The notes under the pieces: model-generated | What the model saw: only the letters and a program-made list of their open reading frames with translations | What the model was told of the DNA's origin: nothing | Databases searched by the model: none | IMG/VR virus record: IMGVR_UViG_3300020347_000007 | Coordinates: 1 to 48,188 of that record | From: a virus | Length of the DNA stretch: 48,188 nucleotides | Reading direction: 5' to 3' (one strand) | In this document: positions 1-48,188 of the stretch, in pieces | Position numbering within the stretch: the stretch's first letter is position 1 | How the letters are laid out: every line of letters starts with the position of its first letter | Position numbers and translations under genes: made by a program

Positions 1-230
1 ATATTTAGTTTCAAATCAACAAAATACCGATGATATTTGTTGTCAACTGCACTAAGATAAGGAACTACAGTCTCTTCAGAAGACCATGATTTAATATTAG
101 TTTGGTCTTCAACCCATTTGAAAGCAAACTTTTCCCAATAAGAACGATAAATAACCTTTGTATGGTCTCCATCATACTTTTCAGGGTGTTTGACTTTATA
201 TTTACCTTTGTAAGTTTTCATAAACACCAT
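1..230 (-). CDS. gp4: Head completion nuclease, gp4-like (partial, 3' end outside window)
   Basis: The minus strand reads an open frame from the ATG at 230 (alternative in-frame ATG at 221) to the window edge, about 76 codons. It contains YRSYWEKF, a WSSEE stretch and HRYFVDLK, which I recognise as the pattern of T4 gp4, a head completion protein with a TnsA-like endonuclease fold. The Glu of YWEK and the D-x-K of FVDLK fit the E...DxK nuclease pattern; this is inference from family knowledge. T4 gp4 is needed to finish filled heads before tail joining. It is divergent from the baseplate genes, as gene 4 and gene 53 are in T4. No clear Shine-Dalgarno precedes either start. The minus-strand late promoter at 252-259 probably drives it. 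The start choice is uncertain by three codons. Confidence 0.75.
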   Translation of the reverse strand, partial: MVFMKTYKGKYKVKHPEKYDGDHTKVIYRSYWEKFAFKWVEDQTNIKSWSSEETVVPYLSAVDNKYHRYFVDLKLN

Positions 231-237
231 ATAAATA
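230..237 (+). promoter_or_regulatory. T4-type late promoter for the baseplate operon
   Basis: Exact TATAAATA, the T4 late promoter -10 box recognised by the gp55-type sigma factor with the sliding clamp. It lies 31 bases upstream of the ATG at 269, in the only long gap on this side of the divergent junction. It overlaps the start of the gp4-like gene on the other strand. Confidence 0.75.
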
Positions 238-251
238 ATTATAATATTTAA

Positions 252-259
252 TATTTATA
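252..259 (-). promoter_or_regulatory. T4-type late promoter for the gp4-like gene
   Basis: The plus strand reads TATTTATA, so the minus strand carries TATAAATA. It sits 21 to 30 bases upstream of the two possible gp4 starts (230 or 221). With the plus-strand box at 230-237 it forms a compact divergent pair whose transcripts would overlap. Confidence 0.65.
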
Positions 260-268
260 GGAACACTA

Positions 269-1084
269 ATGGCTAGTGGATTAAAATTTCCTCTTGTAGA
301 AGATGAAAAATATGAAGCAAAGGTGATCTTTCAAGCAAAAGATGCTGATGGAAGTTCTTTTGGGCAGTGCATTTTGTATATGCCAGAAGCACTTACTTTT
401 AATGACCAGATTAATTATGACAATTCAAACTTGGGTATTGCTGGAATGGCAGCAATGAAAGTTACACAGTTTGCAGGAGACGCCGCAAATACAGCAGTTG
501 ATCCTGCTCTAAGAAATGCTGCTATGGCAAATATTCAGCAGCAATCTGCTAATGCTCTAAAATCTAGAGACCAGTTAGGCAGTAATGTCATGGGATTGAT
601 GAAAGAGAATGCTGCACCATTTGCTTCTCTTTTAGCACAGGGAGTATCTTCACAACCAATTTCAGCTGGTATTGCATTGGGTAGTGGTACTACTGCTAAC
701 CCACATAAAAGGTCTGTGTTTAGGGATGTTGGTATTCGTAACTTTGGATTCTCTTTTATGTTAAGTCCTGCCAGCAAAGCAGAAGGTGATATAATTGAAG
801 GTATTGTAGACTTCTTTAGAGAAAATGCATATCCTGATTTTGTTGGTTCAGGTGGATACGCCTATAGGTTCCCAAATCATTTTGAAATTACTATGAAGTA
901 TCGTGATAATGATATGACCCAACCACCAAAAATTCTCAATAGTTATTTGCAGAGTGTTAACACTGTCTTTAACCCAAGGTCTTCTTCATTCTTTAAAGAC
1001 GGTAAATTTAACGAAACTCAAATTTCACTGGGATTTGTTGAGGAAAGACCACTTGCTAAACCAGATATCCAAGAAGGTTTCTAA
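269..1084 (+). CDS. gp48: Baseplate tail-tube cap / initiator (gp48/gp54-like)
   Basis: This 271-residue protein resembles the gp48/gp54 group, tail-tube-like proteins that sit on the central baseplate hub and start polymerisation of the gp19 tube. The supporting stretch is in the second half: an NPHKRSVFRDVGIRNFGFSF block, then an acidic/aromatic helix (IIEGIVDFFRENAYPDF) and a FPNHFEITMKY strand, the arrangement found in gp19-like tube folds. The N-terminal half has an Ala/Gln-rich helical insertion (about residues 60-110). The start follows an AGGA at a normal distance. It overlaps gp53 by the A of a TAATG junction. T4 has both gp48 and gp54; only one such gene is visible here, so it may do both jobs or be the gp54 equivalent. 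Confidence 0.7.
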   Translation: MASGLKFPLVEDEKYEAKVIFQAKDADGSSFGQCILYMPEALTFNDQINYDNSNLGIAGMAAMKVTQFAGDAANTAVDPALRNAAMANIQQQSANALKSRDQLGSNVMGLMKENAAPFASLLAQGVSSQPISAGIALGSGTTANPHKRSVFRDVGIRNFGFSFMLSPASKAEGDIIEGIVDFFRENAYPDFVGSGGYAYRFPNHFEITMKYRDNDMTQPPKILNSYLQSVNTVFNPRSSSFFKDGKFNETQISLGFVEERPLAKPDIQEGF

Positions 1085-2664
1085 TGGCATACTTTACAAA
1101 TTATCCTAGAGTTAAATATCCGTTTACTAATAATTCTACTGCAACAGAATTCACTGATGTAGGAGCTTATGTTGATATTCTTGATAGTGTAAAAGATGAT
1201 ATTTCCTTTTACAAAGAATACTATATTAGAAACGGTGATAGGCCAGACCAAGTATCCTATACACTTTATGATAATGCAGATTATTACTGGACATTCTTTG
1301 CATTAAATGATGAAGTAAAAAGAAGAGGATGGCCTCTCACAAATAGTGCGATTGAAAATAAAGCAAAAAAAGAATACCCACATACTACACTGACTACTAG
1401 AGCAGATTTGTCAACTCAGTTCTTGGTAGGAAGTAATATATCGGGAACTACTTCTGGTGCAACAGGAACTATTCTTAGAAGACTACCAGACTTAGGGCAG
1501 ATTATTGTAAATCAAACCAGCACTGCGGATTTCCAAGCATCAGAAACTATTTCTACTACAGAGAATGACGCTGTTAGGGCTATTATAATTGATGCATCTT
1601 CTGAGGAATATAATGCAAAGCATCACTATGAAGATGTTGACGGAAGACATGTAGATATTTCTGCCCGTGCACCTTTTATTCAGAGAGTATCTTATGAAGT
1701 AAGATGGAATGGCGTAGATGCTAATGACCCATCTAACTTTATTATTGATAAGATTAGAATTTCCAATCTGAATTCTATTTACACAGACTTCAGTTTGAGT
1801 GAAGTAACAACGCAAGCAATATTAGGAAATATTATTCCGGGTGGCTCTGCGCTTGCTCTTGCTGGTGCAATTCAATTACAATTCACTACAGACGCAGAGT
1901 ATACTATTGCTGACTGGCAAACAAACTTTTTAGGTGGAGTATTAGGTCTCACAGGAATTGGAGTAACTGCTGTAGGATTACAGTTTGCAGCGATTGTAAA
2001 CTCTATTGCAGCATCTGGTGGAACCCCTCCTACTTCTATTGTCTACCATACATTTAGTTTAGTAGATAACCAACTAGACTTGTATGGAGTAGATGGGGGA
2101 GTGCCGCAATATCTTTCATTTGAATTTAGATCAGATGTTGATGTTGACCTTGGAAGTGTTTTGGGCGGTGCGTATGCTGGATTAGAATTTGATAATATTG
2201 TTGCTAATAACCCTGAAGACCTTAATGAAAGAAACTTTGTTGCATATAAGAATATAGGGGTTACTGGATCAGCAATATCTTCATCTCCATTTCTATCTGA
2301 TAAAACAACAGACACCACATCTACAACAAATGATGCATTTAACTTTGTGCAGAATGAATATGAAACATATATTGCTTCTAACTATGATGCACTTGTTCCT
2401 GCTACAATTACTCCTGTTACTTTCCTTGAAAGATATGTAAGAGAAAATGATGAGTTGAGAACGATTAAAGTTCTAAAACCTAATATAGTAGAAGAACTTG
2501 ATAAGCAGACAAGAAAAGTTCTTATCGAAAACCCTAATGTTGATGTTGAATTTAAATCAGGTAATGCTTCTGGAAATTCTACCTTTACAACTAGTGCATC
2601 TGTTAACTCATCTGTTCCTACAGCATCTCCATCTAATACTGTATCTGGAGGTTCTGGTTATTAA
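1084..2664 (+). CDS. gp53: Baseplate wedge protein gp53, with long C-terminal extension
   Basis: The N-terminal 100 residues match the gp53 family: a FTNYPRVKYPF start, VDILDSVKDDISFYKEYYI, the GDRPDQVSYTLYDNADYYWT core and a WPL motif. gp53 clamps neighbouring baseplate wedges together around the hub. At 526 residues it is far longer than T4 gp53 (196). The extra sequence (about residues 110-526) is beta-rich with a central Gly/Ala/Leu-rich hydrophobic stretch (about 245-310) and a Ser/Thr/Gly-rich tail. Near the C-terminus, LERYVRENDELRTIKVLKP may be the displaced end of the gp53 core. Translationally coupled to both neighbours by TAATG overlaps. Confidence 0.85.
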   Translation: MAYFTNYPRVKYPFTNNSTATEFTDVGAYVDILDSVKDDISFYKEYYIRNGDRPDQVSYTLYDNADYYWTFFALNDEVKRRGWPLTNSAIENKAKKEYPHTTLTTRADLSTQFLVGSNISGTTSGATGTILRRLPDLGQIIVNQTSTADFQASETISTTENDAVRAIIIDASSEEYNAKHHYEDVDGRHVDISARAPFIQRVSYEVRWNGVDANDPSNFIIDKIRISNLNSIYTDFSLSEVTTQAILGNIIPGGSALALAGAIQLQFTTDAEYTIADWQTNFLGGVLGLTGIGVTAVGLQFAAIVNSIAASGGTPPTSIVYHTFSLVDNQLDLYGVDGGVPQYLSFEFRSDVDVDLGSVLGGAYAGLEFDNIVANNPEDLNERNFVAYKNIGVTGSAISSSPFLSDKTTDTTSTTNDAFNFVQNEYETYIASNYDALVPATITPVTFLERYVRENDELRTIKVLKPNIVEELDKQTRKVLIENPNVDVEFKSGNASGNSTFTTSASVNSSVPTASPSNTVSGGSGY

Positions 2665-3992
2665 TGAGTAATGAAGGACACCATCCATCATATGTAGGAA
2701 CTACTAGAGTATTTGTTGAATCTCCTAGATATGGACTATCTGAGATATCACTTATTACTTTGCAAGTTTCTTTATTTGAAAACATTTCCTTGCCCTATAT
2801 TACTGCACAGCTAGTAATTATTGATTCTGCTAACGCATCTAATGCTGTGCACTTTCAGGGACAAGAAAGAGTTGTCATTGTCGTAATTGACAAAGATGAA
2901 AATATAATCTTTAATAAAGAATTTGTCTGTATGGGTATTGAATACGGACAGAAATTAGGTGACGACAAATCAGGATTTATTGTAAAACTTATTGAAGAAC
3001 ATGCTATGCTTAGTAATAGTACTAGGTTCAGTAAAGTATATGAAGGTAAACCTGACCAGATTTGCCAAACTGTTTGTCAGGAACAATTAGGTGTGGATGT
3101 TACACCAGAAGGAAGTGTAACACAGAGTGAAATGAGAGTAGTATTTCCATTCACTATATCACCATTAGAAGCAGCAAACTGGATGGTATCTAGGTGTTCT
3201 ACTGATGAAGGAATGCCATTTTTATTCTATTCTACTTTGTCTGAAGATACATTACAATTAAAAGATGTAAAGACTTTGTTGAATCAAGATGCGTTTAACA
3301 ATAACGACCCTTATATTTTTGCACGAACAAGTAGCACTAGTCCGGGTGGTGCTGAAGATGCAGCAATCCTAAAAAAGAAAATTGTAAACTACAGTATTCC
3401 TAACAATGAAGATACCTTGTTTGCAATGGTAAAAAATGTATATGGTGGGTATTATAACTTTATTGATACATATGAATTTGGTGGTCAAGAAGTTAAGTAT
3501 GATTTTACAAAACCATTTGGAGCATTACCTAACAAGAATGGTTCTACCAAATACAACTATGATCCAGACTTTACAATAGGTAGAGCTTTCCATGAAGGGC
3601 AGAATACCTATACAAGTCAAGTTGCTACTAGAAAACTTTTTGATGACATGTATTCATTCCTAGAAGAAGAAGATGTTGATATGCATCTTAAGAAAGCAGA
3701 ATCAAGAGGTATCTATAACTTTATGGATCAGCAACCTATTAACTTTGCTGTAAATGGAATTGATTTAGGGTTTGATAAACTCGGTAAATGTGTGGATGTT
3801 TATATTACCAAAGATATTCCAGCAGAAGAAAAAGTATCACCAGAGCAGATGAAAGATAAGAAACGTTCTGGAACATATTTAATTCAAAAAGTCATGTATA
3901 CTATCTTTGATAATAGATTGACATCAACTGTGACAGCAACCAAAACTAGTACTAATAGTAATCTTGGTGGCGAAAAGGTTAACTTGGTATGA
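2664..3992 (+). CDS. Baseplate hub subunit (gp27-like)
   Basis: A 442-residue protein placed between gp53 and the gp5 OB-fold protein, where a hub subunit is expected. The N-terminal region (about 25-150) is a beta-rich domain with a VFVESPRYGLSEISL start and an ERVVIVVIDKDENIIF strand pair, like the tube-like domains of gp27. The middle contains FPFTISPLEAANWMVSRCS, a type of motif seen in phage hub proteins. T4 gp27 is 391 residues, forms a trimer and carries gp5. Similarity to gp27 is inferred from size, position and domain style. Its last codons overlap the next start by ATGA, suggesting coupled expression with its likely partner gp5. Confidence 0.6.
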   Translation: MSNEGHHPSYVGTTRVFVESPRYGLSEISLITLQVSLFENISLPYITAQLVIIDSANASNAVHFQGQERVVIVVIDKDENIIFNKEFVCMGIEYGQKLGDDKSGFIVKLIEEHAMLSNSTRFSKVYEGKPDQICQTVCQEQLGVDVTPEGSVTQSEMRVVFPFTISPLEAANWMVSRCSTDEGMPFLFYSTLSEDTLQLKDVKTLLNQDAFNNNDPYIFARTSSTSPGGAEDAAILKKKIVNYSIPNNEDTLFAMVKNVYGGYYNFIDTYEFGGQEVKYDFTKPFGALPNKNGSTKYNYDPDFTIGRAFHEGQNTYTSQVATRKLFDDMYSFLEEEDVDMHLKKAESRGIYNFMDQQPINFAVNGIDLGFDKLGKCVDVYITKDIPAEEKVSPEQMKDKKRSGTYLIQKVMYTIFDNRLTSTVTATKTSTNSNLGGEKVNLV

Positions 3993-4537
3993 CAGATTTA
4001 TACAAAACCATACAAAAAGAATATTATGGTGATGGCACCAGATGGTTTATCGGTATTGTAGAAGATAATAAAAATGATCCTGAAAAACTTGGTAGAGTTA
4101 GAGTAAGGGTTTATGGAACACATAACGCATACTTGTCAGAGATTCCCACAGAGAAGTTACCTTGGGCAACTGTTCTTGTTCCCGGAACATATGGTGGAGT
4201 ATCAGGTGTAGGTAGAAGTCCTACAGGAATTGAACAAGGTGCTATGGTATTCGGAGTATTCATGGATGGTAGGCATTCACAGAACCTGCTAGTGCTTGGA
4301 TCAATTCCAAAAATTGAACAAGAACCCGGAAAAGATATTACTCCTGAAGATAAGATTGAACCAGCACAGATTGAAAGCAAGCTGGGAGGCACAGGTGATA
4401 CTACAGGTGCAGTCAAGATTGATGATGACTTGTGGGGAGCAGAATATTCTGGTGGTGTTATTATGATGCAGAAAGCAATGGAAAAGGGGTATGGTGTTAT
4501 GGCTGCTTCTTCACTTGCTGCAATTGGTTCAATATAG
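3989..4537 (+). CDS. gp5: gp5 N-terminal OB-fold protein (stand-alone)
   Basis: This 182-residue protein matches the OB-fold domain of T4 gp5: RWFIGIVEDNKNDPEKLGRV, then RVRVYGTHN, LPWATVLVPGTYGGVSGVGR, and GAMVFGVFMDGRHSQNLLVLG. In T4 this domain links the hub trimer to the lysozyme and the needle in one 575-residue chain. Here the chain stops about 80 residues after the OB fold, with a short hydrophobic Ala/Ser-rich tail. The lysozyme and needle parts appear as separate genes downstream. It overlaps the hub gene by four bases. The OB assignment is firm; how it attaches to the separate needle protein is unknown. Confidence 0.8.
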   Translation: MTDLYKTIQKEYYGDGTRWFIGIVEDNKNDPEKLGRVRVRVYGTHNAYLSEIPTEKLPWATVLVPGTYGGVSGVGRSPTGIEQGAMVFGVFMDGRHSQNLLVLGSIPKIEQEPGKDITPEDKIEPAQIESKLGGTGDTTGAVKIDDDLWGAEYSGGVIMMQKAMEKGYGVMAASSLAAIGSI

Positions 4538-4546
4538 GAGTTACAG

Positions 4547-4924
4547 ATGGCTAAATATACACCTGAAAAAAACTTTAGACCCACTTCTGCTGAAACACAG
4601 TTTACACCTTCTCCCTATGCAGGTTGTGTCTACATTCCTTCAGAAGAAGTGTTTGGTATTTTTAAGTTTCGTGGACTAATGCTTCTAGGATTTAGAGCAT
4701 ACTGTTTTTCTAGAAACTTAGATATGAATGACTCTGGAGTTCAGGCTGACTATCTTCTAAAGCAACTTGAAGAGAATACAGAACTGCGTGGATCAGAACT
4801 TAAGAATGCAGAAACTATTGAGAAAGCTGCACAATTAATTCACGAATATATATTAAAAGACAATGCGAATATTGATAAGACTGTTAATCTTGCATATGAC
4901 TTTCTAGAAAGGAATACTGCATAA
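4547..4924 (+). CDS. Small baseplate-cassette protein, unknown function
   Basis: I do not recognise this 125-residue protein. A good Shine-Dalgarno (TAGGAG) precedes the ATG. The first 60 residues contain an aromatic patch (FGIFKFRGLMLLGFRAYCF); the second half is charged and probably helical. It sits between the gp5 OB gene and the peptidase gene and ends in a TAATG overlap with the latter, so it is probably co-made with the hub or lysis-spike parts. Confidence 0.6.
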   Translation: MAKYTPEKNFRPTSAETQFTPSPYAGCVYIPSEEVFGIFKFRGLMLLGFRAYCFSRNLDMNDSGVQADYLLKQLEENTELRGSELKNAETIEKAAQLIHEYILKDNANIDKTVNLAYDFLERNTA

Positions 4925-6123
4925 TGCCAAATCAATTTAATGAAGATGTGGGAGATCGTATTGCTGCTCCAAACCTTTCTTTTTTAGCAGACCCAACTGT
5001 AGATGTTACTGTAGACTATGGTGGACCAGAAGGACCAGAGTTTGAATCAAAGGCACAGATTACTAGTAGAATTTTAGAAAATCAGGTTAACAAGACTGAA
5101 GAAGACCCTACATTTGAATCTAAGTCAGAAATCACTAGTAGGATTATTGGTAACGAAAAAGTAGAGCATGAAGACCAACCTAATTACGGACCACCCGGAA
5201 CAAACAGTTCACAAGAAGGTGGTTCTAATAAGTCATTAACACCTAATGGTGTTCCACCCGGTGCTGCCAGAGCAGAGACTGGAGCTTTTGAAGATGCTAG
5301 TAGATCATCTAAATCTAGTAAACTCACAGAGCAAGACGGAACTACAGTATCTTCTGGAACTGGGACATATTCCACACAACTCTCTAGTATGTTTTGTAAT
5401 GCTAGTATGGTCTATGCATCCAGTCAGAATGTAAAGTATAGCAATAACACAGGTGGTGGATCAAGTGGTAATAGTTCTGCGCAAAATTTAGGTGATGCGG
5501 GAAATGCAGAGTCAAGTGCAAAATTTGATGCAGCTACCAATGAAGAAGTACAAGAAGATATTTTGAATGCTCTTGGTATTGATGATCCCTCTTCTATTGA
5601 AGGATTTGAATATGGGGATACTTTAGATGCGACGTTTGATAACCTAAGAGCATCTGGTGTAGATGTTGATAGTATGCTTGCTGCATCTAACCCCGTTGAT
5701 ATTGCATCTGCATTCTTAGGTGCCAATGAAAATAATCCTGCGCATGCTGCTGTTCTGGGACAGTTCTTTGAAGCATCTACAGGAACTACTATTAATCCTG
5801 CGCAGACCGCATGGTGTGCAGCATTTGCTAACTCTGTAGTAGCTTCTACAGGTCTGCAACCTACAGGTGGACTTAACGCTAAGTCGTTCCTGAACTGGGG
5901 ACAGGGTGTAGATGTTTCTAATGGACTTGGAAATGTTAAACCGGGTGACATTGCAGTATTTGATAGGGGAACCCCCGGAGACTGGAGAGGTCATGTTGGA
6001 TTTGTTCAGTCTGTAAATGCTGATGGGACATTAAATATTCTTGGTGGTAACCAAGGTGACAGTGTGAGTATTAAAAAATACTCTACCGATAGGCTTGAAG
6101 GTATTAGAAGGGCTAAAAGATAA
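4924..6123 (+). CDS. Virion-associated cell-wall peptidase (CHAP/NlpC-like, TIGR02594-type)
   Basis: The C-terminal 130 residues of this 399-residue protein look like a cysteine peptidase/amidase of the CHAP/NlpC superfamily, TIGR02594 type. TAWCAAFANSVVA holds the likely nucleophile Cys298. KSFLNWG is followed by KPGDIAVFDRG, then RGHVGF with the likely His357, and ILGGNQGDSVSI. These enzymes cut peptide parts of peptidoglycan. The N-terminal 270 residues are low-complexity, Ser/Asn/Gly-rich and probably an extended linker; they contain two copies of FESK(A/S)xITSRI at about residues 39-64. Placement in the gp5 cassette suggests delivery on the baseplate spike rather than a role in late lysis. 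The start is coupled to the previous stop by TAATG. Confidence 0.75.
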   Translation: MPNQFNEDVGDRIAAPNLSFLADPTVDVTVDYGGPEGPEFESKAQITSRILENQVNKTEEDPTFESKSEITSRIIGNEKVEHEDQPNYGPPGTNSSQEGGSNKSLTPNGVPPGAARAETGAFEDASRSSKSSKLTEQDGTTVSSGTGTYSTQLSSMFCNASMVYASSQNVKYSNNTGGGSSGNSSAQNLGDAGNAESSAKFDAATNEEVQEDILNALGIDDPSSIEGFEYGDTLDATFDNLRASGVDVDSMLAASNPVDIASAFLGANENNPAHAAVLGQFFEASTGTTINPAQTAWCAAFANSVVASTGLQPTGGLNAKSFLNWGQGVDVSNGLGNVKPGDIAVFDRGTPGDWRGHVGFVQSVNADGTLNILGGNQGDSVSIKKYSTDRLEGIRRAKR

Positions 6124-6833
6124 TGGCAGTAGGTGATCCAATTGCAACAGTAAAAAGAAAAGTTAACTTTGCAGATAGGTTTGATCCTAACTCAAAAACT
6201 TTATCTGCTGATTTTATAGGTGATGATATTTCACCTGTATTTGATGCGTTGAATGCTAAGCCGGGTGATTATATTGAAACCTCAGAAGAAGTAGAAGCAT
6301 ATCTCAGGTCTTCCAGAAGAGAGTATACCCAAGCAATTATATGTAATACTCATACAGACTTCAAGCAGAATCTTGACAGAGATGGGTTGCGTGACTGGTA
6401 TAAGCAGTCCTATGAACAACTAGACATAAACTATCATTTTCTTATTTTAAGAGACGGTCGTATTCAAATTAATAAAGGCATTAATGAAGAACCCCCGTTT
6501 ACTCCTGTAGATATTCATGTGCCATTTAGTATTAGTATTGCTATGGTAGGTGGTATGAAAGATGGGTTATACGATATTGATACTTGTTCTCCTAATCAAT
6601 GGAAAACATTAAGAGCATTCTTAAAAGTATTCTATACAATTCTTCCGGGAGGACAAGTATTTGGGCATTCTGATATTAACCCTAATGCTCCTGATCCGGG
6701 ATTTGATGCTGTTAGATATGTGGAAACAAGTTTTGGTAAAAGAAATACATTACGAAATGCTGATGCTAGAGCCAAAGGGTCTTTGAGTATCTATGATCTT
6801 ATTGGTGAAAGCAGAAGAAGAGGGTTTAGATAA
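6123..6833 (+). CDS. N-acetylmuramoyl-L-alanine amidase, AmpD-like (Amidase_2)
   Basis: A 236-residue protein with the zinc amidase pattern. CNTHTDF carries His77, YHFLILRDGRIQ follows, then ISIAMVGGM, and VFGHSDINPN with His182, followed by DPGFD with Asp191. The H/H/D set and the GHSDI...DPGFD arrangement are closer to AmpD than to T7 lysozyme, which uses Cys as third ligand. The enzyme would cut the bond between N-acetylmuramic acid and the stem peptide. No signal peptide is seen, and the neighbours are baseplate genes, so I infer a structural, entry-related role. TAATG overlaps on both sides indicate tight coupling with the peptidase and needle genes. Confidence 0.8.
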   Translation: MAVGDPIATVKRKVNFADRFDPNSKTLSADFIGDDISPVFDALNAKPGDYIETSEEVEAYLRSSRREYTQAIICNTHTDFKQNLDRDGLRDWYKQSYEQLDINYHFLILRDGRIQINKGINEEPPFTPVDIHVPFSISIAMVGGMKDGLYDIDTCSPNQWKTLRAFLKVFYTILPGGQVFGHSDINPNAPDPGFDAVRYVETSFGKRNTLRNADARAKGSLSIYDLIGESRRRGFR

Positions 6834-8356
6834 TGTCCACAGGATTTAAAGACCCGGATAGCGAATTCCCACGCAAAGAATATATTGGTAATGCAACTAC
6901 TAACAAGGCCGCCAGAGAAGAATGGGAACCATATGTGCAACTTCCTGATGGCACAGAAAACCTTGAGTTAGTAAAGAACGATTGGCAACCTAAGTATCCC
7001 TACAATAAAGTAGAAGAAACTTCTTCTGGGCATAGAGTTGAGCATGACGATACTCCGGGTGGTGAACGATTATCTTATGTTCACAAAGATGGTAGTGGCA
7101 TTGAAATGTATCCTAATGCACAGGATGCAACTACATTATTGTTAAACTCTGTTGGCAGACAAGTTCAATTAGTTGGTGATGATTTTGTAATGATTGTGAA
7201 TGGTAATGGTGATGTTCATTACAAAGGCAACTTGAACTTAAATGTAGATGGTGACTTTAACATTGCTTGCACTAACTTTACTGTAACGACTACTGGTAAG
7301 CAGGTAGAGGAAATCAGACAAGAGAAGATAGAAAACTTTGTAGGTGATAGAGTTGTCACCACACAGGGAAGTAAATCAGAAGTTGTCTTGGGTGACTATA
7401 CTATGGAAAGTATGGGAAACAGTTATTTTGTTTCCAAAAAGAACACAAGAATTACAGCAGAAGATAATATTGATATTTTTGCTGGTGATGATATGAGGCT
7501 GACAGCAGAAGGAACTATGACTAGTTCTGCTATGACTAACAGATTAATCGGTCTCTGCACTTCAGTAGTAGGCAATACAGGCACCTTTGGTGGTCAGAAT
7601 ATGGTAATGTATGCCAAGACCTATCATGGTGATGTTATTGGCACAGCAGAGAGGGCTAGGTATGCTACAGACACTGATCCTGATGCAGTACAAACCGCTA
7701 TGCCAACAACTGCAAACTTAACAGAAGGTCTGACTAAAACACAGACACTTGGTGTGCGTAACATTGATGTTGATGATACTAAGATTTCCACAAGTGTCAA
7801 GAGCGAAGTTCAGTCTTCAGGGTCTTCCTCAAACACAGCACAAAGACCAGATACGTTTAGTGACGATCCTGCCCCAACTACAACTACCAAAGAAGGTAGA
7901 GGGGGTATTGGAGACTTTAATCCAAATGATCCTGCTACTGAAAGATATAACAATCCGGGTGGTATGTATCCTGCATCATGGCAAGAGAAGTATGGAGCAG
8001 TGTCAAATGATGACCGTATTGGTGGTGGACATTCTATTGCTGGGTTTGCTACAAAAGAAGGTGGTGCAGCTGCACAAATGTCTCTGCTGAAAGAAGGTAA
8101 ATATTACAGAAACGAATCTATCAGAGGTGCTGTTAGCACATGGTCTGGTGGAAACAATGTTGATAGTTATATGACAAGTCTTCAGAATCAAGGCATTGAT
8201 ACCAGCAAGAATGTTTCATTCTATACTAGCAGCAAGGCAGGGACAATCAAACTTGCTAAGGCAATGTCCAGTCATGAAAAAGGTGGTAAGTATAGTCTGT
8301 CAGATAATGGATGGTCTAGTGCCTATGACTTGGGTAATAGTAAAGGGTGGTTATAA
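6833..8356 (+). CDS. Baseplate needle (gp5 C-terminal beta-helix) fused to a muramidase-like domain
   Basis: A 507-residue protein. Residues about 65-100 (HRVEHDDTPGGERLSY, then KDGSGIEMYP) match the entry to VgrG/gp5 needles. Residues 100-260 are short beta repeats with spaced Gly, Val and Asp typical of the triple-stranded beta-helix of gp5. After a Thr/Ser-rich linker (about 290-365) comes a C-terminal domain with RYNNPGG, HSIAGFATKEGG, IRGAVSTWSGGNNVDSYM and MSSHEKGG. That series resembles the lytic transglycosylase/muramidase-like domain of some phage structural proteins (RNPGN... style). This gene plus the one at 3989 would together be the gp5 equivalent. The needle call is solid; the C-terminal activity is tentative. 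Confidence 0.7.
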   Translation: MSTGFKDPDSEFPRKEYIGNATTNKAAREEWEPYVQLPDGTENLELVKNDWQPKYPYNKVEETSSGHRVEHDDTPGGERLSYVHKDGSGIEMYPNAQDATTLLLNSVGRQVQLVGDDFVMIVNGNGDVHYKGNLNLNVDGDFNIACTNFTVTTTGKQVEEIRQEKIENFVGDRVVTTQGSKSEVVLGDYTMESMGNSYFVSKKNTRITAEDNIDIFAGDDMRLTAEGTMTSSAMTNRLIGLCTSVVGNTGTFGGQNMVMYAKTYHGDVIGTAERARYATDTDPDAVQTAMPTTANLTEGLTKTQTLGVRNIDVDDTKISTSVKSEVQSSGSSSNTAQRPDTFSDDPAPTTTTKEGRGGIGDFNPNDPATERYNNPGGMYPASWQEKYGAVSNDDRIGGGHSIAGFATKEGGAAAQMSLLKEGKYYRNESIRGAVSTWSGGNNVDSYMTSLQNQGIDTSKNVSFYTSSKAGTIKLAKAMSSHEKGGKYSLSDNGWSSAYDLGNSKGWL

Positions 8357-9250
8357 ATGCTAAAGTTTAATATTAATAAACTCTCTCCTAGAGAAGTTAG
8401 AAGTTTCCTCAGAGACCCCAATAACAGAGAAGACGGTGTTCTTGTCGGAGCAGCATTTGCCAAGAACCTTATTGGTGGAGACTACTTTATTCCTCTAGCT
8501 AAAAGACTTCGCACATACTTTGGTAGTATGGCAGGAACTAAATATTCAAAGGACTCTTTGATTAAATCCAAAACTCCTAGAAGATATAAAGAAAACTTTG
8601 CACTAAAGGCAATTCTACCTGATCCTGTATATGACCCTCTTAAACTTCCTACTATTAATGCAGGAACAAAGCTAGGGCAGGGTATTCCCCTTTCTATGTT
8701 TAGCAATGCATCTGGAAGTAAAGGCACTCTTAATCACCTTTCACAGACAGAAAGAAAAGAAGTTGCTAAAAATCTTTATTGTCAAGTTCCATTAATTCAA
8801 GGGTTTAGAAGTCAGGCAAGATTTAGAAACCACAGTATCTTTATTAGTGATGGACTGGTAAAGAAGCAGGATAGTGAAACTTTAGTATCTGGGGACATTA
8901 GAGACTTACAGACTAAAGGTAGAGCAGTAGTCTATGAAGTATTAGATAACAAAGGTAAGAATGATCCTGTTGCTACATTTGAACTTGCTAACTACTGGAA
9001 AGACAATCATTTGTTTCAGGGATTAGTTTTACACTTTGATAGTATGGACCCTTTGCCAGAAGACCCCTATGCAAATAGACATGACAATATTGAATTTCTT
9101 GACCCTACAAGAGAATACCATGCAGAAATTATTGTTGTAATGCCTAGTGTTGATTATTACTACAGGGGGAACTTTGAAAGAAGAGTTCGCACTGATATTA
9201 ATTTTAGGACACTGATTAAAGATGGATTAGGTCATTTTCAATATAAATAA
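8357..9250 (+). CDS. Baseplate-cassette protein, unknown function
   Basis: I do not recognise this 297-residue protein. It starts one base after the needle gene stop and ends at the gp25 promoter, so it closes the first baseplate operon. The sequence is mixed alpha/beta with a basic N-terminal third and an acidic aromatic segment near residues 230-260. A C-terminal strand reads EIIVVMPSVDYYYRGNFERR. No membrane segment or catalytic motif stands out. Its place in the gp5 to gp25 interval suggests a hub or wedge assembly protein. Confidence 0.6.
   Translation: MLKFNINKLSPREVRSFLRDPNNREDGVLVGAAFAKNLIGGDYFIPLAKRLRTYFGSMAGTKYSKDSLIKSKTPRRYKENFALKAILPDPVYDPLKLPTINAGTKLGQGIPLSMFSNASGSKGTLNHLSQTERKEVAKNLYCQVPLIQGFRSQARFRNHSIFISDGLVKKQDSETLVSGDIRDLQTKGRAVVYEVLDNKGKNDPVATFELANYWKDNHLFQGLVLHFDSMDPLPEDPYANRHDNIEFLDPTREYHAEIIVVMPSVDYYYRGNFERRVRTDINFRTLIKDGLGHFQYK
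9242..9249 (+). promoter_or_regulatory. T4-type late promoter for gp25-gp6
   Basis: Exact TATAAATA overlapping the last codons of the preceding gene, 28 bases before the gp25 ATG at 9278. It marks a second late transcription unit. Confidence 0.75.
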
Positions 9251-9277
9251 GATAACAACCGGATAAAAAGTAGTCAT

Positions 9278-9727
9278 ATGGCAGTAAGAAAAGCATTCTC
9301 TATTGAAGACGGTAACTTAAATAGACCGTCTACTATCAATACCAGAAAAAGAAACTACAGTGACATTGATTTGACATTCACTGCTAGAACTACTGGTGAT
9401 GTGTTTAAAAAGAACGATGCAGCTGCTGTTAAGCAATCAGTGAAGACTATCTTGCAGACAAACTATGGAGAGAGACCTTTCCAGCCAAAGTTTGGTGCAG
9501 ATTTAAGGTCTAAGTTATTTGATAACTATACTGCTGATGAAAATGAATTCTTTGTTTCTGATGCAGTAAAAACTGCAATCAGACGTTATGAGCCTAGAGC
9601 AAAGGTTCTAGATGTTACAGTAAGTGAACAACCAGACAGAAATTTTTTAGGTGTGCAAGTGGAATTCCAAGTTATAGACACCAATGAAATTGTAGTATTA
9701 GATACTAGCATATCAAGGATTAGATAA
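9278..9727 (+). CDS. gp25: Baseplate wedge protein gp25
   Basis: 149 residues of the GPW/gp25 family (T4 gp25 is 132). Diagnostic stretches are ILQTNYGERPFQPKFG, DLRSKLFDN, and the EPR core motif in RRYEPRAKVLDV (Glu105-Pro-Arg107), followed by a VEFQVIDTNE strand. gp25 binds gp6 in the wedge and, like its T6SS counterpart TssE, helps initiate sheath assembly. It is two bases upstream of gp6, its structural partner. Confidence 0.92.
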   Translation: MAVRKAFSIEDGNLNRPSTINTRKRNYSDIDLTFTARTTGDVFKKNDAAAVKQSVKTILQTNYGERPFQPKFGADLRSKLFDNYTADENEFFVSDAVKTAIRRYEPRAKVLDVTVSEQPDRNFLGVQVEFQVIDTNEIVVLDTSISRIR

Positions 9728-9729
9728 GA

Positions 9730-11613
9730 ATGGCAACCACAATTACACCATCAGACTTAAACTTTGATGATATTAAAACATCTCTAAAGACTTACTTTGC
9801 GTCTAAGTCAGAGTTTGCTGATTATGACTTCGAAGGTTCTGGTCTGTCTAACATCATGGATGTGTTAGCATACAACACACACTTGAACGGATTGATTGCA
9901 AACTTTGCATTGAATGAAGCATTTTTACCTACAGCACAACTCAGAACATCTTTGGTAAACCAATCACTTTCTTTTGGATATATTCCAAGATCAAAGACTT
10001 CATCCCGTGCGCAGTTGACAGTTAGTGTAAATCTTTCGTCTGCTGCTTCTAGACCATCAACTGTGACACTTCCAGCTGGAACAGCATTCACAGCATCAGT
10101 TGATGGAGTTACATATACCTTTAGAACACTTGTAGATTATATTGGGTATGACACAACAGGTTCTGGTATCTACACGTTTGTAGATCAACTTGGCAATCCA
10201 TATATTACGGTTCTTGAAGGTAGTTTAACGGTCAAGACATTCATTGCAGAAATTACAGGTGATAGACAAGTATATGTTGTCCCTGATGCTGACTTGGACC
10301 TTACCACAGTTGGTGTGCAGGTATATGAAGATATTAACTCTGATACCTTTACCACATACTTCAGTTCAAATGCTACAACTAGCGGTAATGTTATTAACAC
10401 TATATCTGCTTCTACTGCCCTCTATCTTCCACTAGAAACCTATAATGGATACTGGGAGTTTAACTTTGGTGTAGGTGGTGTTACAGGAATTAACCCTGAG
10501 AATGGTCAGGCAATCCGTATTACATACTTAAGAACAAGTGGATTGGATGCAAATGGAGCATCTGTATTTACTCCTACGGGAACACTGAGCGTAAACAATG
10601 TTTCTTATAATCTAAATGTTACTACATTTGCAAAGTCTTCTTTTGGTGCAGATAAAGAAGGTATTGAATCTATTAGACAAAATGCTCCACTTTCTTACCT
10701 TGCCCAAAATAGATTTGTTGCTGCTGGGGATTACCTTGGAGTTATTGCTAACGGTGTTCCGGGCATTAAATCTATTAATGCATGGGGTGGAGAAGATAAT
10801 ATTCCTGCCAAGTATGGTAAAGTTTTAGTCTCTCTTGTATATGAAGACACTTTATCAGAAACACAGAAGCTAGCAACAGAGTCTTTGATTGTACAGAACT
10901 TGACTGATCCATTATCTGTAATCGGCATTGAAGCAGAATTTGTTGATCCAGTATTCATTTACCTTGACACCACGACTACATTTAGATATAATAGTGGATT
11001 GACAAATCTTACACGACAGGCAATTGAAAACAAAGTTAGAAATTTTGTCCAGTCATATTTTGATGTGAACACTGGAAAATTTAACGATGTAGTCCACAAG
11101 TCTAAACTTTCTGCTGCTATTGATACTGCCGATGCTTCTATTCTTGGGACTAAAATTGAAACAAAAATGACTGCTAGGTTTACTCCAAATAGAAATCCTA
11201 ACACAGATAATATCATTAGAGCAGACTACACTATTAACTTCTTGAATAGTATTCAATCCCCATTAATGGTAGATTCTACAATTACCAGTGATAGATTTAG
11301 TTTTAACAATGTCGTTTGCACAATTAGAAATAAAAAGGGACACTCTACTTTATTGCAGATTGTTGACCAGAATAGTAAAGTGGTAGCAGACAATATTGGT
11401 AACTATGATCCTACTACTGGTATTCTAACATTAACTGGATTTCAACCACAATCTATTACTTCTGGTGCGAGGTTCTTAAATATTACTGCTGTTCCTGCTG
11501 ATGATACAAACTTTAAGCCACTAAGAAATACTCTGCTGACTTTAGGTAATAACTTTGTATCTGGTATTCCAGATGTAGATGCTGCAACTGCTGTTACAGG
11601 TGTGACTAACTAA
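9730..11613 (+). CDS. gp6: Baseplate wedge protein gp6
   Basis: 627 residues, close to T4 gp6 (660), and next to gp25 as expected. Family hallmarks are an N-terminal helix region with NIMDVLAYNTHLNGLIANFA, LRTSLVNQSLSFGYIPRS, and a GDYLGVIANGVPGIKSINAWGG block. After that comes a J-like region, FVDPVFIYLD...TFRYNSGL, with LTRQAIENKVRNFVQ. gp6 dimers form the continuous ring that ties the six wedges together and controls baseplate opening. The C-terminal 120 residues are beta-rich. Confidence 0.92.
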   Translation: MATTITPSDLNFDDIKTSLKTYFASKSEFADYDFEGSGLSNIMDVLAYNTHLNGLIANFALNEAFLPTAQLRTSLVNQSLSFGYIPRSKTSSRAQLTVSVNLSSAASRPSTVTLPAGTAFTASVDGVTYTFRTLVDYIGYDTTGSGIYTFVDQLGNPYITVLEGSLTVKTFIAEITGDRQVYVVPDADLDLTTVGVQVYEDINSDTFTTYFSSNATTSGNVINTISASTALYLPLETYNGYWEFNFGVGGVTGINPENGQAIRITYLRTSGLDANGASVFTPTGTLSVNNVSYNLNVTTFAKSSFGADKEGIESIRQNAPLSYLAQNRFVAAGDYLGVIANGVPGIKSINAWGGEDNIPAKYGKVLVSLVYEDTLSETQKLATESLIVQNLTDPLSVIGIEAEFVDPVFIYLDTTTTFRYNSGLTNLTRQAIENKVRNFVQSYFDVNTGKFNDVVHKSKLSAAIDTADASILGTKIETKMTARFTPNRNPNTDNIIRADYTINFLNSIQSPLMVDSTITSDRFSFNNVVCTIRNKKGHSTLLQIVDQNSKVVADNIGNYDPTTGILTLTGFQPQSITSGARFLNITAVPADDTNFKPLRNTLLTLGNNFVSGIPDVDAATAVTGVTN

Positions 11614-11614
11614 A

Positions 11615-12583
11615 ATGTCTAATGAAAGAACCTTAACCGACTTCAACCGACTAGAAGCAAACTTGTATGACCCACAGGTTGATACAGTTGTTCCTGAACA
11701 TTTTAAAGAGCAATACCCTAAACTAGTAGATTTTATTAAATCATACTATGAGTATCTTGATAGTGATGGGCAACCGACACACAACCTCAAGAAAATGTTC
11801 ACTATTAAAGACCCTAATTCTACAGATAAAGAATTTCTAGACCTTCTTTATGCAGAGCGTGTTCCCGGAATTAGTCCAGATACATTCCCTTCTCCTAGAT
11901 TTTCTTTGCTGCAAATCCCCGGATTTCTTAATTCCAAAGGTTCTAAAATATCTATTGATGGGTTCTTTAGATGGTTTTATGGAACAGATGTTGAGCAAAT
12001 CCTTCCTAGAAATTCTATGTTCATTGTGGGACAATCAGAGATTGGTGCGGAATCTTTAAGATTTATTCAAGATTCATATTTCTATCAAGTGTATTCTATT
12101 CTACTGAGAACTAATATTCCTACAGCAGAGTGGTTTTCTTTTTACAAAAGCTATTTGCATCCAGCAGGGTTTGCAATCTTTACAGAAACTCTGTTTGAAC
12201 TTTTACCGACAAACTCTATTATAGCAGAAAGTATGCCTCTCGCTATTGTAGATAGTGACATTGCTGTAACTTCCTTTGAATTCTCTGCTAATGTTAATCT
12301 TTTCCCAACTATTAGCCTTACAGGTATTGATAGTGCTACAGATACGAGATACTACCCTGATAGAGATATTCATTTCTATAATAATACTATTGGTGATATG
12401 GGAGACTCCTACAGTAATTATGCATCTATTGCAGATATCCTAAATACTAATTCACTGACCTTTGATGATTCAGCAGATTCTGTTAATTCTGAACTTACCC
12501 GTATCTTTATGTCTGACACAATTCAAACCTTGGACGAAGATGCTTTTCCATTTTATGATAGTGTAGGGACTGATGTTCCTTAG
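11615..12583 (+). CDS. Virion structural protein at the gp7 position
   Basis: 322 residues. The first 190 match a conserved structural protein I associate with marine T4-like phages: VPEHFKEQYPKLVDFIKSYY, LDSDGQPTH, PGFLNSKGSKISIDGFFRWF, and SYLHPAGFAIFTE. The rest is acidic, rich in Asp-Ser and less structured. It occupies the place of T4 gene 7 (a 1032-residue wedge protein) but is only a third as long and shows no clear gp7 sequence. I take it as a wedge or fibre-attachment protein. It is followed by a promoter gap, so it ends the gp25-gp6 unit. Confidence 0.65.
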   Translation: MSNERTLTDFNRLEANLYDPQVDTVVPEHFKEQYPKLVDFIKSYYEYLDSDGQPTHNLKKMFTIKDPNSTDKEFLDLLYAERVPGISPDTFPSPRFSLLQIPGFLNSKGSKISIDGFFRWFYGTDVEQILPRNSMFIVGQSEIGAESLRFIQDSYFYQVYSILLRTNIPTAEWFSFYKSYLHPAGFAIFTETLFELLPTNSIIAESMPLAIVDSDIAVTSFEFSANVNLFPTISLTGIDSATDTRYYPDRDIHFYNNTIGDMGDSYSNYASIADILNTNSLTFDDSADSVNSELTRIFMSDTIQTLDEDAFPFYDSVGTDVP

Positions 12584-12591
12584 AATTCTGT

Positions 12592-12599
12592 TATAAATA
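12592..12599 (+). promoter_or_regulatory. T4-type late promoter for the gp8 operon
   Basis: Exact TATAAATA in the 44-base gap between 12583 and 12628, 28 bases before the next ATG. Confidence 0.75.
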
Positions 12600-12627
12600 T
12601 TATTAATTCATTTACTGAGTAGGTAAC

Positions 12628-13701
12628 ATGGCAAGACAAAACATTTCAATCGGTGCTGCGGCTAATGATGGTACAGGAGATACCCTTAGAGGTGCTGGCA
12701 CTAAGATTAATGATAACTTTACAGAACTTTATTCTGCACTAGGTGGTGATAGCACATCACTTGGTAATAATATTAGTTTTGATAGCACTGGTATCATTTT
12801 TTCCAATGACTCTAACTTCAGTGTTACTTTAGGACTGCTAGACTCAGCTCTTATGAGTAATAAGGTTGTCAGTCTCCCTAACAAGACTGGTGAGATTGTA
12901 GTCATTGAAGGTGCAGCAGGAAACAAAAACGTTGATCTTGCAGACTCTCCTACTGGTGTTGCAGCAACACTGTATTTTGGTAATGCCTTTGCTAATGCTG
13001 CTGCACTTCCTTCTGCTACTGTATATAACGGTATGTTTGGGTTCTTGACAGACGAAGAAAAGGCTGTAGCAGCACATGGCACAAATGGTTGGATACGGTT
13101 AATTGATAGTGATACTTTAACTACAGGTAACTATAGTATAACAACTAACGCAACTTTTAGTGGTCTTACAATGAATGACCCTAAAATGAAGACAATTCTT
13201 CGTGATTCTGGTGATCAACCCATTGTTCAATTGTCTACAGATGGCACACCTACTAACTACTTAAAAATTACTTCTACTGATTCGTCCCCAACTGTTGGAG
13301 CAGAAGGTGGAACAGACGTAGGAGTAAACATTAAACCAAAGAATGATGGTGTAATTAATTTTAACGGTAGAGTTAAATATAATACACAAAGCTTAACTCA
13401 TGTTGATAACGTATTCGACTCAGGTGCAGCAGTATACATTATCAATGCATCCACTTCTCACACATTTAATTTCTTTGGGACAGGTTTTGAAGTTGGTGAA
13501 GTAAAGAAAATTATTAACAAGAGTGGCGCAAACACTGTTACAATCCAATGGCCTAATGGTCTAACATACTTTGCTCATCCAGACGGTGGTTCTGGTTTTG
13601 TGGAAATGACAGGCAATGGATACTTCGAAACAATTTGGGACGGAGACCAGTGGCAGATTAGTAAAGACTCAGATAAACTCGGCAAATTTGGAATTGGTTA
13701 A
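12628..13701 (+). CDS. Short fibre / virion structural protein
   Basis: 357 residues with an N-terminal block, IGAAANDGTGDTLRGAGTKI followed by NDNFTELY, that is frequent at the start of marine phage fibre proteins and probably forms a trimeric attachment helix. Residues about 127-160 (LPSATVYNGMF...AAHGTNGWIRLID) form a small domain also found in the 27607-30354 fibre. The C-terminal part is beta-rich and ends in a region with TIQWPNGL and a Gly/Trp-rich tip, suggesting a trimeric beta fibre. It lies directly before gp8, so it may be a wedge-bound short fibre. Confidence 0.65.
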   Translation: MARQNISIGAAANDGTGDTLRGAGTKINDNFTELYSALGGDSTSLGNNISFDSTGIIFSNDSNFSVTLGLLDSALMSNKVVSLPNKTGEIVVIEGAAGNKNVDLADSPTGVAATLYFGNAFANAAALPSATVYNGMFGFLTDEEKAVAAHGTNGWIRLIDSDTLTTGNYSITTNATFSGLTMNDPKMKTILRDSGDQPIVQLSTDGTPTNYLKITSTDSSPTVGAEGGTDVGVNIKPKNDGVINFNGRVKYNTQSLTHVDNVFDSGAAVYIINASTSHTFNFFGTGFEVGEVKKIINKSGANTVTIQWPNGLTYFAHPDGGSGFVEMTGNGYFETIWDGDQWQISKDSDKLGKFGIG

Positions 13702-13716
13702 AGTAGGTAAAAAAAC

Positions 13717-15096
13717 ATGGTAGCAATCGTAACCGATGATTTAAAGAAAACAGTTGTAGCAGAATTAATCTCTGATGTAGGTGATTCAGCAAGCAACTAT
13801 TATATTGGTATTGGTAAGTCCGATCAATGGAATATTACTGATACACCACCAACACCAGTTCCTACAGATAGAGAAGAACGGGACTTTCGTGCAAATCTTC
13901 AGTCTGTTATTAAAACTACTGATGTTAGTTATGTTGCTCCTAGATATAACTGGGCATCTGGCACAATCTATCAAGCATATAGTGACGAAAAGACCACAAC
14001 TTCAAATGGTCAATACTATGTAATGACTGCATCAAACAGAGTATATATTTGTATACAGCAAGGTAAAGATGATGCAGGAGCAATTCAACCCTCTAGTGTA
14101 GACCCTGATACAACTCTGACTACTTCTGGTCCCGGTGTTGCAACTGCGGATGGATATATTTGGAAGTATCTCTATACACAATCTGCTCTGAGATTGAGTA
14201 AGTTTGGTTCTGCTAACTTTATTCCAGTAGAATTTGTTGGTAGTGGTTCGCTTACCTCTATTGAAACAGCACAGAAAAATGTTCAGAATGCTGCTATTAC
14301 GGGTTCTATCATTGGATATAAGGTAATCTCTCCCGGCTCTGGATATGCTATTAGTGATACTGTAACTATTGAAGGTAACGGCAGTTTTGCTAGAGCTAAA
14401 TTGACTGCTGACCCTACTTCTGGTGTTATTAGAAAAGTAGAGATTGATGACTCTGCTGCTATTCCTATTGGGTCTGGATATAATTTTGCTAATATTAAAA
14501 TCAATACTTCTACAGGAACAGGAGCAGTCATTAGACCTGTGATTTCCAAAAAAGGTATTGGTGCTGATGCTAGAGAAGACCTTAGAGCAGGGGCAGTTAT
14601 GTTCAATGCTAAAATTGTAGGGGAAGCTGGCGAAGGTGATTTTATCATTAACAATGACTTTAGACAGGTAGGACTAATTAGAAATCCAACTGTTCCTACT
14701 AGTCGTGCACCTGCTAATGGTGCTGCTGATTCAGATTTTACAGCAACTACTGGTTCTGCACTTAGAATTCTTACTTTAGATTCTGCTATTACAACAGGTA
14801 TTCAGCAAGACGATCTTTTGGTAGGAGATAACACTGGTGCAAAAGGGTTTGTAGATAAGGTCAATGGTCCACAGATTTCCTACCACCAAAACGACAACAC
14901 AGGTTACTTAGCATTTAGCTCTGCTGATGTTGCTATCGATAATTCGTTAGGAACCACAACTGCTGCTGCTTTTCTGTCAGATTCTGATGGTGAAGTTAAT
15001 CCTTTCAGTGGGGATGTGCTATATATTGAGAACAGATCAGCAATCCTTCGCAGTAGTGTCGGCACGGAAGATATTAAAATGATTGTGCAGTTTTAA
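13717..15096 (+). CDS. gp8: Baseplate wedge protein gp8
   Basis: 459 residues. The N-terminal 190 carry the gp8 pattern: VGDSASNYYIGIGKSDQWN, DFRANLQSVIKTTDVSYVAP, NGQYYVMTASNRVYICI, and DGYIWKYLYT. T4 gp8 (334 residues) forms dimers that join gp6, gp7 and gp10 in the wedge. The C-terminal extension, about 130 residues longer than in T4, is beta-rich with repeated Gly-Ser turns. The upstream gap of 15 bases has an AGGT-type ribosome site. Confidence 0.88.
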   Translation: MVAIVTDDLKKTVVAELISDVGDSASNYYIGIGKSDQWNITDTPPTPVPTDREERDFRANLQSVIKTTDVSYVAPRYNWASGTIYQAYSDEKTTTSNGQYYVMTASNRVYICIQQGKDDAGAIQPSSVDPDTTLTTSGPGVATADGYIWKYLYTQSALRLSKFGSANFIPVEFVGSGSLTSIETAQKNVQNAAITGSIIGYKVISPGSGYAISDTVTIEGNGSFARAKLTADPTSGVIRKVEIDDSAAIPIGSGYNFANIKINTSTGTGAVIRPVISKKGIGADAREDLRAGAVMFNAKIVGEAGEGDFIINNDFRQVGLIRNPTVPTSRAPANGAADSDFTATTGSALRILTLDSAITTGIQQDDLLVGDNTGAKGFVDKVNGPQISYHQNDNTGYLAFSSADVAIDNSLGTTTAAAFLSDSDGEVNPFSGDVLYIENRSAILRSSVGTEDIKMIVQF

Positions 15097-15111
15097 AAGG
15101 TAAAATAAGAA

Positions 15112-18100
15112 ATGCCAAATACGTTTAACGAAAATACATTTGCTACTACCTATAAGGATGACTACAGAGATAGTGATAACTATCACCGCATTCTGTTTAA
15201 CTCTGGTCGAGCATTGCAAGCCAGAGAACTTACACAGGCGCAGACAATCATCCAGAAAGAACTGGCAAGACTTGGTAGGCACATCTTTAAGGAAGGTGCT
15301 GTTGTAAACCCCGGTGGATTAATGGTAGATGATGCTTATGAGTTTGTTAAACTTGCTGATGCATCTCCTTCTGTTTACCCCGGTGACATTCTGACTGCTA
15401 CTGCCAGCAATGGTGTAAAGGCTGAAGTTCTTGAAGTTGTAGAACAAACAGGTAGTGATCCTGCTACAGTTTACGTTAAATACATTAATGCTGGCACTGC
15501 TACTTCAAGTGCTACACCTATCAGATTTTCTGCTGGTCAGGCACTGGACAATGGTGATGAATCTGGCAATGGTGGTTCAGGTGTAACTGTTGCTCCTGCT
15601 ACAAAGAACCCTGTAGTCGGTCAAGGATTTAAAGTATCCGTAAACTTAGGTGGATATTTCACTAGAGGACATTTTGTACAGTCCTTGCCGCAAGGTGTTA
15701 TTATTAGTAAGTATAGTAACAACCCTACTACAAATGTCGGGTTCTTGATTGCAGAAGATATTGTTACTGTTGCTGATACTAATGACCTTTATGATAATCA
15801 GCTTGGGTATGCCAACGAAACTGCACCGGGTGCAGACAGATATAGAATTAGACTTACTCTTGCAAACCAAGAATTTGTAGACTCTGCTGATAACTTTATT
15901 GTTATTAATAGATTTGTCAATGGTATTATGCAGCAAGAGATTGATGAAAATGATAACTATAATATCATTGGTGATGAACTTGCACAAAGAACCAAAGAAG
16001 AGTCTGGTAGTTATACAGTAGACGACTTCCAAGTTAAGTTCAGACCAAGTAAATCTGGAACAGATTACCTTGATTTAGAAGTATCTCCGGGTGTTGCATA
16101 TGTAAATGGGTATAGAGTTTCTAAACCAGCATCTAGCATTATCACTGTAGAAAAGCCAAGAAGCACAGAGAAATTTGAAAACGAAAATATTCCTGTAAGT
16201 TATGGTAACTATGTAGTAACTTCAGGGACTGTAGGCCTTCCTGATATTAGCAGTAATCAAATTTATAGATTGTATACTGCTGCTGATGTGGGTGGAACTG
16301 TTATTGGTAACTGTAAAGTTAGAGCGGTAGAATCTCAAGGTGATGGCACATATAGATACTACATCTTTGATGTGCAATTAGTTGCTGGTCAAAATTTTAG
16401 AGATACTAGAAGTATCGGTGTTGATGCAACTCATCATGCTAATATTAAAATTGATGATACTAACAGTATTGCTGTAATTCAGCAAGAAACAAATAATAAC
16501 GTATTCTTTGATCTTCCTAGAAACAGACCTTCTAGTCTAGAAGATTTTGACTTAACTATTCAAAGACATTTAAGTCAGACAGCAAGTAGTAATCAAATTG
16601 CCTTTACACTGAGTGGCACAGAGACTTTTGTTGATACAACTCTTTGGTTATTAGTGCGAGATGACTCAGGGGCAGTTGTTACAGTTACACCAAGTAATAC
16701 AACTCTTTCAGGTGACTCTAAGCAAGTAACTATCACGGGACTTGTAGACGGTGTATTATATCGGTTACTGGCATATGTAGATTTGGGAGCAGGTGCTACT
16801 CAAAGAACAAAGACAAAGACATTTGGTGGCACTGCTACACTTACATGGGATAGTGACGGCAATGGCATTCGTTTTGCAGAATTGCCAAACACTGACATTT
16901 ATGAATTTTTGGAAGTATTAGACTTTGATAGTAATAATATCAGTTCCAAGGTAACTACAGATGATGGGCAGAGAGATAACTTCTATCAGAAAGGTAGAGT
17001 AATTCTCAGAGGTAGTGAGGCTTTACCTAGAAACAATACAGTCAAAGTCAAGTATAATTACTTTGAGCATACAGCAGGAGATTTCTTCTCTCGTAACTCG
17101 TATATTGGTGCAGTTGCATATGAAGATATTCCTACCTATAGAATGCAGAATGGTTTTGAAGTAGAACTGAGAGATGTTCTGGATTTCAGAGGGGTGCAGG
17201 ATAGTGCATCTACTGGATTTGATGGAGCAGAAGCACTTGTTACACCACTACCTAGAAATACTAGTGCTATTGGTGCTGACATTACCTACTATGATCCAAG
17301 AAACGATATTCTTGTAGTCACAGAAGAAGGGGATATCCAATACATTACTGGTCAACCAAACGTTAATCCAGTAATTCCTTCTGTGCCAAGTACGTCTATG
17401 CACACTCATAGTTTTGCATTGAACGCATATACTGATAATGAAGATGACCTTGGTGTAAGACCTGTAGATAACAGAAGATACACTATGCGTGATATTGGTA
17501 ACATTGCCAAGCGTATTGACAATCTTGAAGAAGTAACATCTCTTACATTGTTAGAACTTGAAACATCTTCTTTAGAAGTTCTAGACTCTGCTGGTAATAA
17601 TAGATTCAAGAATGGTTTCTTTGCTGATAATTTCAAAGACTTAGCTTTTGCTGATATCTTTGCTACAGATTACAGTGCTTCACATGATGCTGTTAATCAG
17701 TTAATTATGCCTAGTGCTGGACAAAACAGTGTAAGATTGATTGTAGATTCTGATGCATCTGTTGCTGCTAACACTGTTAGAAAAGGTGACTTCATCTATC
17801 TCTCATATAATGAAGTCCTTGAAATTGATCAGAATGTTGCAACAGAAACAATGAACATTAACCCATTTGCGGTTATTAGTTTTATTGGTCAACTTGAGTT
17901 ATCCCCTGACCAAGATCAGTGGAGAGAGGATGTATTCCTTGAGGCACCTAGAGCGCAAAGAGCGCTCAGAGTTAGAAGACGTAGAGGTAGAAACCTAACT
18001 CCTAGACAAAGAAGACGTAGAGCTAGATTTATCCAAAGACCTATCAGAGTTGAGGCAGTTAATACTGATGCACAACCATCAGTAGGTTCGCTATCTTCTT

Positions 18101-20361
18101 TCAATGGATTAGAATTAGGTGAGTTTATTGATACTCCTGACAGAAGACTGTCTTCTACTACTAGAACTTCCACAAGAAGGTCTTTTAATCGGAGAACAAT
18201 TACAACTGCTACTATCGTAAGGTCTTTAATTGGTCGCAGAGTTGTAGATATTTCTTTACTGCCATTTATTAGACATAGAAAAGTATTCTTCAGAGGAACT
18301 GGTCTGGCACCAGACAGAGAACACTTCATGTTCTTTGATAATGAAAGCATGTCTAACTATGTAAAACCTGAAGCATTCCAGTCTTTCAGTGATAGTGGTG
18401 GTAATGTAGAGCAGAACTATGGTGGTGGACAGTTCCAGAATAACACTGTGCATCCACAAGGTATTGGTGCACTGACTACAGATGCATTTGGAACTGTTAC
18501 TGGTTCATTCTTCTTGCCAAACAATGACACTCTCAGATTTGATGCTGGTATTAAACCAGTAAAACTTTTGGATGTAAATACTAATAATGAAAGCGTTGCT
18601 CTTTCTCAGGCACATGCAACTTACGAAGCACAAGGTGTTAGGGTTACACTTCAAGATGTAGTGGCTACAGGCAGAAGAGCAACATCAACAACTGTACGTC
18701 TTCCAAGACCTAGAAACAGAGACCCACTAGCACAGTCTTTCTGGATTCAAAATCAGAATGGTGGATATCTCACATCCATTGATGTATACTTTGCTAATAA
18801 GCCTGATGGGTCTACTGACAACACTCCTATTCAATTAGAACTTAGACCACTTCGTAATGGTGTTCCTTCTCAGGAAGAGATTGTTCCGGGCAGTATTGTA
18901 ACACTCAATCCAAATGATGTTAATACTGTTTCCTTGGCTACTGCAACTGCACTTGGTGAAGATGCAATGGCAAAGATCAGACAAGATGCAAAGACTACCT
19001 TTACCTTTGAAAGACCCCTTTATGTTGAAGGTAATACGCAGTATGCATTTGTGCTGATTGCTAACACTAATAATTATGAAGCATATGTTTCCGAGATTGA
19101 AGATTTCCTTGTAGGGTCTAATACCAGAAGAGTAATGAAGCAACCTTCCTTGGGTTCCTTGTTCAAGTCACAAAACTCTATTACATGGACACCAGATCAA
19201 AGACGTGATATGATGTTTAGAATCAATAGAGCAGACTTCTCTACTAGTGGCACTGCATATTTGGAGAATGCTCCGGGTGTAAATGCTCTACTAGCTTCTG
19301 ATCCAATTATGCTTGATAGTGTTGTAGCAAACGACAGTGACGTTGTTCTGTTCTTCCCTAACCACGGGTATACAGTTAATGACACTATTGAACTTAGTGG
19401 ACTTGATTCTACTACCAACTATGGAGACCTTTCAGGTGCAAGCTTGCTTGGTGAAAGAACTGTAACTAAAGTAGACACACAAAGTCTGACATTTAAAGCA
19501 GACTCAGTATCTACTAGAACTGAGTTTATTGGTGGTGCAGGTATTTCTATTGAGAAACAAGTTATTATGGATGAAGTCACTCCTGTGATTGACTTCTTTG
19601 CTCTTCCTGCTACAACTACAACATTTAATGGTAGGTTTACTGATTTTGTGTCTATGCCTGTTGCTAATGACTCTACTAATGTAGCATACGGTGTTCCTAC
19701 TAATGGGTTTAATTTCATTCCTAATGAAACTATTGTATTTGAATACCCTAGAGTAGTCGCAAATACTTATCAGGAAAGAGATGAAGCAACTCTTGGTGGT
19801 GCCAATAAAAAGTCTGTAGAAATTTCTGCTGCACTTACAACAAATGACACCTATGTATCTCCATTGATTGACTTAACAACTGCATCTTTGGACGCAGTAA
19901 ATAATATCATTGATAATCCTGTAGACTCTGATGGTGCAGTAGATGCAGCAAATACTGTAAACTTCCCTATTGAGTTTGCAGCAGAGACTGATCCAGACGG
20001 CACTGCTGCTGCTAAACATGTAACCATTCCTGTAGGATTGGCAGAGGCAGCAGTTGGTCTTAAGGTATTTGTTGCTGCTAGTGTTCCTACTGTAGCAGAC
20101 ATTGATCTTTACTACAGGACATTGGAACCGGGTGCAGATGTAGAACTTGATACTGTAAACTACATTAAAGCAACTATTGATAATGTTTTACCTAAGTCTG
20201 ATAACCGTGACGTGTTTAGAGAGCATCAATACACTATTGGTGGTCTAGGAGGAAACCTTTCTCCGTTCACTACATTCCAATTAAAGATTGTAATGAGGTC
20301 ACAAAATTCTTCTAAGGTTCCTCTTATTAAAGACATTAGAGCAGTTGCATTAGGCACATAA
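15112..20361 (+). CDS. Giant baseplate/fibre-base structural protein (DUF4815-like N-terminus)
   Basis: 1749 residues, the largest gene here. The N-terminus (YHRILFNSGRALQARELTQA, GRHIFKEGAVVNPGG) matches DUF4815-type phage structural proteins. Later blocks resemble a large virion protein of marine T4-like phages: VVDISLLPFIRHRKVFFRG, DPLAQSFWIQNQNGGYLTSI, and KQPSLGSLFKSQNSITWTPD. A strongly basic stretch lies near residues 945-980 (RALRVRRRRGRNLTPRQRRRR), with more Arg-rich sequence to about 1045. The C-terminal third is beta-rich. By size and position (after gp8, before fibres) it may replace T4 gp9/gp10 as the part to which fibres attach; this is inference. Confidence 0.75.
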   Translation: MPNTFNENTFATTYKDDYRDSDNYHRILFNSGRALQARELTQAQTIIQKELARLGRHIFKEGAVVNPGGLMVDDAYEFVKLADASPSVYPGDILTATASNGVKAEVLEVVEQTGSDPATVYVKYINAGTATSSATPIRFSAGQALDNGDESGNGGSGVTVAPATKNPVVGQGFKVSVNLGGYFTRGHFVQSLPQGVIISKYSNNPTTNVGFLIAEDIVTVADTNDLYDNQLGYANETAPGADRYRIRLTLANQEFVDSADNFIVINRFVNGIMQQEIDENDNYNIIGDELAQRTKEESGSYTVDDFQVKFRPSKSGTDYLDLEVSPGVAYVNGYRVSKPASSIITVEKPRSTEKFENENIPVSYGNYVVTSGTVGLPDISSNQIYRLYTAADVGGTVIGNCKVRAVESQGDGTYRYYIFDVQLVAGQNFRDTRSIGVDATHHANIKIDDTNSIAVIQQETNNNVFFDLPRNRPSSLEDFDLTIQRHLSQTASSNQIAFTLSGTETFVDTTLWLLVRDDSGAVVTVTPSNTTLSGDSKQVTITGLVDGVLYRLLAYVDLGAGATQRTKTKTFGGTATLTWDSDGNGIRFAELPNTDIYEFLEVLDFDSNNISSKVTTDDGQRDNFYQKGRVILRGSEALPRNNTVKVKYNYFEHTAGDFFSRNSYIGAVAYEDIPTYRMQNGFEVELRDVLDFRGVQDSASTGFDGAEALVTPLPRNTSAIGADITYYDPRNDILVVTEEGDIQYITGQPNVNPVIPSVPSTSMHTHSFALNAYTDNEDDLGVRPVDNRRYTMRDIGNIAKRIDNLEEVTSLTLLELETSSLEVLDSAGNNRFKNGFFADNFKDLAFADIFATDYSASHDAVNQLIMPSAGQNSVRLIVDSDASVAANTVRKGDFIYLSYNEVLEIDQNVATETMNINPFAVISFIGQLELSPDQDQWREDVFLEAPRAQRALRVRRRRGRNLTPRQRRRRARFIQRPIRVEAVNTDAQPSVGSLSSFNGLELGEFIDTPDRRLSSTTRTSTRRSFNRRTITTATIVRSLIGRRVVDISLLPFIRHRKVFFRGTGLAPDREHFMFFDNESMSNYVKPEAFQSFSDSGGNVEQNYGGGQFQNNTVHPQGIGALTTDAFGTVTGSFFLPNNDTLRFDAGIKPVKLLDVNTNNESVALSQAHATYEAQGVRVTLQDVVATGRRATSTTVRLPRPRNRDPLAQSFWIQNQNGGYLTSIDVYFANKPDGSTDNTPIQLELRPLRNGVPSQEEIVPGSIVTLNPNDVNTVSLATATALGEDAMAKIRQDAKTTFTFERPLYVEGNTQYAFVLIANTNNYEAYVSEIEDFLVGSNTRRVMKQPSLGSLFKSQNSITWTPDQRRDMMFRINRADFSTSGTAYLENAPGVNALLASDPIMLDSVVANDSDVVLFFPNHGYTVNDTIELSGLDSTTNYGDLSGASLLGERTVTKVDTQSLTFKADSVSTRTEFIGGAGISIEKQVIMDEVTPVIDFFALPATTTTFNGRFTDFVSMPVANDSTNVAYGVPTNGFNFIPNETIVFEYPRVVANTYQERDEATLGGANKKSVEISAALTTNDTYVSPLIDLTTASLDAVNNIIDNPVDSDGAVDAANTVNFPIEFAAETDPDGTAAAKHVTIPVGLAEAAVGLKVFVAASVPTVADIDLYYRTLEPGADVELDTVNYIKATIDNVLPKSDNRDVFREHQYTIGGLGGNLSPFTTFQLKIVMRSQNSSKVPLIKDIRAVALGT

Positions 20362-20364
20362 ACT

Positions 20365-20574
20365 ATGCAAAATGATTATGTTCAAGTTGAAGGTAGTCCC
20401 GGATTAGTCAGAGATAAGACTTCCGGGGCTATTATAAATACAGATAAATCCGCATTAGAGTTTGCTAAGGCAAGAAAGATTGCTCAAAAGCAAGATAAAG
20501 AACGATTAAATAAATTAGAGAATGATGTGAGTGATATAAAAAGACTTTTGGAGAAACTAGTAAATGACAACTGA
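20365..20574 (+). CDS. Small coiled-coil structural accessory protein
   Basis: 69 residues. It begins with VEGSPGLVRDKTSGAIINTD and continues as a charged helix, KLENDVSDIKRLLEKLV, with heptad spacing that suggests a coiled coil. I recall similar small proteins next to large structural genes in marine T4-like phages. It starts three bases after the giant protein and overlaps the next gene by 11 bases, which argues for coupled synthesis. It may be a clamp or chaperone for one of these partners. Confidence 0.65.
   Translation: MQNDYVQVEGSPGLVRDKTSGAIINTDKSALEFAKARKIAQKQDKERLNKLENDVSDIKRLLEKLVNDN
20433..20440 (+). promoter_or_regulatory. Possible internal late promoter
   Basis: Exact TATAAATA inside the 69-residue gene, 124 bases before the 20564 start. 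Because it is inside coding DNA of an AT-rich genome it could be chance; two other internal copies sit at similar distances before other starts. Confidence 0.3.
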
Positions 20575-21820
20575 TAGCTTTCCTTTACGGTTAGACACTA
20601 GCACTGGTGTTATTAAATTTATCGAGACTGATTCTGATGATTTGATTGTCTTGGCAGCAAAATGTGGGCAATATCTTGCCGATACATTTGACTCTACTTC
20701 TAAAGGTAGATGGGAGTTAAAGTCAGGCACAGGAGACGCTGGATATGTTGGCACTATTGTAGACACATATTACACTAATCAAACAGCTGGAACTGTACTG
20801 TCTAGTCCTACAGTAAGCCCATTGATTACAGATACATTACATTTAGGTTTAATATCTACTAATAATGTTAATCAAAAAGTTCCTCCTTCTGGAGATGCGA
20901 TTGCATACCCTTTGAGATATGACAGAACTTTAGCGGGTCTTCAAGAAATTGGTGACTCTGGTGGTTCTGACCCTGCATATGCAGCTGCGCTAGATGCTAT
21001 TATTAGTTTAATCTTTCAGCACGATTTGCCCGGTGTGTATAGAATGGCTCCTCATACTGAAATGGCCGAAGACACCTTCGGAGAGCCAATTGGGTTAGAT
21101 AGCGCAGAAGCTGTACAATTATCCTACTTGGATAGTGATGAATGGACACTGGTTCTTGATCTTCCACAAGAATTCGATGCGTCCTCATCTGATAAGACTT
21201 ATAGTGAAAGGGCAAGAATTTATCAAAAAACTGGCATTACCTATAACTCTGAAACGGACCAACTTATTAAAAGCAAAAGACCTGATGGTGGATTAAGACT
21301 TCTTAAAAAGAGGTCTATTGGTGCTATTTTTCTTGGTGTTGGTACAATGGCAGGTAATGCTGATACCTCAACCAATATGGAGATGCAAGAGTTTTTTGCT
21401 GGAGGTCTTTTAAATAGAATTTTTTCGAACCAAGGGCAAAATAGACCCGGACATTTTCAGATTACTACAAGTGCAACTGCACCAGCTGGATATAGAAACA
21501 TAGGTTCATATATGGACTTGCGTAACGCAATTGTCCATGCTGGAGCTATCCAAGAAAGCCTTAATGCTTCTGGTCCCGGAAGTCCCGGAACATTCTCCAG
21601 TCGGTTTTCTTGGCGTTCTTCTCAGTACCTTAGAGCGACCCAAGGCGTCCAGCGCCTTTCTTATGGAGTTCGGGGCGTGCCGAGCGGATCCCGATCCCCC
21701 CAACTTCAACGTAGACCATATAACGTTCGACGTGTCAACCGGAGAATAAAATACTATAGTCCTAGCATATCTGCCAGCAAATTCATTAATGAGACTTACT
21801 ACTTACATGTAAAGATTTAA
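20564..21820 (+). CDS. Virion structural protein, fibre-like, with Arg-rich C-terminal segment
   Basis: 418 residues. The region around 245-350 (RLLKKRSIGAIFLGVGTMAG, then AGGLLNRIFSNQG and NASGPGSPGTF) looks like a marine phage virion protein but I cannot name a T4 counterpart. Residues about 343-400 form an unusual Arg-rich, Ser-rich stretch (RRPYNVRRVNRRIKYY). It is written with CGN codons and higher GC than its surroundings. A second frame is also open there (21531-21749). The protein ends with a short ordered-looking tail. It may attach to the giant protein encoded just upstream. Confidence 0.6.
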   Translation: MTTDSFPLRLDTSTGVIKFIETDSDDLIVLAAKCGQYLADTFDSTSKGRWELKSGTGDAGYVGTIVDTYYTNQTAGTVLSSPTVSPLITDTLHLGLISTNNVNQKVPPSGDAIAYPLRYDRTLAGLQEIGDSGGSDPAYAAALDAIISLIFQHDLPGVYRMAPHTEMAEDTFGEPIGLDSAEAVQLSYLDSDEWTLVLDLPQEFDASSSDKTYSERARIYQKTGITYNSETDQLIKSKRPDGGLRLLKKRSIGAIFLGVGTMAGNADTSTNMEMQEFFAGGLLNRIFSNQGQNRPGHFQITTSATAPAGYRNIGSYMDLRNAIVHAGAIQESLNASGPGSPGTFSSRFSWRSSQYLRATQGVQRLSYGVRGVPSGSRSPQLQRRPYNVRRVNRRIKYYSPSISASKFINETYYLHVKI

Positions 21821-21842
21821 AAAAATTAGGAGTTAATTTACT

Positions 21843-22325
21843 ATGCAAGAACAGAATGAAATTTTGAGAGCGAAATATAACAATCCAGTCTGGTTAAACA
21901 ATGACAAATCTACTATTGAAGTTGTAGAGCATTCAAAGATCGGTAAGATTTCTAGAGAACAAAACTTAGTTGTTGAAAAGTGGAATGATGATGAAAAAGA
22001 ATTAGAGAACCCACTTTTCAATACAATTATGAGTGTTTATTCTGAAGAAGAAATTGATGAATCGACAAAAAAACATAATGAAAACCAAAAACAAGAAAAT
22101 AAAAAAGAAGCAGAAAGAGAAAAAGAAGAAGAAGAAGTAACTCGATTGCAAAATTTATTTAGAACAAAATTAGATATTTTTAACATTCCATCTATTAATG
22201 AATCTAATGATCGAGAATTTAAATCTCAAATTAGAAAAGCGAAATCTAACGTAGAGGCAACAGCTCTTACTGTAATGTTAATGATGAAAGAAATGGAACA
22301 CAAAAATGATAATGAGGACACTTGA
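21843..22325 (+). CDS. Charged coiled-coil protein, unknown function
   Basis: I do not recognise this 160-residue protein. A good ribosome site (TTAGGAG) precedes it. The middle (about 75-100) is almost entirely Lys, Glu, Gln and Asn, predicting a long single helix or coiled coil. The C-terminal 40 residues look like a helical pair (ATALTVMLMMKEME). It overlaps the oxygenase-like gene by 20 bases, so it is probably co-translated with it. Composition is more AT- and Lys-rich than the neighbouring fibre genes. Confidence 0.55.
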   Translation: MQEQNEILRAKYNNPVWLNNDKSTIEVVEHSKIGKISREQNLVVEKWNDDEKELENPLFNTIMSVYSEEEIDESTKKHNENQKQENKKEAEREKEEEEVTRLQNLFRTKLDIFNIPSINESNDREFKSQIRKAKSNVEATALTVMLMMKEMEHKNDNEDT

Positions 22326-22944
22326 GGTAAACGATAGTTATGTGCTTTCTAAATTAGATTTAATAGAAGATAGATTATTAAATCTAAATCATAGTGATCT
22401 TGAAATAAATTTTGAACATACATCTAATAACTTAGACTCAAAAGATGAAAAATTATCAGAAAATTACTTGCATGATATTATAAATCGTGGTAGAATGCAT
22501 GATGGATATCCAGAGTTTCAACCATCTTATGAAAGTAAATCTTTAGGTGATAAAATTGATAGTGGTATTCATCAATATACCATTGATTTAGTCGAGTATA
22601 TGTTTTCTCAAAGAAAATGTTTAGGGGTTTTATATCCTCCTAAATCATATTGTAGCTGGCATAATAATGCTAATGCAGCAGGATATGGTCTTATGTTCTC
22701 TTGGTCTGCGACTGGTGAAGGTGACTTTAGATATTGGGACTTAGATAAAAAAGAAGTTGTTGTAATTCCAGACAAAAAAGGATGGAATGTAAAAACCTTT
22801 TACTTTGGTAATTATGATTATCCTGAAAAATTAATATACCACGCTTCATCTAACAACTGCTTACGTTACAGTATGGGGTTTAATTTTTTGGAAGAAGAGA
22901 CAACTTGGGAAGATACAAATAAAATGTTAGAAAATAATGAGTAA
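22306..22944 (+). CDS. 2OG-Fe(II) oxygenase-like protein
   Basis: 212 residues (an in-frame ATG at 22312 is also possible). The second half looks like a double-stranded beta-helix dioxygenase: YPPKSYCSWHNNANAAGYGL with His119, FSWSATGEGDFRYWD, GWNVKTFYFGNY, and IYHASSNNCLRYSMGFNF with distal His179 and Arg187. His179 and Arg187 fit the second iron ligand and the 2-oxoglutarate-binding Arg. The usual HxD is HNN here, so the acidic iron ligand would be Asn121 or lie elsewhere. If active it could hydroxylate a protein or sugar. It sits between a coiled-coil gene and a glycosyltransferase inside the fibre cluster. Confidence is in the fold, not the substrate. Confidence 0.55.
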   Translation: MIMRTLEVNDSYVLSKLDLIEDRLLNLNHSDLEINFEHTSNNLDSKDEKLSENYLHDIINRGRMHDGYPEFQPSYESKSLGDKIDSGIHQYTIDLVEYMFSQRKCLGVLYPPKSYCSWHNNANAAGYGLMFSWSATGEGDFRYWDLDKKEVVVIPDKKGWNVKTFYFGNYDYPEKLIYHASSNNCLRYSMGFNFLEEETTWEDTNKMLENNE

Positions 22945-23647
22945 CGGTATTATTGTAGTAGCAACTAATAAGATATACTATTACAATTCTGCATGTCAGT
23001 TAGCAGAATCTATTAAAGATTATACTCCAGATTTTAATGTTACACTATTCACAGAACAAAAATTTATAGATAATAAATCTAAAATTTTTAACAATGTTAT
23101 TACTGATATTCCAACACATAAAAATCATTTGATAACTAAAAGAACTAAAATGTGGGCTATGGCGAATTCCCCTTATGATACTACATTATATCTTGATGCG
23201 GATATGGAAATTGTTAATAGTGAATTTTCTACAGTATTCGAACAAATTAAAGATAATGATCTACTTTGGACAAAAATTACTGAAGATAGAAAGTATGCAT
23301 TTGCGTTTATTAAAAGTGGAGATGTTACTTTTACCTATCATGGGGGAATATGCCTCTACAAGTCATCAGCAAAACCATTTATGATGGACTGGTATACCCG
23401 TTGGAAGAAACAAGCAAACTTTGAATGGTGGCCTGGTGATGTTAATCAATACCCAAAAAATTTAATTAATTTCGACCAATTTACTTTATGGTGGTTGCTA
23501 AATAAAGAGGGTGATAAATATAAATATTTAAAGCATGATTTTTTTGAAGATGATACAAGGTGGAATGCAGTTGTTCAGTACAGCGAAAATTTAGGACATG
23601 GAAAGTCCCCTATTATTCGTCATTATGCAGGATGTGATAATCACTAA
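22937..23647 (+). CDS. Glycosyltransferase, GT-A fold
   Basis: 236 residues. The N-terminus (GIIVVATNKIYYYNSACQLA) resembles the nucleotide-sugar-binding start of GT-A enzymes. TTLYLDADMEIV contains a DxD metal-binding motif (Asp87, Asp89). Later WWPGDVNQYPKNLINFDQF resembles the acceptor side of GT8-like enzymes. It would transfer a sugar from a nucleotide donor in the host cytoplasm. The gene overlaps the oxygenase-like gene by 8 bases and lies among fibre genes, so the acceptor may be a fibre protein or a host surface glycan. AT content is high relative to the flanking genes. No membrane segment is seen. Confidence 0.65.
   Translation: MSNGIIVVATNKIYYYNSACQLAESIKDYTPDFNVTLFTEQKFIDNKSKIFNNVITDIPTHKNHLITKRTKMWAMANSPYDTTLYLDADMEIVNSEFSTVFEQIKDNDLLWTKITEDRKYAFAFIKSGDVTFTYHGGICLYKSSAKPFMMDWYTRWKKQANFEWWPGDVNQYPKNLINFDQFTLWWLLNKEGDKYKYLKHDFFEDDTRWNAVVQYSENLGHGKSPIIRHYAGCDNH
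23519..23526 (+). promoter_or_regulatory. Possible internal late promoter
   Basis: Exact TATAAATA inside the glycosyltransferase gene, 138 bases before the 23664 start. It may restart fibre transcription after the oxygenase/glycosyltransferase insert, but chance occurrence cannot be excluded. Confidence 0.3.
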
Positions 23648-23663
23648 CTAAGGAATACAATAA

Positions 23664-24323
23664 ATGGCTGAGTATGCTATATTAACAGCCGAACAAGGAA
23701 CAGATACTACCTTTCAGGTTGACGTGGTTGATGCAAATAGAAATCCCCGTGACTTGACAGGAATATCTGTTGCTGCTAAGTTTAGAAAGCAATATAATTC
23801 TAACGTAGTATATGAGTTCGAAGATTCTGTGGCAACACCAGCAGCAGATGGAATTATTAATCTTCATTTAGATGCAGCATTTACTAATACGATTGATGCT
23901 GGAAGATACTTCTATGATGTAGAAATTACTACTGTCACAGATACTACAGAACGTATTGTAGAGGGCATCCTAGAGATTACCCCTGCTGTAACTCAATCAG
24001 CTAGAGCATTTAAAGCAAGTACAAGAAAAGTTCCTACACAGTTAGGAGAACTTACAGATGTAGTTGCAACTGCAACTGATGGACAAATCTTAAAATATGA
24101 TAGTGCAAACCAAAGGTATGTTTTTGGGGCAACTTCTCAGATTGATTCTGGGCAAGTCCTATCTATTGCAGACTCGGACTATGTTAGAACAGTTTACTCT
24201 GCGGGTGCCGGAATCACTATTGATAGTGTAGGAGTTATTACTGGCACAACAATAGTAAGTGATTCTGCTATAGAATCAGCATTAGCAGCAGAAGCATTTC
24301 TTATTGACGGAGGAACATTCTAA
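23664..24323 (+). CDS. Short fibre protein with Ig-like N-terminal domain
   Basis: 219 residues. The first 115 (LTAEQGTDTTFQVDVVD, DLTGISVAAKFRKQ, DAGRYFYDVEI, RIVEGILEITP) look like the beta-sandwich of BppU-type N-terminal domains in phage receptor-binding proteins. Then comes LGELTDVVATATDGQILKYD followed by SANQRYVFG, a motif shared with the next gene. The C-terminus, FLIDGGTF, closely matches the next protein's end (SIDGGSF). Its stop overlaps the next start (TAATG). Probably a virion fibre or connector; the exact partner is unknown. Confidence 0.65.
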   Translation: MAEYAILTAEQGTDTTFQVDVVDANRNPRDLTGISVAAKFRKQYNSNVVYEFEDSVATPAADGIINLHLDAAFTNTIDAGRYFYDVEITTVTDTTERIVEGILEITPAVTQSARAFKASTRKVPTQLGELTDVVATATDGQILKYDSANQRYVFGATSQIDSGQVLSIADSDYVRTVYSAGAGITIDSVGVITGTTIVSDSAIESALAAEAFLIDGGTF

Positions 24324-24775
24324 TGACTAAAACAATTTATGTCAAAAAAATCTCCTCTGGCATCCCTACTGGTGTATCATCAATTGGTGTTAGACAACTT
24401 AATGACGTTAACGATAGTGGGTTAAGTTCTACTAATAAATACTTACAATATAATGATTCAGCAAACAATTTTGTATTTGGACCTATAAACGATCTTGCTG
24501 CAACACTTAGACAATTAACAGATGTTGATACAACTAATTTAAGTCCAACCAATAGATTTTTACAATATGATAGTGTCTCTGAAAACTTTATTTTTAATTC
24601 ATTAGCAGATATCACTGTAGGTGTCAATAGTGTTAATGGTCTTACTGGGGATGTTATTTTAGAATTATTAGACTCAGATGACATCAGAGCATTAGGACTA
24701 GATTCGGCAGAGGTCCAAGGTATTGTAGAAGCAAATAGTGTTCAAGTTGATTCCATTGACGGGGGGTCATTCTAA
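24323..24775 (+). CDS. Small repeat fibre protein
   Basis: 150 residues with two 39-residue repeats starting near residues 24 and 63. Each carries RQL(N/T)DV, then LS(S/P)TN, LQY and a final F(V/I)F. The following part (VNSVNGLTGDVILELLDSDD) is a common bacteriophage fibre motif. The protein ends SIDGGSF, nearly the same as the upstream protein. It seems to be a short, truncated fibre made with the upstream gene. It is followed by the late promoter at 24780. Confidence 0.6.
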   Translation: MTKTIYVKKISSGIPTGVSSIGVRQLNDVNDSGLSSTNKYLQYNDSANNFVFGPINDLAATLRQLTDVDTTNLSPTNRFLQYDSVSENFIFNSLADITVGVNSVNGLTGDVILELLDSDDIRALGLDSAEVQGIVEANSVQVDSIDGGSF

Positions 24776-24779
24776 TCGT

Positions 24780-24787
24780 TATAAATA
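24780..24787 (+). promoter_or_regulatory. T4-type late promoter for the long-fibre operon
   Basis: Exact TATAAATA in the 43-base gap before the ATG at 24819. A second near match (TATAAATT) follows at 24790. Confidence 0.75.
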
Positions 24788-24818
24788 AATATAAATTCAA
24801 GTTTATCAAGGTTTAAAA

Positions 24819-27269
24819 ATGGCTATTATTAAACAGAAACGCAGTTCAGTAGCTGGCAATCGTCCTACCGATAGTGATCTAGTTCTTGGTGAACTTGCGA
24901 TTAACACTCATGATGGCGTAATTTTCTTTGAACAAAGTCGTGACGGTGAAGTCACTATCAAAGAGATTGATGGCACTAGTGCTGCTACAAACGTCTTTTA
25001 TGTATCCAAGAACGGTGATGATAAAAATGACGGAACATCTCTTGCACGGTCCTTTAAAACCATTGACAGGGCATTAGAAATAGCATCTGTTAGACGAGGT
25101 AATGCTCTACTGGACTCTGATGGTGCTGAAGGTTCAGAAATTGAGAATAAAACTAGAAGAGATTTAAACTTCTATGTAGGTGCTTCAAAGTATGATGTTG
25201 CTTTGGGGTCTTCTTTTAACCAAGTCTTCCAAGGTCGTGCTGGATCATACACTAAGGGTTTGACAGAAGTTCTGACTTCTCTGAGTAAAGCAAAAGACCT
25301 TACAAACGATCTTGCTGCGATTAGTGGCAATGCTACAATGCTATCTAGAGCAGATGGGTATTGGGATGAGTTAACCGATATTGTTCAAAATGGTAGAGAC
25401 AATGCAGATGCATTAGTTGCTGGTTCATATCCAGTTCCGGTAGCTGGATACTATGGTGCTACTGCTACTGCAAATGATGCAGCATACACCAGAGAACTTC
25501 TGTTAAGCAACAAAGTCTTTATTTCTGAAGAAGTTAATGAAAAGATTAAAGACTTATATCCTACTTTAAATTACGATCAAGTCAAGTGTAAAAGAGACAT
25601 TAGATTTGCTGTAGAAGCACTTACCTATGATGCAACGTATCTTGGTAATGCTGGTGCATATGACAATGCAGCATTCTTCTTCTTTTATGGTGACGGTGAT
25701 CCACAAATTTCTGAGATTGAAACTCCTGCTACTGCATATGCTTATGAGTATATGGGAAGTCTGCTTGCTGATATTCTTAGTGGAACTACAGTGGCTATTT
25801 CTGGTGATGCGGGAGATTACACAGCATCACAACAGACTGCTGCTAACTATCCGTCTACAACCAAAAGATCAGAGATGGTTGCATCAGCAGAAATGATTGG
25901 TGACGCAATTGCTAAAGGATATGCACACCTTACAACTAACTTTACCAGAATTACTCCAGATGCTGACAGTAGAGTAACTTGGACTACAGCAACTTTAGGA
26001 ACACCTTCTAAATCTGCTTATGATTCAATTACAACAAATACAACAACAATTGTTAATGGTGTAGTTACTCATATTGACCAGACATACCCATTACTGTTTG
26101 ATATTGGTGATAGATACCAAGATGTATTAGATGGTCCTGAGATTGCGTCTACTATCTATGTTAAGACTGGTGAGTATACAATCAATAATCCAGTAATTAT
26201 TCCAAAGAACGTATCACTGATTGGTGATAACCTTAAGAACACAAGTATCAGACCTAAGAACCTTACTTCTGATATGTTCTATGTTTATAACAACGCATAT
26301 GTTTCCGACTTTACATTCCGAGACCATTTGCAGCCAGCAGCAGTATTTTCATGGAATCCAGCAGACTCTGCTGGCAATAACATCATTGTAAACTCTCCTT
26401 ACATTAGAAACTGTACATCTATTACAGGTCCAGACTTATCTAGAAATGATGATGGAACTTACAAGTATGCAGATAGTAATGGTGAACCTGCTGCTGGGGG
26501 TGATGGTATTAGAAATGATGGCAACCATGCTGGCGGTATTCGGTCTATGGTTGTAGACTCATTTACACAGATTAACCAAGGTGGTAAAGGTATTTACCTG
26601 AAGAACCAAGGTTACTGTCAGTTGGTATCAGTGTTTACAGTATATTGTTCTCATGGTTTCCTTGCAGAGAATGGTGGATTTGCTTCCATTACAAACTCAA
26701 ACAGTTCATTCGGCAACATTGGTTTGAAGGCTACAGGGGTATCTCCTACATTGTATGCAGGTAATGTTGATGGGCAACAGAATATTCTTGATAACAATAT
26801 CACTCTAAAGAACCTTCCACAAAGACCTAACATTTCTGATGCTATCAAGTTTGGTGAAGACACTAACTATTTCACTGTAGATTCTGTATCTTACAATGAA
26901 GGCACAGGAACTGGTACTATTAAACTCCTAGAGACACCAACTATTGCCTTTACTGATAGTAGTTCAATTTCTTTCCATAGAAGAAGTGCCTTGTCTTCAT
27001 CTGGTCACACGTTTGAGTGGATTGGAACAGGCACAGATATTAGAACATCTTTCCCATATCGTGGAGGTGTTCCAATTCAAGCAGACGAAGTAATCCAAGA
27101 TTCTGATCGTGGTGGACTTTGCTTTGTTACAAGCACTGACCAGAAAGGTGACTTCAGAGTTGGTGAAAACTTTAGAATTCAAAGATCAACAGGCACTATT
27201 GAAGGCGATGCTTTTGATAGAAGTTTGTTTGCTCGTATTACACCATTCTCACTTGCACTAGAGGATTAA
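24819..27269 (+). CDS. Large beta-helical fibre/tailspike-like structural protein
   Basis: 816 residues. The N-terminus (MAIIKQKRSSVAGNRPTDSD, LVLGELAINTHDG) is the attachment block found at the start of many phage fibres. It is followed by VFYVSKNGDDKNDGTSLARS and FKTIDRAL, the entry to right-handed beta-helix (pectate-lyase-like) domains. A helical region lies at about 120-430. The beta-helix then resumes (GEYTINNPVIIPKNVSLIGD, FLAENGGFASITNSNSSFGN). No catalytic residues could be assigned, so enzymatic action on glycans is only possible. I expect a trimeric spike or fibre attached to the baseplate. First gene after the 24780 promoter. Confidence 0.7.
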   Translation: MAIIKQKRSSVAGNRPTDSDLVLGELAINTHDGVIFFEQSRDGEVTIKEIDGTSAATNVFYVSKNGDDKNDGTSLARSFKTIDRALEIASVRRGNALLDSDGAEGSEIENKTRRDLNFYVGASKYDVALGSSFNQVFQGRAGSYTKGLTEVLTSLSKAKDLTNDLAAISGNATMLSRADGYWDELTDIVQNGRDNADALVAGSYPVPVAGYYGATATANDAAYTRELLLSNKVFISEEVNEKIKDLYPTLNYDQVKCKRDIRFAVEALTYDATYLGNAGAYDNAAFFFFYGDGDPQISEIETPATAYAYEYMGSLLADILSGTTVAISGDAGDYTASQQTAANYPSTTKRSEMVASAEMIGDAIAKGYAHLTTNFTRITPDADSRVTWTTATLGTPSKSAYDSITTNTTTIVNGVVTHIDQTYPLLFDIGDRYQDVLDGPEIASTIYVKTGEYTINNPVIIPKNVSLIGDNLKNTSIRPKNLTSDMFYVYNNAYVSDFTFRDHLQPAAVFSWNPADSAGNNIIVNSPYIRNCTSITGPDLSRNDDGTYKYADSNGEPAAGGDGIRNDGNHAGGIRSMVVDSFTQINQGGKGIYLKNQGYCQLVSVFTVYCSHGFLAENGGFASITNSNSSFGNIGLKATGVSPTLYAGNVDGQQNILDNNITLKNLPQRPNISDAIKFGEDTNYFTVDSVSYNEGTGTGTIKLLETPTIAFTDSSSISFHRRSALSSSGHTFEWIGTGTDIRTSFPYRGGVPIQADEVIQDSDRGGLCFVTSTDQKGDFRVGENFRIQRSTGTIEGDAFDRSLFARITPFSLALED

Positions 27270-27278
27270 GGAAAAACA

Positions 27279-27614
27279 ATGGCTGACCTAAACGTATTTC
27301 GTTCTATTACACATTCTGTCCAAGATAGTTCTACAGTTGCTTACACGGCACCTGAAGGGTATACAGGCATTATTCTATCTACTCAGATAGCAAATGCATC
27401 TGATACTGCATACTGGCTTAGTCTAACTATTCAGGATTCAGCAGCTGCTCCTGCAAATGAGTTGCTATCACAATTTGATATTCCGGGGAGAGATGCTGTA
27501 GCTGCTACTACTGGTAAAACAGTTGTAACTACTGGTCAAATTCTAAAAATGCAATCTTCTGGGCAAAATAAACTTAAAGCTACTATCGGAATTTTGGAGT
27601 CGCTAAATGGCTAA
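27279..27614 (+). CDS. Small conserved virion-associated protein
   Basis: 111 residues, mostly beta-strand (VAYTAPEGYTGIILSTQIAN, YWLSLTIQDS, TTGQILKMQSSGQNKLKATI). The pattern suggests a small beta-sandwich that might cap or link fibres. TAAGGAAAAACA precedes the ATG and the 3' end overlaps the next fibre by 8 bases. I do not know its function. Confidence 0.6.
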   Translation: MADLNVFRSITHSVQDSSTVAYTAPEGYTGIILSTQIANASDTAYWLSLTIQDSAAAPANELLSQFDIPGRDAVAATTGKTVVTTGQILKMQSSGQNKLKATIGILESLNG

Positions 27615-30354
27615 CTTAATAAGTAAAAAAGTAAAGAGTTCAAAATTACCCGATACTTTTTTTAGATTAGAAGACGTAGAACCTAGCCTTGGACTGCCCA
27701 ACGATAGTAACTCTATTATTGTATCGGTTACCAATGGCGACAGAACTTTTTATAAGTTAGACAGTGGGTTTAATTTCTACAACGATTCTGGTGCAAGAAG
27801 AATCGGTATAGACCTAAATCAATTTGGCATTGCTGATTTAAATAATGTAGATGATTCTGATGGACTTGGCAACACCATTGATGGTGGTAAACTGCTGGTG
27901 TTTAGTGCGGCAAGAAATGCATTTGTTCCAAGTGTAGGGGGTGTATCTCTTGACTCTAACGATGCTGTTACTCTTAACGGTGAAGGTCCACTATACTACC
28001 TTGATGCTAGAAATCATAATCATAATCAAATTGTATTCGACTCTAATTTTGGAGTAAGAGCTAGTAGCGATTCTGTTACTTTTAATACAAATCAATTCAA
28101 TGTAAATAATAACATTAGTCTCAATTCTGTTGTTATTGGTGATTCATTGACTGTAGCTACTCTTATAAGAACATCTGGTAATGTTATTGCAAATGGTGGA
28201 TTTGTAGGAACATCAGTCGGCATTGACGGTTATGGTAGTTTTACTGGAAATGTAATAGCGTCAACTTTTACTGGTGATGGTTCTGGCCTAACAAACTTAA
28301 CAGCAGATAGCGCAGTATTTGCAGACTTAGCTACTGATTTAGAAAGTGCTGGTTTTAATACACTATTCTCTGATAAAACTACTACAGAACTTACAGAAGG
28401 TTCTAACCTTTACTATACTGAATCTAGAGCAGACTCAAATATCACTAGATTTGCTACGGTAAATGATTTACAGTTCTCAGATAACCGCAAAGTAACTTTC
28501 GGTAATGATAGTGACCTTAAGATTTTCCATAACGGATCATCTAATGTGTATCAAGGTTCTTCTCATGTATTCCGTAATACTCACGGTAATGATGTAATCA
28601 CAGTTGATAGTGACCATGCAGTTCTTAAATACAATGGTAGTTCAAAACTTACTGTAGTAGACTCTGGTGTTGAAGTAACAGGAAACATTTCTGCAACCAA
28701 TATGAGTTTGACTGGTAACTTAACAATTACTGGCACAACTACTACTGTAAATACTACAACACTCCAAGTGTCTGATCCACTTATTCAGTTTGCAGTAGGA
28801 AATGAAGCATCTGATATTGTAGACATTGGTTTCTTTGGGCATTACTCCCCTGATGCTGGATCAACTAGAGAGCATACAGGTTTCTTTAGAGATGCTAACA
28901 ATGGACAATACTACCTCTTTGGTAAATATCAAAGCACAGCACTAGACTCTGTAGTTCCTGCTACAACTGTAGACAGAACAGATGCTACATTTGGTCTTGC
29001 TGGACTTAACATCCAAGAATTGACAGCAGACTCTGCTACAATCAGTGGTCCAATTAAATTCTCTAACGTATATTCTACGGAAGGTGCTTTACCAAGTGCA
29101 GCAACATATCATGGTATGTTTGCCCATGTCCATGCAACAGGTAAAGGTTACTTTGCGCATGGTGGTCAGTGGCATAAACTTCTGGATGAAACTTCTAGCA
29201 CAACAGACAATCTGCCAGAAGGCTCTACCAACTTCTATCATTCAGATGCAAGAGCAAGAAGTTCTGTAACTGCTTCTAATACTACAGGATTTGGTGGTCT
29301 CTCCTATGATAGTTCTACTGGTATTTTCTTCCTTACTAGAGTAGATTCAGATGATGTTCTTTCAGTTTACTCTGCTGGTAACAACATCACAATCTCTCCA
29401 ACGGGTGTTATTCAGGCATCTGGTGCACCACAGGCGGACAATGCAGCATTGCTGGATAGTTTAGATGCACTACAATTCTTAAGAAGTGATGTAGATGATG
29501 TTGTAGACTCTGGCGTACAACTCACATTTAAAGGTTCAGCAAAACTAGCATTTGGTGACTCTACTGGGCCCGCACACTTCCAATATAAGAGTGCTACTGG
29601 TAGAGTAAGATGGACTGGTGGTCTTGTAGATAACTTCAATGCTGACATGGTTGACAGTGTTCAAGCTTCCCAATTACTGAGAAGTGATGTAACAAGCAGA
29701 AAAACTGCTGGTCAGTTAATTATGAATGACAATGCTCAGTTAATTTTGGGTACAGACTCCGACTTATTAATGTATCATAATGGTGGTGCTGCTGTATTCA
29801 GAAATAATACTGGCGACTTCCATCTTCAGACAGGTGGGTTCTTAGTTAAGAACGTTACTGGCACTGAAACAATGATTGATGCAGAACCAAACTCTTTTGT
29901 AAAACTCTATTATGATAATGCTCCTAAACTTACTACACAAACAAATGGTGTTAAAGTAACAGGAACACTTGAAGTAACAGATAAAGTCAAGTTTGTAAAT
30001 GGGGCTAACACAACTGAAGTATCTCCTACAGGAGTTTCAATTACATCTAATGCTCTGGCAGTAGTTGATACTTTTACTGCTGGAACTGGTAATGCTTCAA
30101 CAGTAAAATATGACGTTAGAATTCATGATGCAAGCACAACACCTGATGAGACACAAATCAGTACTGTATTAGTAGCCTTTAATGGTGAATCTGATGTAGG
30201 ATTTACTGAATTTGGTGTTGTCCATACTGGTGATAGTGATATGGGTTTCCTGACAGCGGACGTTATTGGGAGTGGTCAAATTAGACTTCTCTTCGAAAGA
30301 CGTAATGGCAGAGGCACTTTGGAAGTGAAAACAAATAAAACAATTATTAGCTAA
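27607..30354 (+). CDS. Long tail fibre protein
   Basis: 915 residues of repetitive beta-rich fibre. Recognisable blocks are TGDGSGLTNLTADSAVFADL; the motif LTEGSNLYYTESRADSNI near residue 262 and LPEGSTNFYHSDARARSS near 536; TGNLTITGTTTTVNTTTLQV, the common trimeric fibre insert; and LPSAATYHGMFAHVHATGKG at about 495, shared with the 12628 gene. The C-terminal 110 residues form a different, compact domain (VAFNGESDVGFTEFGVVHTG, IRLLFERRNGRG), probably the tip. No chaperone domain was identified. It would recognise or reach the host surface. Confidence 0.7.
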   Translation: MANLISKKVKSSKLPDTFFRLEDVEPSLGLPNDSNSIIVSVTNGDRTFYKLDSGFNFYNDSGARRIGIDLNQFGIADLNNVDDSDGLGNTIDGGKLLVFSAARNAFVPSVGGVSLDSNDAVTLNGEGPLYYLDARNHNHNQIVFDSNFGVRASSDSVTFNTNQFNVNNNISLNSVVIGDSLTVATLIRTSGNVIANGGFVGTSVGIDGYGSFTGNVIASTFTGDGSGLTNLTADSAVFADLATDLESAGFNTLFSDKTTTELTEGSNLYYTESRADSNITRFATVNDLQFSDNRKVTFGNDSDLKIFHNGSSNVYQGSSHVFRNTHGNDVITVDSDHAVLKYNGSSKLTVVDSGVEVTGNISATNMSLTGNLTITGTTTTVNTTTLQVSDPLIQFAVGNEASDIVDIGFFGHYSPDAGSTREHTGFFRDANNGQYYLFGKYQSTALDSVVPATTVDRTDATFGLAGLNIQELTADSATISGPIKFSNVYSTEGALPSAATYHGMFAHVHATGKGYFAHGGQWHKLLDETSSTTDNLPEGSTNFYHSDARARSSVTASNTTGFGGLSYDSSTGIFFLTRVDSDDVLSVYSAGNNITISPTGVIQASGAPQADNAALLDSLDALQFLRSDVDDVVDSGVQLTFKGSAKLAFGDSTGPAHFQYKSATGRVRWTGGLVDNFNADMVDSVQASQLLRSDVTSRKTAGQLIMNDNAQLILGTDSDLLMYHNGGAAVFRNNTGDFHLQTGGFLVKNVTGTETMIDAEPNSFVKLYYDNAPKLTTQTNGVKVTGTLEVTDKVKFVNGANTTEVSPTGVSITSNALAVVDTFTAGTGNASTVKYDVRIHDASTTPDETQISTVLVAFNGESDVGFTEFGVVHTGDSDMGFLTADVIGSGQIRLLFERRNGRGTLEVKTNKTIIS

Positions 30355-30369
30355 TAGGATATAGATTAA

Positions 30370-33300
30370 ATGGCTGATTCTGCTAAAGATTTTGTAGTAA
30401 AACAGAACCTAAGAGTTACTGGTAATATCGTCTCTGCTGGTGCAGGGTCGGTATTTACTGGTGATGGTGCGCAACTAGACAATATTGATGCTATCACTCT
30501 TGATGGGCAAAATGGTAGTTACTATCGAGATGCTGATAACCTTAATGCTGGCACAGTTAACAACTTAAGACTTCCTGCCACCATTACCAAAAACCTTAGT
30601 GGTAATGTAACAGGTAATGTTGATGCTACAGGTGGTTCTGGAACAGTAGATGCAGACTCAGGTAGGTTCACAACTATCTCTGGCACTACAGCTTCATTTA
30701 ATTCCTATACTGGTGTATATGGTAACTTTGATACATTTGATGAAGTCTTTGATAGTTCCTTGACTAGAAAGACTACTGATAATGTCACTGAAGGATCAAC
30801 AAACCTTTACTACACTAGTAATAGATTTGATAGTAACTTTGGAACAAAAACTACCACAGACATTGGTGAAGGCACTAACCTCTACTACACTGATGGTAGA
30901 GTTGCCACTAAAATTACAGGAACAGTCAACAAAACATTTGTAGATGCATTAAACATTAACGCTGATCAAGTTGACGGTGTAGAAGCATCTGCCTTAGTAA
31001 GAAATGATCAAGACGGCACCATTGGTGCTAACATCCAATTCACTGACGGTAATGAGTTAAGAATTGGTACTGGTAACGATACCATTATTAAGCATACTGG
31101 AACACAAACTACAGTAGACCATACTGGAACTGGGAACTTAATCTTCAAAGCTGATGGAGAAGATAGATTAACTATTGAAGACGATAAGACAACTGTTTCG
31201 GGTAAACTTCACACTGATAGTGTAACTTCTACTGCTCTAATTGAAGGTTTTGATGTTCGTGTAGATAACATGCTTGATATCTATGAATCTGCTACTGGTA
31301 AAATTGCTGGACACTTGGAAGGCACTGGTGCTGAAGGTTTACAAATCCACTACCACTCTCAGAAACCTACTGAGGGATTGAAGATTATTGCACATGATAG
31401 TGATGAAGAGCTCGGCACTACTCAAGTAAAATTTACGTTTAGTGATGGTATTTCTTTTGAAAACCAGCAACTTAAGTTAGTAGCAGACCCAACTTCTGCA
31501 CAAGATGTTGCAACAAAAGCATATGTAGATAATACATCTCAAGGTCTGGTAGTTAAAGATGGTGTAAAGGCAGCAACTACTGTTGATCTTGCTAGTGTTG
31601 GTGGTATTGGCACAGTTACATATAACAACACTGCTGGTCCTGACTCTGCTGTAGGGTCTGGATTTAGTTTTACAGGTGTATTGAACGCACTTGACGGACA
31701 TACCTTTACCACTAATGATAGATTGCTTGTTAAAGACCAGACAAACACCTTTGAGAACGGCATTTACAAGTGGGTTAATAACACTACCCTGACAAGAGCA
31801 TTAGATGCTGACCAAGACAGTGAACTTGGTGGTGGTGTATTCGTATTTGTTGAGAATGGAACTGTTAACGCAAGTAACGGATATGTCACCTCTCACTCTG
31901 GTCTGACTGATGTAGGCACAGATGCTATTCTCTGGACACAGTTCTCTGGTGCTGGATTTATTGAAGCTGGTGATGCTCTGGTAAAAACTGGTAACGTAAT
32001 TGATCTAAACCTTTCTGATGGTGCTGGTGGCACATCTGGATTGAAAGTAGAAACTGATCAACTCAAGATTAACTTGGGCGCAGGTGGAACAGGTTTAGAG
32101 ATTTCCTCTAACGTTCTTCAAGTTTCTGCTGATGGTATTAAAGAAAGTATGATTGACTTTGGCACAGGTGCCAATCAAGTCAGCACAGATGATGTTACAG
32201 AGGGATCGACAAAGCTCTATCATACAACTGCAAGAGCAAGAGGTGCTTTAAATGCTGGTGCAGGGCTTAGTTATAATTCTACAAGTGGTGTAGTGTCTAT
32301 CACTAATACTTTAGGTGCCAACGTAGGTGCTTTTGGTAGTTCAACTAGAATTCCAGTTGTCACTGTTACAGCAGAAGGATTGATTGATAGTATTGGAACA
32401 GCAGCAGTTGCTGGTGTAGACAGTGTAGGGTTTGATTCTAGCACTGGTGTTATTGAGGTAATACTTGGAGATGGTAGTATAAAGACTGCACCAATTGTAT
32501 TAGATGCGTTTACTACAGCAAATCTTGCTGAGAATACTACTGAGTATACTCATCTTTACTACACTAAAGGACGGGTCGATTCTGACATTGATTTGAGAGT
32601 TGATAGTGCCTTTGTATCACCATTTGCTAGAGCAGCAATTAGTGTCACTGGTGATGGTGTATCCTATGAGCAGGGTACAGGTGTAATCACTATTCAGACC
32701 TTAACCAACTCATTTAATGTAACACAGTCCAATCACGGATTGAGAGAAGGTCAGGCAGTTTATGAAGATGATGTTGCAGGATGGGTAAAAGCATTTGCTA
32801 CAGATTCTGGTCATCAACTTGCGTCTCATGTTGTAGTAGACTTTGTAGACTCTGATACATTTGGAATTGCACAGAACGGTATCTTTACCCTTGGTGAAAC
32901 TGGTAATGTAAGTCCTGCATTGGCATTATCAGCAGGAGAATACTACTATACAGGTAATGTAGACTCTGGTATTCCAATGTCTGTTCAGCCGGGAACTTCT
33001 GTTCAACCTCTATTCTATGCATTGTCTAGCACTCAAATTGAACTTAATGTAGAACATGCAATTAACGTATTCTCTCCTGATGAACCTATCAATGTAAGTA
33101 GAACAACTGGCAACTTTACTGTTAGTGGCAATCTTAAGGTTGAAGGATTAGGTGTTCCAAGAGTTACAACATTGTCTAGTGGTGATACCTACTCATTTGA
33201 TAGTGGTAACGTTGCAAAGATTGAATTCAATGCAGATGCGTCTTTGGTCTTTGATAGTCCGGGAACAACATATGATGGTGCTGGATTTACTATCCTTGCC

Positions 33301-33489
33301 AAGAACACTCATGGTTCTAATGATTACAGATTAACCCTGACAACTCCAAACGGTGTAAGACTTAACACAGTAAACGAGAATAAGTTAAATGTAAATGCTG
33401 GTAAGTTTGCAATTGTTAGTGGTATTATCTACGGTGAGAAAGATATTATCTTAACCTCTACTCAAACTGATAGTGCAATCACAGGATAA
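30370..33489 (+). CDS. Long tail fibre protein
   Basis: 1039 residues. The N-terminus (VVKQNLRVTGNIVSAG) and several (D/E)GSTNLYYTxxR motifs (about residues 140, 166 and 610, with a weaker copy near 725) are shared with the neighbouring fibres. A block at about 385-530 (QDVATKAYVDN, VVKDGVKAATTVDLASVGG, NDRLLVKDQTNTFENGIYKW) is a well-known phage fibre domain. The last 160 residues are beta-rich and likely form the distal tip (YSFDSGNVAKIEFNADASLV). It is the second long fibre in the unit and may pair with the first as proximal and distal halves. Confidence 0.7.
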   Translation: MADSAKDFVVKQNLRVTGNIVSAGAGSVFTGDGAQLDNIDAITLDGQNGSYYRDADNLNAGTVNNLRLPATITKNLSGNVTGNVDATGGSGTVDADSGRFTTISGTTASFNSYTGVYGNFDTFDEVFDSSLTRKTTDNVTEGSTNLYYTSNRFDSNFGTKTTTDIGEGTNLYYTDGRVATKITGTVNKTFVDALNINADQVDGVEASALVRNDQDGTIGANIQFTDGNELRIGTGNDTIIKHTGTQTTVDHTGTGNLIFKADGEDRLTIEDDKTTVSGKLHTDSVTSTALIEGFDVRVDNMLDIYESATGKIAGHLEGTGAEGLQIHYHSQKPTEGLKIIAHDSDEELGTTQVKFTFSDGISFENQQLKLVADPTSAQDVATKAYVDNTSQGLVVKDGVKAATTVDLASVGGIGTVTYNNTAGPDSAVGSGFSFTGVLNALDGHTFTTNDRLLVKDQTNTFENGIYKWVNNTTLTRALDADQDSELGGGVFVFVENGTVNASNGYVTSHSGLTDVGTDAILWTQFSGAGFIEAGDALVKTGNVIDLNLSDGAGGTSGLKVETDQLKINLGAGGTGLEISSNVLQVSADGIKESMIDFGTGANQVSTDDVTEGSTKLYHTTARARGALNAGAGLSYNSTSGVVSITNTLGANVGAFGSSTRIPVVTVTAEGLIDSIGTAAVAGVDSVGFDSSTGVIEVILGDGSIKTAPIVLDAFTTANLAENTTEYTHLYYTKGRVDSDIDLRVDSAFVSPFARAAISVTGDGVSYEQGTGVITIQTLTNSFNVTQSNHGLREGQAVYEDDVAGWVKAFATDSGHQLASHVVVDFVDSDTFGIAQNGIFTLGETGNVSPALALSAGEYYYTGNVDSGIPMSVQPGTSVQPLFYALSSTQIELNVEHAINVFSPDEPINVSRTTGNFTVSGNLKVEGLGVPRVTTLSSGDTYSFDSGNVAKIEFNADASLVFDSPGTTYDGAGFTILAKNTHGSNDYRLTLTTPNGVRLNTVNENKLNVNAGKFAIVSGIIYGEKDIILTSTQTDSAITG

Positions 33490-33495
33490 CTAAGA

Positions 33496-34908
33496 ATGAC
33501 AATTAGTCTTATTGGCACACCGCCGGGTATTATAGGAAATATTAGTAATAAAAGATTATTACACTTTTTCTTATTTGGCGGTGGTGGAGCCGGAGCTGGT
33601 AATGGTGGATTTGCAGGTGGAAATGGTGCTGCACTTGCCTTTAGTGCGTATCTAGAAAAAGAAGATGTTCTCTACATGTATAACGGCACTGGTGGAACTG
33701 CTGGTGGAACTTCTGATGCTGCTATTGGTGGTGGAGGTGGTGGAGCATGCTTCATTTATGCTGATGTTAGAAAAACTAGATTAGGTTCTAATCCAAATGG
33801 ATATGGCGTTAATAGCAATCTTCTTCTTGCTGCGGCCGGTGGTGGAGGAGGTGGCGGCACTGATACCAATGCTTATGGTGGTAATGCAGGACTAGTAAAT
33901 ACTTCTACAGGTGCAACTCTTAATGCTTCAACTGGTGGTGGAACAAATCCCGGAACTGGTGGAACAGCAACTGGACCCGGAACTGGTGGAATACAGGACT
34001 TTGGCTTTGGCGTTATCTTTCCTGCTGATAATGGATCAAGCATTCCTCTAGGGGGAGTATCTTCTCAAGTTACAACATATAATATAACAACAACTGCACC
34101 ATCATCTAGTTACTATACACTTAGTGGAACTGATAGAAATGGTTCTGTTAGTGGTAACAACGCAGGAGTAGGTTTATATGTTGGTGATACAATTAATTTC
34201 AATCTAAGTAGTGTATCAGGTAGTCACCCATTCTATATTAGAGTATCAAGTGGTGGTAGTAACGTATCAACTCCAGCTGCTACTGGACAAGGCTCTACAG
34301 GAAACGCAACAGTATCATGGACCCCATCTGCCGCAGGGACATATTATTATCAGTGTGGTAATCACGGTAGCATGATAGGAACAATTACAGTATCAGCTGC
34401 ACTTGGTGGTAGTGGTGCTGGTGGAAAAGGGTATGTTAACGGCACCATAAACAGTGGTGGTGGTAATACAGGTGATGATGAAGCAAATGTAGTTGGAAGT
34501 AACTCTTTAGATCATGGTCATGGGCGTGACGGATATCAACAAGGTGGCGCTGGTGGCGGTGGTGGATACTATGGAGGTGGTGGTTCTAGTGTTGATGGTG
34601 GAGGGACTGTTGTTGCTGGTGGAGGTGGTGGTTCTTCCTTTATGCTAAATGCTATGCAATACTGTGGAGGCCATAATATATTATCTTCGGGATCGCCGGG
34701 TGATTTTTCTGAAACTACTATTAACGGATTTAATTTAACATCTCTGTCAAGCATTCCTACAAACGTAGGTAATGGTGGTGCTGGTGCTAGTTCAGGTGTT
34801 GTTGGTAGTAACGGGCAAGGTGGATACATTGTTATATTAGATACAAATGGCAATATTGCAGCACAGACTACTGGGGCCACATCAGGCTGGAAATATACGG
34901 TAGTATAG
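33496..34908 (+). CDS. Glycine-rich adhesin with embedded cupredoxin domain
   Basis: 470 residues. Residues 20-180 and 310-450 are glycine-rich with runs such as LFGGGGAGAGNGGFAGG, the style of polyglycine-sandwich adhesins (for example S16-type gp38). Between them, about 200-305, lies a blue-copper-like domain: YVGDTINFNL, then SGSHPFYIR with His244, and YYQCGNHGSMIGTI with Cys287, His290 and Met293. The C-x2-H-x2-M spacing is that of amicyanin, and the four type-1 copper ligands are all present. Copper binding is inferred from this pattern only. The neighbours are fibres, so the protein is probably an adhesin whose cupredoxin fold may be used for binding rather than electron transfer. Confidence 0.7.
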   Translation: MTISLIGTPPGIIGNISNKRLLHFFLFGGGGAGAGNGGFAGGNGAALAFSAYLEKEDVLYMYNGTGGTAGGTSDAAIGGGGGGACFIYADVRKTRLGSNPNGYGVNSNLLLAAAGGGGGGGTDTNAYGGNAGLVNTSTGATLNASTGGGTNPGTGGTATGPGTGGIQDFGFGVIFPADNGSSIPLGGVSSQVTTYNITTTAPSSSYYTLSGTDRNGSVSGNNAGVGLYVGDTINFNLSSVSGSHPFYIRVSSGGSNVSTPAATGQGSTGNATVSWTPSAAGTYYYQCGNHGSMIGTITVSAALGGSGAGGKGYVNGTINSGGGNTGDDEANVVGSNSLDHGHGRDGYQQGGAGGGGGYYGGGGSSVDGGGTVVAGGGGGSSFMLNAMQYCGGHNILSSGSPGDFSETTINGFNLTSLSSIPTNVGNGGAGASSGVVGSNGQGGYIVILDTNGNIAAQTTGATSGWKYTVV

Positions 34909-34918
34909 GAGATTATAA

Positions 34919-35164
34919 ATGGCTAGAAAATCTACAAAACCCGTAAAAAGTGTAGGATTTAAACTGAGTTCTGGTGATGATATTAGAGAAGGAACAGATA
35001 ATAAATTTTATGCAAGGTTTAGAACAGAAAGTGATATTGCTGGTTATATAGATTCTGACTACATTAGACAATTTCCAAATTTAGATGCGGATACTTTTGG
35101 TGGTGATGCGCCAGAGAATATTAGAATTAACATGTATGATTCTCTTGGAACGGACTTAAGGTAA
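34919..35164 (+). CDS. Mini-fibre protein A (tandem paralogue)
   Basis: 81 residues beginning MARKS. It contains a single copy of the fibre motif DIREGTDNKFYARFRTESD, followed by IDSDYIRQFPNLDAD. The next gene has the same length, start and motif order, so the two are tandem paralogues. A TAGGAG ribosome site lies upstream. Too small to be a fibre alone; it may be a connector or assembly factor. Confidence 0.6.
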   Translation: MARKSTKPVKSVGFKLSSGDDIREGTDNKFYARFRTESDIAGYIDSDYIRQFPNLDADTFGGDAPENIRINMYDSLGTDLR

Positions 35165-35170
35165 AAAAAC

Positions 35171-35416
35171 ATGGCTAGAAAATCGGGAAACCCTAGACAA
35201 AACGCAAGTAAAAAAATTGATAGCACTAATGACTTACCAGAAGGTGCCACAAATTTATATTACACTAAAGCAAGGTCTCATACAAAAGTAGATGAGACAG
35301 TTGATGCTACTTACCTTCAAAATCTATCAAACTTAGATGCTGACCTAATAAGCGAAAAACCCCCGCAATACTACAGAAGAATTATTGAAGATAAAAATGG
35401 GACTAGGATAAACTAA
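35171..35416 (+). CDS. Mini-fibre protein B (tandem paralogue)
   Basis: 81 residues, also beginning MARKS, with DLPEGATNLYYTKARSHTK and a YLQNLSNLDAD segment matching protein A in position. The C-terminal 20 residues differ (YYRRIIEDKNGTRIN). It overlaps the next gene by the A of TAATG. Confidence 0.6.
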   Translation: MARKSGNPRQNASKKIDSTNDLPEGATNLYYTKARSHTKVDETVDATYLQNLSNLDADLISEKPPQYYRRIIEDKNGTRIN

Positions 35417-35817
35417 TGGCGTCTAAATTAAAAAAAATTATTAATATTGGTTTAGATAGTGATGATAGTTTAAGTGGCGGTTTAGATCAGTCTAATACTA
35501 AACTTAACACTGATGATATTATCAATGGATCGTATTTGCGTTATGAAGGTGGAGTAGAATCTGACTTTGGATTGTTAACTGATTTTTCAAGAGCAGCTCC
35601 TCAATTTCCTAATAGATTTTTTCCAAGTGATGCAGGATTTGATTCTGATATTTTAACAGTTGTTAGAACTGATGCAAATACTTTTATAAATAATGTAGGT
35701 AGTAAAAAGACTTTTGCAACATTAGGTGGTCTTACTCCAGTTGAATTGGGAATAAACGTTTTTAAATCTTTGGATTCATCAAGTTCATTAATTGATCCAT
35801 TAAATCCAAATGCATAA
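35416..35817 (+). CDS. Small structural protein before the neck genes
   Basis: 133 residues, acidic and Asp/Ser-rich with GLDSDDSLSGGLDQSNT, IINGSYLRYEGG and a C-terminal helical part (FATLGGLTPVELGINVFKSL). I do not recognise a family. The Asp-Ser style matches the adjacent mini-fibres. Its position just before gp13 is that of T4 wac (fibritin), but no fibritin-like coiled coil or foldon is seen. Confidence 0.55.
   Translation: MASKLKKIINIGLDSDDSLSGGLDQSNTKLNTDDIINGSYLRYEGGVESDFGLLTDFSRAAPQFPNRFFPSDAGFDSDILTVVRTDANTFINNVGSKKTFATLGGLTPVELGINVFKSLDSSSSLIDPLNPNA
35685..35692 (+). promoter_or_regulatory. Possible internal late promoter for gp13-gp15
   Basis: Exact TATAAATA inside the preceding gene, 135 bases before the gp13 ATG. 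No promoter was found in the 9-base gap itself, so this could serve the neck operon. Chance is also plausible. Confidence 0.35.
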
Positions 35818-35826
35818 GGAAATTAC

Positions 35827-36597
35827 ATGGCTAGTCCATCTTCAAGAGTTGAATTATTAAATCACTGTCTCAGAAGACTTGGTGCGCCTGTTATTGAAAT
35901 CAATGTAGACGATCAGCAATTAGAAGATAGATTAGATGATGCACTACAATTTTTTAGAGAATATAACTCTGATGCTACTGTAAGAACATACCTTAAGCAT
36001 CAACTCACCCAAGAAGACTTTACTAATGGTTATATCACAATTAGTGATAATGTATACTTTATCAAAAAGGTATTGCCATTTGGTGGAGTCATTGGTGGTG
36101 GTGGTTCTTCAGCAGCAAACTTCTTTGATGTTAAATACCAGATTGCTCTAAATGATATCTACAACTTAAATACATTTATAGGTGACTTGGCATACCTAGA
36201 GCAGATTAATCAATATCTTGCTCTGATAGATATGAAGTTGACTGGTCACCCACAAATATCTTTTAATAGACTTCAGAATAGACTATATGTTCATGGTGCT
36301 TTAGATAGTAATTCTCAACTAAGTGTTGGAGATTATATTGTACTAGAAACATTCAATATTGTTGATGGTGAAACTCATACAGATGTTTACAACGATATGT
36401 TCTTGAAAGAGTATCTGACACAACTAATTAAGCGACAGTGGGGAGCAAACCTTAGTAAGTTTGAAGGTATGCAACTTCCCGGTGGAGTGACTTTAAATGG
36501 TCGTATTATCTATGAAGAAGCCACTCAAGAAATCCTTAGACTTGAAGAACAAGTAAGGTTAAATTATGAGTTGCCAGTAGACTTCTTTGTAGGGTAG
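35827..36597 (+). CDS. gp13: Neck protein gp13
   Basis: 256 residues (T4 gp13 is 309). The family signature is clear: SRVELLNHCLRRLGAPVIEI, LDDALQFFREYNSDAT, DVKYQIALNDIY, RLQNRLYVHG, and MFLKEYLTQLIKRQWGANLS. gp13 and gp14 form the ring that seals the packaged head at the portal and provides the tail docking site. AAGGAAATTAC precedes the start. Confidence 0.9.
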   Translation: MASPSSRVELLNHCLRRLGAPVIEINVDDQQLEDRLDDALQFFREYNSDATVRTYLKHQLTQEDFTNGYITISDNVYFIKKVLPFGGVIGGGGSSAANFFDVKYQIALNDIYNLNTFIGDLAYLEQINQYLALIDMKLTGHPQISFNRLQNRLYVHGALDSNSQLSVGDYIVLETFNIVDGETHTDVYNDMFLKEYLTQLIKRQWGANLSKFEGMQLPGGVTLNGRIIYEEATQEILRLEEQVRLNYELPVDFFVG

Positions 36598-36600
36598 ACA

Positions 36601-37464
36601 ATGGCAAGAAACATATACATCTCCCAAACAGTAAAATCTGAACAGGATTTATACGAAAATATTATCATAGAGTCCATGCAGATTTATGGACAAGAAGTGC
36701 AGTATATTCCTAGAGAGTTAGTTGCTGAAGATAAAATCTTTGGTGAAGACGTAGTATCCGCATTTGATAGAGCATATCAGATTGAAATGTATTTGGAGAA
36801 TGTTGACAACTTTGATGGTGATCAAGAACTCTTTAGCAAGTTTGGCGTAGAGATTAGAGACAGAGCAACACTGCATGTGTCTAGAAAAAGATGGCATCAA
36901 GCTGTAGGAACATATCTTCCAGAACACTTGCGTCCACTTGAAGGTGATCTAATCTATTTAACTCTTTCAAACCAAGTGTTTGAAATCATGAGAGTTATTG
37001 ACGATCAACCATTCTATCAGTTATCTAATCTCCCAACCTATAGAATAGAAGTTGAATTGTTTGAGTATAACGATGAAAACTTTGACACTTCTATTGAAGT
37101 TATTGATAACCTAGAAAAACTTGGCAATACAATCATTCTTAATCTAGAAAACTCTGATTCAGATGATTTCCAGATTGGTGAGACTATCCAGCAAGTTACA
37201 GGTTCTACTACTATTACAGCAGAGATTGTAGATTGGAATGCTGATAGTGATAAGATGTATGTTGCACATATTTCTACACCTGATGGTAAGTTTAGAGAGT
37301 TTACTACAGGTTCTATCACAAGTCAAACAACAAATATCACAAAAACAATTACTTCTATTGGTGAGCAATTACAGCAAGTAGGTGCACAGAATGAAGACTT
37401 TGAGACATTTGGCGATGATATTTTAGACTTCAGTGAAGGTAACCCATTCGGAGAACCCACATAA
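36601..37464 (+). CDS. gp14: Neck protein gp14
   Basis: 287 residues (T4 gp14 is 256). Supporting stretches are LYENIIIESMQIYGQEVQYI, the EDVVSAFDRAYQIEMYLEN block, and RDRATLHVSRKRWHQAV with RPLEGDLIYLTLS. It partners gp13 in the head-tail neck. The C-terminal part, rich in acidic residues (ENSDSDDFQIGETIQ), is beta-rich. TAATG overlap with gp15. Confidence 0.9.
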   Translation: MARNIYISQTVKSEQDLYENIIIESMQIYGQEVQYIPRELVAEDKIFGEDVVSAFDRAYQIEMYLENVDNFDGDQELFSKFGVEIRDRATLHVSRKRWHQAVGTYLPEHLRPLEGDLIYLTLSNQVFEIMRVIDDQPFYQLSNLPTYRIEVELFEYNDENFDTSIEVIDNLEKLGNTIILNLENSDSDDFQIGETIQQVTGSTTITAEIVDWNADSDKMYVAHISTPDGKFREFTTGSITSQTTNITKTITSIGEQLQQVGAQNEDFETFGDDILDFSEGNPFGEPT

Positions 37465-38357
37465 TGTTTGTACATTTCTACCACGAAAAGATTAGAAAAG
37501 TTGTAGCAACATTTGGAACAATGTTCAATAACTTAAATGTGGTGCGCAAGGATGCTTCTGGTGCTTCTATAAGTCAGATGAAAGTTCCTTTGAGTTATTC
37601 TCCAAGACAAAAGTTTTTAGAACGTATCCGTGAAACAGCAGATATGTCAGATGCAAAGTTAGCAGTTAAGCTACCTAGAATGGCATTCGAAATGACTGCA
37701 CTTTACTATGACCCTACTAGACAGTTAGCAAAGACTAACAACTTTACCAAACAAGTTGCATCTAATACCAATGTTAGAACTAAGTTTTTTACTTCAGTTC
37801 CCTACATTCTCAATTTTCAACTAAATATTCTAGCAAAAACAAATGAAGATGCAGTTCAGATTTTAGAACAAATTATTCCGTTCTTTAATCCATCCTATAC
37901 TGTAACTATGAAGCAGTTTAGTGACTATGCTGATATTACAGAAGATATTCCTATTACTTTAATCGGAACTTCTTTCAGTGACGACTATGAAGGTTCTCTG
38001 GAAAATAGGAGAACAATTATATATACATTAGACTTTGAAATCAAGACAAGTTTTTACGGTCCTATTGCAGATGCTAAAATTATTAAGAAGAGTATTGTAG
38101 ACTTTAAAAATCCAGACTTACCAGCAGATGACGCAAATAGTTTGATTGAAAGAATTACAGTGGAACCTACTGATCCTAATGCTCCAGCAGATACAATTGA
38201 CTTTACTACTAACTTTATTATTCCAGCTGAAGGATTAGACTCAGACCAGACAATAGTTCAACCATCTGTTGTTTCTAGTGGTAATCCAATTGACTTTGGA
38301 ACGTTTGGAGCTCCAAATTTAAGTATCGACCTTGGCACATTCAGTTTAGACGATTAG
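37464..38357 (+). CDS. gp15: Tail sheath stabiliser / tail terminator gp15
   Basis: 297 residues (T4 gp15 is 272). The start MFVHFYHEKIRKVVATFGTM, KVPLSYSPRQKFLERI, LPRMAFEMTALYYDPTRQ, VPYILNFQLNILAKTNEDAV, and EQIIPFFNPSYTVTMK match the family closely. gp15 caps the end of the tail and connects it to the neck. Next in T4 is gp16, but here an adhesin block follows. Confidence 0.92.
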   Translation: MFVHFYHEKIRKVVATFGTMFNNLNVVRKDASGASISQMKVPLSYSPRQKFLERIRETADMSDAKLAVKLPRMAFEMTALYYDPTRQLAKTNNFTKQVASNTNVRTKFFTSVPYILNFQLNILAKTNEDAVQILEQIIPFFNPSYTVTMKQFSDYADITEDIPITLIGTSFSDDYEGSLENRRTIIYTLDFEIKTSFYGPIADAKIIKKSIVDFKNPDLPADDANSLIERITVEPTDPNAPADTIDFTTNFIIPAEGLDSDQTIVQPSVVSSGNPIDFGTFGAPNLSIDLGTFSLDD

Positions 38358-38365
38358 AGGGTTAA

Positions 38366-41300
38366 ATGGCATTTCAGTTAAGACGTGGATCAAACACAGA
38401 TAGATTAAACATTAAGTTATCCCAAGGTGAGTTAGTTTATACTACTGACACCAAAAAGTTATTTGTTGGTGACGGTATCACAGTTGGCGGAACTGAAGTA
38501 TCATTGAATGATAGTGATATTAACGCTACTATTTCTGGTGGGCAGAGTCCTGCTATTTTAGCAATTGTCACTAAAGAATTTGTAGATAACTTAGGTATTA
38601 ATGCTGTAAAGTTAGATGGATATAGTAGAGATTACTATAGAAATTATAATAACTTGACAAATACTCCAAGTATTTTAGACAGTAGTAATATTCAATCACT
38701 GTCCCGTGATTCTTCTTTTGTGTCTAGTGTTGTAGACAGTAGTTATGTAAATAACCTTGTTAATACTTCTTATATCCAAAGTAAAATTGATCAACTCTTT
38801 ATTGATACATTTGACACTCATGATTCTGGTGCTGTTCAGAATATGATTGACATTGCAGTTGCTGCAAATGATACTGTAGACTCAGCTGCAATTGTTGCAC
38901 AAATTATTAATACAGTAACACAATCCTTTATTGATACCTTCAATACGCATGACTCTATTGCTGTAGGAAACAATATTGACTCTAAAGTAGACCAGACATT
39001 TGTTCGTAACTTTATTGATCAAAGTTTTATTCAAGCATTTATTAACCAAGCATTTATTAATACCTTTGATACACATGATGAAGTTGCTACTTTATCACAA
39101 ATCAATTCTACGATAGATGGAGCATATGTCCGTAACAGTATAGACCAAGCATTTATTAATACGTTTGATACACATGATAGTGCAGCGGTTGTAGGTCAAA
39201 TTAATGCAACAGTAAATCAAACCTTTATTGATGCACTTGATACACATGATAGTAATATTGTTGCATCCCAAATTTATACTACAGTAACACAATCCTTTAT
39301 TGACCAGTTTGATACACATGACAGTGCTGCTGTTCAAGCACAAATTGATGCTATTCCGGGTTTGAGTGGTGATGCAGTAACTCTTGGTGGAAATGATTCT
39401 TCTTACTATTTAAATTATAATAACTTTAGTAATACTCCTAATTTGCTGGATAGTTCTGAAGCATTAAATCTTATCAATACTTCTTATATTCAAAGTAAAA
39501 TTGATCAGACATTTATTAATACTTTTGACACGCATGATAGTGCTATTGTAGATGCACAGATTAATGCTGAACTTGCTACAAGAACTTTTTATGATTCTGG
39601 TGCTGTGCAAAATCAGATTGACTCTGCTGTAACACAGTCTTTCATTGATACCTTTGACACACATGATAGTGCAGCAATAACAGGTCAAATTACTAGCACT
39701 GTTAATACATCTTATGTTCAGGGTAAGATTGATCAAACCTTTATTGATGGGTTTGATACGCACGACTCTGTTGCTATCCAAAATATGATTAATACAACTA
39801 TTGCTGCAACAGATACACATGATAGTTCAGCAGTATTAGGTCAGATTAATGCAACAGTAGACCAGACATTTGTGCGCAACTTTGTTGATCAGTCTTTCAT
39901 TGATACCTTTGACACTCATGATAGTGTCGCTGTCCAAAATATGATTAATACAACTATTGCTGCAACAGATACACATGACAGTGCTGCTGTTCAAGCACAA
40001 ATTGACACGACTATTGCTGCAACAGATACACATGATAGTGTTGCTATTCAGAACCAGATTACATCTACAGTAAACCAAGCATTTATTGATACCTTTGACA
40101 CACATGATGAAGTTACTGTTCAAGCACAAATTGACTCTGCTGTAACACAGTCTTTCATTGATACCTTTGACACACATGATAGTTCTGCTGTAGATGCTCA
40201 GATTGATGCTAAGTTAGGAACCAATGTAACTGTTGGAGGAAATCTTTCGGTTACTGGATATATTGATGGTCCTGAAGTATTTACAATTGATCCTGCTGCT
40301 GTTGGGGATGCTACTGGTAAAGTCGTTATTCTTGGAAACTTACAGGTTGATGGTGTTCAGACAACAATCAACTCTACAGAAGTAAGTATCTCTGATAAAA
40401 ATATTGTCTTAGCAGACTCTGCTACATCTGCTGCTGAAGCAAACGGTGCAGGTATAACTGTTAATGGTGCTTCTGCTACTCTACAGTATGTTTCAAGTGG
40501 AGACAAGTGGGAATTTAATAAAGACGTAAACGTATTCGGTGATATCTCTGTTTCTGGTACTGTGGACGGACGTGATGTTGCTACTGATGGCACTAAACTA
40601 GATGGCATTGAAGCAAGTGCTACTGCTGATCAGACAGGCAGTCAAATCAAAGCATTGTATGAAGGTGAATCTAATGCCTTTACTGATGCCCTATTTACCA
40701 AGCTTGCTGGTATTGAAACAGGGGCAACAGCTGATCAAACAGGTGCAGAAATTAAGGCACTATACGAAGCAGAGGCTAATGCCTTTACTGATGCTCAATT
40801 TACTAAGCTTGTTGGTATTGAAACTGGAGCTACAGCTGATCAAACAGGTTCGCAAATTAAGGCACTATATGAAGGTGAGTCAGACACCAATGCTTATAAT
40901 GATGCTGCGGTAACAAAGCTAGCAGGTATTGAAGCAAGTGCTACTGCTGATCAAACCGCAGCAGAAATTCTAACTGCTATTAAAACTGTTGACGGCGCTG
41001 CTTCAGGATTAAATGCTGACTTATTGGATGGTGTAGAAGCTAATCAGTTTTTACGATCAGATGTTGCCGACACCAAGACAAGCGGCAACTTAAATTTTGC
41101 TGAAAATGTCAAGGCTACGTTTGGTGATAGTGCCAATCCCGACCTTCAGATTTACCATGATGGGGCTAACAGCCGTATCGCAGATTTTGGTACTGGAGAA
41201 CTTAGACTACAAGGGACTAACCTACGTCTATGGTCAGCAACTGGTGAAAACTATCTTACAGCAGAAGAAAATGGTGCTGTATCATTATACTACGATAATA

Positions 41301-41869
41301 GTGCTAAGATTGCCACAACATCTACTGGCGTTGAAGTATCTGGTAGTATTACTGTTGATGGTGATATTACTTTCAGTGACTCAGATAATATTATCATGCC
41401 AGACAATTCCAAGATTAAGATTGGTACTGGTGTTGATCTTGAAATTTACCATGATGGTAGTCACAGTTATGTTGATGATCGTGGAACTGGTGATTTAAGA
41501 CTTCGTGGTAATGGTGCTGTAAAGATTATGCAGTACAATAACAGCGAACAAATGGCAGCATTTAAGGTTAATGGGGCTGTAGAATTATATCATGATAATG
41601 TTAAGAAGTTTGATACTACCAGCACGGGTGTTAGCGTAACTGGAACAGTTACTGCTACAGCATATGAAGGCGATGGTTCAAGTCTTACGGGTATTTCAGC
41701 AGGTGCTACAGGTGGAAGCACTGATGAAGTATTCTATGAAAACGATCAGACAGTAACTACTAACTATACTATATCAACAAACAAGAATGCTATGACTGCT
41801 GGACCGATAACAGTAAATAGTGGAGTTACAGTAACGATCCCAACTGGATCAGAATGGAGTATTGTGTAA
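38366..41869 (+). CDS. Long repeat-rich tail fibre with THD repeats
   Basis: 1167 residues. The N-terminus (FQLRRGSNTDRLNIKLSQGE, LVYTTDTKKLFVGDG) is the standard fibre attachment block. Residues 150-610 hold fifteen Thr-His-Asp motifs (for example FIDTFDTHDSAAVQAQID) spaced mostly by 19, 24 or 33 residues. Residues 747-870 hold 35-residue repeats (IETGATADQTG, IKALYE). After that come trimeric beta-fibre blocks (DLQIYHDGANSRIADFGTG and DLEIYHDGSHSYVDDRGTG) and a C-terminus EWSIV. This is probably the shaft to which the following small proteins and adhesins bind. First gene of the block between gp15 and gp16. Confidence 0.75.
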   Translation: MAFQLRRGSNTDRLNIKLSQGELVYTTDTKKLFVGDGITVGGTEVSLNDSDINATISGGQSPAILAIVTKEFVDNLGINAVKLDGYSRDYYRNYNNLTNTPSILDSSNIQSLSRDSSFVSSVVDSSYVNNLVNTSYIQSKIDQLFIDTFDTHDSGAVQNMIDIAVAANDTVDSAAIVAQIINTVTQSFIDTFNTHDSIAVGNNIDSKVDQTFVRNFIDQSFIQAFINQAFINTFDTHDEVATLSQINSTIDGAYVRNSIDQAFINTFDTHDSAAVVGQINATVNQTFIDALDTHDSNIVASQIYTTVTQSFIDQFDTHDSAAVQAQIDAIPGLSGDAVTLGGNDSSYYLNYNNFSNTPNLLDSSEALNLINTSYIQSKIDQTFINTFDTHDSAIVDAQINAELATRTFYDSGAVQNQIDSAVTQSFIDTFDTHDSAAITGQITSTVNTSYVQGKIDQTFIDGFDTHDSVAIQNMINTTIAATDTHDSSAVLGQINATVDQTFVRNFVDQSFIDTFDTHDSVAVQNMINTTIAATDTHDSAAVQAQIDTTIAATDTHDSVAIQNQITSTVNQAFIDTFDTHDEVTVQAQIDSAVTQSFIDTFDTHDSSAVDAQIDAKLGTNVTVGGNLSVTGYIDGPEVFTIDPAAVGDATGKVVILGNLQVDGVQTTINSTEVSISDKNIVLADSATSAAEANGAGITVNGASATLQYVSSGDKWEFNKDVNVFGDISVSGTVDGRDVATDGTKLDGIEASATADQTGSQIKALYEGESNAFTDALFTKLAGIETGATADQTGAEIKALYEAEANAFTDAQFTKLVGIETGATADQTGSQIKALYEGESDTNAYNDAAVTKLAGIEASATADQTAAEILTAIKTVDGAASGLNADLLDGVEANQFLRSDVADTKTSGNLNFAENVKATFGDSANPDLQIYHDGANSRIADFGTGELRLQGTNLRLWSATGENYLTAEENGAVSLYYDNSAKIATTSTGVEVSGSITVDGDITFSDSDNIIMPDNSKIKIGTGVDLEIYHDGSHSYVDDRGTGDLRLRGNGAVKIMQYNNSEQMAAFKVNGAVELYHDNVKKFDTTSTGVSVTGTVTATAYEGDGSSLTGISAGATGGSTDEVFYENDQTVTTNYTISTNKNAMTAGPITVNSGVTVTIPTGSEWSIV
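38800..40210 (+). repeat. Degenerate THD repeat array within the fibre gene
   Basis: Fifteen copies of a unit centred on the codons for Asp-Thr-His-Asp-Ser/Glu. His codons lie at 38819, 38948, 39074, 39173, 39245, 39317, 39533, 39662, 39761, 39818, 39917, 39974, 40031, 40103 and 40175. Spacings resolve into units of 19 and 24 residues and combinations of them. Several copies are nearly identical in DNA, such as TTTGACACACATGATAGT, so recombination or slippage is likely. Confidence 0.8.
40604..41000 (+). repeat. Tandem 35-residue repeats in the fibre gene
   Basis: Units starting at 40604, 40709, 40814 and 40925, spaced 105, 105 and 111 bases. Each encodes GIE(A/T)(S/G)ATADQT followed in the first three by IKALYE and an Asn-Ala-Phe-Thr-Asp type segment; the fourth is partial. 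Confidence 0.8.
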
Positions 41870-42315
41870 TGTCCAAATTACGTTTATCAGGTGCTACGTC
41901 TAGTTTTGAAGAAATTAAAACAGCAGATGCTGGTGACGGTAATACCTATCAAGTAGGCAGCACAGTAACGGATGCACAGGGTAATGTTCGTGCGCTGGAG
42001 GTTACAACTAATTCCACAACATCTGTAACAATTGCTGCTAGTTCTTCTGGTAAATATTTTAGACTTACTGGAGCAGCCACTACAACCATTAATATCAATG
42101 CAGGTAACTTTGCTGCTGGTGATATCATTACATTGCATAATGCAACATCATCTGATATGACTATCGACTTTGATGCTAACTTTACTGATACAGTTTACAT
42201 TGCCGGTGATGGCACAGATAAAAACAACAGCACTATCACTCTTGCTGGTTATGGTCTTGCTACATGTATTGCATTTACTTCTGCTGGCATGATTATTAGC
42301 GGGAACGTGAGCTAA
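41869..42315 (+). CDS. Small beta-rich connector protein, module 1
   Basis: 148 residues from the ATG at 41869, chosen because it overlaps the upstream stop as TAATG and has GGAG upstream; an in-frame ATG at 41854 would add five residues. The second half (GKYFRLTGAATTTININAG, DIITLHNATSSDMTIDFDA, STITLAGYGLATCIAF) is a beta-solenoid or sandwich. It ends ISGNVS. The same layout and Val-Ser ending occur at 43161 and 46232, and each copy stands before an adhesin gene. Probably a cap or adaptor between fibre and adhesin. Confidence 0.65.
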   Translation: MSKLRLSGATSSFEEIKTADAGDGNTYQVGSTVTDAQGNVRALEVTTNSTTSVTIAASSSGKYFRLTGAATTTININAGNFAAGDIITLHNATSSDMTIDFDANFTDTVYIAGDGTDKNNSTITLAGYGLATCIAFTSAGMIISGNVS

Positions 42316-43148
42316 TGAGTGTTCCTCAGTTGATGATGTTGAGTGGTGGGTTAGCTGGTGGTGGCCGAAATGGTTTATCATCAGGTACTGCTGGTGAAAG
42401 TGCTGCACAAATCTTAGCTGATTTTCCTAGCTCGACAGATGGTGTTTATTGGATCGACCTTCCTACTGTTGGTCCTACTCAGATTTATTGTATAATGAAT
42501 AGTAGTTACGATGGTGGTGGTTGGATGTTAGCTATGAAGGCAACTAGAGGAACTACATTTGATTATACCGCAAGTTACTGGGAAACTAACAATACCCTCA
42601 ACCCAACAGAAAATAATCTGAATGACGGTGATGCAAAATACAATAGTTATAATTATTTTGCAGGAACTGATATCATGGCAAGATTCCCTGACGTGTCAGC
42701 ACCGCTAGTTGTAGCATTTGGAGGAACTTTAGGTTCTGGATTAAGTGCATGGACTTGGCATGAAAATGATTATTATAATAGTGGGTCAGCAACAACCTTG
42801 TTAAATCATTTTACCAATACCTCTAACAATACCTATCTTTTAGAAAATGCTGCTGTAACTAGTTGGGCAGGACATTCGGGAGGACCATTCAGCGCACAGT
42901 CAGGTTACAGAAAGTATGGGTTTAATTTAGACGAAAGTTCAATTGCAGTATCAGGCGCAAGAGCTAGATGGGGATTTGCATGGAACAATGAAACAACTGC
43001 TGGTTCAAACGATGTATACAGTGGCATTGGTCTTAACTCAACTCGGTTAGGTGTAAACATTGCTTATTCTGCTGGGGATTTCCTCGGTTGTTGTCAATCA
43101 TACACTGGGGAAAACAGAACTATGAGAGTTGAAATGTATGTTAGATAA
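42315..43148 (+). CDS. Fibrinogen/intelectin-like adhesin, module 1
   Basis: 277 residues. After an N-terminal Gly/Leu-rich segment and SAAQILADFPSSTDGVYWID, the sequence follows the fibrinogen-related domain pattern: QIYCIMNSSYDGGGWMLAMK at about residues 56-75, then a Trp/Asn/Thr-rich body and CCQSYTGENRTMRVEMYVR at the end. In animals this fold (FReD, intelectin) binds sugars and acetylated groups. Here it is likely the receptor-binding tip that recognises a host surface glycan. Cys in the opening strand matches the first conserved Cys. Sugar binding is inference. TAATG overlap with its connector. Confidence 0.65.
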   Translation: MSVPQLMMLSGGLAGGGRNGLSSGTAGESAAQILADFPSSTDGVYWIDLPTVGPTQIYCIMNSSYDGGGWMLAMKATRGTTFDYTASYWETNNTLNPTENNLNDGDAKYNSYNYFAGTDIMARFPDVSAPLVVAFGGTLGSGLSAWTWHENDYYNSGSATTLLNHFTNTSNNTYLLENAAVTSWAGHSGGPFSAQSGYRKYGFNLDESSIAVSGARARWGFAWNNETTAGSNDVYSGIGLNSTRLGVNIAYSAGDFLGCCQSYTGENRTMRVEMYVR

Positions 43149-43160
43149 AGGACACACTAA

Positions 43161-43535
43161 ATGACAACTACAATTTCAGGAAGTTCACTTTCAACAGATA
43201 ATTTTACGCTTAGTGGAATCGGCTCAGGCAGTAGTGGCACGTCTACTGGTTCGACTACATGGGATGTATCGTCTACACAAACACAAGTTGTAACCGCTTC
43301 AGGCGCAACTACAGTAACAATTAGCAATGCTAGTTCAACACCAGTCGGCACTGGATTCACATTAATTGTAATTGATGCTGCAAGTGCCAGTCTTACTATT
43401 TCAGCATCACCTACACCAAAGTATGTTGACGCTACAGCACCTGCTCTTAATGGCACTAGCGGCGAGTATCTTGTTATTGGACTATGCCATGTCGGTAGTG
43501 GTCAACTGTTAGTTACAAGCGCAACGGTTTCTTAA
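43161..43535 (+). CDS. Small beta-rich connector protein, module 2
   Basis: 124 residues, Ser/Thr/Gly-rich N-terminus followed by beta-strands (TVTISNASSTPVGTGFTLIV, ASLTISASPTPKYV) and a LVTSATVS end. It shares strand order and ending with the 41869 and 46232 proteins and ends two bases before the LamG adhesin. Function as adaptor is inferred from this position. Confidence 0.6.
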   Translation: MTTTISGSSLSTDNFTLSGIGSGSSGTSTGSTTWDVSSTQTQVVTASGATTVTISNASSTPVGTGFTLIVIDAASASLTISASPTPKYVDATAPALNGTSGEYLVIGLCHVGSGQLLVTSATVS

Positions 43536-43536
43536 T

Positions 43537-46200
43537 ATGTTCGGTCTTTTCGGATATCCTGTGATGACTAGTTTTAAGAGCGAGCTGTGGGATGGCACTG
43601 CCAATTACCTTATCCTTGCAGGTGGCGGTGGAGGCGGTGGTGTTATCGACGGCGGCGGAGGTGCTGGCGGTTATCGTACATCATGGGGAACTGGCACTGA
43701 CGGCACTGGCGGAAACTCTGGTGGATTAAGTTCTTTAGAAACTGCTTTGATTATGACTAGCGGAACTGCTTACTCTATTACTGTAGGTCAAGGTGGGCAA
43801 GGTGGTCTAGGTTGGAATTCATCTGCTAATTTACGAGGCCATAAAGGTAGAACCTCTAGCATTTCAGGAAGTGATATCACTACTGTAACAACAGTTGGCG
43901 GTGGTGGCGGTAAAGGTTTTAACTATACCGGAAGTACTGAAAGGGATGGTGGATCAGGCGGTGGTGGCGCTTATCCTGCGGCTGGCGGGTCTAGGCATGG
44001 TTCAGGAACTACTGGAGAAGGCTTTAGTGGTGGTACTGTAACTGTTGATGTAGGCGGTGGTGGTGGCGGTGCAGGTGGCGCTGGTGCTGGATCAACATCT
44101 ACTGCATCGGCTGGAGACGGCGGCGTTGGCCTTGCTTCTACAATTACCGGAACCTTAGTATCTAGAGCTGGCGGTGGTGGTGGTGGTATTCGTGCTAGTA
44201 GCGGCACAGATAATGGCATTGGAGTTGCTGGTGGTGGTGATGGTGGCGTTAACTCTGTTACACGTCTTTCATATGGCACCGTTACAACTGTGGCAGCAAC
44301 ATCAGGTAGACCTCAATATGGCGGTGGCGGCGGTGGTGCTGGATACAATGCTGCATCGTCTACAATAAGTACAGGTGGTAATGGTGGCTCTGGTAATGTT
44401 ATTTTAAGACTTCCTAAAGAGGCAAATTACAATGCTACCAAGTTGGCACACGACGTAAGCTCTGCTAGTAACTGCACAGCATCTTATCTGAACACACGTG
44501 TATACACAGCCGATGCTAATTTTGGTGATGTAGTTCTACTCATGGATGGCACTTCGACAACCACCGACTTATCAATTCAAAACCAGACAGTAACGGAAAC
44601 CGGCAGCGACACCGCTTTATCTAATGAGACTGACCCGTTCGGGAACACCGTGGACGTTCTCGACTTTAACAGAGCAGCAGGGACTGCAATCACCGGTATT
44701 CAGGTATCCAATTCACCAATCCCGTTTGGCAACAGTCCGTTCACCATTGAGATGTTTGTAAAACTAGACGCATTGGATGACGCACAATTCCTCTACTCTG
44801 ATCGAACCAGCGACGCCAGTAAAACCTTTGTTTTATTTCGGGTGGAATCAAGCGGAAAACTAAGGTTTTTTAAGGACAGCGTTGTTGGGGGAAATCTAGA
44901 GGGAACTACAGTCCTTTCTGCTGGCACTTGGTATCATGTCGCCCTGACATATGACGGGTCCACCATACGAATGTTTGTAGATGGCGATGAAGACGCCACC
45001 AGTACCCAGTCATTGACGTTCAATTCTAATGTCAATCCTGTTTTAGGGTACGACCCGTCATCAACTTCAAGTGCAGCTAATTACTATGCCGGTCAGCTAA
45101 CAGGACAGATGACGCAAGTTCGAGTTACCAAAGGCGTCGCTCGGTATACTGCTAACTTCACCCCGCCTACCTCTGCATTACCTAACCCAACCATGACAGG
45201 TGGTGACCATGTTATCTCGTTTAATGTAGCAACAGAAACATCACATCCCGGAGATGCATCTAACAATGACGGCACAATTACATGGACACCGATTATGTCT
45301 CCAAGGTCCGTTATCTCTGGCTCTGAGTTCCTGCTTGTTGGTGGTGGCGGTGGCGGCGGACAGGGTTCGGTCGGCCCCGGCGGAGGTGGCGCTGGAGGTA
45401 TGGTTGTTGGAACCAATCAATCTCTCTTAACTGGAAACTCATATTCTGTTGTCATTGGCGCAGGTGGTGTTACTCAATCAAACGGCGCTAACTCGACTTT
45501 CAACTTCAATTCTCTTACCGCAACAGGTGGTGGTCGAGGCGGCGCTTGGTATGCCTACAACAATGTTGATGCTGGTCAATCTGGCGGTTCCGGTGGTGGA
45601 GGTGCATCTGGTGCAGGCACCGGCACTAAGGCTGGTGGATCGGGTAATCAAAATAGTTACCCGTCCCTTACTAACATAACAGGTTACGGTAACAATGGTG
45701 CCAACGCATCTCAATATAATGGAGGCTACTTTGCCAGTGGCGGCGGTGGCGCTGGTGGTAATGGTACTTCTGGTAGTGGTTCTAATCATACAGCAGGTAA
45801 TGGCGGTGCTGGTGAACAATGGGCTGTGGATTTACAGTATTACGCTGGCGGTGGGGGTGGCAATGCTTACATCCCTAACGCCGAAGGTGGCACTGCAACC
45901 GGAGGGAATGGTGGTACTGGTGGCGGTGGAACGGGACGACTCAGACAACAAAACAGCATTAACAACCGAGAAGCAACGCCGGGCACTGTTAATACTGGTG
46001 GCGGCGGTGGCGGCGGTGAAAGTGGTGGCTCCGGCGTGTTCAAAATCTGGATACCTGTTGCTAACTACACCAGCTATGTTCTCGGTTCGGAACTAACCGA
46101 AAGTGCAACTCAGCAGGTCACATATAACAGCGTTGATGGCACATTAATTACTATCACTGCAAGCACTGGCACATCCACAAATACGATTACGTTTCAATGA
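43537..46200 (+). CDS. Glycine-rich / LamG / glycine-rich adhesin, module 2
   Basis: 887 residues in three parts. Residues 20-295 and 595-865 are polyglycine domains (YLILAGGGGGGGVIDGGGG and EFLLVGGGGGGGQGSVGPG) of the polyglycine-sandwich adhesin type. Between them, about 325-550, is a LamG/concanavalin-like lectin: FGDVVLLMDGTS, SPFTIEMFVKLDALDDAQFL, GTWYHVALTYDGSTIRMFVD, and AGQLTGQMTQVRVTKGVARY. The LamG part uses GC-ending and CGN codons unlike nearby fibre genes, suggesting recent acquisition. Likely receptor binding to a glycan. The start two bases after the connector stop has no strong ribosome site, so coupling is likely. Confidence 0.75.
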   Translation: MFGLFGYPVMTSFKSELWDGTANYLILAGGGGGGGVIDGGGGAGGYRTSWGTGTDGTGGNSGGLSSLETALIMTSGTAYSITVGQGGQGGLGWNSSANLRGHKGRTSSISGSDITTVTTVGGGGGKGFNYTGSTERDGGSGGGGAYPAAGGSRHGSGTTGEGFSGGTVTVDVGGGGGGAGGAGAGSTSTASAGDGGVGLASTITGTLVSRAGGGGGGIRASSGTDNGIGVAGGGDGGVNSVTRLSYGTVTTVAATSGRPQYGGGGGGAGYNAASSTISTGGNGGSGNVILRLPKEANYNATKLAHDVSSASNCTASYLNTRVYTADANFGDVVLLMDGTSTTTDLSIQNQTVTETGSDTALSNETDPFGNTVDVLDFNRAAGTAITGIQVSNSPIPFGNSPFTIEMFVKLDALDDAQFLYSDRTSDASKTFVLFRVESSGKLRFFKDSVVGGNLEGTTVLSAGTWYHVALTYDGSTIRMFVDGDEDATSTQSLTFNSNVNPVLGYDPSSTSSAANYYAGQLTGQMTQVRVTKGVARYTANFTPPTSALPNPTMTGGDHVISFNVATETSHPGDASNNDGTITWTPIMSPRSVISGSEFLLVGGGGGGGQGSVGPGGGGAGGMVVGTNQSLLTGNSYSVVIGAGGVTQSNGANSTFNFNSLTATGGGRGGAWYAYNNVDAGQSGGSGGGGASGAGTGTKAGGSGNQNSYPSLTNITGYGNNGANASQYNGGYFASGGGGAGGNGTSGSGSNHTAGNGGAGEQWAVDLQYYAGGGGGNAYIPNAEGGTATGGNGGTGGGGTGRLRQQNSINNREATPGTVNTGGGGGGGESGGSGVFKIWIPVANYTSYVLGSELTESATQQVTYNSVDGTLITITASTGTSTNTITFQ

Positions 46201-46206
46201 TAAATA
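46199..46206 (+). promoter_or_regulatory. Possible degenerate late promoter for module 3
   Basis: GATAAATA, one base from TATAAATA, in the 31-base gap before 46232. Relaxed NATAAATA late boxes are known in cyanophages, so it may be functional. Confidence 0.4.
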
Positions 46207-46231
46207 TGTTACAAAGAACAGGTAATAAAAA

Positions 46232-46657
46232 ATGAGTACATTAGCAACTACAAATCTAAAGAATCCGTCATCAGGCACAAACAATATTGAGCTTGAGACT
46301 AATGGAGATGTGACTGCTACTGGCAGTATAAGTGATAGCGTCAGTGATGTGAGAACACCACGCTTTACAGAGATTACTTCCGATTCAACTATTTCTAACG
46401 AAGGCGTATATAAACTAACGAGTGGTGTTTCGACCATCACTCTGGGCGCTCCTGCTATCGGCACAGTCATGGCAGTTTATAACAACTCGACTAGTTCTGT
46501 AACCCTAGAGGATGGTGCTACGGTAACATCTATGAGACTTGGTGCTGATAACAACGACACACACAATAACACCTTGACGTTAGGCGCTAGGTCTATGACA
46601 ACAATCACGTTTATTGCTTCTAATACGTGCGTTGTTACAGGAACGGATGTAAGCTAA
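46232..46657 (+). CDS. Small beta-rich connector protein, module 3
   Basis: 141 residues. The second half (GVYKLTSGVSTITLGAPAIG, VYNNSTSSVTLEDGATVT, NTLTLGARSMTTITFIASN) aligns by eye with the 41869 protein and ends TGTDVS. It precedes the third adhesin with a TAATG overlap. Role as adaptor inferred. Confidence 0.65.
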   Translation: MSTLATTNLKNPSSGTNNIELETNGDVTATGSISDSVSDVRTPRFTEITSDSTISNEGVYKLTSGVSTITLGAPAIGTVMAVYNNSTSSVTLEDGATVTSMRLGADNNDTHNNTLTLGARSMTTITFIASNTCVVTGTDVS

Positions 46658-47604
46658 TGAGCTCTATTCTTCTCGCTACCACTAATGTGTTTGGTTCCAG
46701 TGTAGGTGTAGGCGGTATTGAAAGTGATATAAATGTTAGTGGTCAAAGATACCGTGTCCATGTATTTACGTCTTCTGGCACGTTCTCTGTACCTAATGGT
46801 AATTTATCCGACGTAGAATATCTAGTGATTGCCGGTGGTGGTGGCGGCGGTGGAGGATTTTATCAGCACGCCGCAGGTGGTGGATCTGGTGCTGGAGGAT
46901 ATAGATCTAGTATTTCCGGAGAAAACTCTGGTGGCGGAAGTACGGCTGAATCTAAATTATCTCTGAGCGATGGATCATCTTACGCCGTTACAATAGGAGC
47001 AGGTGCAGCAGGTGGTACTGGAACCTCTACTGCTCATACCAATGGTGGTAATACAACTTTTCATACTATCACTAGCCTAGGAGGTGGTAGAGGTGGTAAA
47101 TGGAATGGCACTACCGGTGGCACTTCTACTAGCGGAGGATCTGGAGGAGGGGCTGAGAACAGTCAAAATCCCGGACATTTAACAGCATCTGCTGGAACAT
47201 CTGGTCAAGGATATGCAGGAGGTAACGGTCAAGTTTATGCAGGAGGTGACAACACATCTGCTGGCGGTGGTGGAGGAGCAGGTTCTGTTGGTGCTGCCGG
47301 TGCAAGTGTAACGGGTGGTGTAGGTGGAGCCGGAGGCAGTGGCGTAGCAAGTTCTATAACCGGAAGCTCTGTCACCCGTGCTGGTGGCGGAGGAGGTGGT
47401 AGTGGATCCACAACTACTGGAGGTTCTGGAGGTTCTGGCGGCGGAGGTGCTGGTGGATACGAAGGGGGGTCTGCTGCTCTTAGAAATGGTGATAACGGTC
47501 AAGCAAATACCGGAAGTGGCGGGGGTGGTGGCTGTGCGACCACCGTAAATACTACTGGTGGCTCGGGTGGCTCAGGAATAGTAATTATAAGGTATAGAAT
47601 ATAA
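46657..47604 (+). CDS. Glycine-rich adhesin, module 3
   Basis: 315 residues from the ATG at 46657; an in-frame ATG at 46627 would overlap the connector by 31 bases, and the TAATG start is more likely. After YRVHVFTSSGTFSVPNGN, a common opening of glycine-rich phage adhesins, comes EYLVIAGGGGGGGGFYQHAA, LSLSDGSSYAVTIGAGAAGG, TSLGGGRGGKW and further polyglycine to a SGIVIIRYRI end. The pattern closely follows the two glycine-rich parts of the module 2 adhesin. It likely forms a polyglycine-sandwich tip that determines host range. Confidence 0.75.
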   Translation: MSSILLATTNVFGSSVGVGGIESDINVSGQRYRVHVFTSSGTFSVPNGNLSDVEYLVIAGGGGGGGGFYQHAAGGGSGAGGYRSSISGENSGGGSTAESKLSLSDGSSYAVTIGAGAAGGTGTSTAHTNGGNTTFHTITSLGGGRGGKWNGTTGGTSTSGGSGGGAENSQNPGHLTASAGTSGQGYAGGNGQVYAGGDNTSAGGGGGAGSVGAAGASVTGGVGGAGGSGVASSITGSSVTRAGGGGGGSGSTTTGGSGGSGGGGAGGYEGGSAALRNGDNGQANTGSGGGGGCATTVNTTGGSGGSGIVIIRYRI

Positions 47605-48002
47605 TGTCACATTACGCAAAAGTAAATGAAGGTGAAGTACTAAACGTAATAGTAGCTGAGCCTGAGTTTTTTAATTCCTTTGTTGACTCATCTCCCGGTG
47701 AGTGGATAAAGACTAGTTATAATATGCGGGGAGGAGTTTATTATGATCCTCAAACTAGACAGCCTGTAGCTGATCAATCCATTATTAACGGTGATGAAGC
47801 TAGGATGAGAAAAAACTATGCAGTGCCGGGTGGTCATTACGACAAACAACTAGACGCATTTTACGGACCACAACCATATCCTAGTTGGGTACTTAACACA
47901 GAATCATTTTTATGGGAACCCCCCGTAGCTCATCCTGATGATGGTAATTTTTATTTATGGGATGAAGAAACGCAGTCTTGGCATCAAGTAACAGAGGAAT
48001 AG
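47604..48002 (+). CDS. Conserved marine phage protein, unknown function
   Basis: 132 residues. HYAKVNEGEVLNVIVAEPEF, PGEWIKTSYNMRGGVYYDP, RKNYAVPGGHYD, and YPSWVLNTESFLWEPPV form a pattern I recognise as common beside fibre genes of marine phages, without a proven function. The alternating Trp/Tyr/Pro blocks suggest a compact beta protein, possibly a fibre assembly helper or a decoration. TAATG overlap with the glycine-rich adhesin ties it to the adhesin block. Confidence 0.7.
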   Translation: MSHYAKVNEGEVLNVIVAEPEFFNSFVDSSPGEWIKTSYNMRGGVYYDPQTRQPVADQSIINGDEARMRKNYAVPGGHYDKQLDAFYGPQPYPSWVLNTESFLWEPPVAHPDDGNFYLWDEETQSWHQVTEE

Positions 48003-48028
48003 GAATAAGTGATTGGTTTTTGTTGCAG

Positions 48029-48036
48029 TATAAATA
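48029..48036 (+). promoter_or_regulatory. T4-type late promoter for gp16
   Basis: Exact TATAAATA in the 67-base gap after 48002, 33 bases before the ATG at 48070. It begins the DNA-packaging operon. Confidence 0.75.
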
Positions 48037-48069
48037 GCATCATATACACAATAACCTGCTGGACATATT

Positions 48070-48188
48070 ATGAATGAAATAGTTCCAAAGAAAGATATTC
48101 CTGAGAGTGTCCATTCTAGTTATGATGAAGACCTAGACCTTATCCGTTCTACTCTTAGGTCATTACTTCTATCTGGTGAAGAAGGTCT
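48070..48188 (+). CDS. gp16: Terminase small subunit gp16 (partial, 3' end outside window)
   Basis: The frame opens at 48070 and runs off the window after about 39 codons. SYDEDLDLIRSTLRSLLLSG resembles the N-terminal helix of T4-like small terminases (D-x-D-x-x-x-x-R/T-x-x-L), and the position after the neck genes agrees with T4, where gp16 and gp17 follow gp15. The small subunit forms a ring that regulates the gp17 packaging motor. With only the N-terminus visible the call rests on motif plus synteny. Confidence 0.65.
   Translation, partial: MNEIVPKKDIPESVHSSYDEDLDLIRSTLRSLLLSGEEG

Follow-up and report, generated by a model that had tools for sequence, protein, structure and literature searches.

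A predicted type-1 copper domain behaves as an exchangeable cassette in tail-associated proteins of marine T4-like phages

Introduction

Why should a gene in the tail block of a phage encode a domain with the ligand set of a blue-copper protein? This question is raised by a 470-aa open reading frame (ORF) in a 48,188-nucleotide stretch of viral DNA (IMG/VR record IMGVR_UViG_3300020347_000007, positions 1 to 48,188; hereafter, the window), for which the original prediction had proposed a cupredoxin embedded in a glycine-rich phage adhesin. Glycine-rich fibre tips are known as receptor binders, as in gp24 of Pam3 (PMC9608196), and metal in phage fibres is known in the form of iron-binding HxH motifs (PMC11705849). 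In the open-access literature that we searched by titles, we found nothing linking a cupredoxin or blue copper to phage virions. In the current study, we asked what this domain is, which other proteins carry it, and what it might do on a phage particle.

Results

The window derives from a divergent T4-like phage, whose gp6 has its best match, at 34% identity, in Phage C48C1 (Kyanoviridae). The ORF, which opens with an ATG at 33496 and closes with a stop codon at 34906-34908 (Table 1), is flanked by fibre-like genes and, just downstream, by the neck genes gp13-gp15; baseplate, fibre, and neck genes are nearby. As originally predicted, the domain sits between two glycine-rich stretches (28 and 31% glycine, against 15% inside the domain). 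The companion claim, that the protein is a glycine-rich phage adhesin, stands in part: the label comes from gene context, and the tail-fibre gene block makes it plausible, but the flanks match no known adhesin family in Pfam or among PDB sequences, and the N-terminal flank has no match among annotated phages. A TNF-like/ALK-type glycine-rich domain made up by the two flanks, into a distal loop of which the cupredoxin would be inserted, is no more than a guess, as it found no support in PDB sequences, in annotated phages, or in PF12810 (ALK/LTK-type glycine-rich), which the window protein does not match at an E value of ≤10. Because a full-length AF2 model is confident for the cupredoxin alone (with pLDDT values mostly below 50 in the flanks), this model does not place the domain on a fibre tip.

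Two other features of this region deserve mention. The HxH motif of the C-terminal flank (DHGHGRD; HxH at 34513-34521) is kept in two related contigs (L007 and L088), and further HxH motifs occur in the fibre-like ORFs at 27607-30354 (two) and 30370-33489 (one); in T4 gp37 fibres, motifs of this kind are iron-binding. Downstream, the EGxTNLYYT-like repeat of the fibre-like ORF at 30370-33489 recurs in two 81-aa ORFs (34919-35416), which look like stand-alone fibre-repeat pieces.

Table 1. Layout of the cupredoxin-bearing ORF, in window coordinates
Feature	Position	Strand	Remark
470-aa ORF, glycine-rich virion protein (putative adhesin) with inserted cupredoxin domain	33496..34908	+	
N-terminal glycine-rich flank, aa 1-190, 28% Gly	33496..34065	+	AF2 pLDDT mostly <50
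Mobile cassette, 349 bp of DNA with 84% identity to the GC519 gene of P-HM1	34072..34420	+	
Cupredoxin domain, aa 194-303, 8-9 beta strands	34075..34404	+	AF2, Foldseek, profile vs PDB
His244, predicted Cu ligand 1, H-P-F motif	34225..34227	+	
Cys287, predicted Cu ligand 2, end of penultimate strand	34354..34356	+	
His290, predicted Cu ligand 3	34363..34365	+	
Met293, predicted axial Cu ligand	34372..34374	+	
C-terminal glycine-rich flank, aa 312-470, ~31% Gly, HxH at aa 340-342	34429..34905	+	

The residues and spacing named in the original prediction (H244, C287, H290, and M293, in the arrangement C-x2-H-x2-M) were confirmed; the loop reads CGNHGSM, with the spacing seen in amicyanin. A search of the window in all six frames found the pattern H-x(25-60)-C-x2-H-x2-M a single time. 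When the six-frame ORFs of the window and of the fetched loci are taken together (445,348 aa), 183 occurrences fall inside domain matches and 8 outside, and two of these eight resemble further diverged cupredoxins (YYYCGNHRYM in the L006 ORF at 5238 and YFHCAYHRYM in the L123 ORF at 1738). On these counts, the pattern in the window ORF is more than chance.

The identification as a cupredoxin with a full ligand set drew support from profile searches, structure prediction, and homologue conservation. AF2 modelling of aa 191-311, using a 60-row alignment (with four rows from annotated phage records left out), gave a pLDDT of 94 and a pTM of 0.87. In the model, His244 precedes one strand, Cys287 closes the penultimate strand, and the loop that leads into the last strand holds His290 and Met293; this strand order, together with the alignment to plastocyanin, would be compatible with four ligands that lie close together in space. 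Foldseek matched the model to rusticyanin, plastocyanin, amicyanin, and the cupredoxin domain of NirK in the PDB (probability of 1.00, E values of 3e-5 to 6e-4, TM to target of up to 0.63). A profile of 60 copies likewise found plastocyanins, copper nitrite reductase, rusticyanin, and amicyanin at E values of 8e-8 to 1e-3, the plastocyanin matches (about 1e-6) aligning the columns of the His and of the C-H-M loop, and even a single-sequence search of the PDB recovered Prochlorothrix plastocyanin (E value of 0.002). The Copper-bind family (PF00127) is not matched by the window protein itself in a Pfam scan, and 21 of the 60 copies match it at an E value below 0.01 (best, 2e-5). The sole Pfam match of the window protein is PF23616 (Ig_GEX2_N), which falls below the cut-off (E values of 0.055 for the full length and 0.005 for the domain) and which we rejected in favor of a cupredoxin, the reading on which ligands, profile, and fold concur. 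From the sequence, the profile alignment, and the strand order, we infer a complete type-1 site.

Homologues were expected, on the original prediction, to keep the four ligands, and the full set (H, C, H, and M) is present in 171 of the 185 distinct copies that cover the four positions; as these copies share kinship, they do not amount to 185 independent tests. Ten more copies keep H, C, and H with the axial Met replaced by Q, L, or T. Eight of the ten have Gln and read C-H-x-H-T-G-Q; axial Gln, as in stellacyanin, is a known type-1 copper substitution. Taken by column, His244 is His in 184 of 187 distinct copies, Cys287 is Cys in 181 of 185, His290 is His in 181 of 184, and Met293 is Met in 171 of 185 and Gln in 8. 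The His244 column uses both CAC and CAT, and both His codons and both Cys codons are found at the ligand positions, so that the residues persist through silent change. Some of the search patterns used for viral contigs included the ligand loop, whereas those of the genome-contig scan were ligand free, and cellular copies found by the latter that are complete at the loop retain the ligands there; a second copy in one Prochlorococcus genome (L120) has Thr at the axial position. Three degenerate tandem copies (L022 and L069) have lost all four ligands jointly, and one L069 copy retains the first His only. These tandem copies stand behind an intact one in subtilase-like proteins (L022, ORF at 3437; L069, ORF at 3416). 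In addition, long GC519-type proteins from eight loci (L025, L026, L027, L051, L052, L056, L058, and L060) have a third, stellacyanin-like copy with axial Gln (C-x2-H-x2-Q) near aa 1390-1528.

It might be argued that the phage uses the fold simply as a stable spacer, a beta-sandwich comparable to the Ig-like domains of phages, in which the ligands are an inherited relic. The modular spread of the domain over many unrelated virion proteins, the persistence of a few ligand-less tandem copies, and a strain without the domain (described below) that was viable enough to be sampled would all suit such a role. However, the four ligand columns rank 2, 3, 4, and 8 of about 100 by conservation despite synonymous codon change, the axial changes are mostly copper compatible, and copies that lose the Cys usually lose the other ligands too. 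Of the candidate roles put forward in the original prediction (to sense, scavenge, or exploit copper, to bind a redox partner, or to serve as a scaffold), a pure scaffold is thus disfavored, and we regard it as unlikely. Less probable by far is that the site holds another metal (Zn, Cu(I), or Fe) or stays empty and serves folding only. Free copper is scarce in the reducing host cytoplasm, and copper-poor seawater could leave the site vacant; against this, Cys-His-His-Met/Gln on a cupredoxin fold is a type-1 copper signature, and the top profile and fold matches are copper proteins.

Relatives of the domain were found in 181 phage records, nearly all of them from Synechococcus or Prochlorococcus phages, including the cultured phages P-HM1, P-HM2, P-SSM2, and P-SSM4. 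The carrier proteins are diverse (gp9, S8/Ig, S74 spike, collagen-like/LamG-like, and glycine-rich), and several have a structural role by annotation. In P-SSM4 gp9, PF07880 lies at the N terminus and the cupredoxin at the C terminus, as in other gp9 proteins, and the P-SSM2 tail spike also carries the domain. The GC519 carriers of P-HM1 and P-HM2 combine an S8 subtilase (PF00082, E value of 6e-28) with weak Ig-like matches, and those of ACG-2014e are S8 protease proteins (PF00082, E value of 1e-21). Its presence in nonhomologous virion proteins indicates that the domain behaves, much as Ig-like domains do, as a promiscuous virion display domain. The two further diverged cupredoxins noted above (L006 and L123) appear to lie in the protein beside gp9 (GC399) in P-SSM4 and P-RSM4 and were missed by the profile.

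Fusion to S8 subtilase-domain proteins in other phages, and the fact that the type-1 sites of known cupredoxins are electron-transfer sites, bring to mind redox or copper chemistry, whether electron transfer, presentation of Cu for local oxidation, or shielding of the particle or a neighboring protease from copper or oxidants. We consider this very unlikely; the window protein has glycine-rich flanks in place of any redox partner domain, and no evident mechanism would supply electrons on a free virion.

Among cellular organisms, Prochlorococcus encodes a small, secreted-looking cupredoxin with a signal-peptide-like start (L099-L114), which is separate from plastocyanin and has strong matches in 12 of the 81 genomes sampled. 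Scanned members of this group, and of a group of Bacteroidetes relatives, exceed the PF00127 cut-off. Weak matches of 117 to 138 aa in Prochlorococcus genomes are distant from the domain and are probably petE. Prochlorococcus MIT 9201 has a copy inside a protein of about 2970 aa as well (L121). Two cupredoxin-subtilase genes from metagenome-assembled genomes labelled "Euryarchaeota" (L091) and "Gammaproteobacteria" (L092) resemble mis-binned phage contigs and were left out of the cellular counts. The secreted homologue raises the possibility of a "Trojan horse," in which tail copper would engage a copper-acquisition or secreted cupredoxin system of the host, in parallel to the proposed "Ferrojan horse" use of iron in T4-type fibres. 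We give this little credence, as most of the sampled Prochlorococcus genomes lack the homologue, no partner is known, and marine copper is scarce and strongly complexed. What speaks for it, beyond the homologue itself, is the reported iron binding by HxH motifs in phage fibres (PMC11705849), the window protein having such a motif at aa 340-342.

The 349-bp match to P-HM1 (Table 1) falls in the middle of the GC519 gene, and no further DNA similarity was found between the window and the compared P-HM1 stretch outside 34072-34420; the neck proteins of the two phages share 38-43% aa identity. The cassettes themselves differ with a dN of 0.10 and a dS of 0.52. DNA matches to other loci have sharp limits in common, close to the domain edges: they start within 34050-34076 in 79 of 81 cases and end within 34387-34423 in 71 of 81. 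In a domain tree, L007 (the 93% identical sister of the window's copy) stands beside P-HM1 with weak support, although this tree has few columns and can neither root nor date transfers. On sequence comparison, the domain is a mobile cassette of about 350 bp that moves among unrelated tail proteins of marine T4-like phages.

Same-gene flanks were found only in the IMG/VR contigs L007/L087/L089 (one contig), L088, and L090. The last two, from one metagenome, are 96 and 95% identical to the window in DNA over 4.9 and 5.1 kb, respectively. L088 reads ..GSNIPLGEADTSGAGGKGY.. in place of the entire cupredoxin of the window: it is the same gene, in frame, with the domain absent. Because fewer than 200 bases separate the upstream end of the L088 contig from the junction, an assembly error is a residual possibility; the junction nonetheless has its own sequence and preserves the frame. 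We are therefore inclined to think that the cassette can be gained or lost within one phage species. Given a sister strain without it, the domain is not essential to the protein.

Discussion

Our preferred explanation, which we hold with moderate confidence, is that the ORF encodes a tail-associated virion protein rich in glycine, most likely the tip of a host-contact fibre, that carries an exchangeable type-1 copper cassette. We infer display on the virion from gene position and from the gp9 and spike relatives, which are structural by annotation; copper occupancy and a role in host contact are presumptive. The cupredoxin would fold in the host cytoplasm and be displayed on the tail, and copper would be picked up there or after lysis via H244, C287, H290, and M293. 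The resulting copper-locked, rigid beta-sandwich could serve as an exchangeable surface module that adds to or tunes contact with the host envelope, with marine T4-like phages swapping the cassette between nonhomologous tail and baseplate genes. As the domain is dispensable and exchangeable, a host-contact or particle-surface trait fits better than a core function, and we regard it as an optional domain of the virion surface, with a predicted type-1 copper site, that probably tunes host contact. One bolder, and rather doubtful, proposal is that the type-1 sites on the tails of marine T4-like phages, carried by a horizontally exchanged cupredoxin cassette, are functional, and that the bound copper aids host recognition or attachment as a counterpart of the iron in T4-type fibres.

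What appears new here is a known fold used as a mobile virion module bearing a predicted metal site, a wider picture that is absent from the literature searched. The distribution of the domain suggests, at the level of sequence, that many marine T4-like phages carry predicted surface copper sites. If loaded, these sites would make copper-bearing particles of many cyanophages (a relative of the domain is present in 181 phage records), which would matter for host recognition in the ocean and for the amount of copper held in viral colloids. The locus also illustrates cleanly how one domain can travel as a DNA cassette among virion genes that are unrelated to each other, and the natural with/without pair at 95-96% DNA identity allows the role of the domain to be tested. 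Moreover, the domain is testable in culture, since it is carried by the cultured phages named above.

Among the closest known counterparts are the GC519 proteins of P-HM1, P-HM2, and MED4-213, whose cupredoxins are 67-86% identical to that of the window in aa sequence and whose gene lies immediately upstream of neck gp13, a position close to that of the window gene. However, they combine a subtilase with Ig repeats and are without glycine-rich flanks. The cyanophage gp9 baseplate wedge-fibre connector (phrog_677) has the domain at its C terminus, with the same ligands. The gp9-like protein of the window phage (12628-13698) matches phrog_677 at residues 1-289 of 412 only and is without the C-terminal cupredoxin found in many cyanophage gp9 proteins. 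As regards the flanks, the fibre tips Pam3 gp24 and S16 gp38 have long polyglycine motifs with -GGGGxGG- stretches (PMC9608196), a likeness at the level of composition; they differ from the window protein in having no sequence or family match to it, and a cupredoxin is not reported there.

Among cellular proteins, C-terminal domains of marine Bacteroidetes proteins (L093-L098) share 43-61% aa identity with the domain (by tblastn) and the same ligands. The secreted cupredoxin of Prochlorococcus also has the same ligands and is 39-44% identical over the domain (by tblastn), but its spacing is plastocyanin-like (C-x2-H-x4-M), and it is cellular rather than part of a virion. With plastocyanin and amicyanin (PF00127), the window domain shares the Greek-key beta-sandwich, the upstream His, the Cys that ends the penultimate strand, and the His and Met in the next loop, and with amicyanin also the C-x2-H-x2-M spacing; unlike either, it has H-P-F at the first ligand, the Pro and Phe following the His. 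The setting differs as well. Plastocyanin and amicyanin are soluble electron carriers, the latter the periplasmic acceptor of methylamine dehydrogenase, whereas the window domain sits inside a large putative virion protein, encoded by a 470-aa gene in a phage tail block.

Follow-up and report, generated by a model that had tools for sequence, protein, structure and literature searches.

Three tandem connector–adhesin pairs in a marine T4-like phage as candidate detachable tips with slot-specific docking tags

Three genuine adaptor–adhesin gene pairs, all intact and evolving under purifying selection, lie in tandem between gp15 and gp16 of a marine T4-like phage. They probably form a detachable-tip system resembling that of T-even gp37/gp38, whose adaptors are here stand-alone and triplicated and whose docking tags differ from slot to slot. 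This reading is based on conserved connectors and tags, exchanged adhesin bodies, the fold assigned to the connectors, purifying selection, and fusions of fibre and connector in relatives. The phage is known from a fragment record, IMGVR_UViG_3300020347_000007, of which one strand of 48,188 nt (the window) was analysed, and it has no close cultured relative. Among cultured phages, the best gp15 identity was 45% (Phage C48C1) and the best baseplate wedge identity 34%. In Phage C48C1 the terminase small subunit directly follows gp15 and the cassette is absent.

Layout of the locus and its expression signals

The gene order in the window is gp14-like, gp15 (37464), tail fibre, con1-adh1, con2-adh2, con3-adh3, a phrog_7759 gene and the start of gp16; the features from the fibre to the phrog_7759 gene are all on the + strand. 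The fibre gene (38366–41869) encodes 1167 aa with an Mtd_N-type N-terminus, many degenerate FIDTFDTHDS-type repeats and a C-terminal cap also present in cyanophage fibres. Fibre length varies among relatives, and the fibre is longer (1551 aa) in the close relative described below. The fibre stop codon overlaps the con1 start (TAATG). An in-frame ATG at 41854, inside the fibre end and upstream of the con1 start (MEYCVMSKLRL..), is kept in several relatives and is probably a mere consequence of this overlap.

The ORF positions agreed with the three alternating connector/adhesin pairs described in the sequence-only reading, as did their tight spacing: con1/adh1 and con3/adh3 share one base (TAATG), and the con2 stop lies 1 base before the adh2 ATG. 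Each connector begins with its own type of anchor peptide, MSKLRLSGATS.. in con1 (41869–42315), MTTTISGSS in con2 (43161–43535) and MSTLATTNLKNP in con3 (46232–46657). The order of the anchors, 1-2-3, was constant in four contigs and 1-3-2 in contig L020. Loci L024 and L053 carry the slot-3 anchor on a protein lacking the connector domain, and L025 likewise the slot-1 anchor. At L020:5057-6354 a con3 domain carries a slot-2-type anchor, and therefore anchors and connector domains also recombine.

The adhesin types assigned from sequence alone were borne out by family matches. The fibrinogen-like adh1 (42315–43148; phrog_1325) matched the NCBIfam fibrinogen-like GGGWT family (E 7e-12). The product of adh2 (43537–46200) is Gly-rich/Laminin-G (ConA-like)/Gly-rich, with matches to Laminin_G_3 (1e-18) and Gly_rich_2 (7e-16), and that of adh3 (46657–47604) is Gly-rich (Gly_rich_2, 5e-15). 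Pfam and PHROGs matched none of the cassette proteins to a tailspike or to the gp10 family, and the three tips showed no enzymatic domain of the tailspike kind. A scan for relatives of adh3 found none.

A T4-type late-promoter-like motif, (N)ATAAATA, was found at 46200–46206. In each of the seven contigs that have the slot-3 anchor it precedes the start of the slot by 26–32 nt, and two of these contigs otherwise differ in upstream sequence. An ATAAATA-type late-promoter motif is known from S-PM2 and, as TATAAATA, from T4 (PMC2984593). The motif was not enriched across the whole window, being conserved only in its position before slot 3, and no late-promoter motif was found within 70 nt upstream of slots 1 and 2. 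DNA homology to the close relative starts exactly at the 46200 motif, which suggests that promoter and cassette move together. Neither sigma-70 consensus promoters nor terminators were commoner than in shuffled sequence.

The phrog_7759 gene (47604–48002) overlaps adh3 (TAATG) and differs among relatives, being missing or replaced in L027 and L019. Its own relatives occur in roseophages, in pelagiphages and at three places in Methylophilales phage Melnitz. It may encode a tip-specific chaperone.

Exchange of adhesin bodies behind connector and tag

Relatives were retrieved using adh1 and each connector as query, never the tags. Because the contigs are incomplete and share ancestry, counts across them do not represent independent events. 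The close relative 3300005239_000009 (L018/L027) has a gp15 98% identical in DNA and the same cassette order and flanking genes. Its connectors con1, con2 and con3 are 96, 80 and 89% identical to those of the window (93, 88 and 84% in DNA), and its adhesins are different. Beyond the first 12–17 residues the slot-1 and slot-3 adhesins are unrelated to the window's, and the slot-2 adhesin is a mosaic. One block of DNA homology (41641–42365) runs from the fibre end to codon 17 of adh1, i.e. connector and tag. Homology also covers con2 and the start of adh2, and a further block (46200–46697) starts at the late-promoter motif and ends in codon 14 of adh3; the next block is gp16.

These short shared adhesin starts are the candidate docking tags: MSVPQLMMLSGGLAGGG in slot 1 (42315–42365), MFGLFGYPVMTS in slot 2 (43537–43572) and MSSILLATTNVFG in slot 3 (46657–46697), the slot-1 and slot-3 tags ending where homology to L027 ends. 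The consensus is MS[IV][TP]QLM.LSG after con1, MFGLFGYP[VL]MT after con2 and M[SG][SA]I[LI]LA[AT]TN after con3. The sequence-only reading had proposed asking whether each connector pairs with its adjacent adhesin in other genomes, and the answer was divided: the tag follows the connector, the body hardly does. In Mantel tests on 20 pairs, connector and tag were strongly correlated (r 0.88, P 2e-4), connector and body hardly (r 0.13, P 0.05) and tag and body similarly little (r 0.11). A wider set of 32 pairs gave 0.70 for connector against tag and 0.09 for connector against body. Part of the connector–tag correlation may be linkage, because the tags adjoin the connector in DNA. Tag prediction on loci found later was positive but weak on average: mean similarity was 0.32, compared with 0.25 when partners were random (P 0.015).

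Tag substitutions were mostly synonymous, with a pooled pN/pS of 0.28 and 0.06 for tag 2; the next 15 codons are unrelated. Tags were also retained at great connector distance. In L044, whose connector shares 44% identity with the con3 type, the adhesin starts with the predicted tag MSSILLAATNVFG and continues with an unrelated body, and in L020 the tag is retained at 41% connector identity. The body of adh1 occurs behind con1-type, con2-like and other connectors. The most telling swap involves one adhesin body, at 93% DNA identity, that carries the con2 tag in L018, where it occupies slot 2, and the con3 tag in L020, where its slot is of con3 type; the common DNA begins approximately 54 bases into the gene (about codon 18). 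At the sequence level, the unit kept together is the connector plus the first 12–19 residues of the adhesin.

Comparative genomics thus strongly supported the earlier idea of a cassette repeated with exchange of its adhesin, but duplication could be demonstrated for con1 and con3 only, con2 being a separate family. Tail-tip proteins are usually too variable for recognition. A conserved connector followed by a short tag offers a sequence rule for locating the tip adhesin and the exchange boundary in uncultured phages, including adhesins of non-gp38 folds. The same adhesin in different sockets is a natural experiment on the swapping of host recognition without loss of assembly.

Connector families, predicted fold and fusion to fibres

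That the connectors resemble each other held at the sequence level for con1 and con3, which are homologous (profile-profile E 6e-44 over 122 columns) and whose iterated profiles from related loci recover each other. By contrast, con2 was not recovered by iterated searches with the con1/con3 profiles (profile comparison probability 0.3), and its likeness is that of predicted fold. When the three connectors were compared directly with 50,697 phage records by tblastn, no match emerged, and divergent relatives served as stepping stones to reach homologues there. A sequence profile search of the PDB with the connectors returned chance matches only, and no con3 relatives were found in bacterial genomes. 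Once all connector relatives were aligned, their sequences proved too divergent to define a pattern for scanning. The C-termini GNVS, ATVS and TDVS are as first read. Val-Ser is the end of the domain's last strand, and since many homologues end in NVG, GLS or DVT instead, it was rejected as a special signature.

The con1 model had a block-mean pLDDT of at least 87 from residue 41 on, the first 40 residues being of low confidence. Its PDB matches were the Pa223 spike, CBA120 TSP4-N (E 9e-4), Solidus gp83, T4 gp9 (probability 1.00, E 0.01), CpaA and StcE. Since gp9, CpaA and StcE are the relatives listed for XD1 (PMC8825819), we assign the predicted con1 domain to the gp9/gp10 XD1-like group. 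The top three matches of the con2 model, Solidus gp83, TSP4-N and the Pa223 spike, were all among the top matches of con1 (E 0.01–0.035; pLDDT 65, five sequences). On these models, the predicted fold of con1 is a T4 gp9/gp10 "XD1"-like domain, and con2, at moderate model confidence, may share it. The con1 fold is frequent in uncultured tailed phages (345 matches at E <=1e-3 in a library of structures predicted for viral proteins), so the domain as such is nothing new.

Values of dN/dS were 0.09–0.13 for con1, 0.07–0.13 for con2 and 0.09–0.17 for con3, so no connector is decaying. Of the two outcomes that the sequence-only reading had named as counting against it, decay of modules did not occur; as to unrelated folds, con1 and con2 share top structural matches, at the confidence given for con2.

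Elsewhere the connector domain is commonly part of a fibre. At 26 of 46 places it is the C-terminal domain of a longer protein (265 to 1445 aa), some of which are clearly fibres, and nearly all of these 26 have an adhesin gene directly after the fused connector. The next start codon lies −3 to +7 nt from the connector at 41 of the 46 places. In L008, the end of a fibre carries a fused con1 domain (89% identity), and what follows it is related to adh1 (83%). The same arrangement was found in cultured phages (podoviruses and another cyanophage), where the connector domain ends the tail fibre and the adhesin gene comes next. The following protein is LamG in S-B28, Gly_rich_2 in S-CBS2 and Pfam GP38 in SnaP-R1 and Limnohabitans YIMV22061, the adhesins of the last two exceeding the Pfam GP38 cut-off in the equivalent position. 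Thus, as in T-even gp38-type tips, a separate tip gene with a conserved N-terminus and a variable body lies right behind a fibre-tip domain. These fusions support con1 as the distal socket of a fibre. At L030:5133-5344, the fused connector is followed only by a tiny ORF ending SSALTYSSTVGTLLTVTGDTTLTFN, like the C-terminus of Gly-rich adhesins; it is probably an adhesin with a deleted body.

Proposed tip architecture, alternatives and known systems

In the reading we favour, each cassette would encode a two-part detachable tip. The connector would be a structural adaptor, with a slot-characteristic N-terminal anchor peptide followed by a socket made of an XD1-like beta domain, which is probably a trimer. 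The tip adhesin would come from the following gene; its first 12–19 residues would act as a plug fitting this socket, and its lectin-like remainder would bind the host surface. Inter-phage recombination would attach new bodies just after the plug, so that the tip changes and assembly is undisturbed. The con1 adaptor would most likely sit on the far end of the fibre whose gene immediately precedes it, and con2 and con3 would be extra adaptors for further tips. A counter-point to the XD1-like socket is that XD1 is a spacer in CBA120 and T4 gp10, where XD2/XD3 bind partners (PMC8825819). More tentatively, and with less than even confidence, we propose a two-level docking code: slot-specific anchors would place the three stand-alone XD1-like adaptors on a single virion and adaptor-specific tags would place three exchangeable lectin-type tips, which would be displayed at once, each being changed by recombination.

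Rather than being long-fibre tips, slots 2 and 3 might be separate short fibres or decorations, each using its own N-terminal anchor to attach to the baseplate or elsewhere on the virion. We regard this as a serious possibility, if short of probable. It would account for a distinct anchor type per slot in constant order, for the late-promoter-like motif conserved before slot 3, and for the slot-3 anchor on connector-less proteins in L024 and L053; comparable N-terminal motifs also start tandem adhesins in cyanophages. Yet the slots are closely packed with the fibre operon, the predicted connector fold appears to be the same as that of con1, and slot-specific anchors are still compatible with one shared fibre. 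It seems unlikely that the three pairs are alternative tips competing for one fibre end, giving a mixed virion or fibre population, as a single upstream fibre gene and three cassettes in one operon region could suggest. The three anchors are mutually different, which argues for distinct docking partners, and purifying selection acts on all three pairs. Nor did the 48 kb record, a genome fragment, contain a resolvase family match, a reverse transcriptase (RVT_1) or an invertase, and its sole inverted pair (16-nt) flanks no cassette; phase variation and a DGR were rejected accordingly.

The tag could also merely hitch-hike, with recombination breakpoints falling slightly inside the adhesin gene and the tag having no binding role. 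It does adjoin the connector gene, and short 5' homologies in adhesin genes would aid recombination, but the excess of synonymous over amino-acid change and the tags retained in L044 and L020 make this improbable. Least credible is that the connectors are assembly chaperones absent from the virion, like T4 gp38 or lambda Tfa. Small proteins beside fibre genes are often chaperones, as a matter of general knowledge, but the connector domain is fused to the ends of fibre proteins, and for this reason the role was rejected; its predicted fold is that of virion parts, and the variable gene at 47604 is a better chaperone candidate.

The detachable-tip reading has precedents. In the T-even gp37/gp38 systems (T2, S16, PP01), the adhesin gene is likewise separate, follows the fibre tip and has a conserved N-terminus and a Gly-rich variable body. 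The gp38 N-terminus docks on gp37 and must match, such that a T2/PP01 chimera was needed (PMC12892980). In our locus, however, the docking domain is a small gene of its own in three copies, the conserved segment is just 12–19 residues, and the bodies include fibrinogen-like and LamG folds. As judged by their sequences, the cassette adhesins are not gp38 family members, adh1–3 giving no match to Pfam GP38 at E up to 1. The designation as an undescribed host-range system was thus upheld in part. Its kind is known, from T-even tips and from hypervariable fibre islands (PMC7029224), whereas the stand-alone triplicated adaptor with a short slot-specific tag is new insofar as the open-licence literature yielded no description, which is limited evidence.

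XD-type beta adaptors also take part in multi-tip attachment by TSP1-4 of the Ackermannviridae phage CBA120 and by T4 gp10/gp9, and Ackermannviridae tailspikes similarly exchange C-terminal binding modules behind conserved N-terminal docking parts (PMC8825819, PMC11414711). In CBA120, however, the XD domains are N-terminal in the tailspikes and branching occurs via XD2/XD3, whereas in our locus the XD1-like domain stands alone, on the C-terminal side of an anchor; the cassette is not an XD2/XD3 branched complex. Marine T4-like phages (pelagimyophages and cyanomyophages) carry a hypervariable island with tail fibres (PMC7029224). This host recognition cluster is comparable to our locus, and S-MbCM7 has tandem fibrinogen-like adhesins, but it lies between VrlC and gp14 rather than between gp15 and gp16, and in cyanophages the anchor is fused straight to the adhesin with no connector gene. 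In haloarchaeal hafunaviruses, a Gly-rich, gp38-like tip adhesin in a hypervariable region sets host range; one adhesin gene per virus is described there (PMC8651126), as against three tandem connector–adhesin pairs here.
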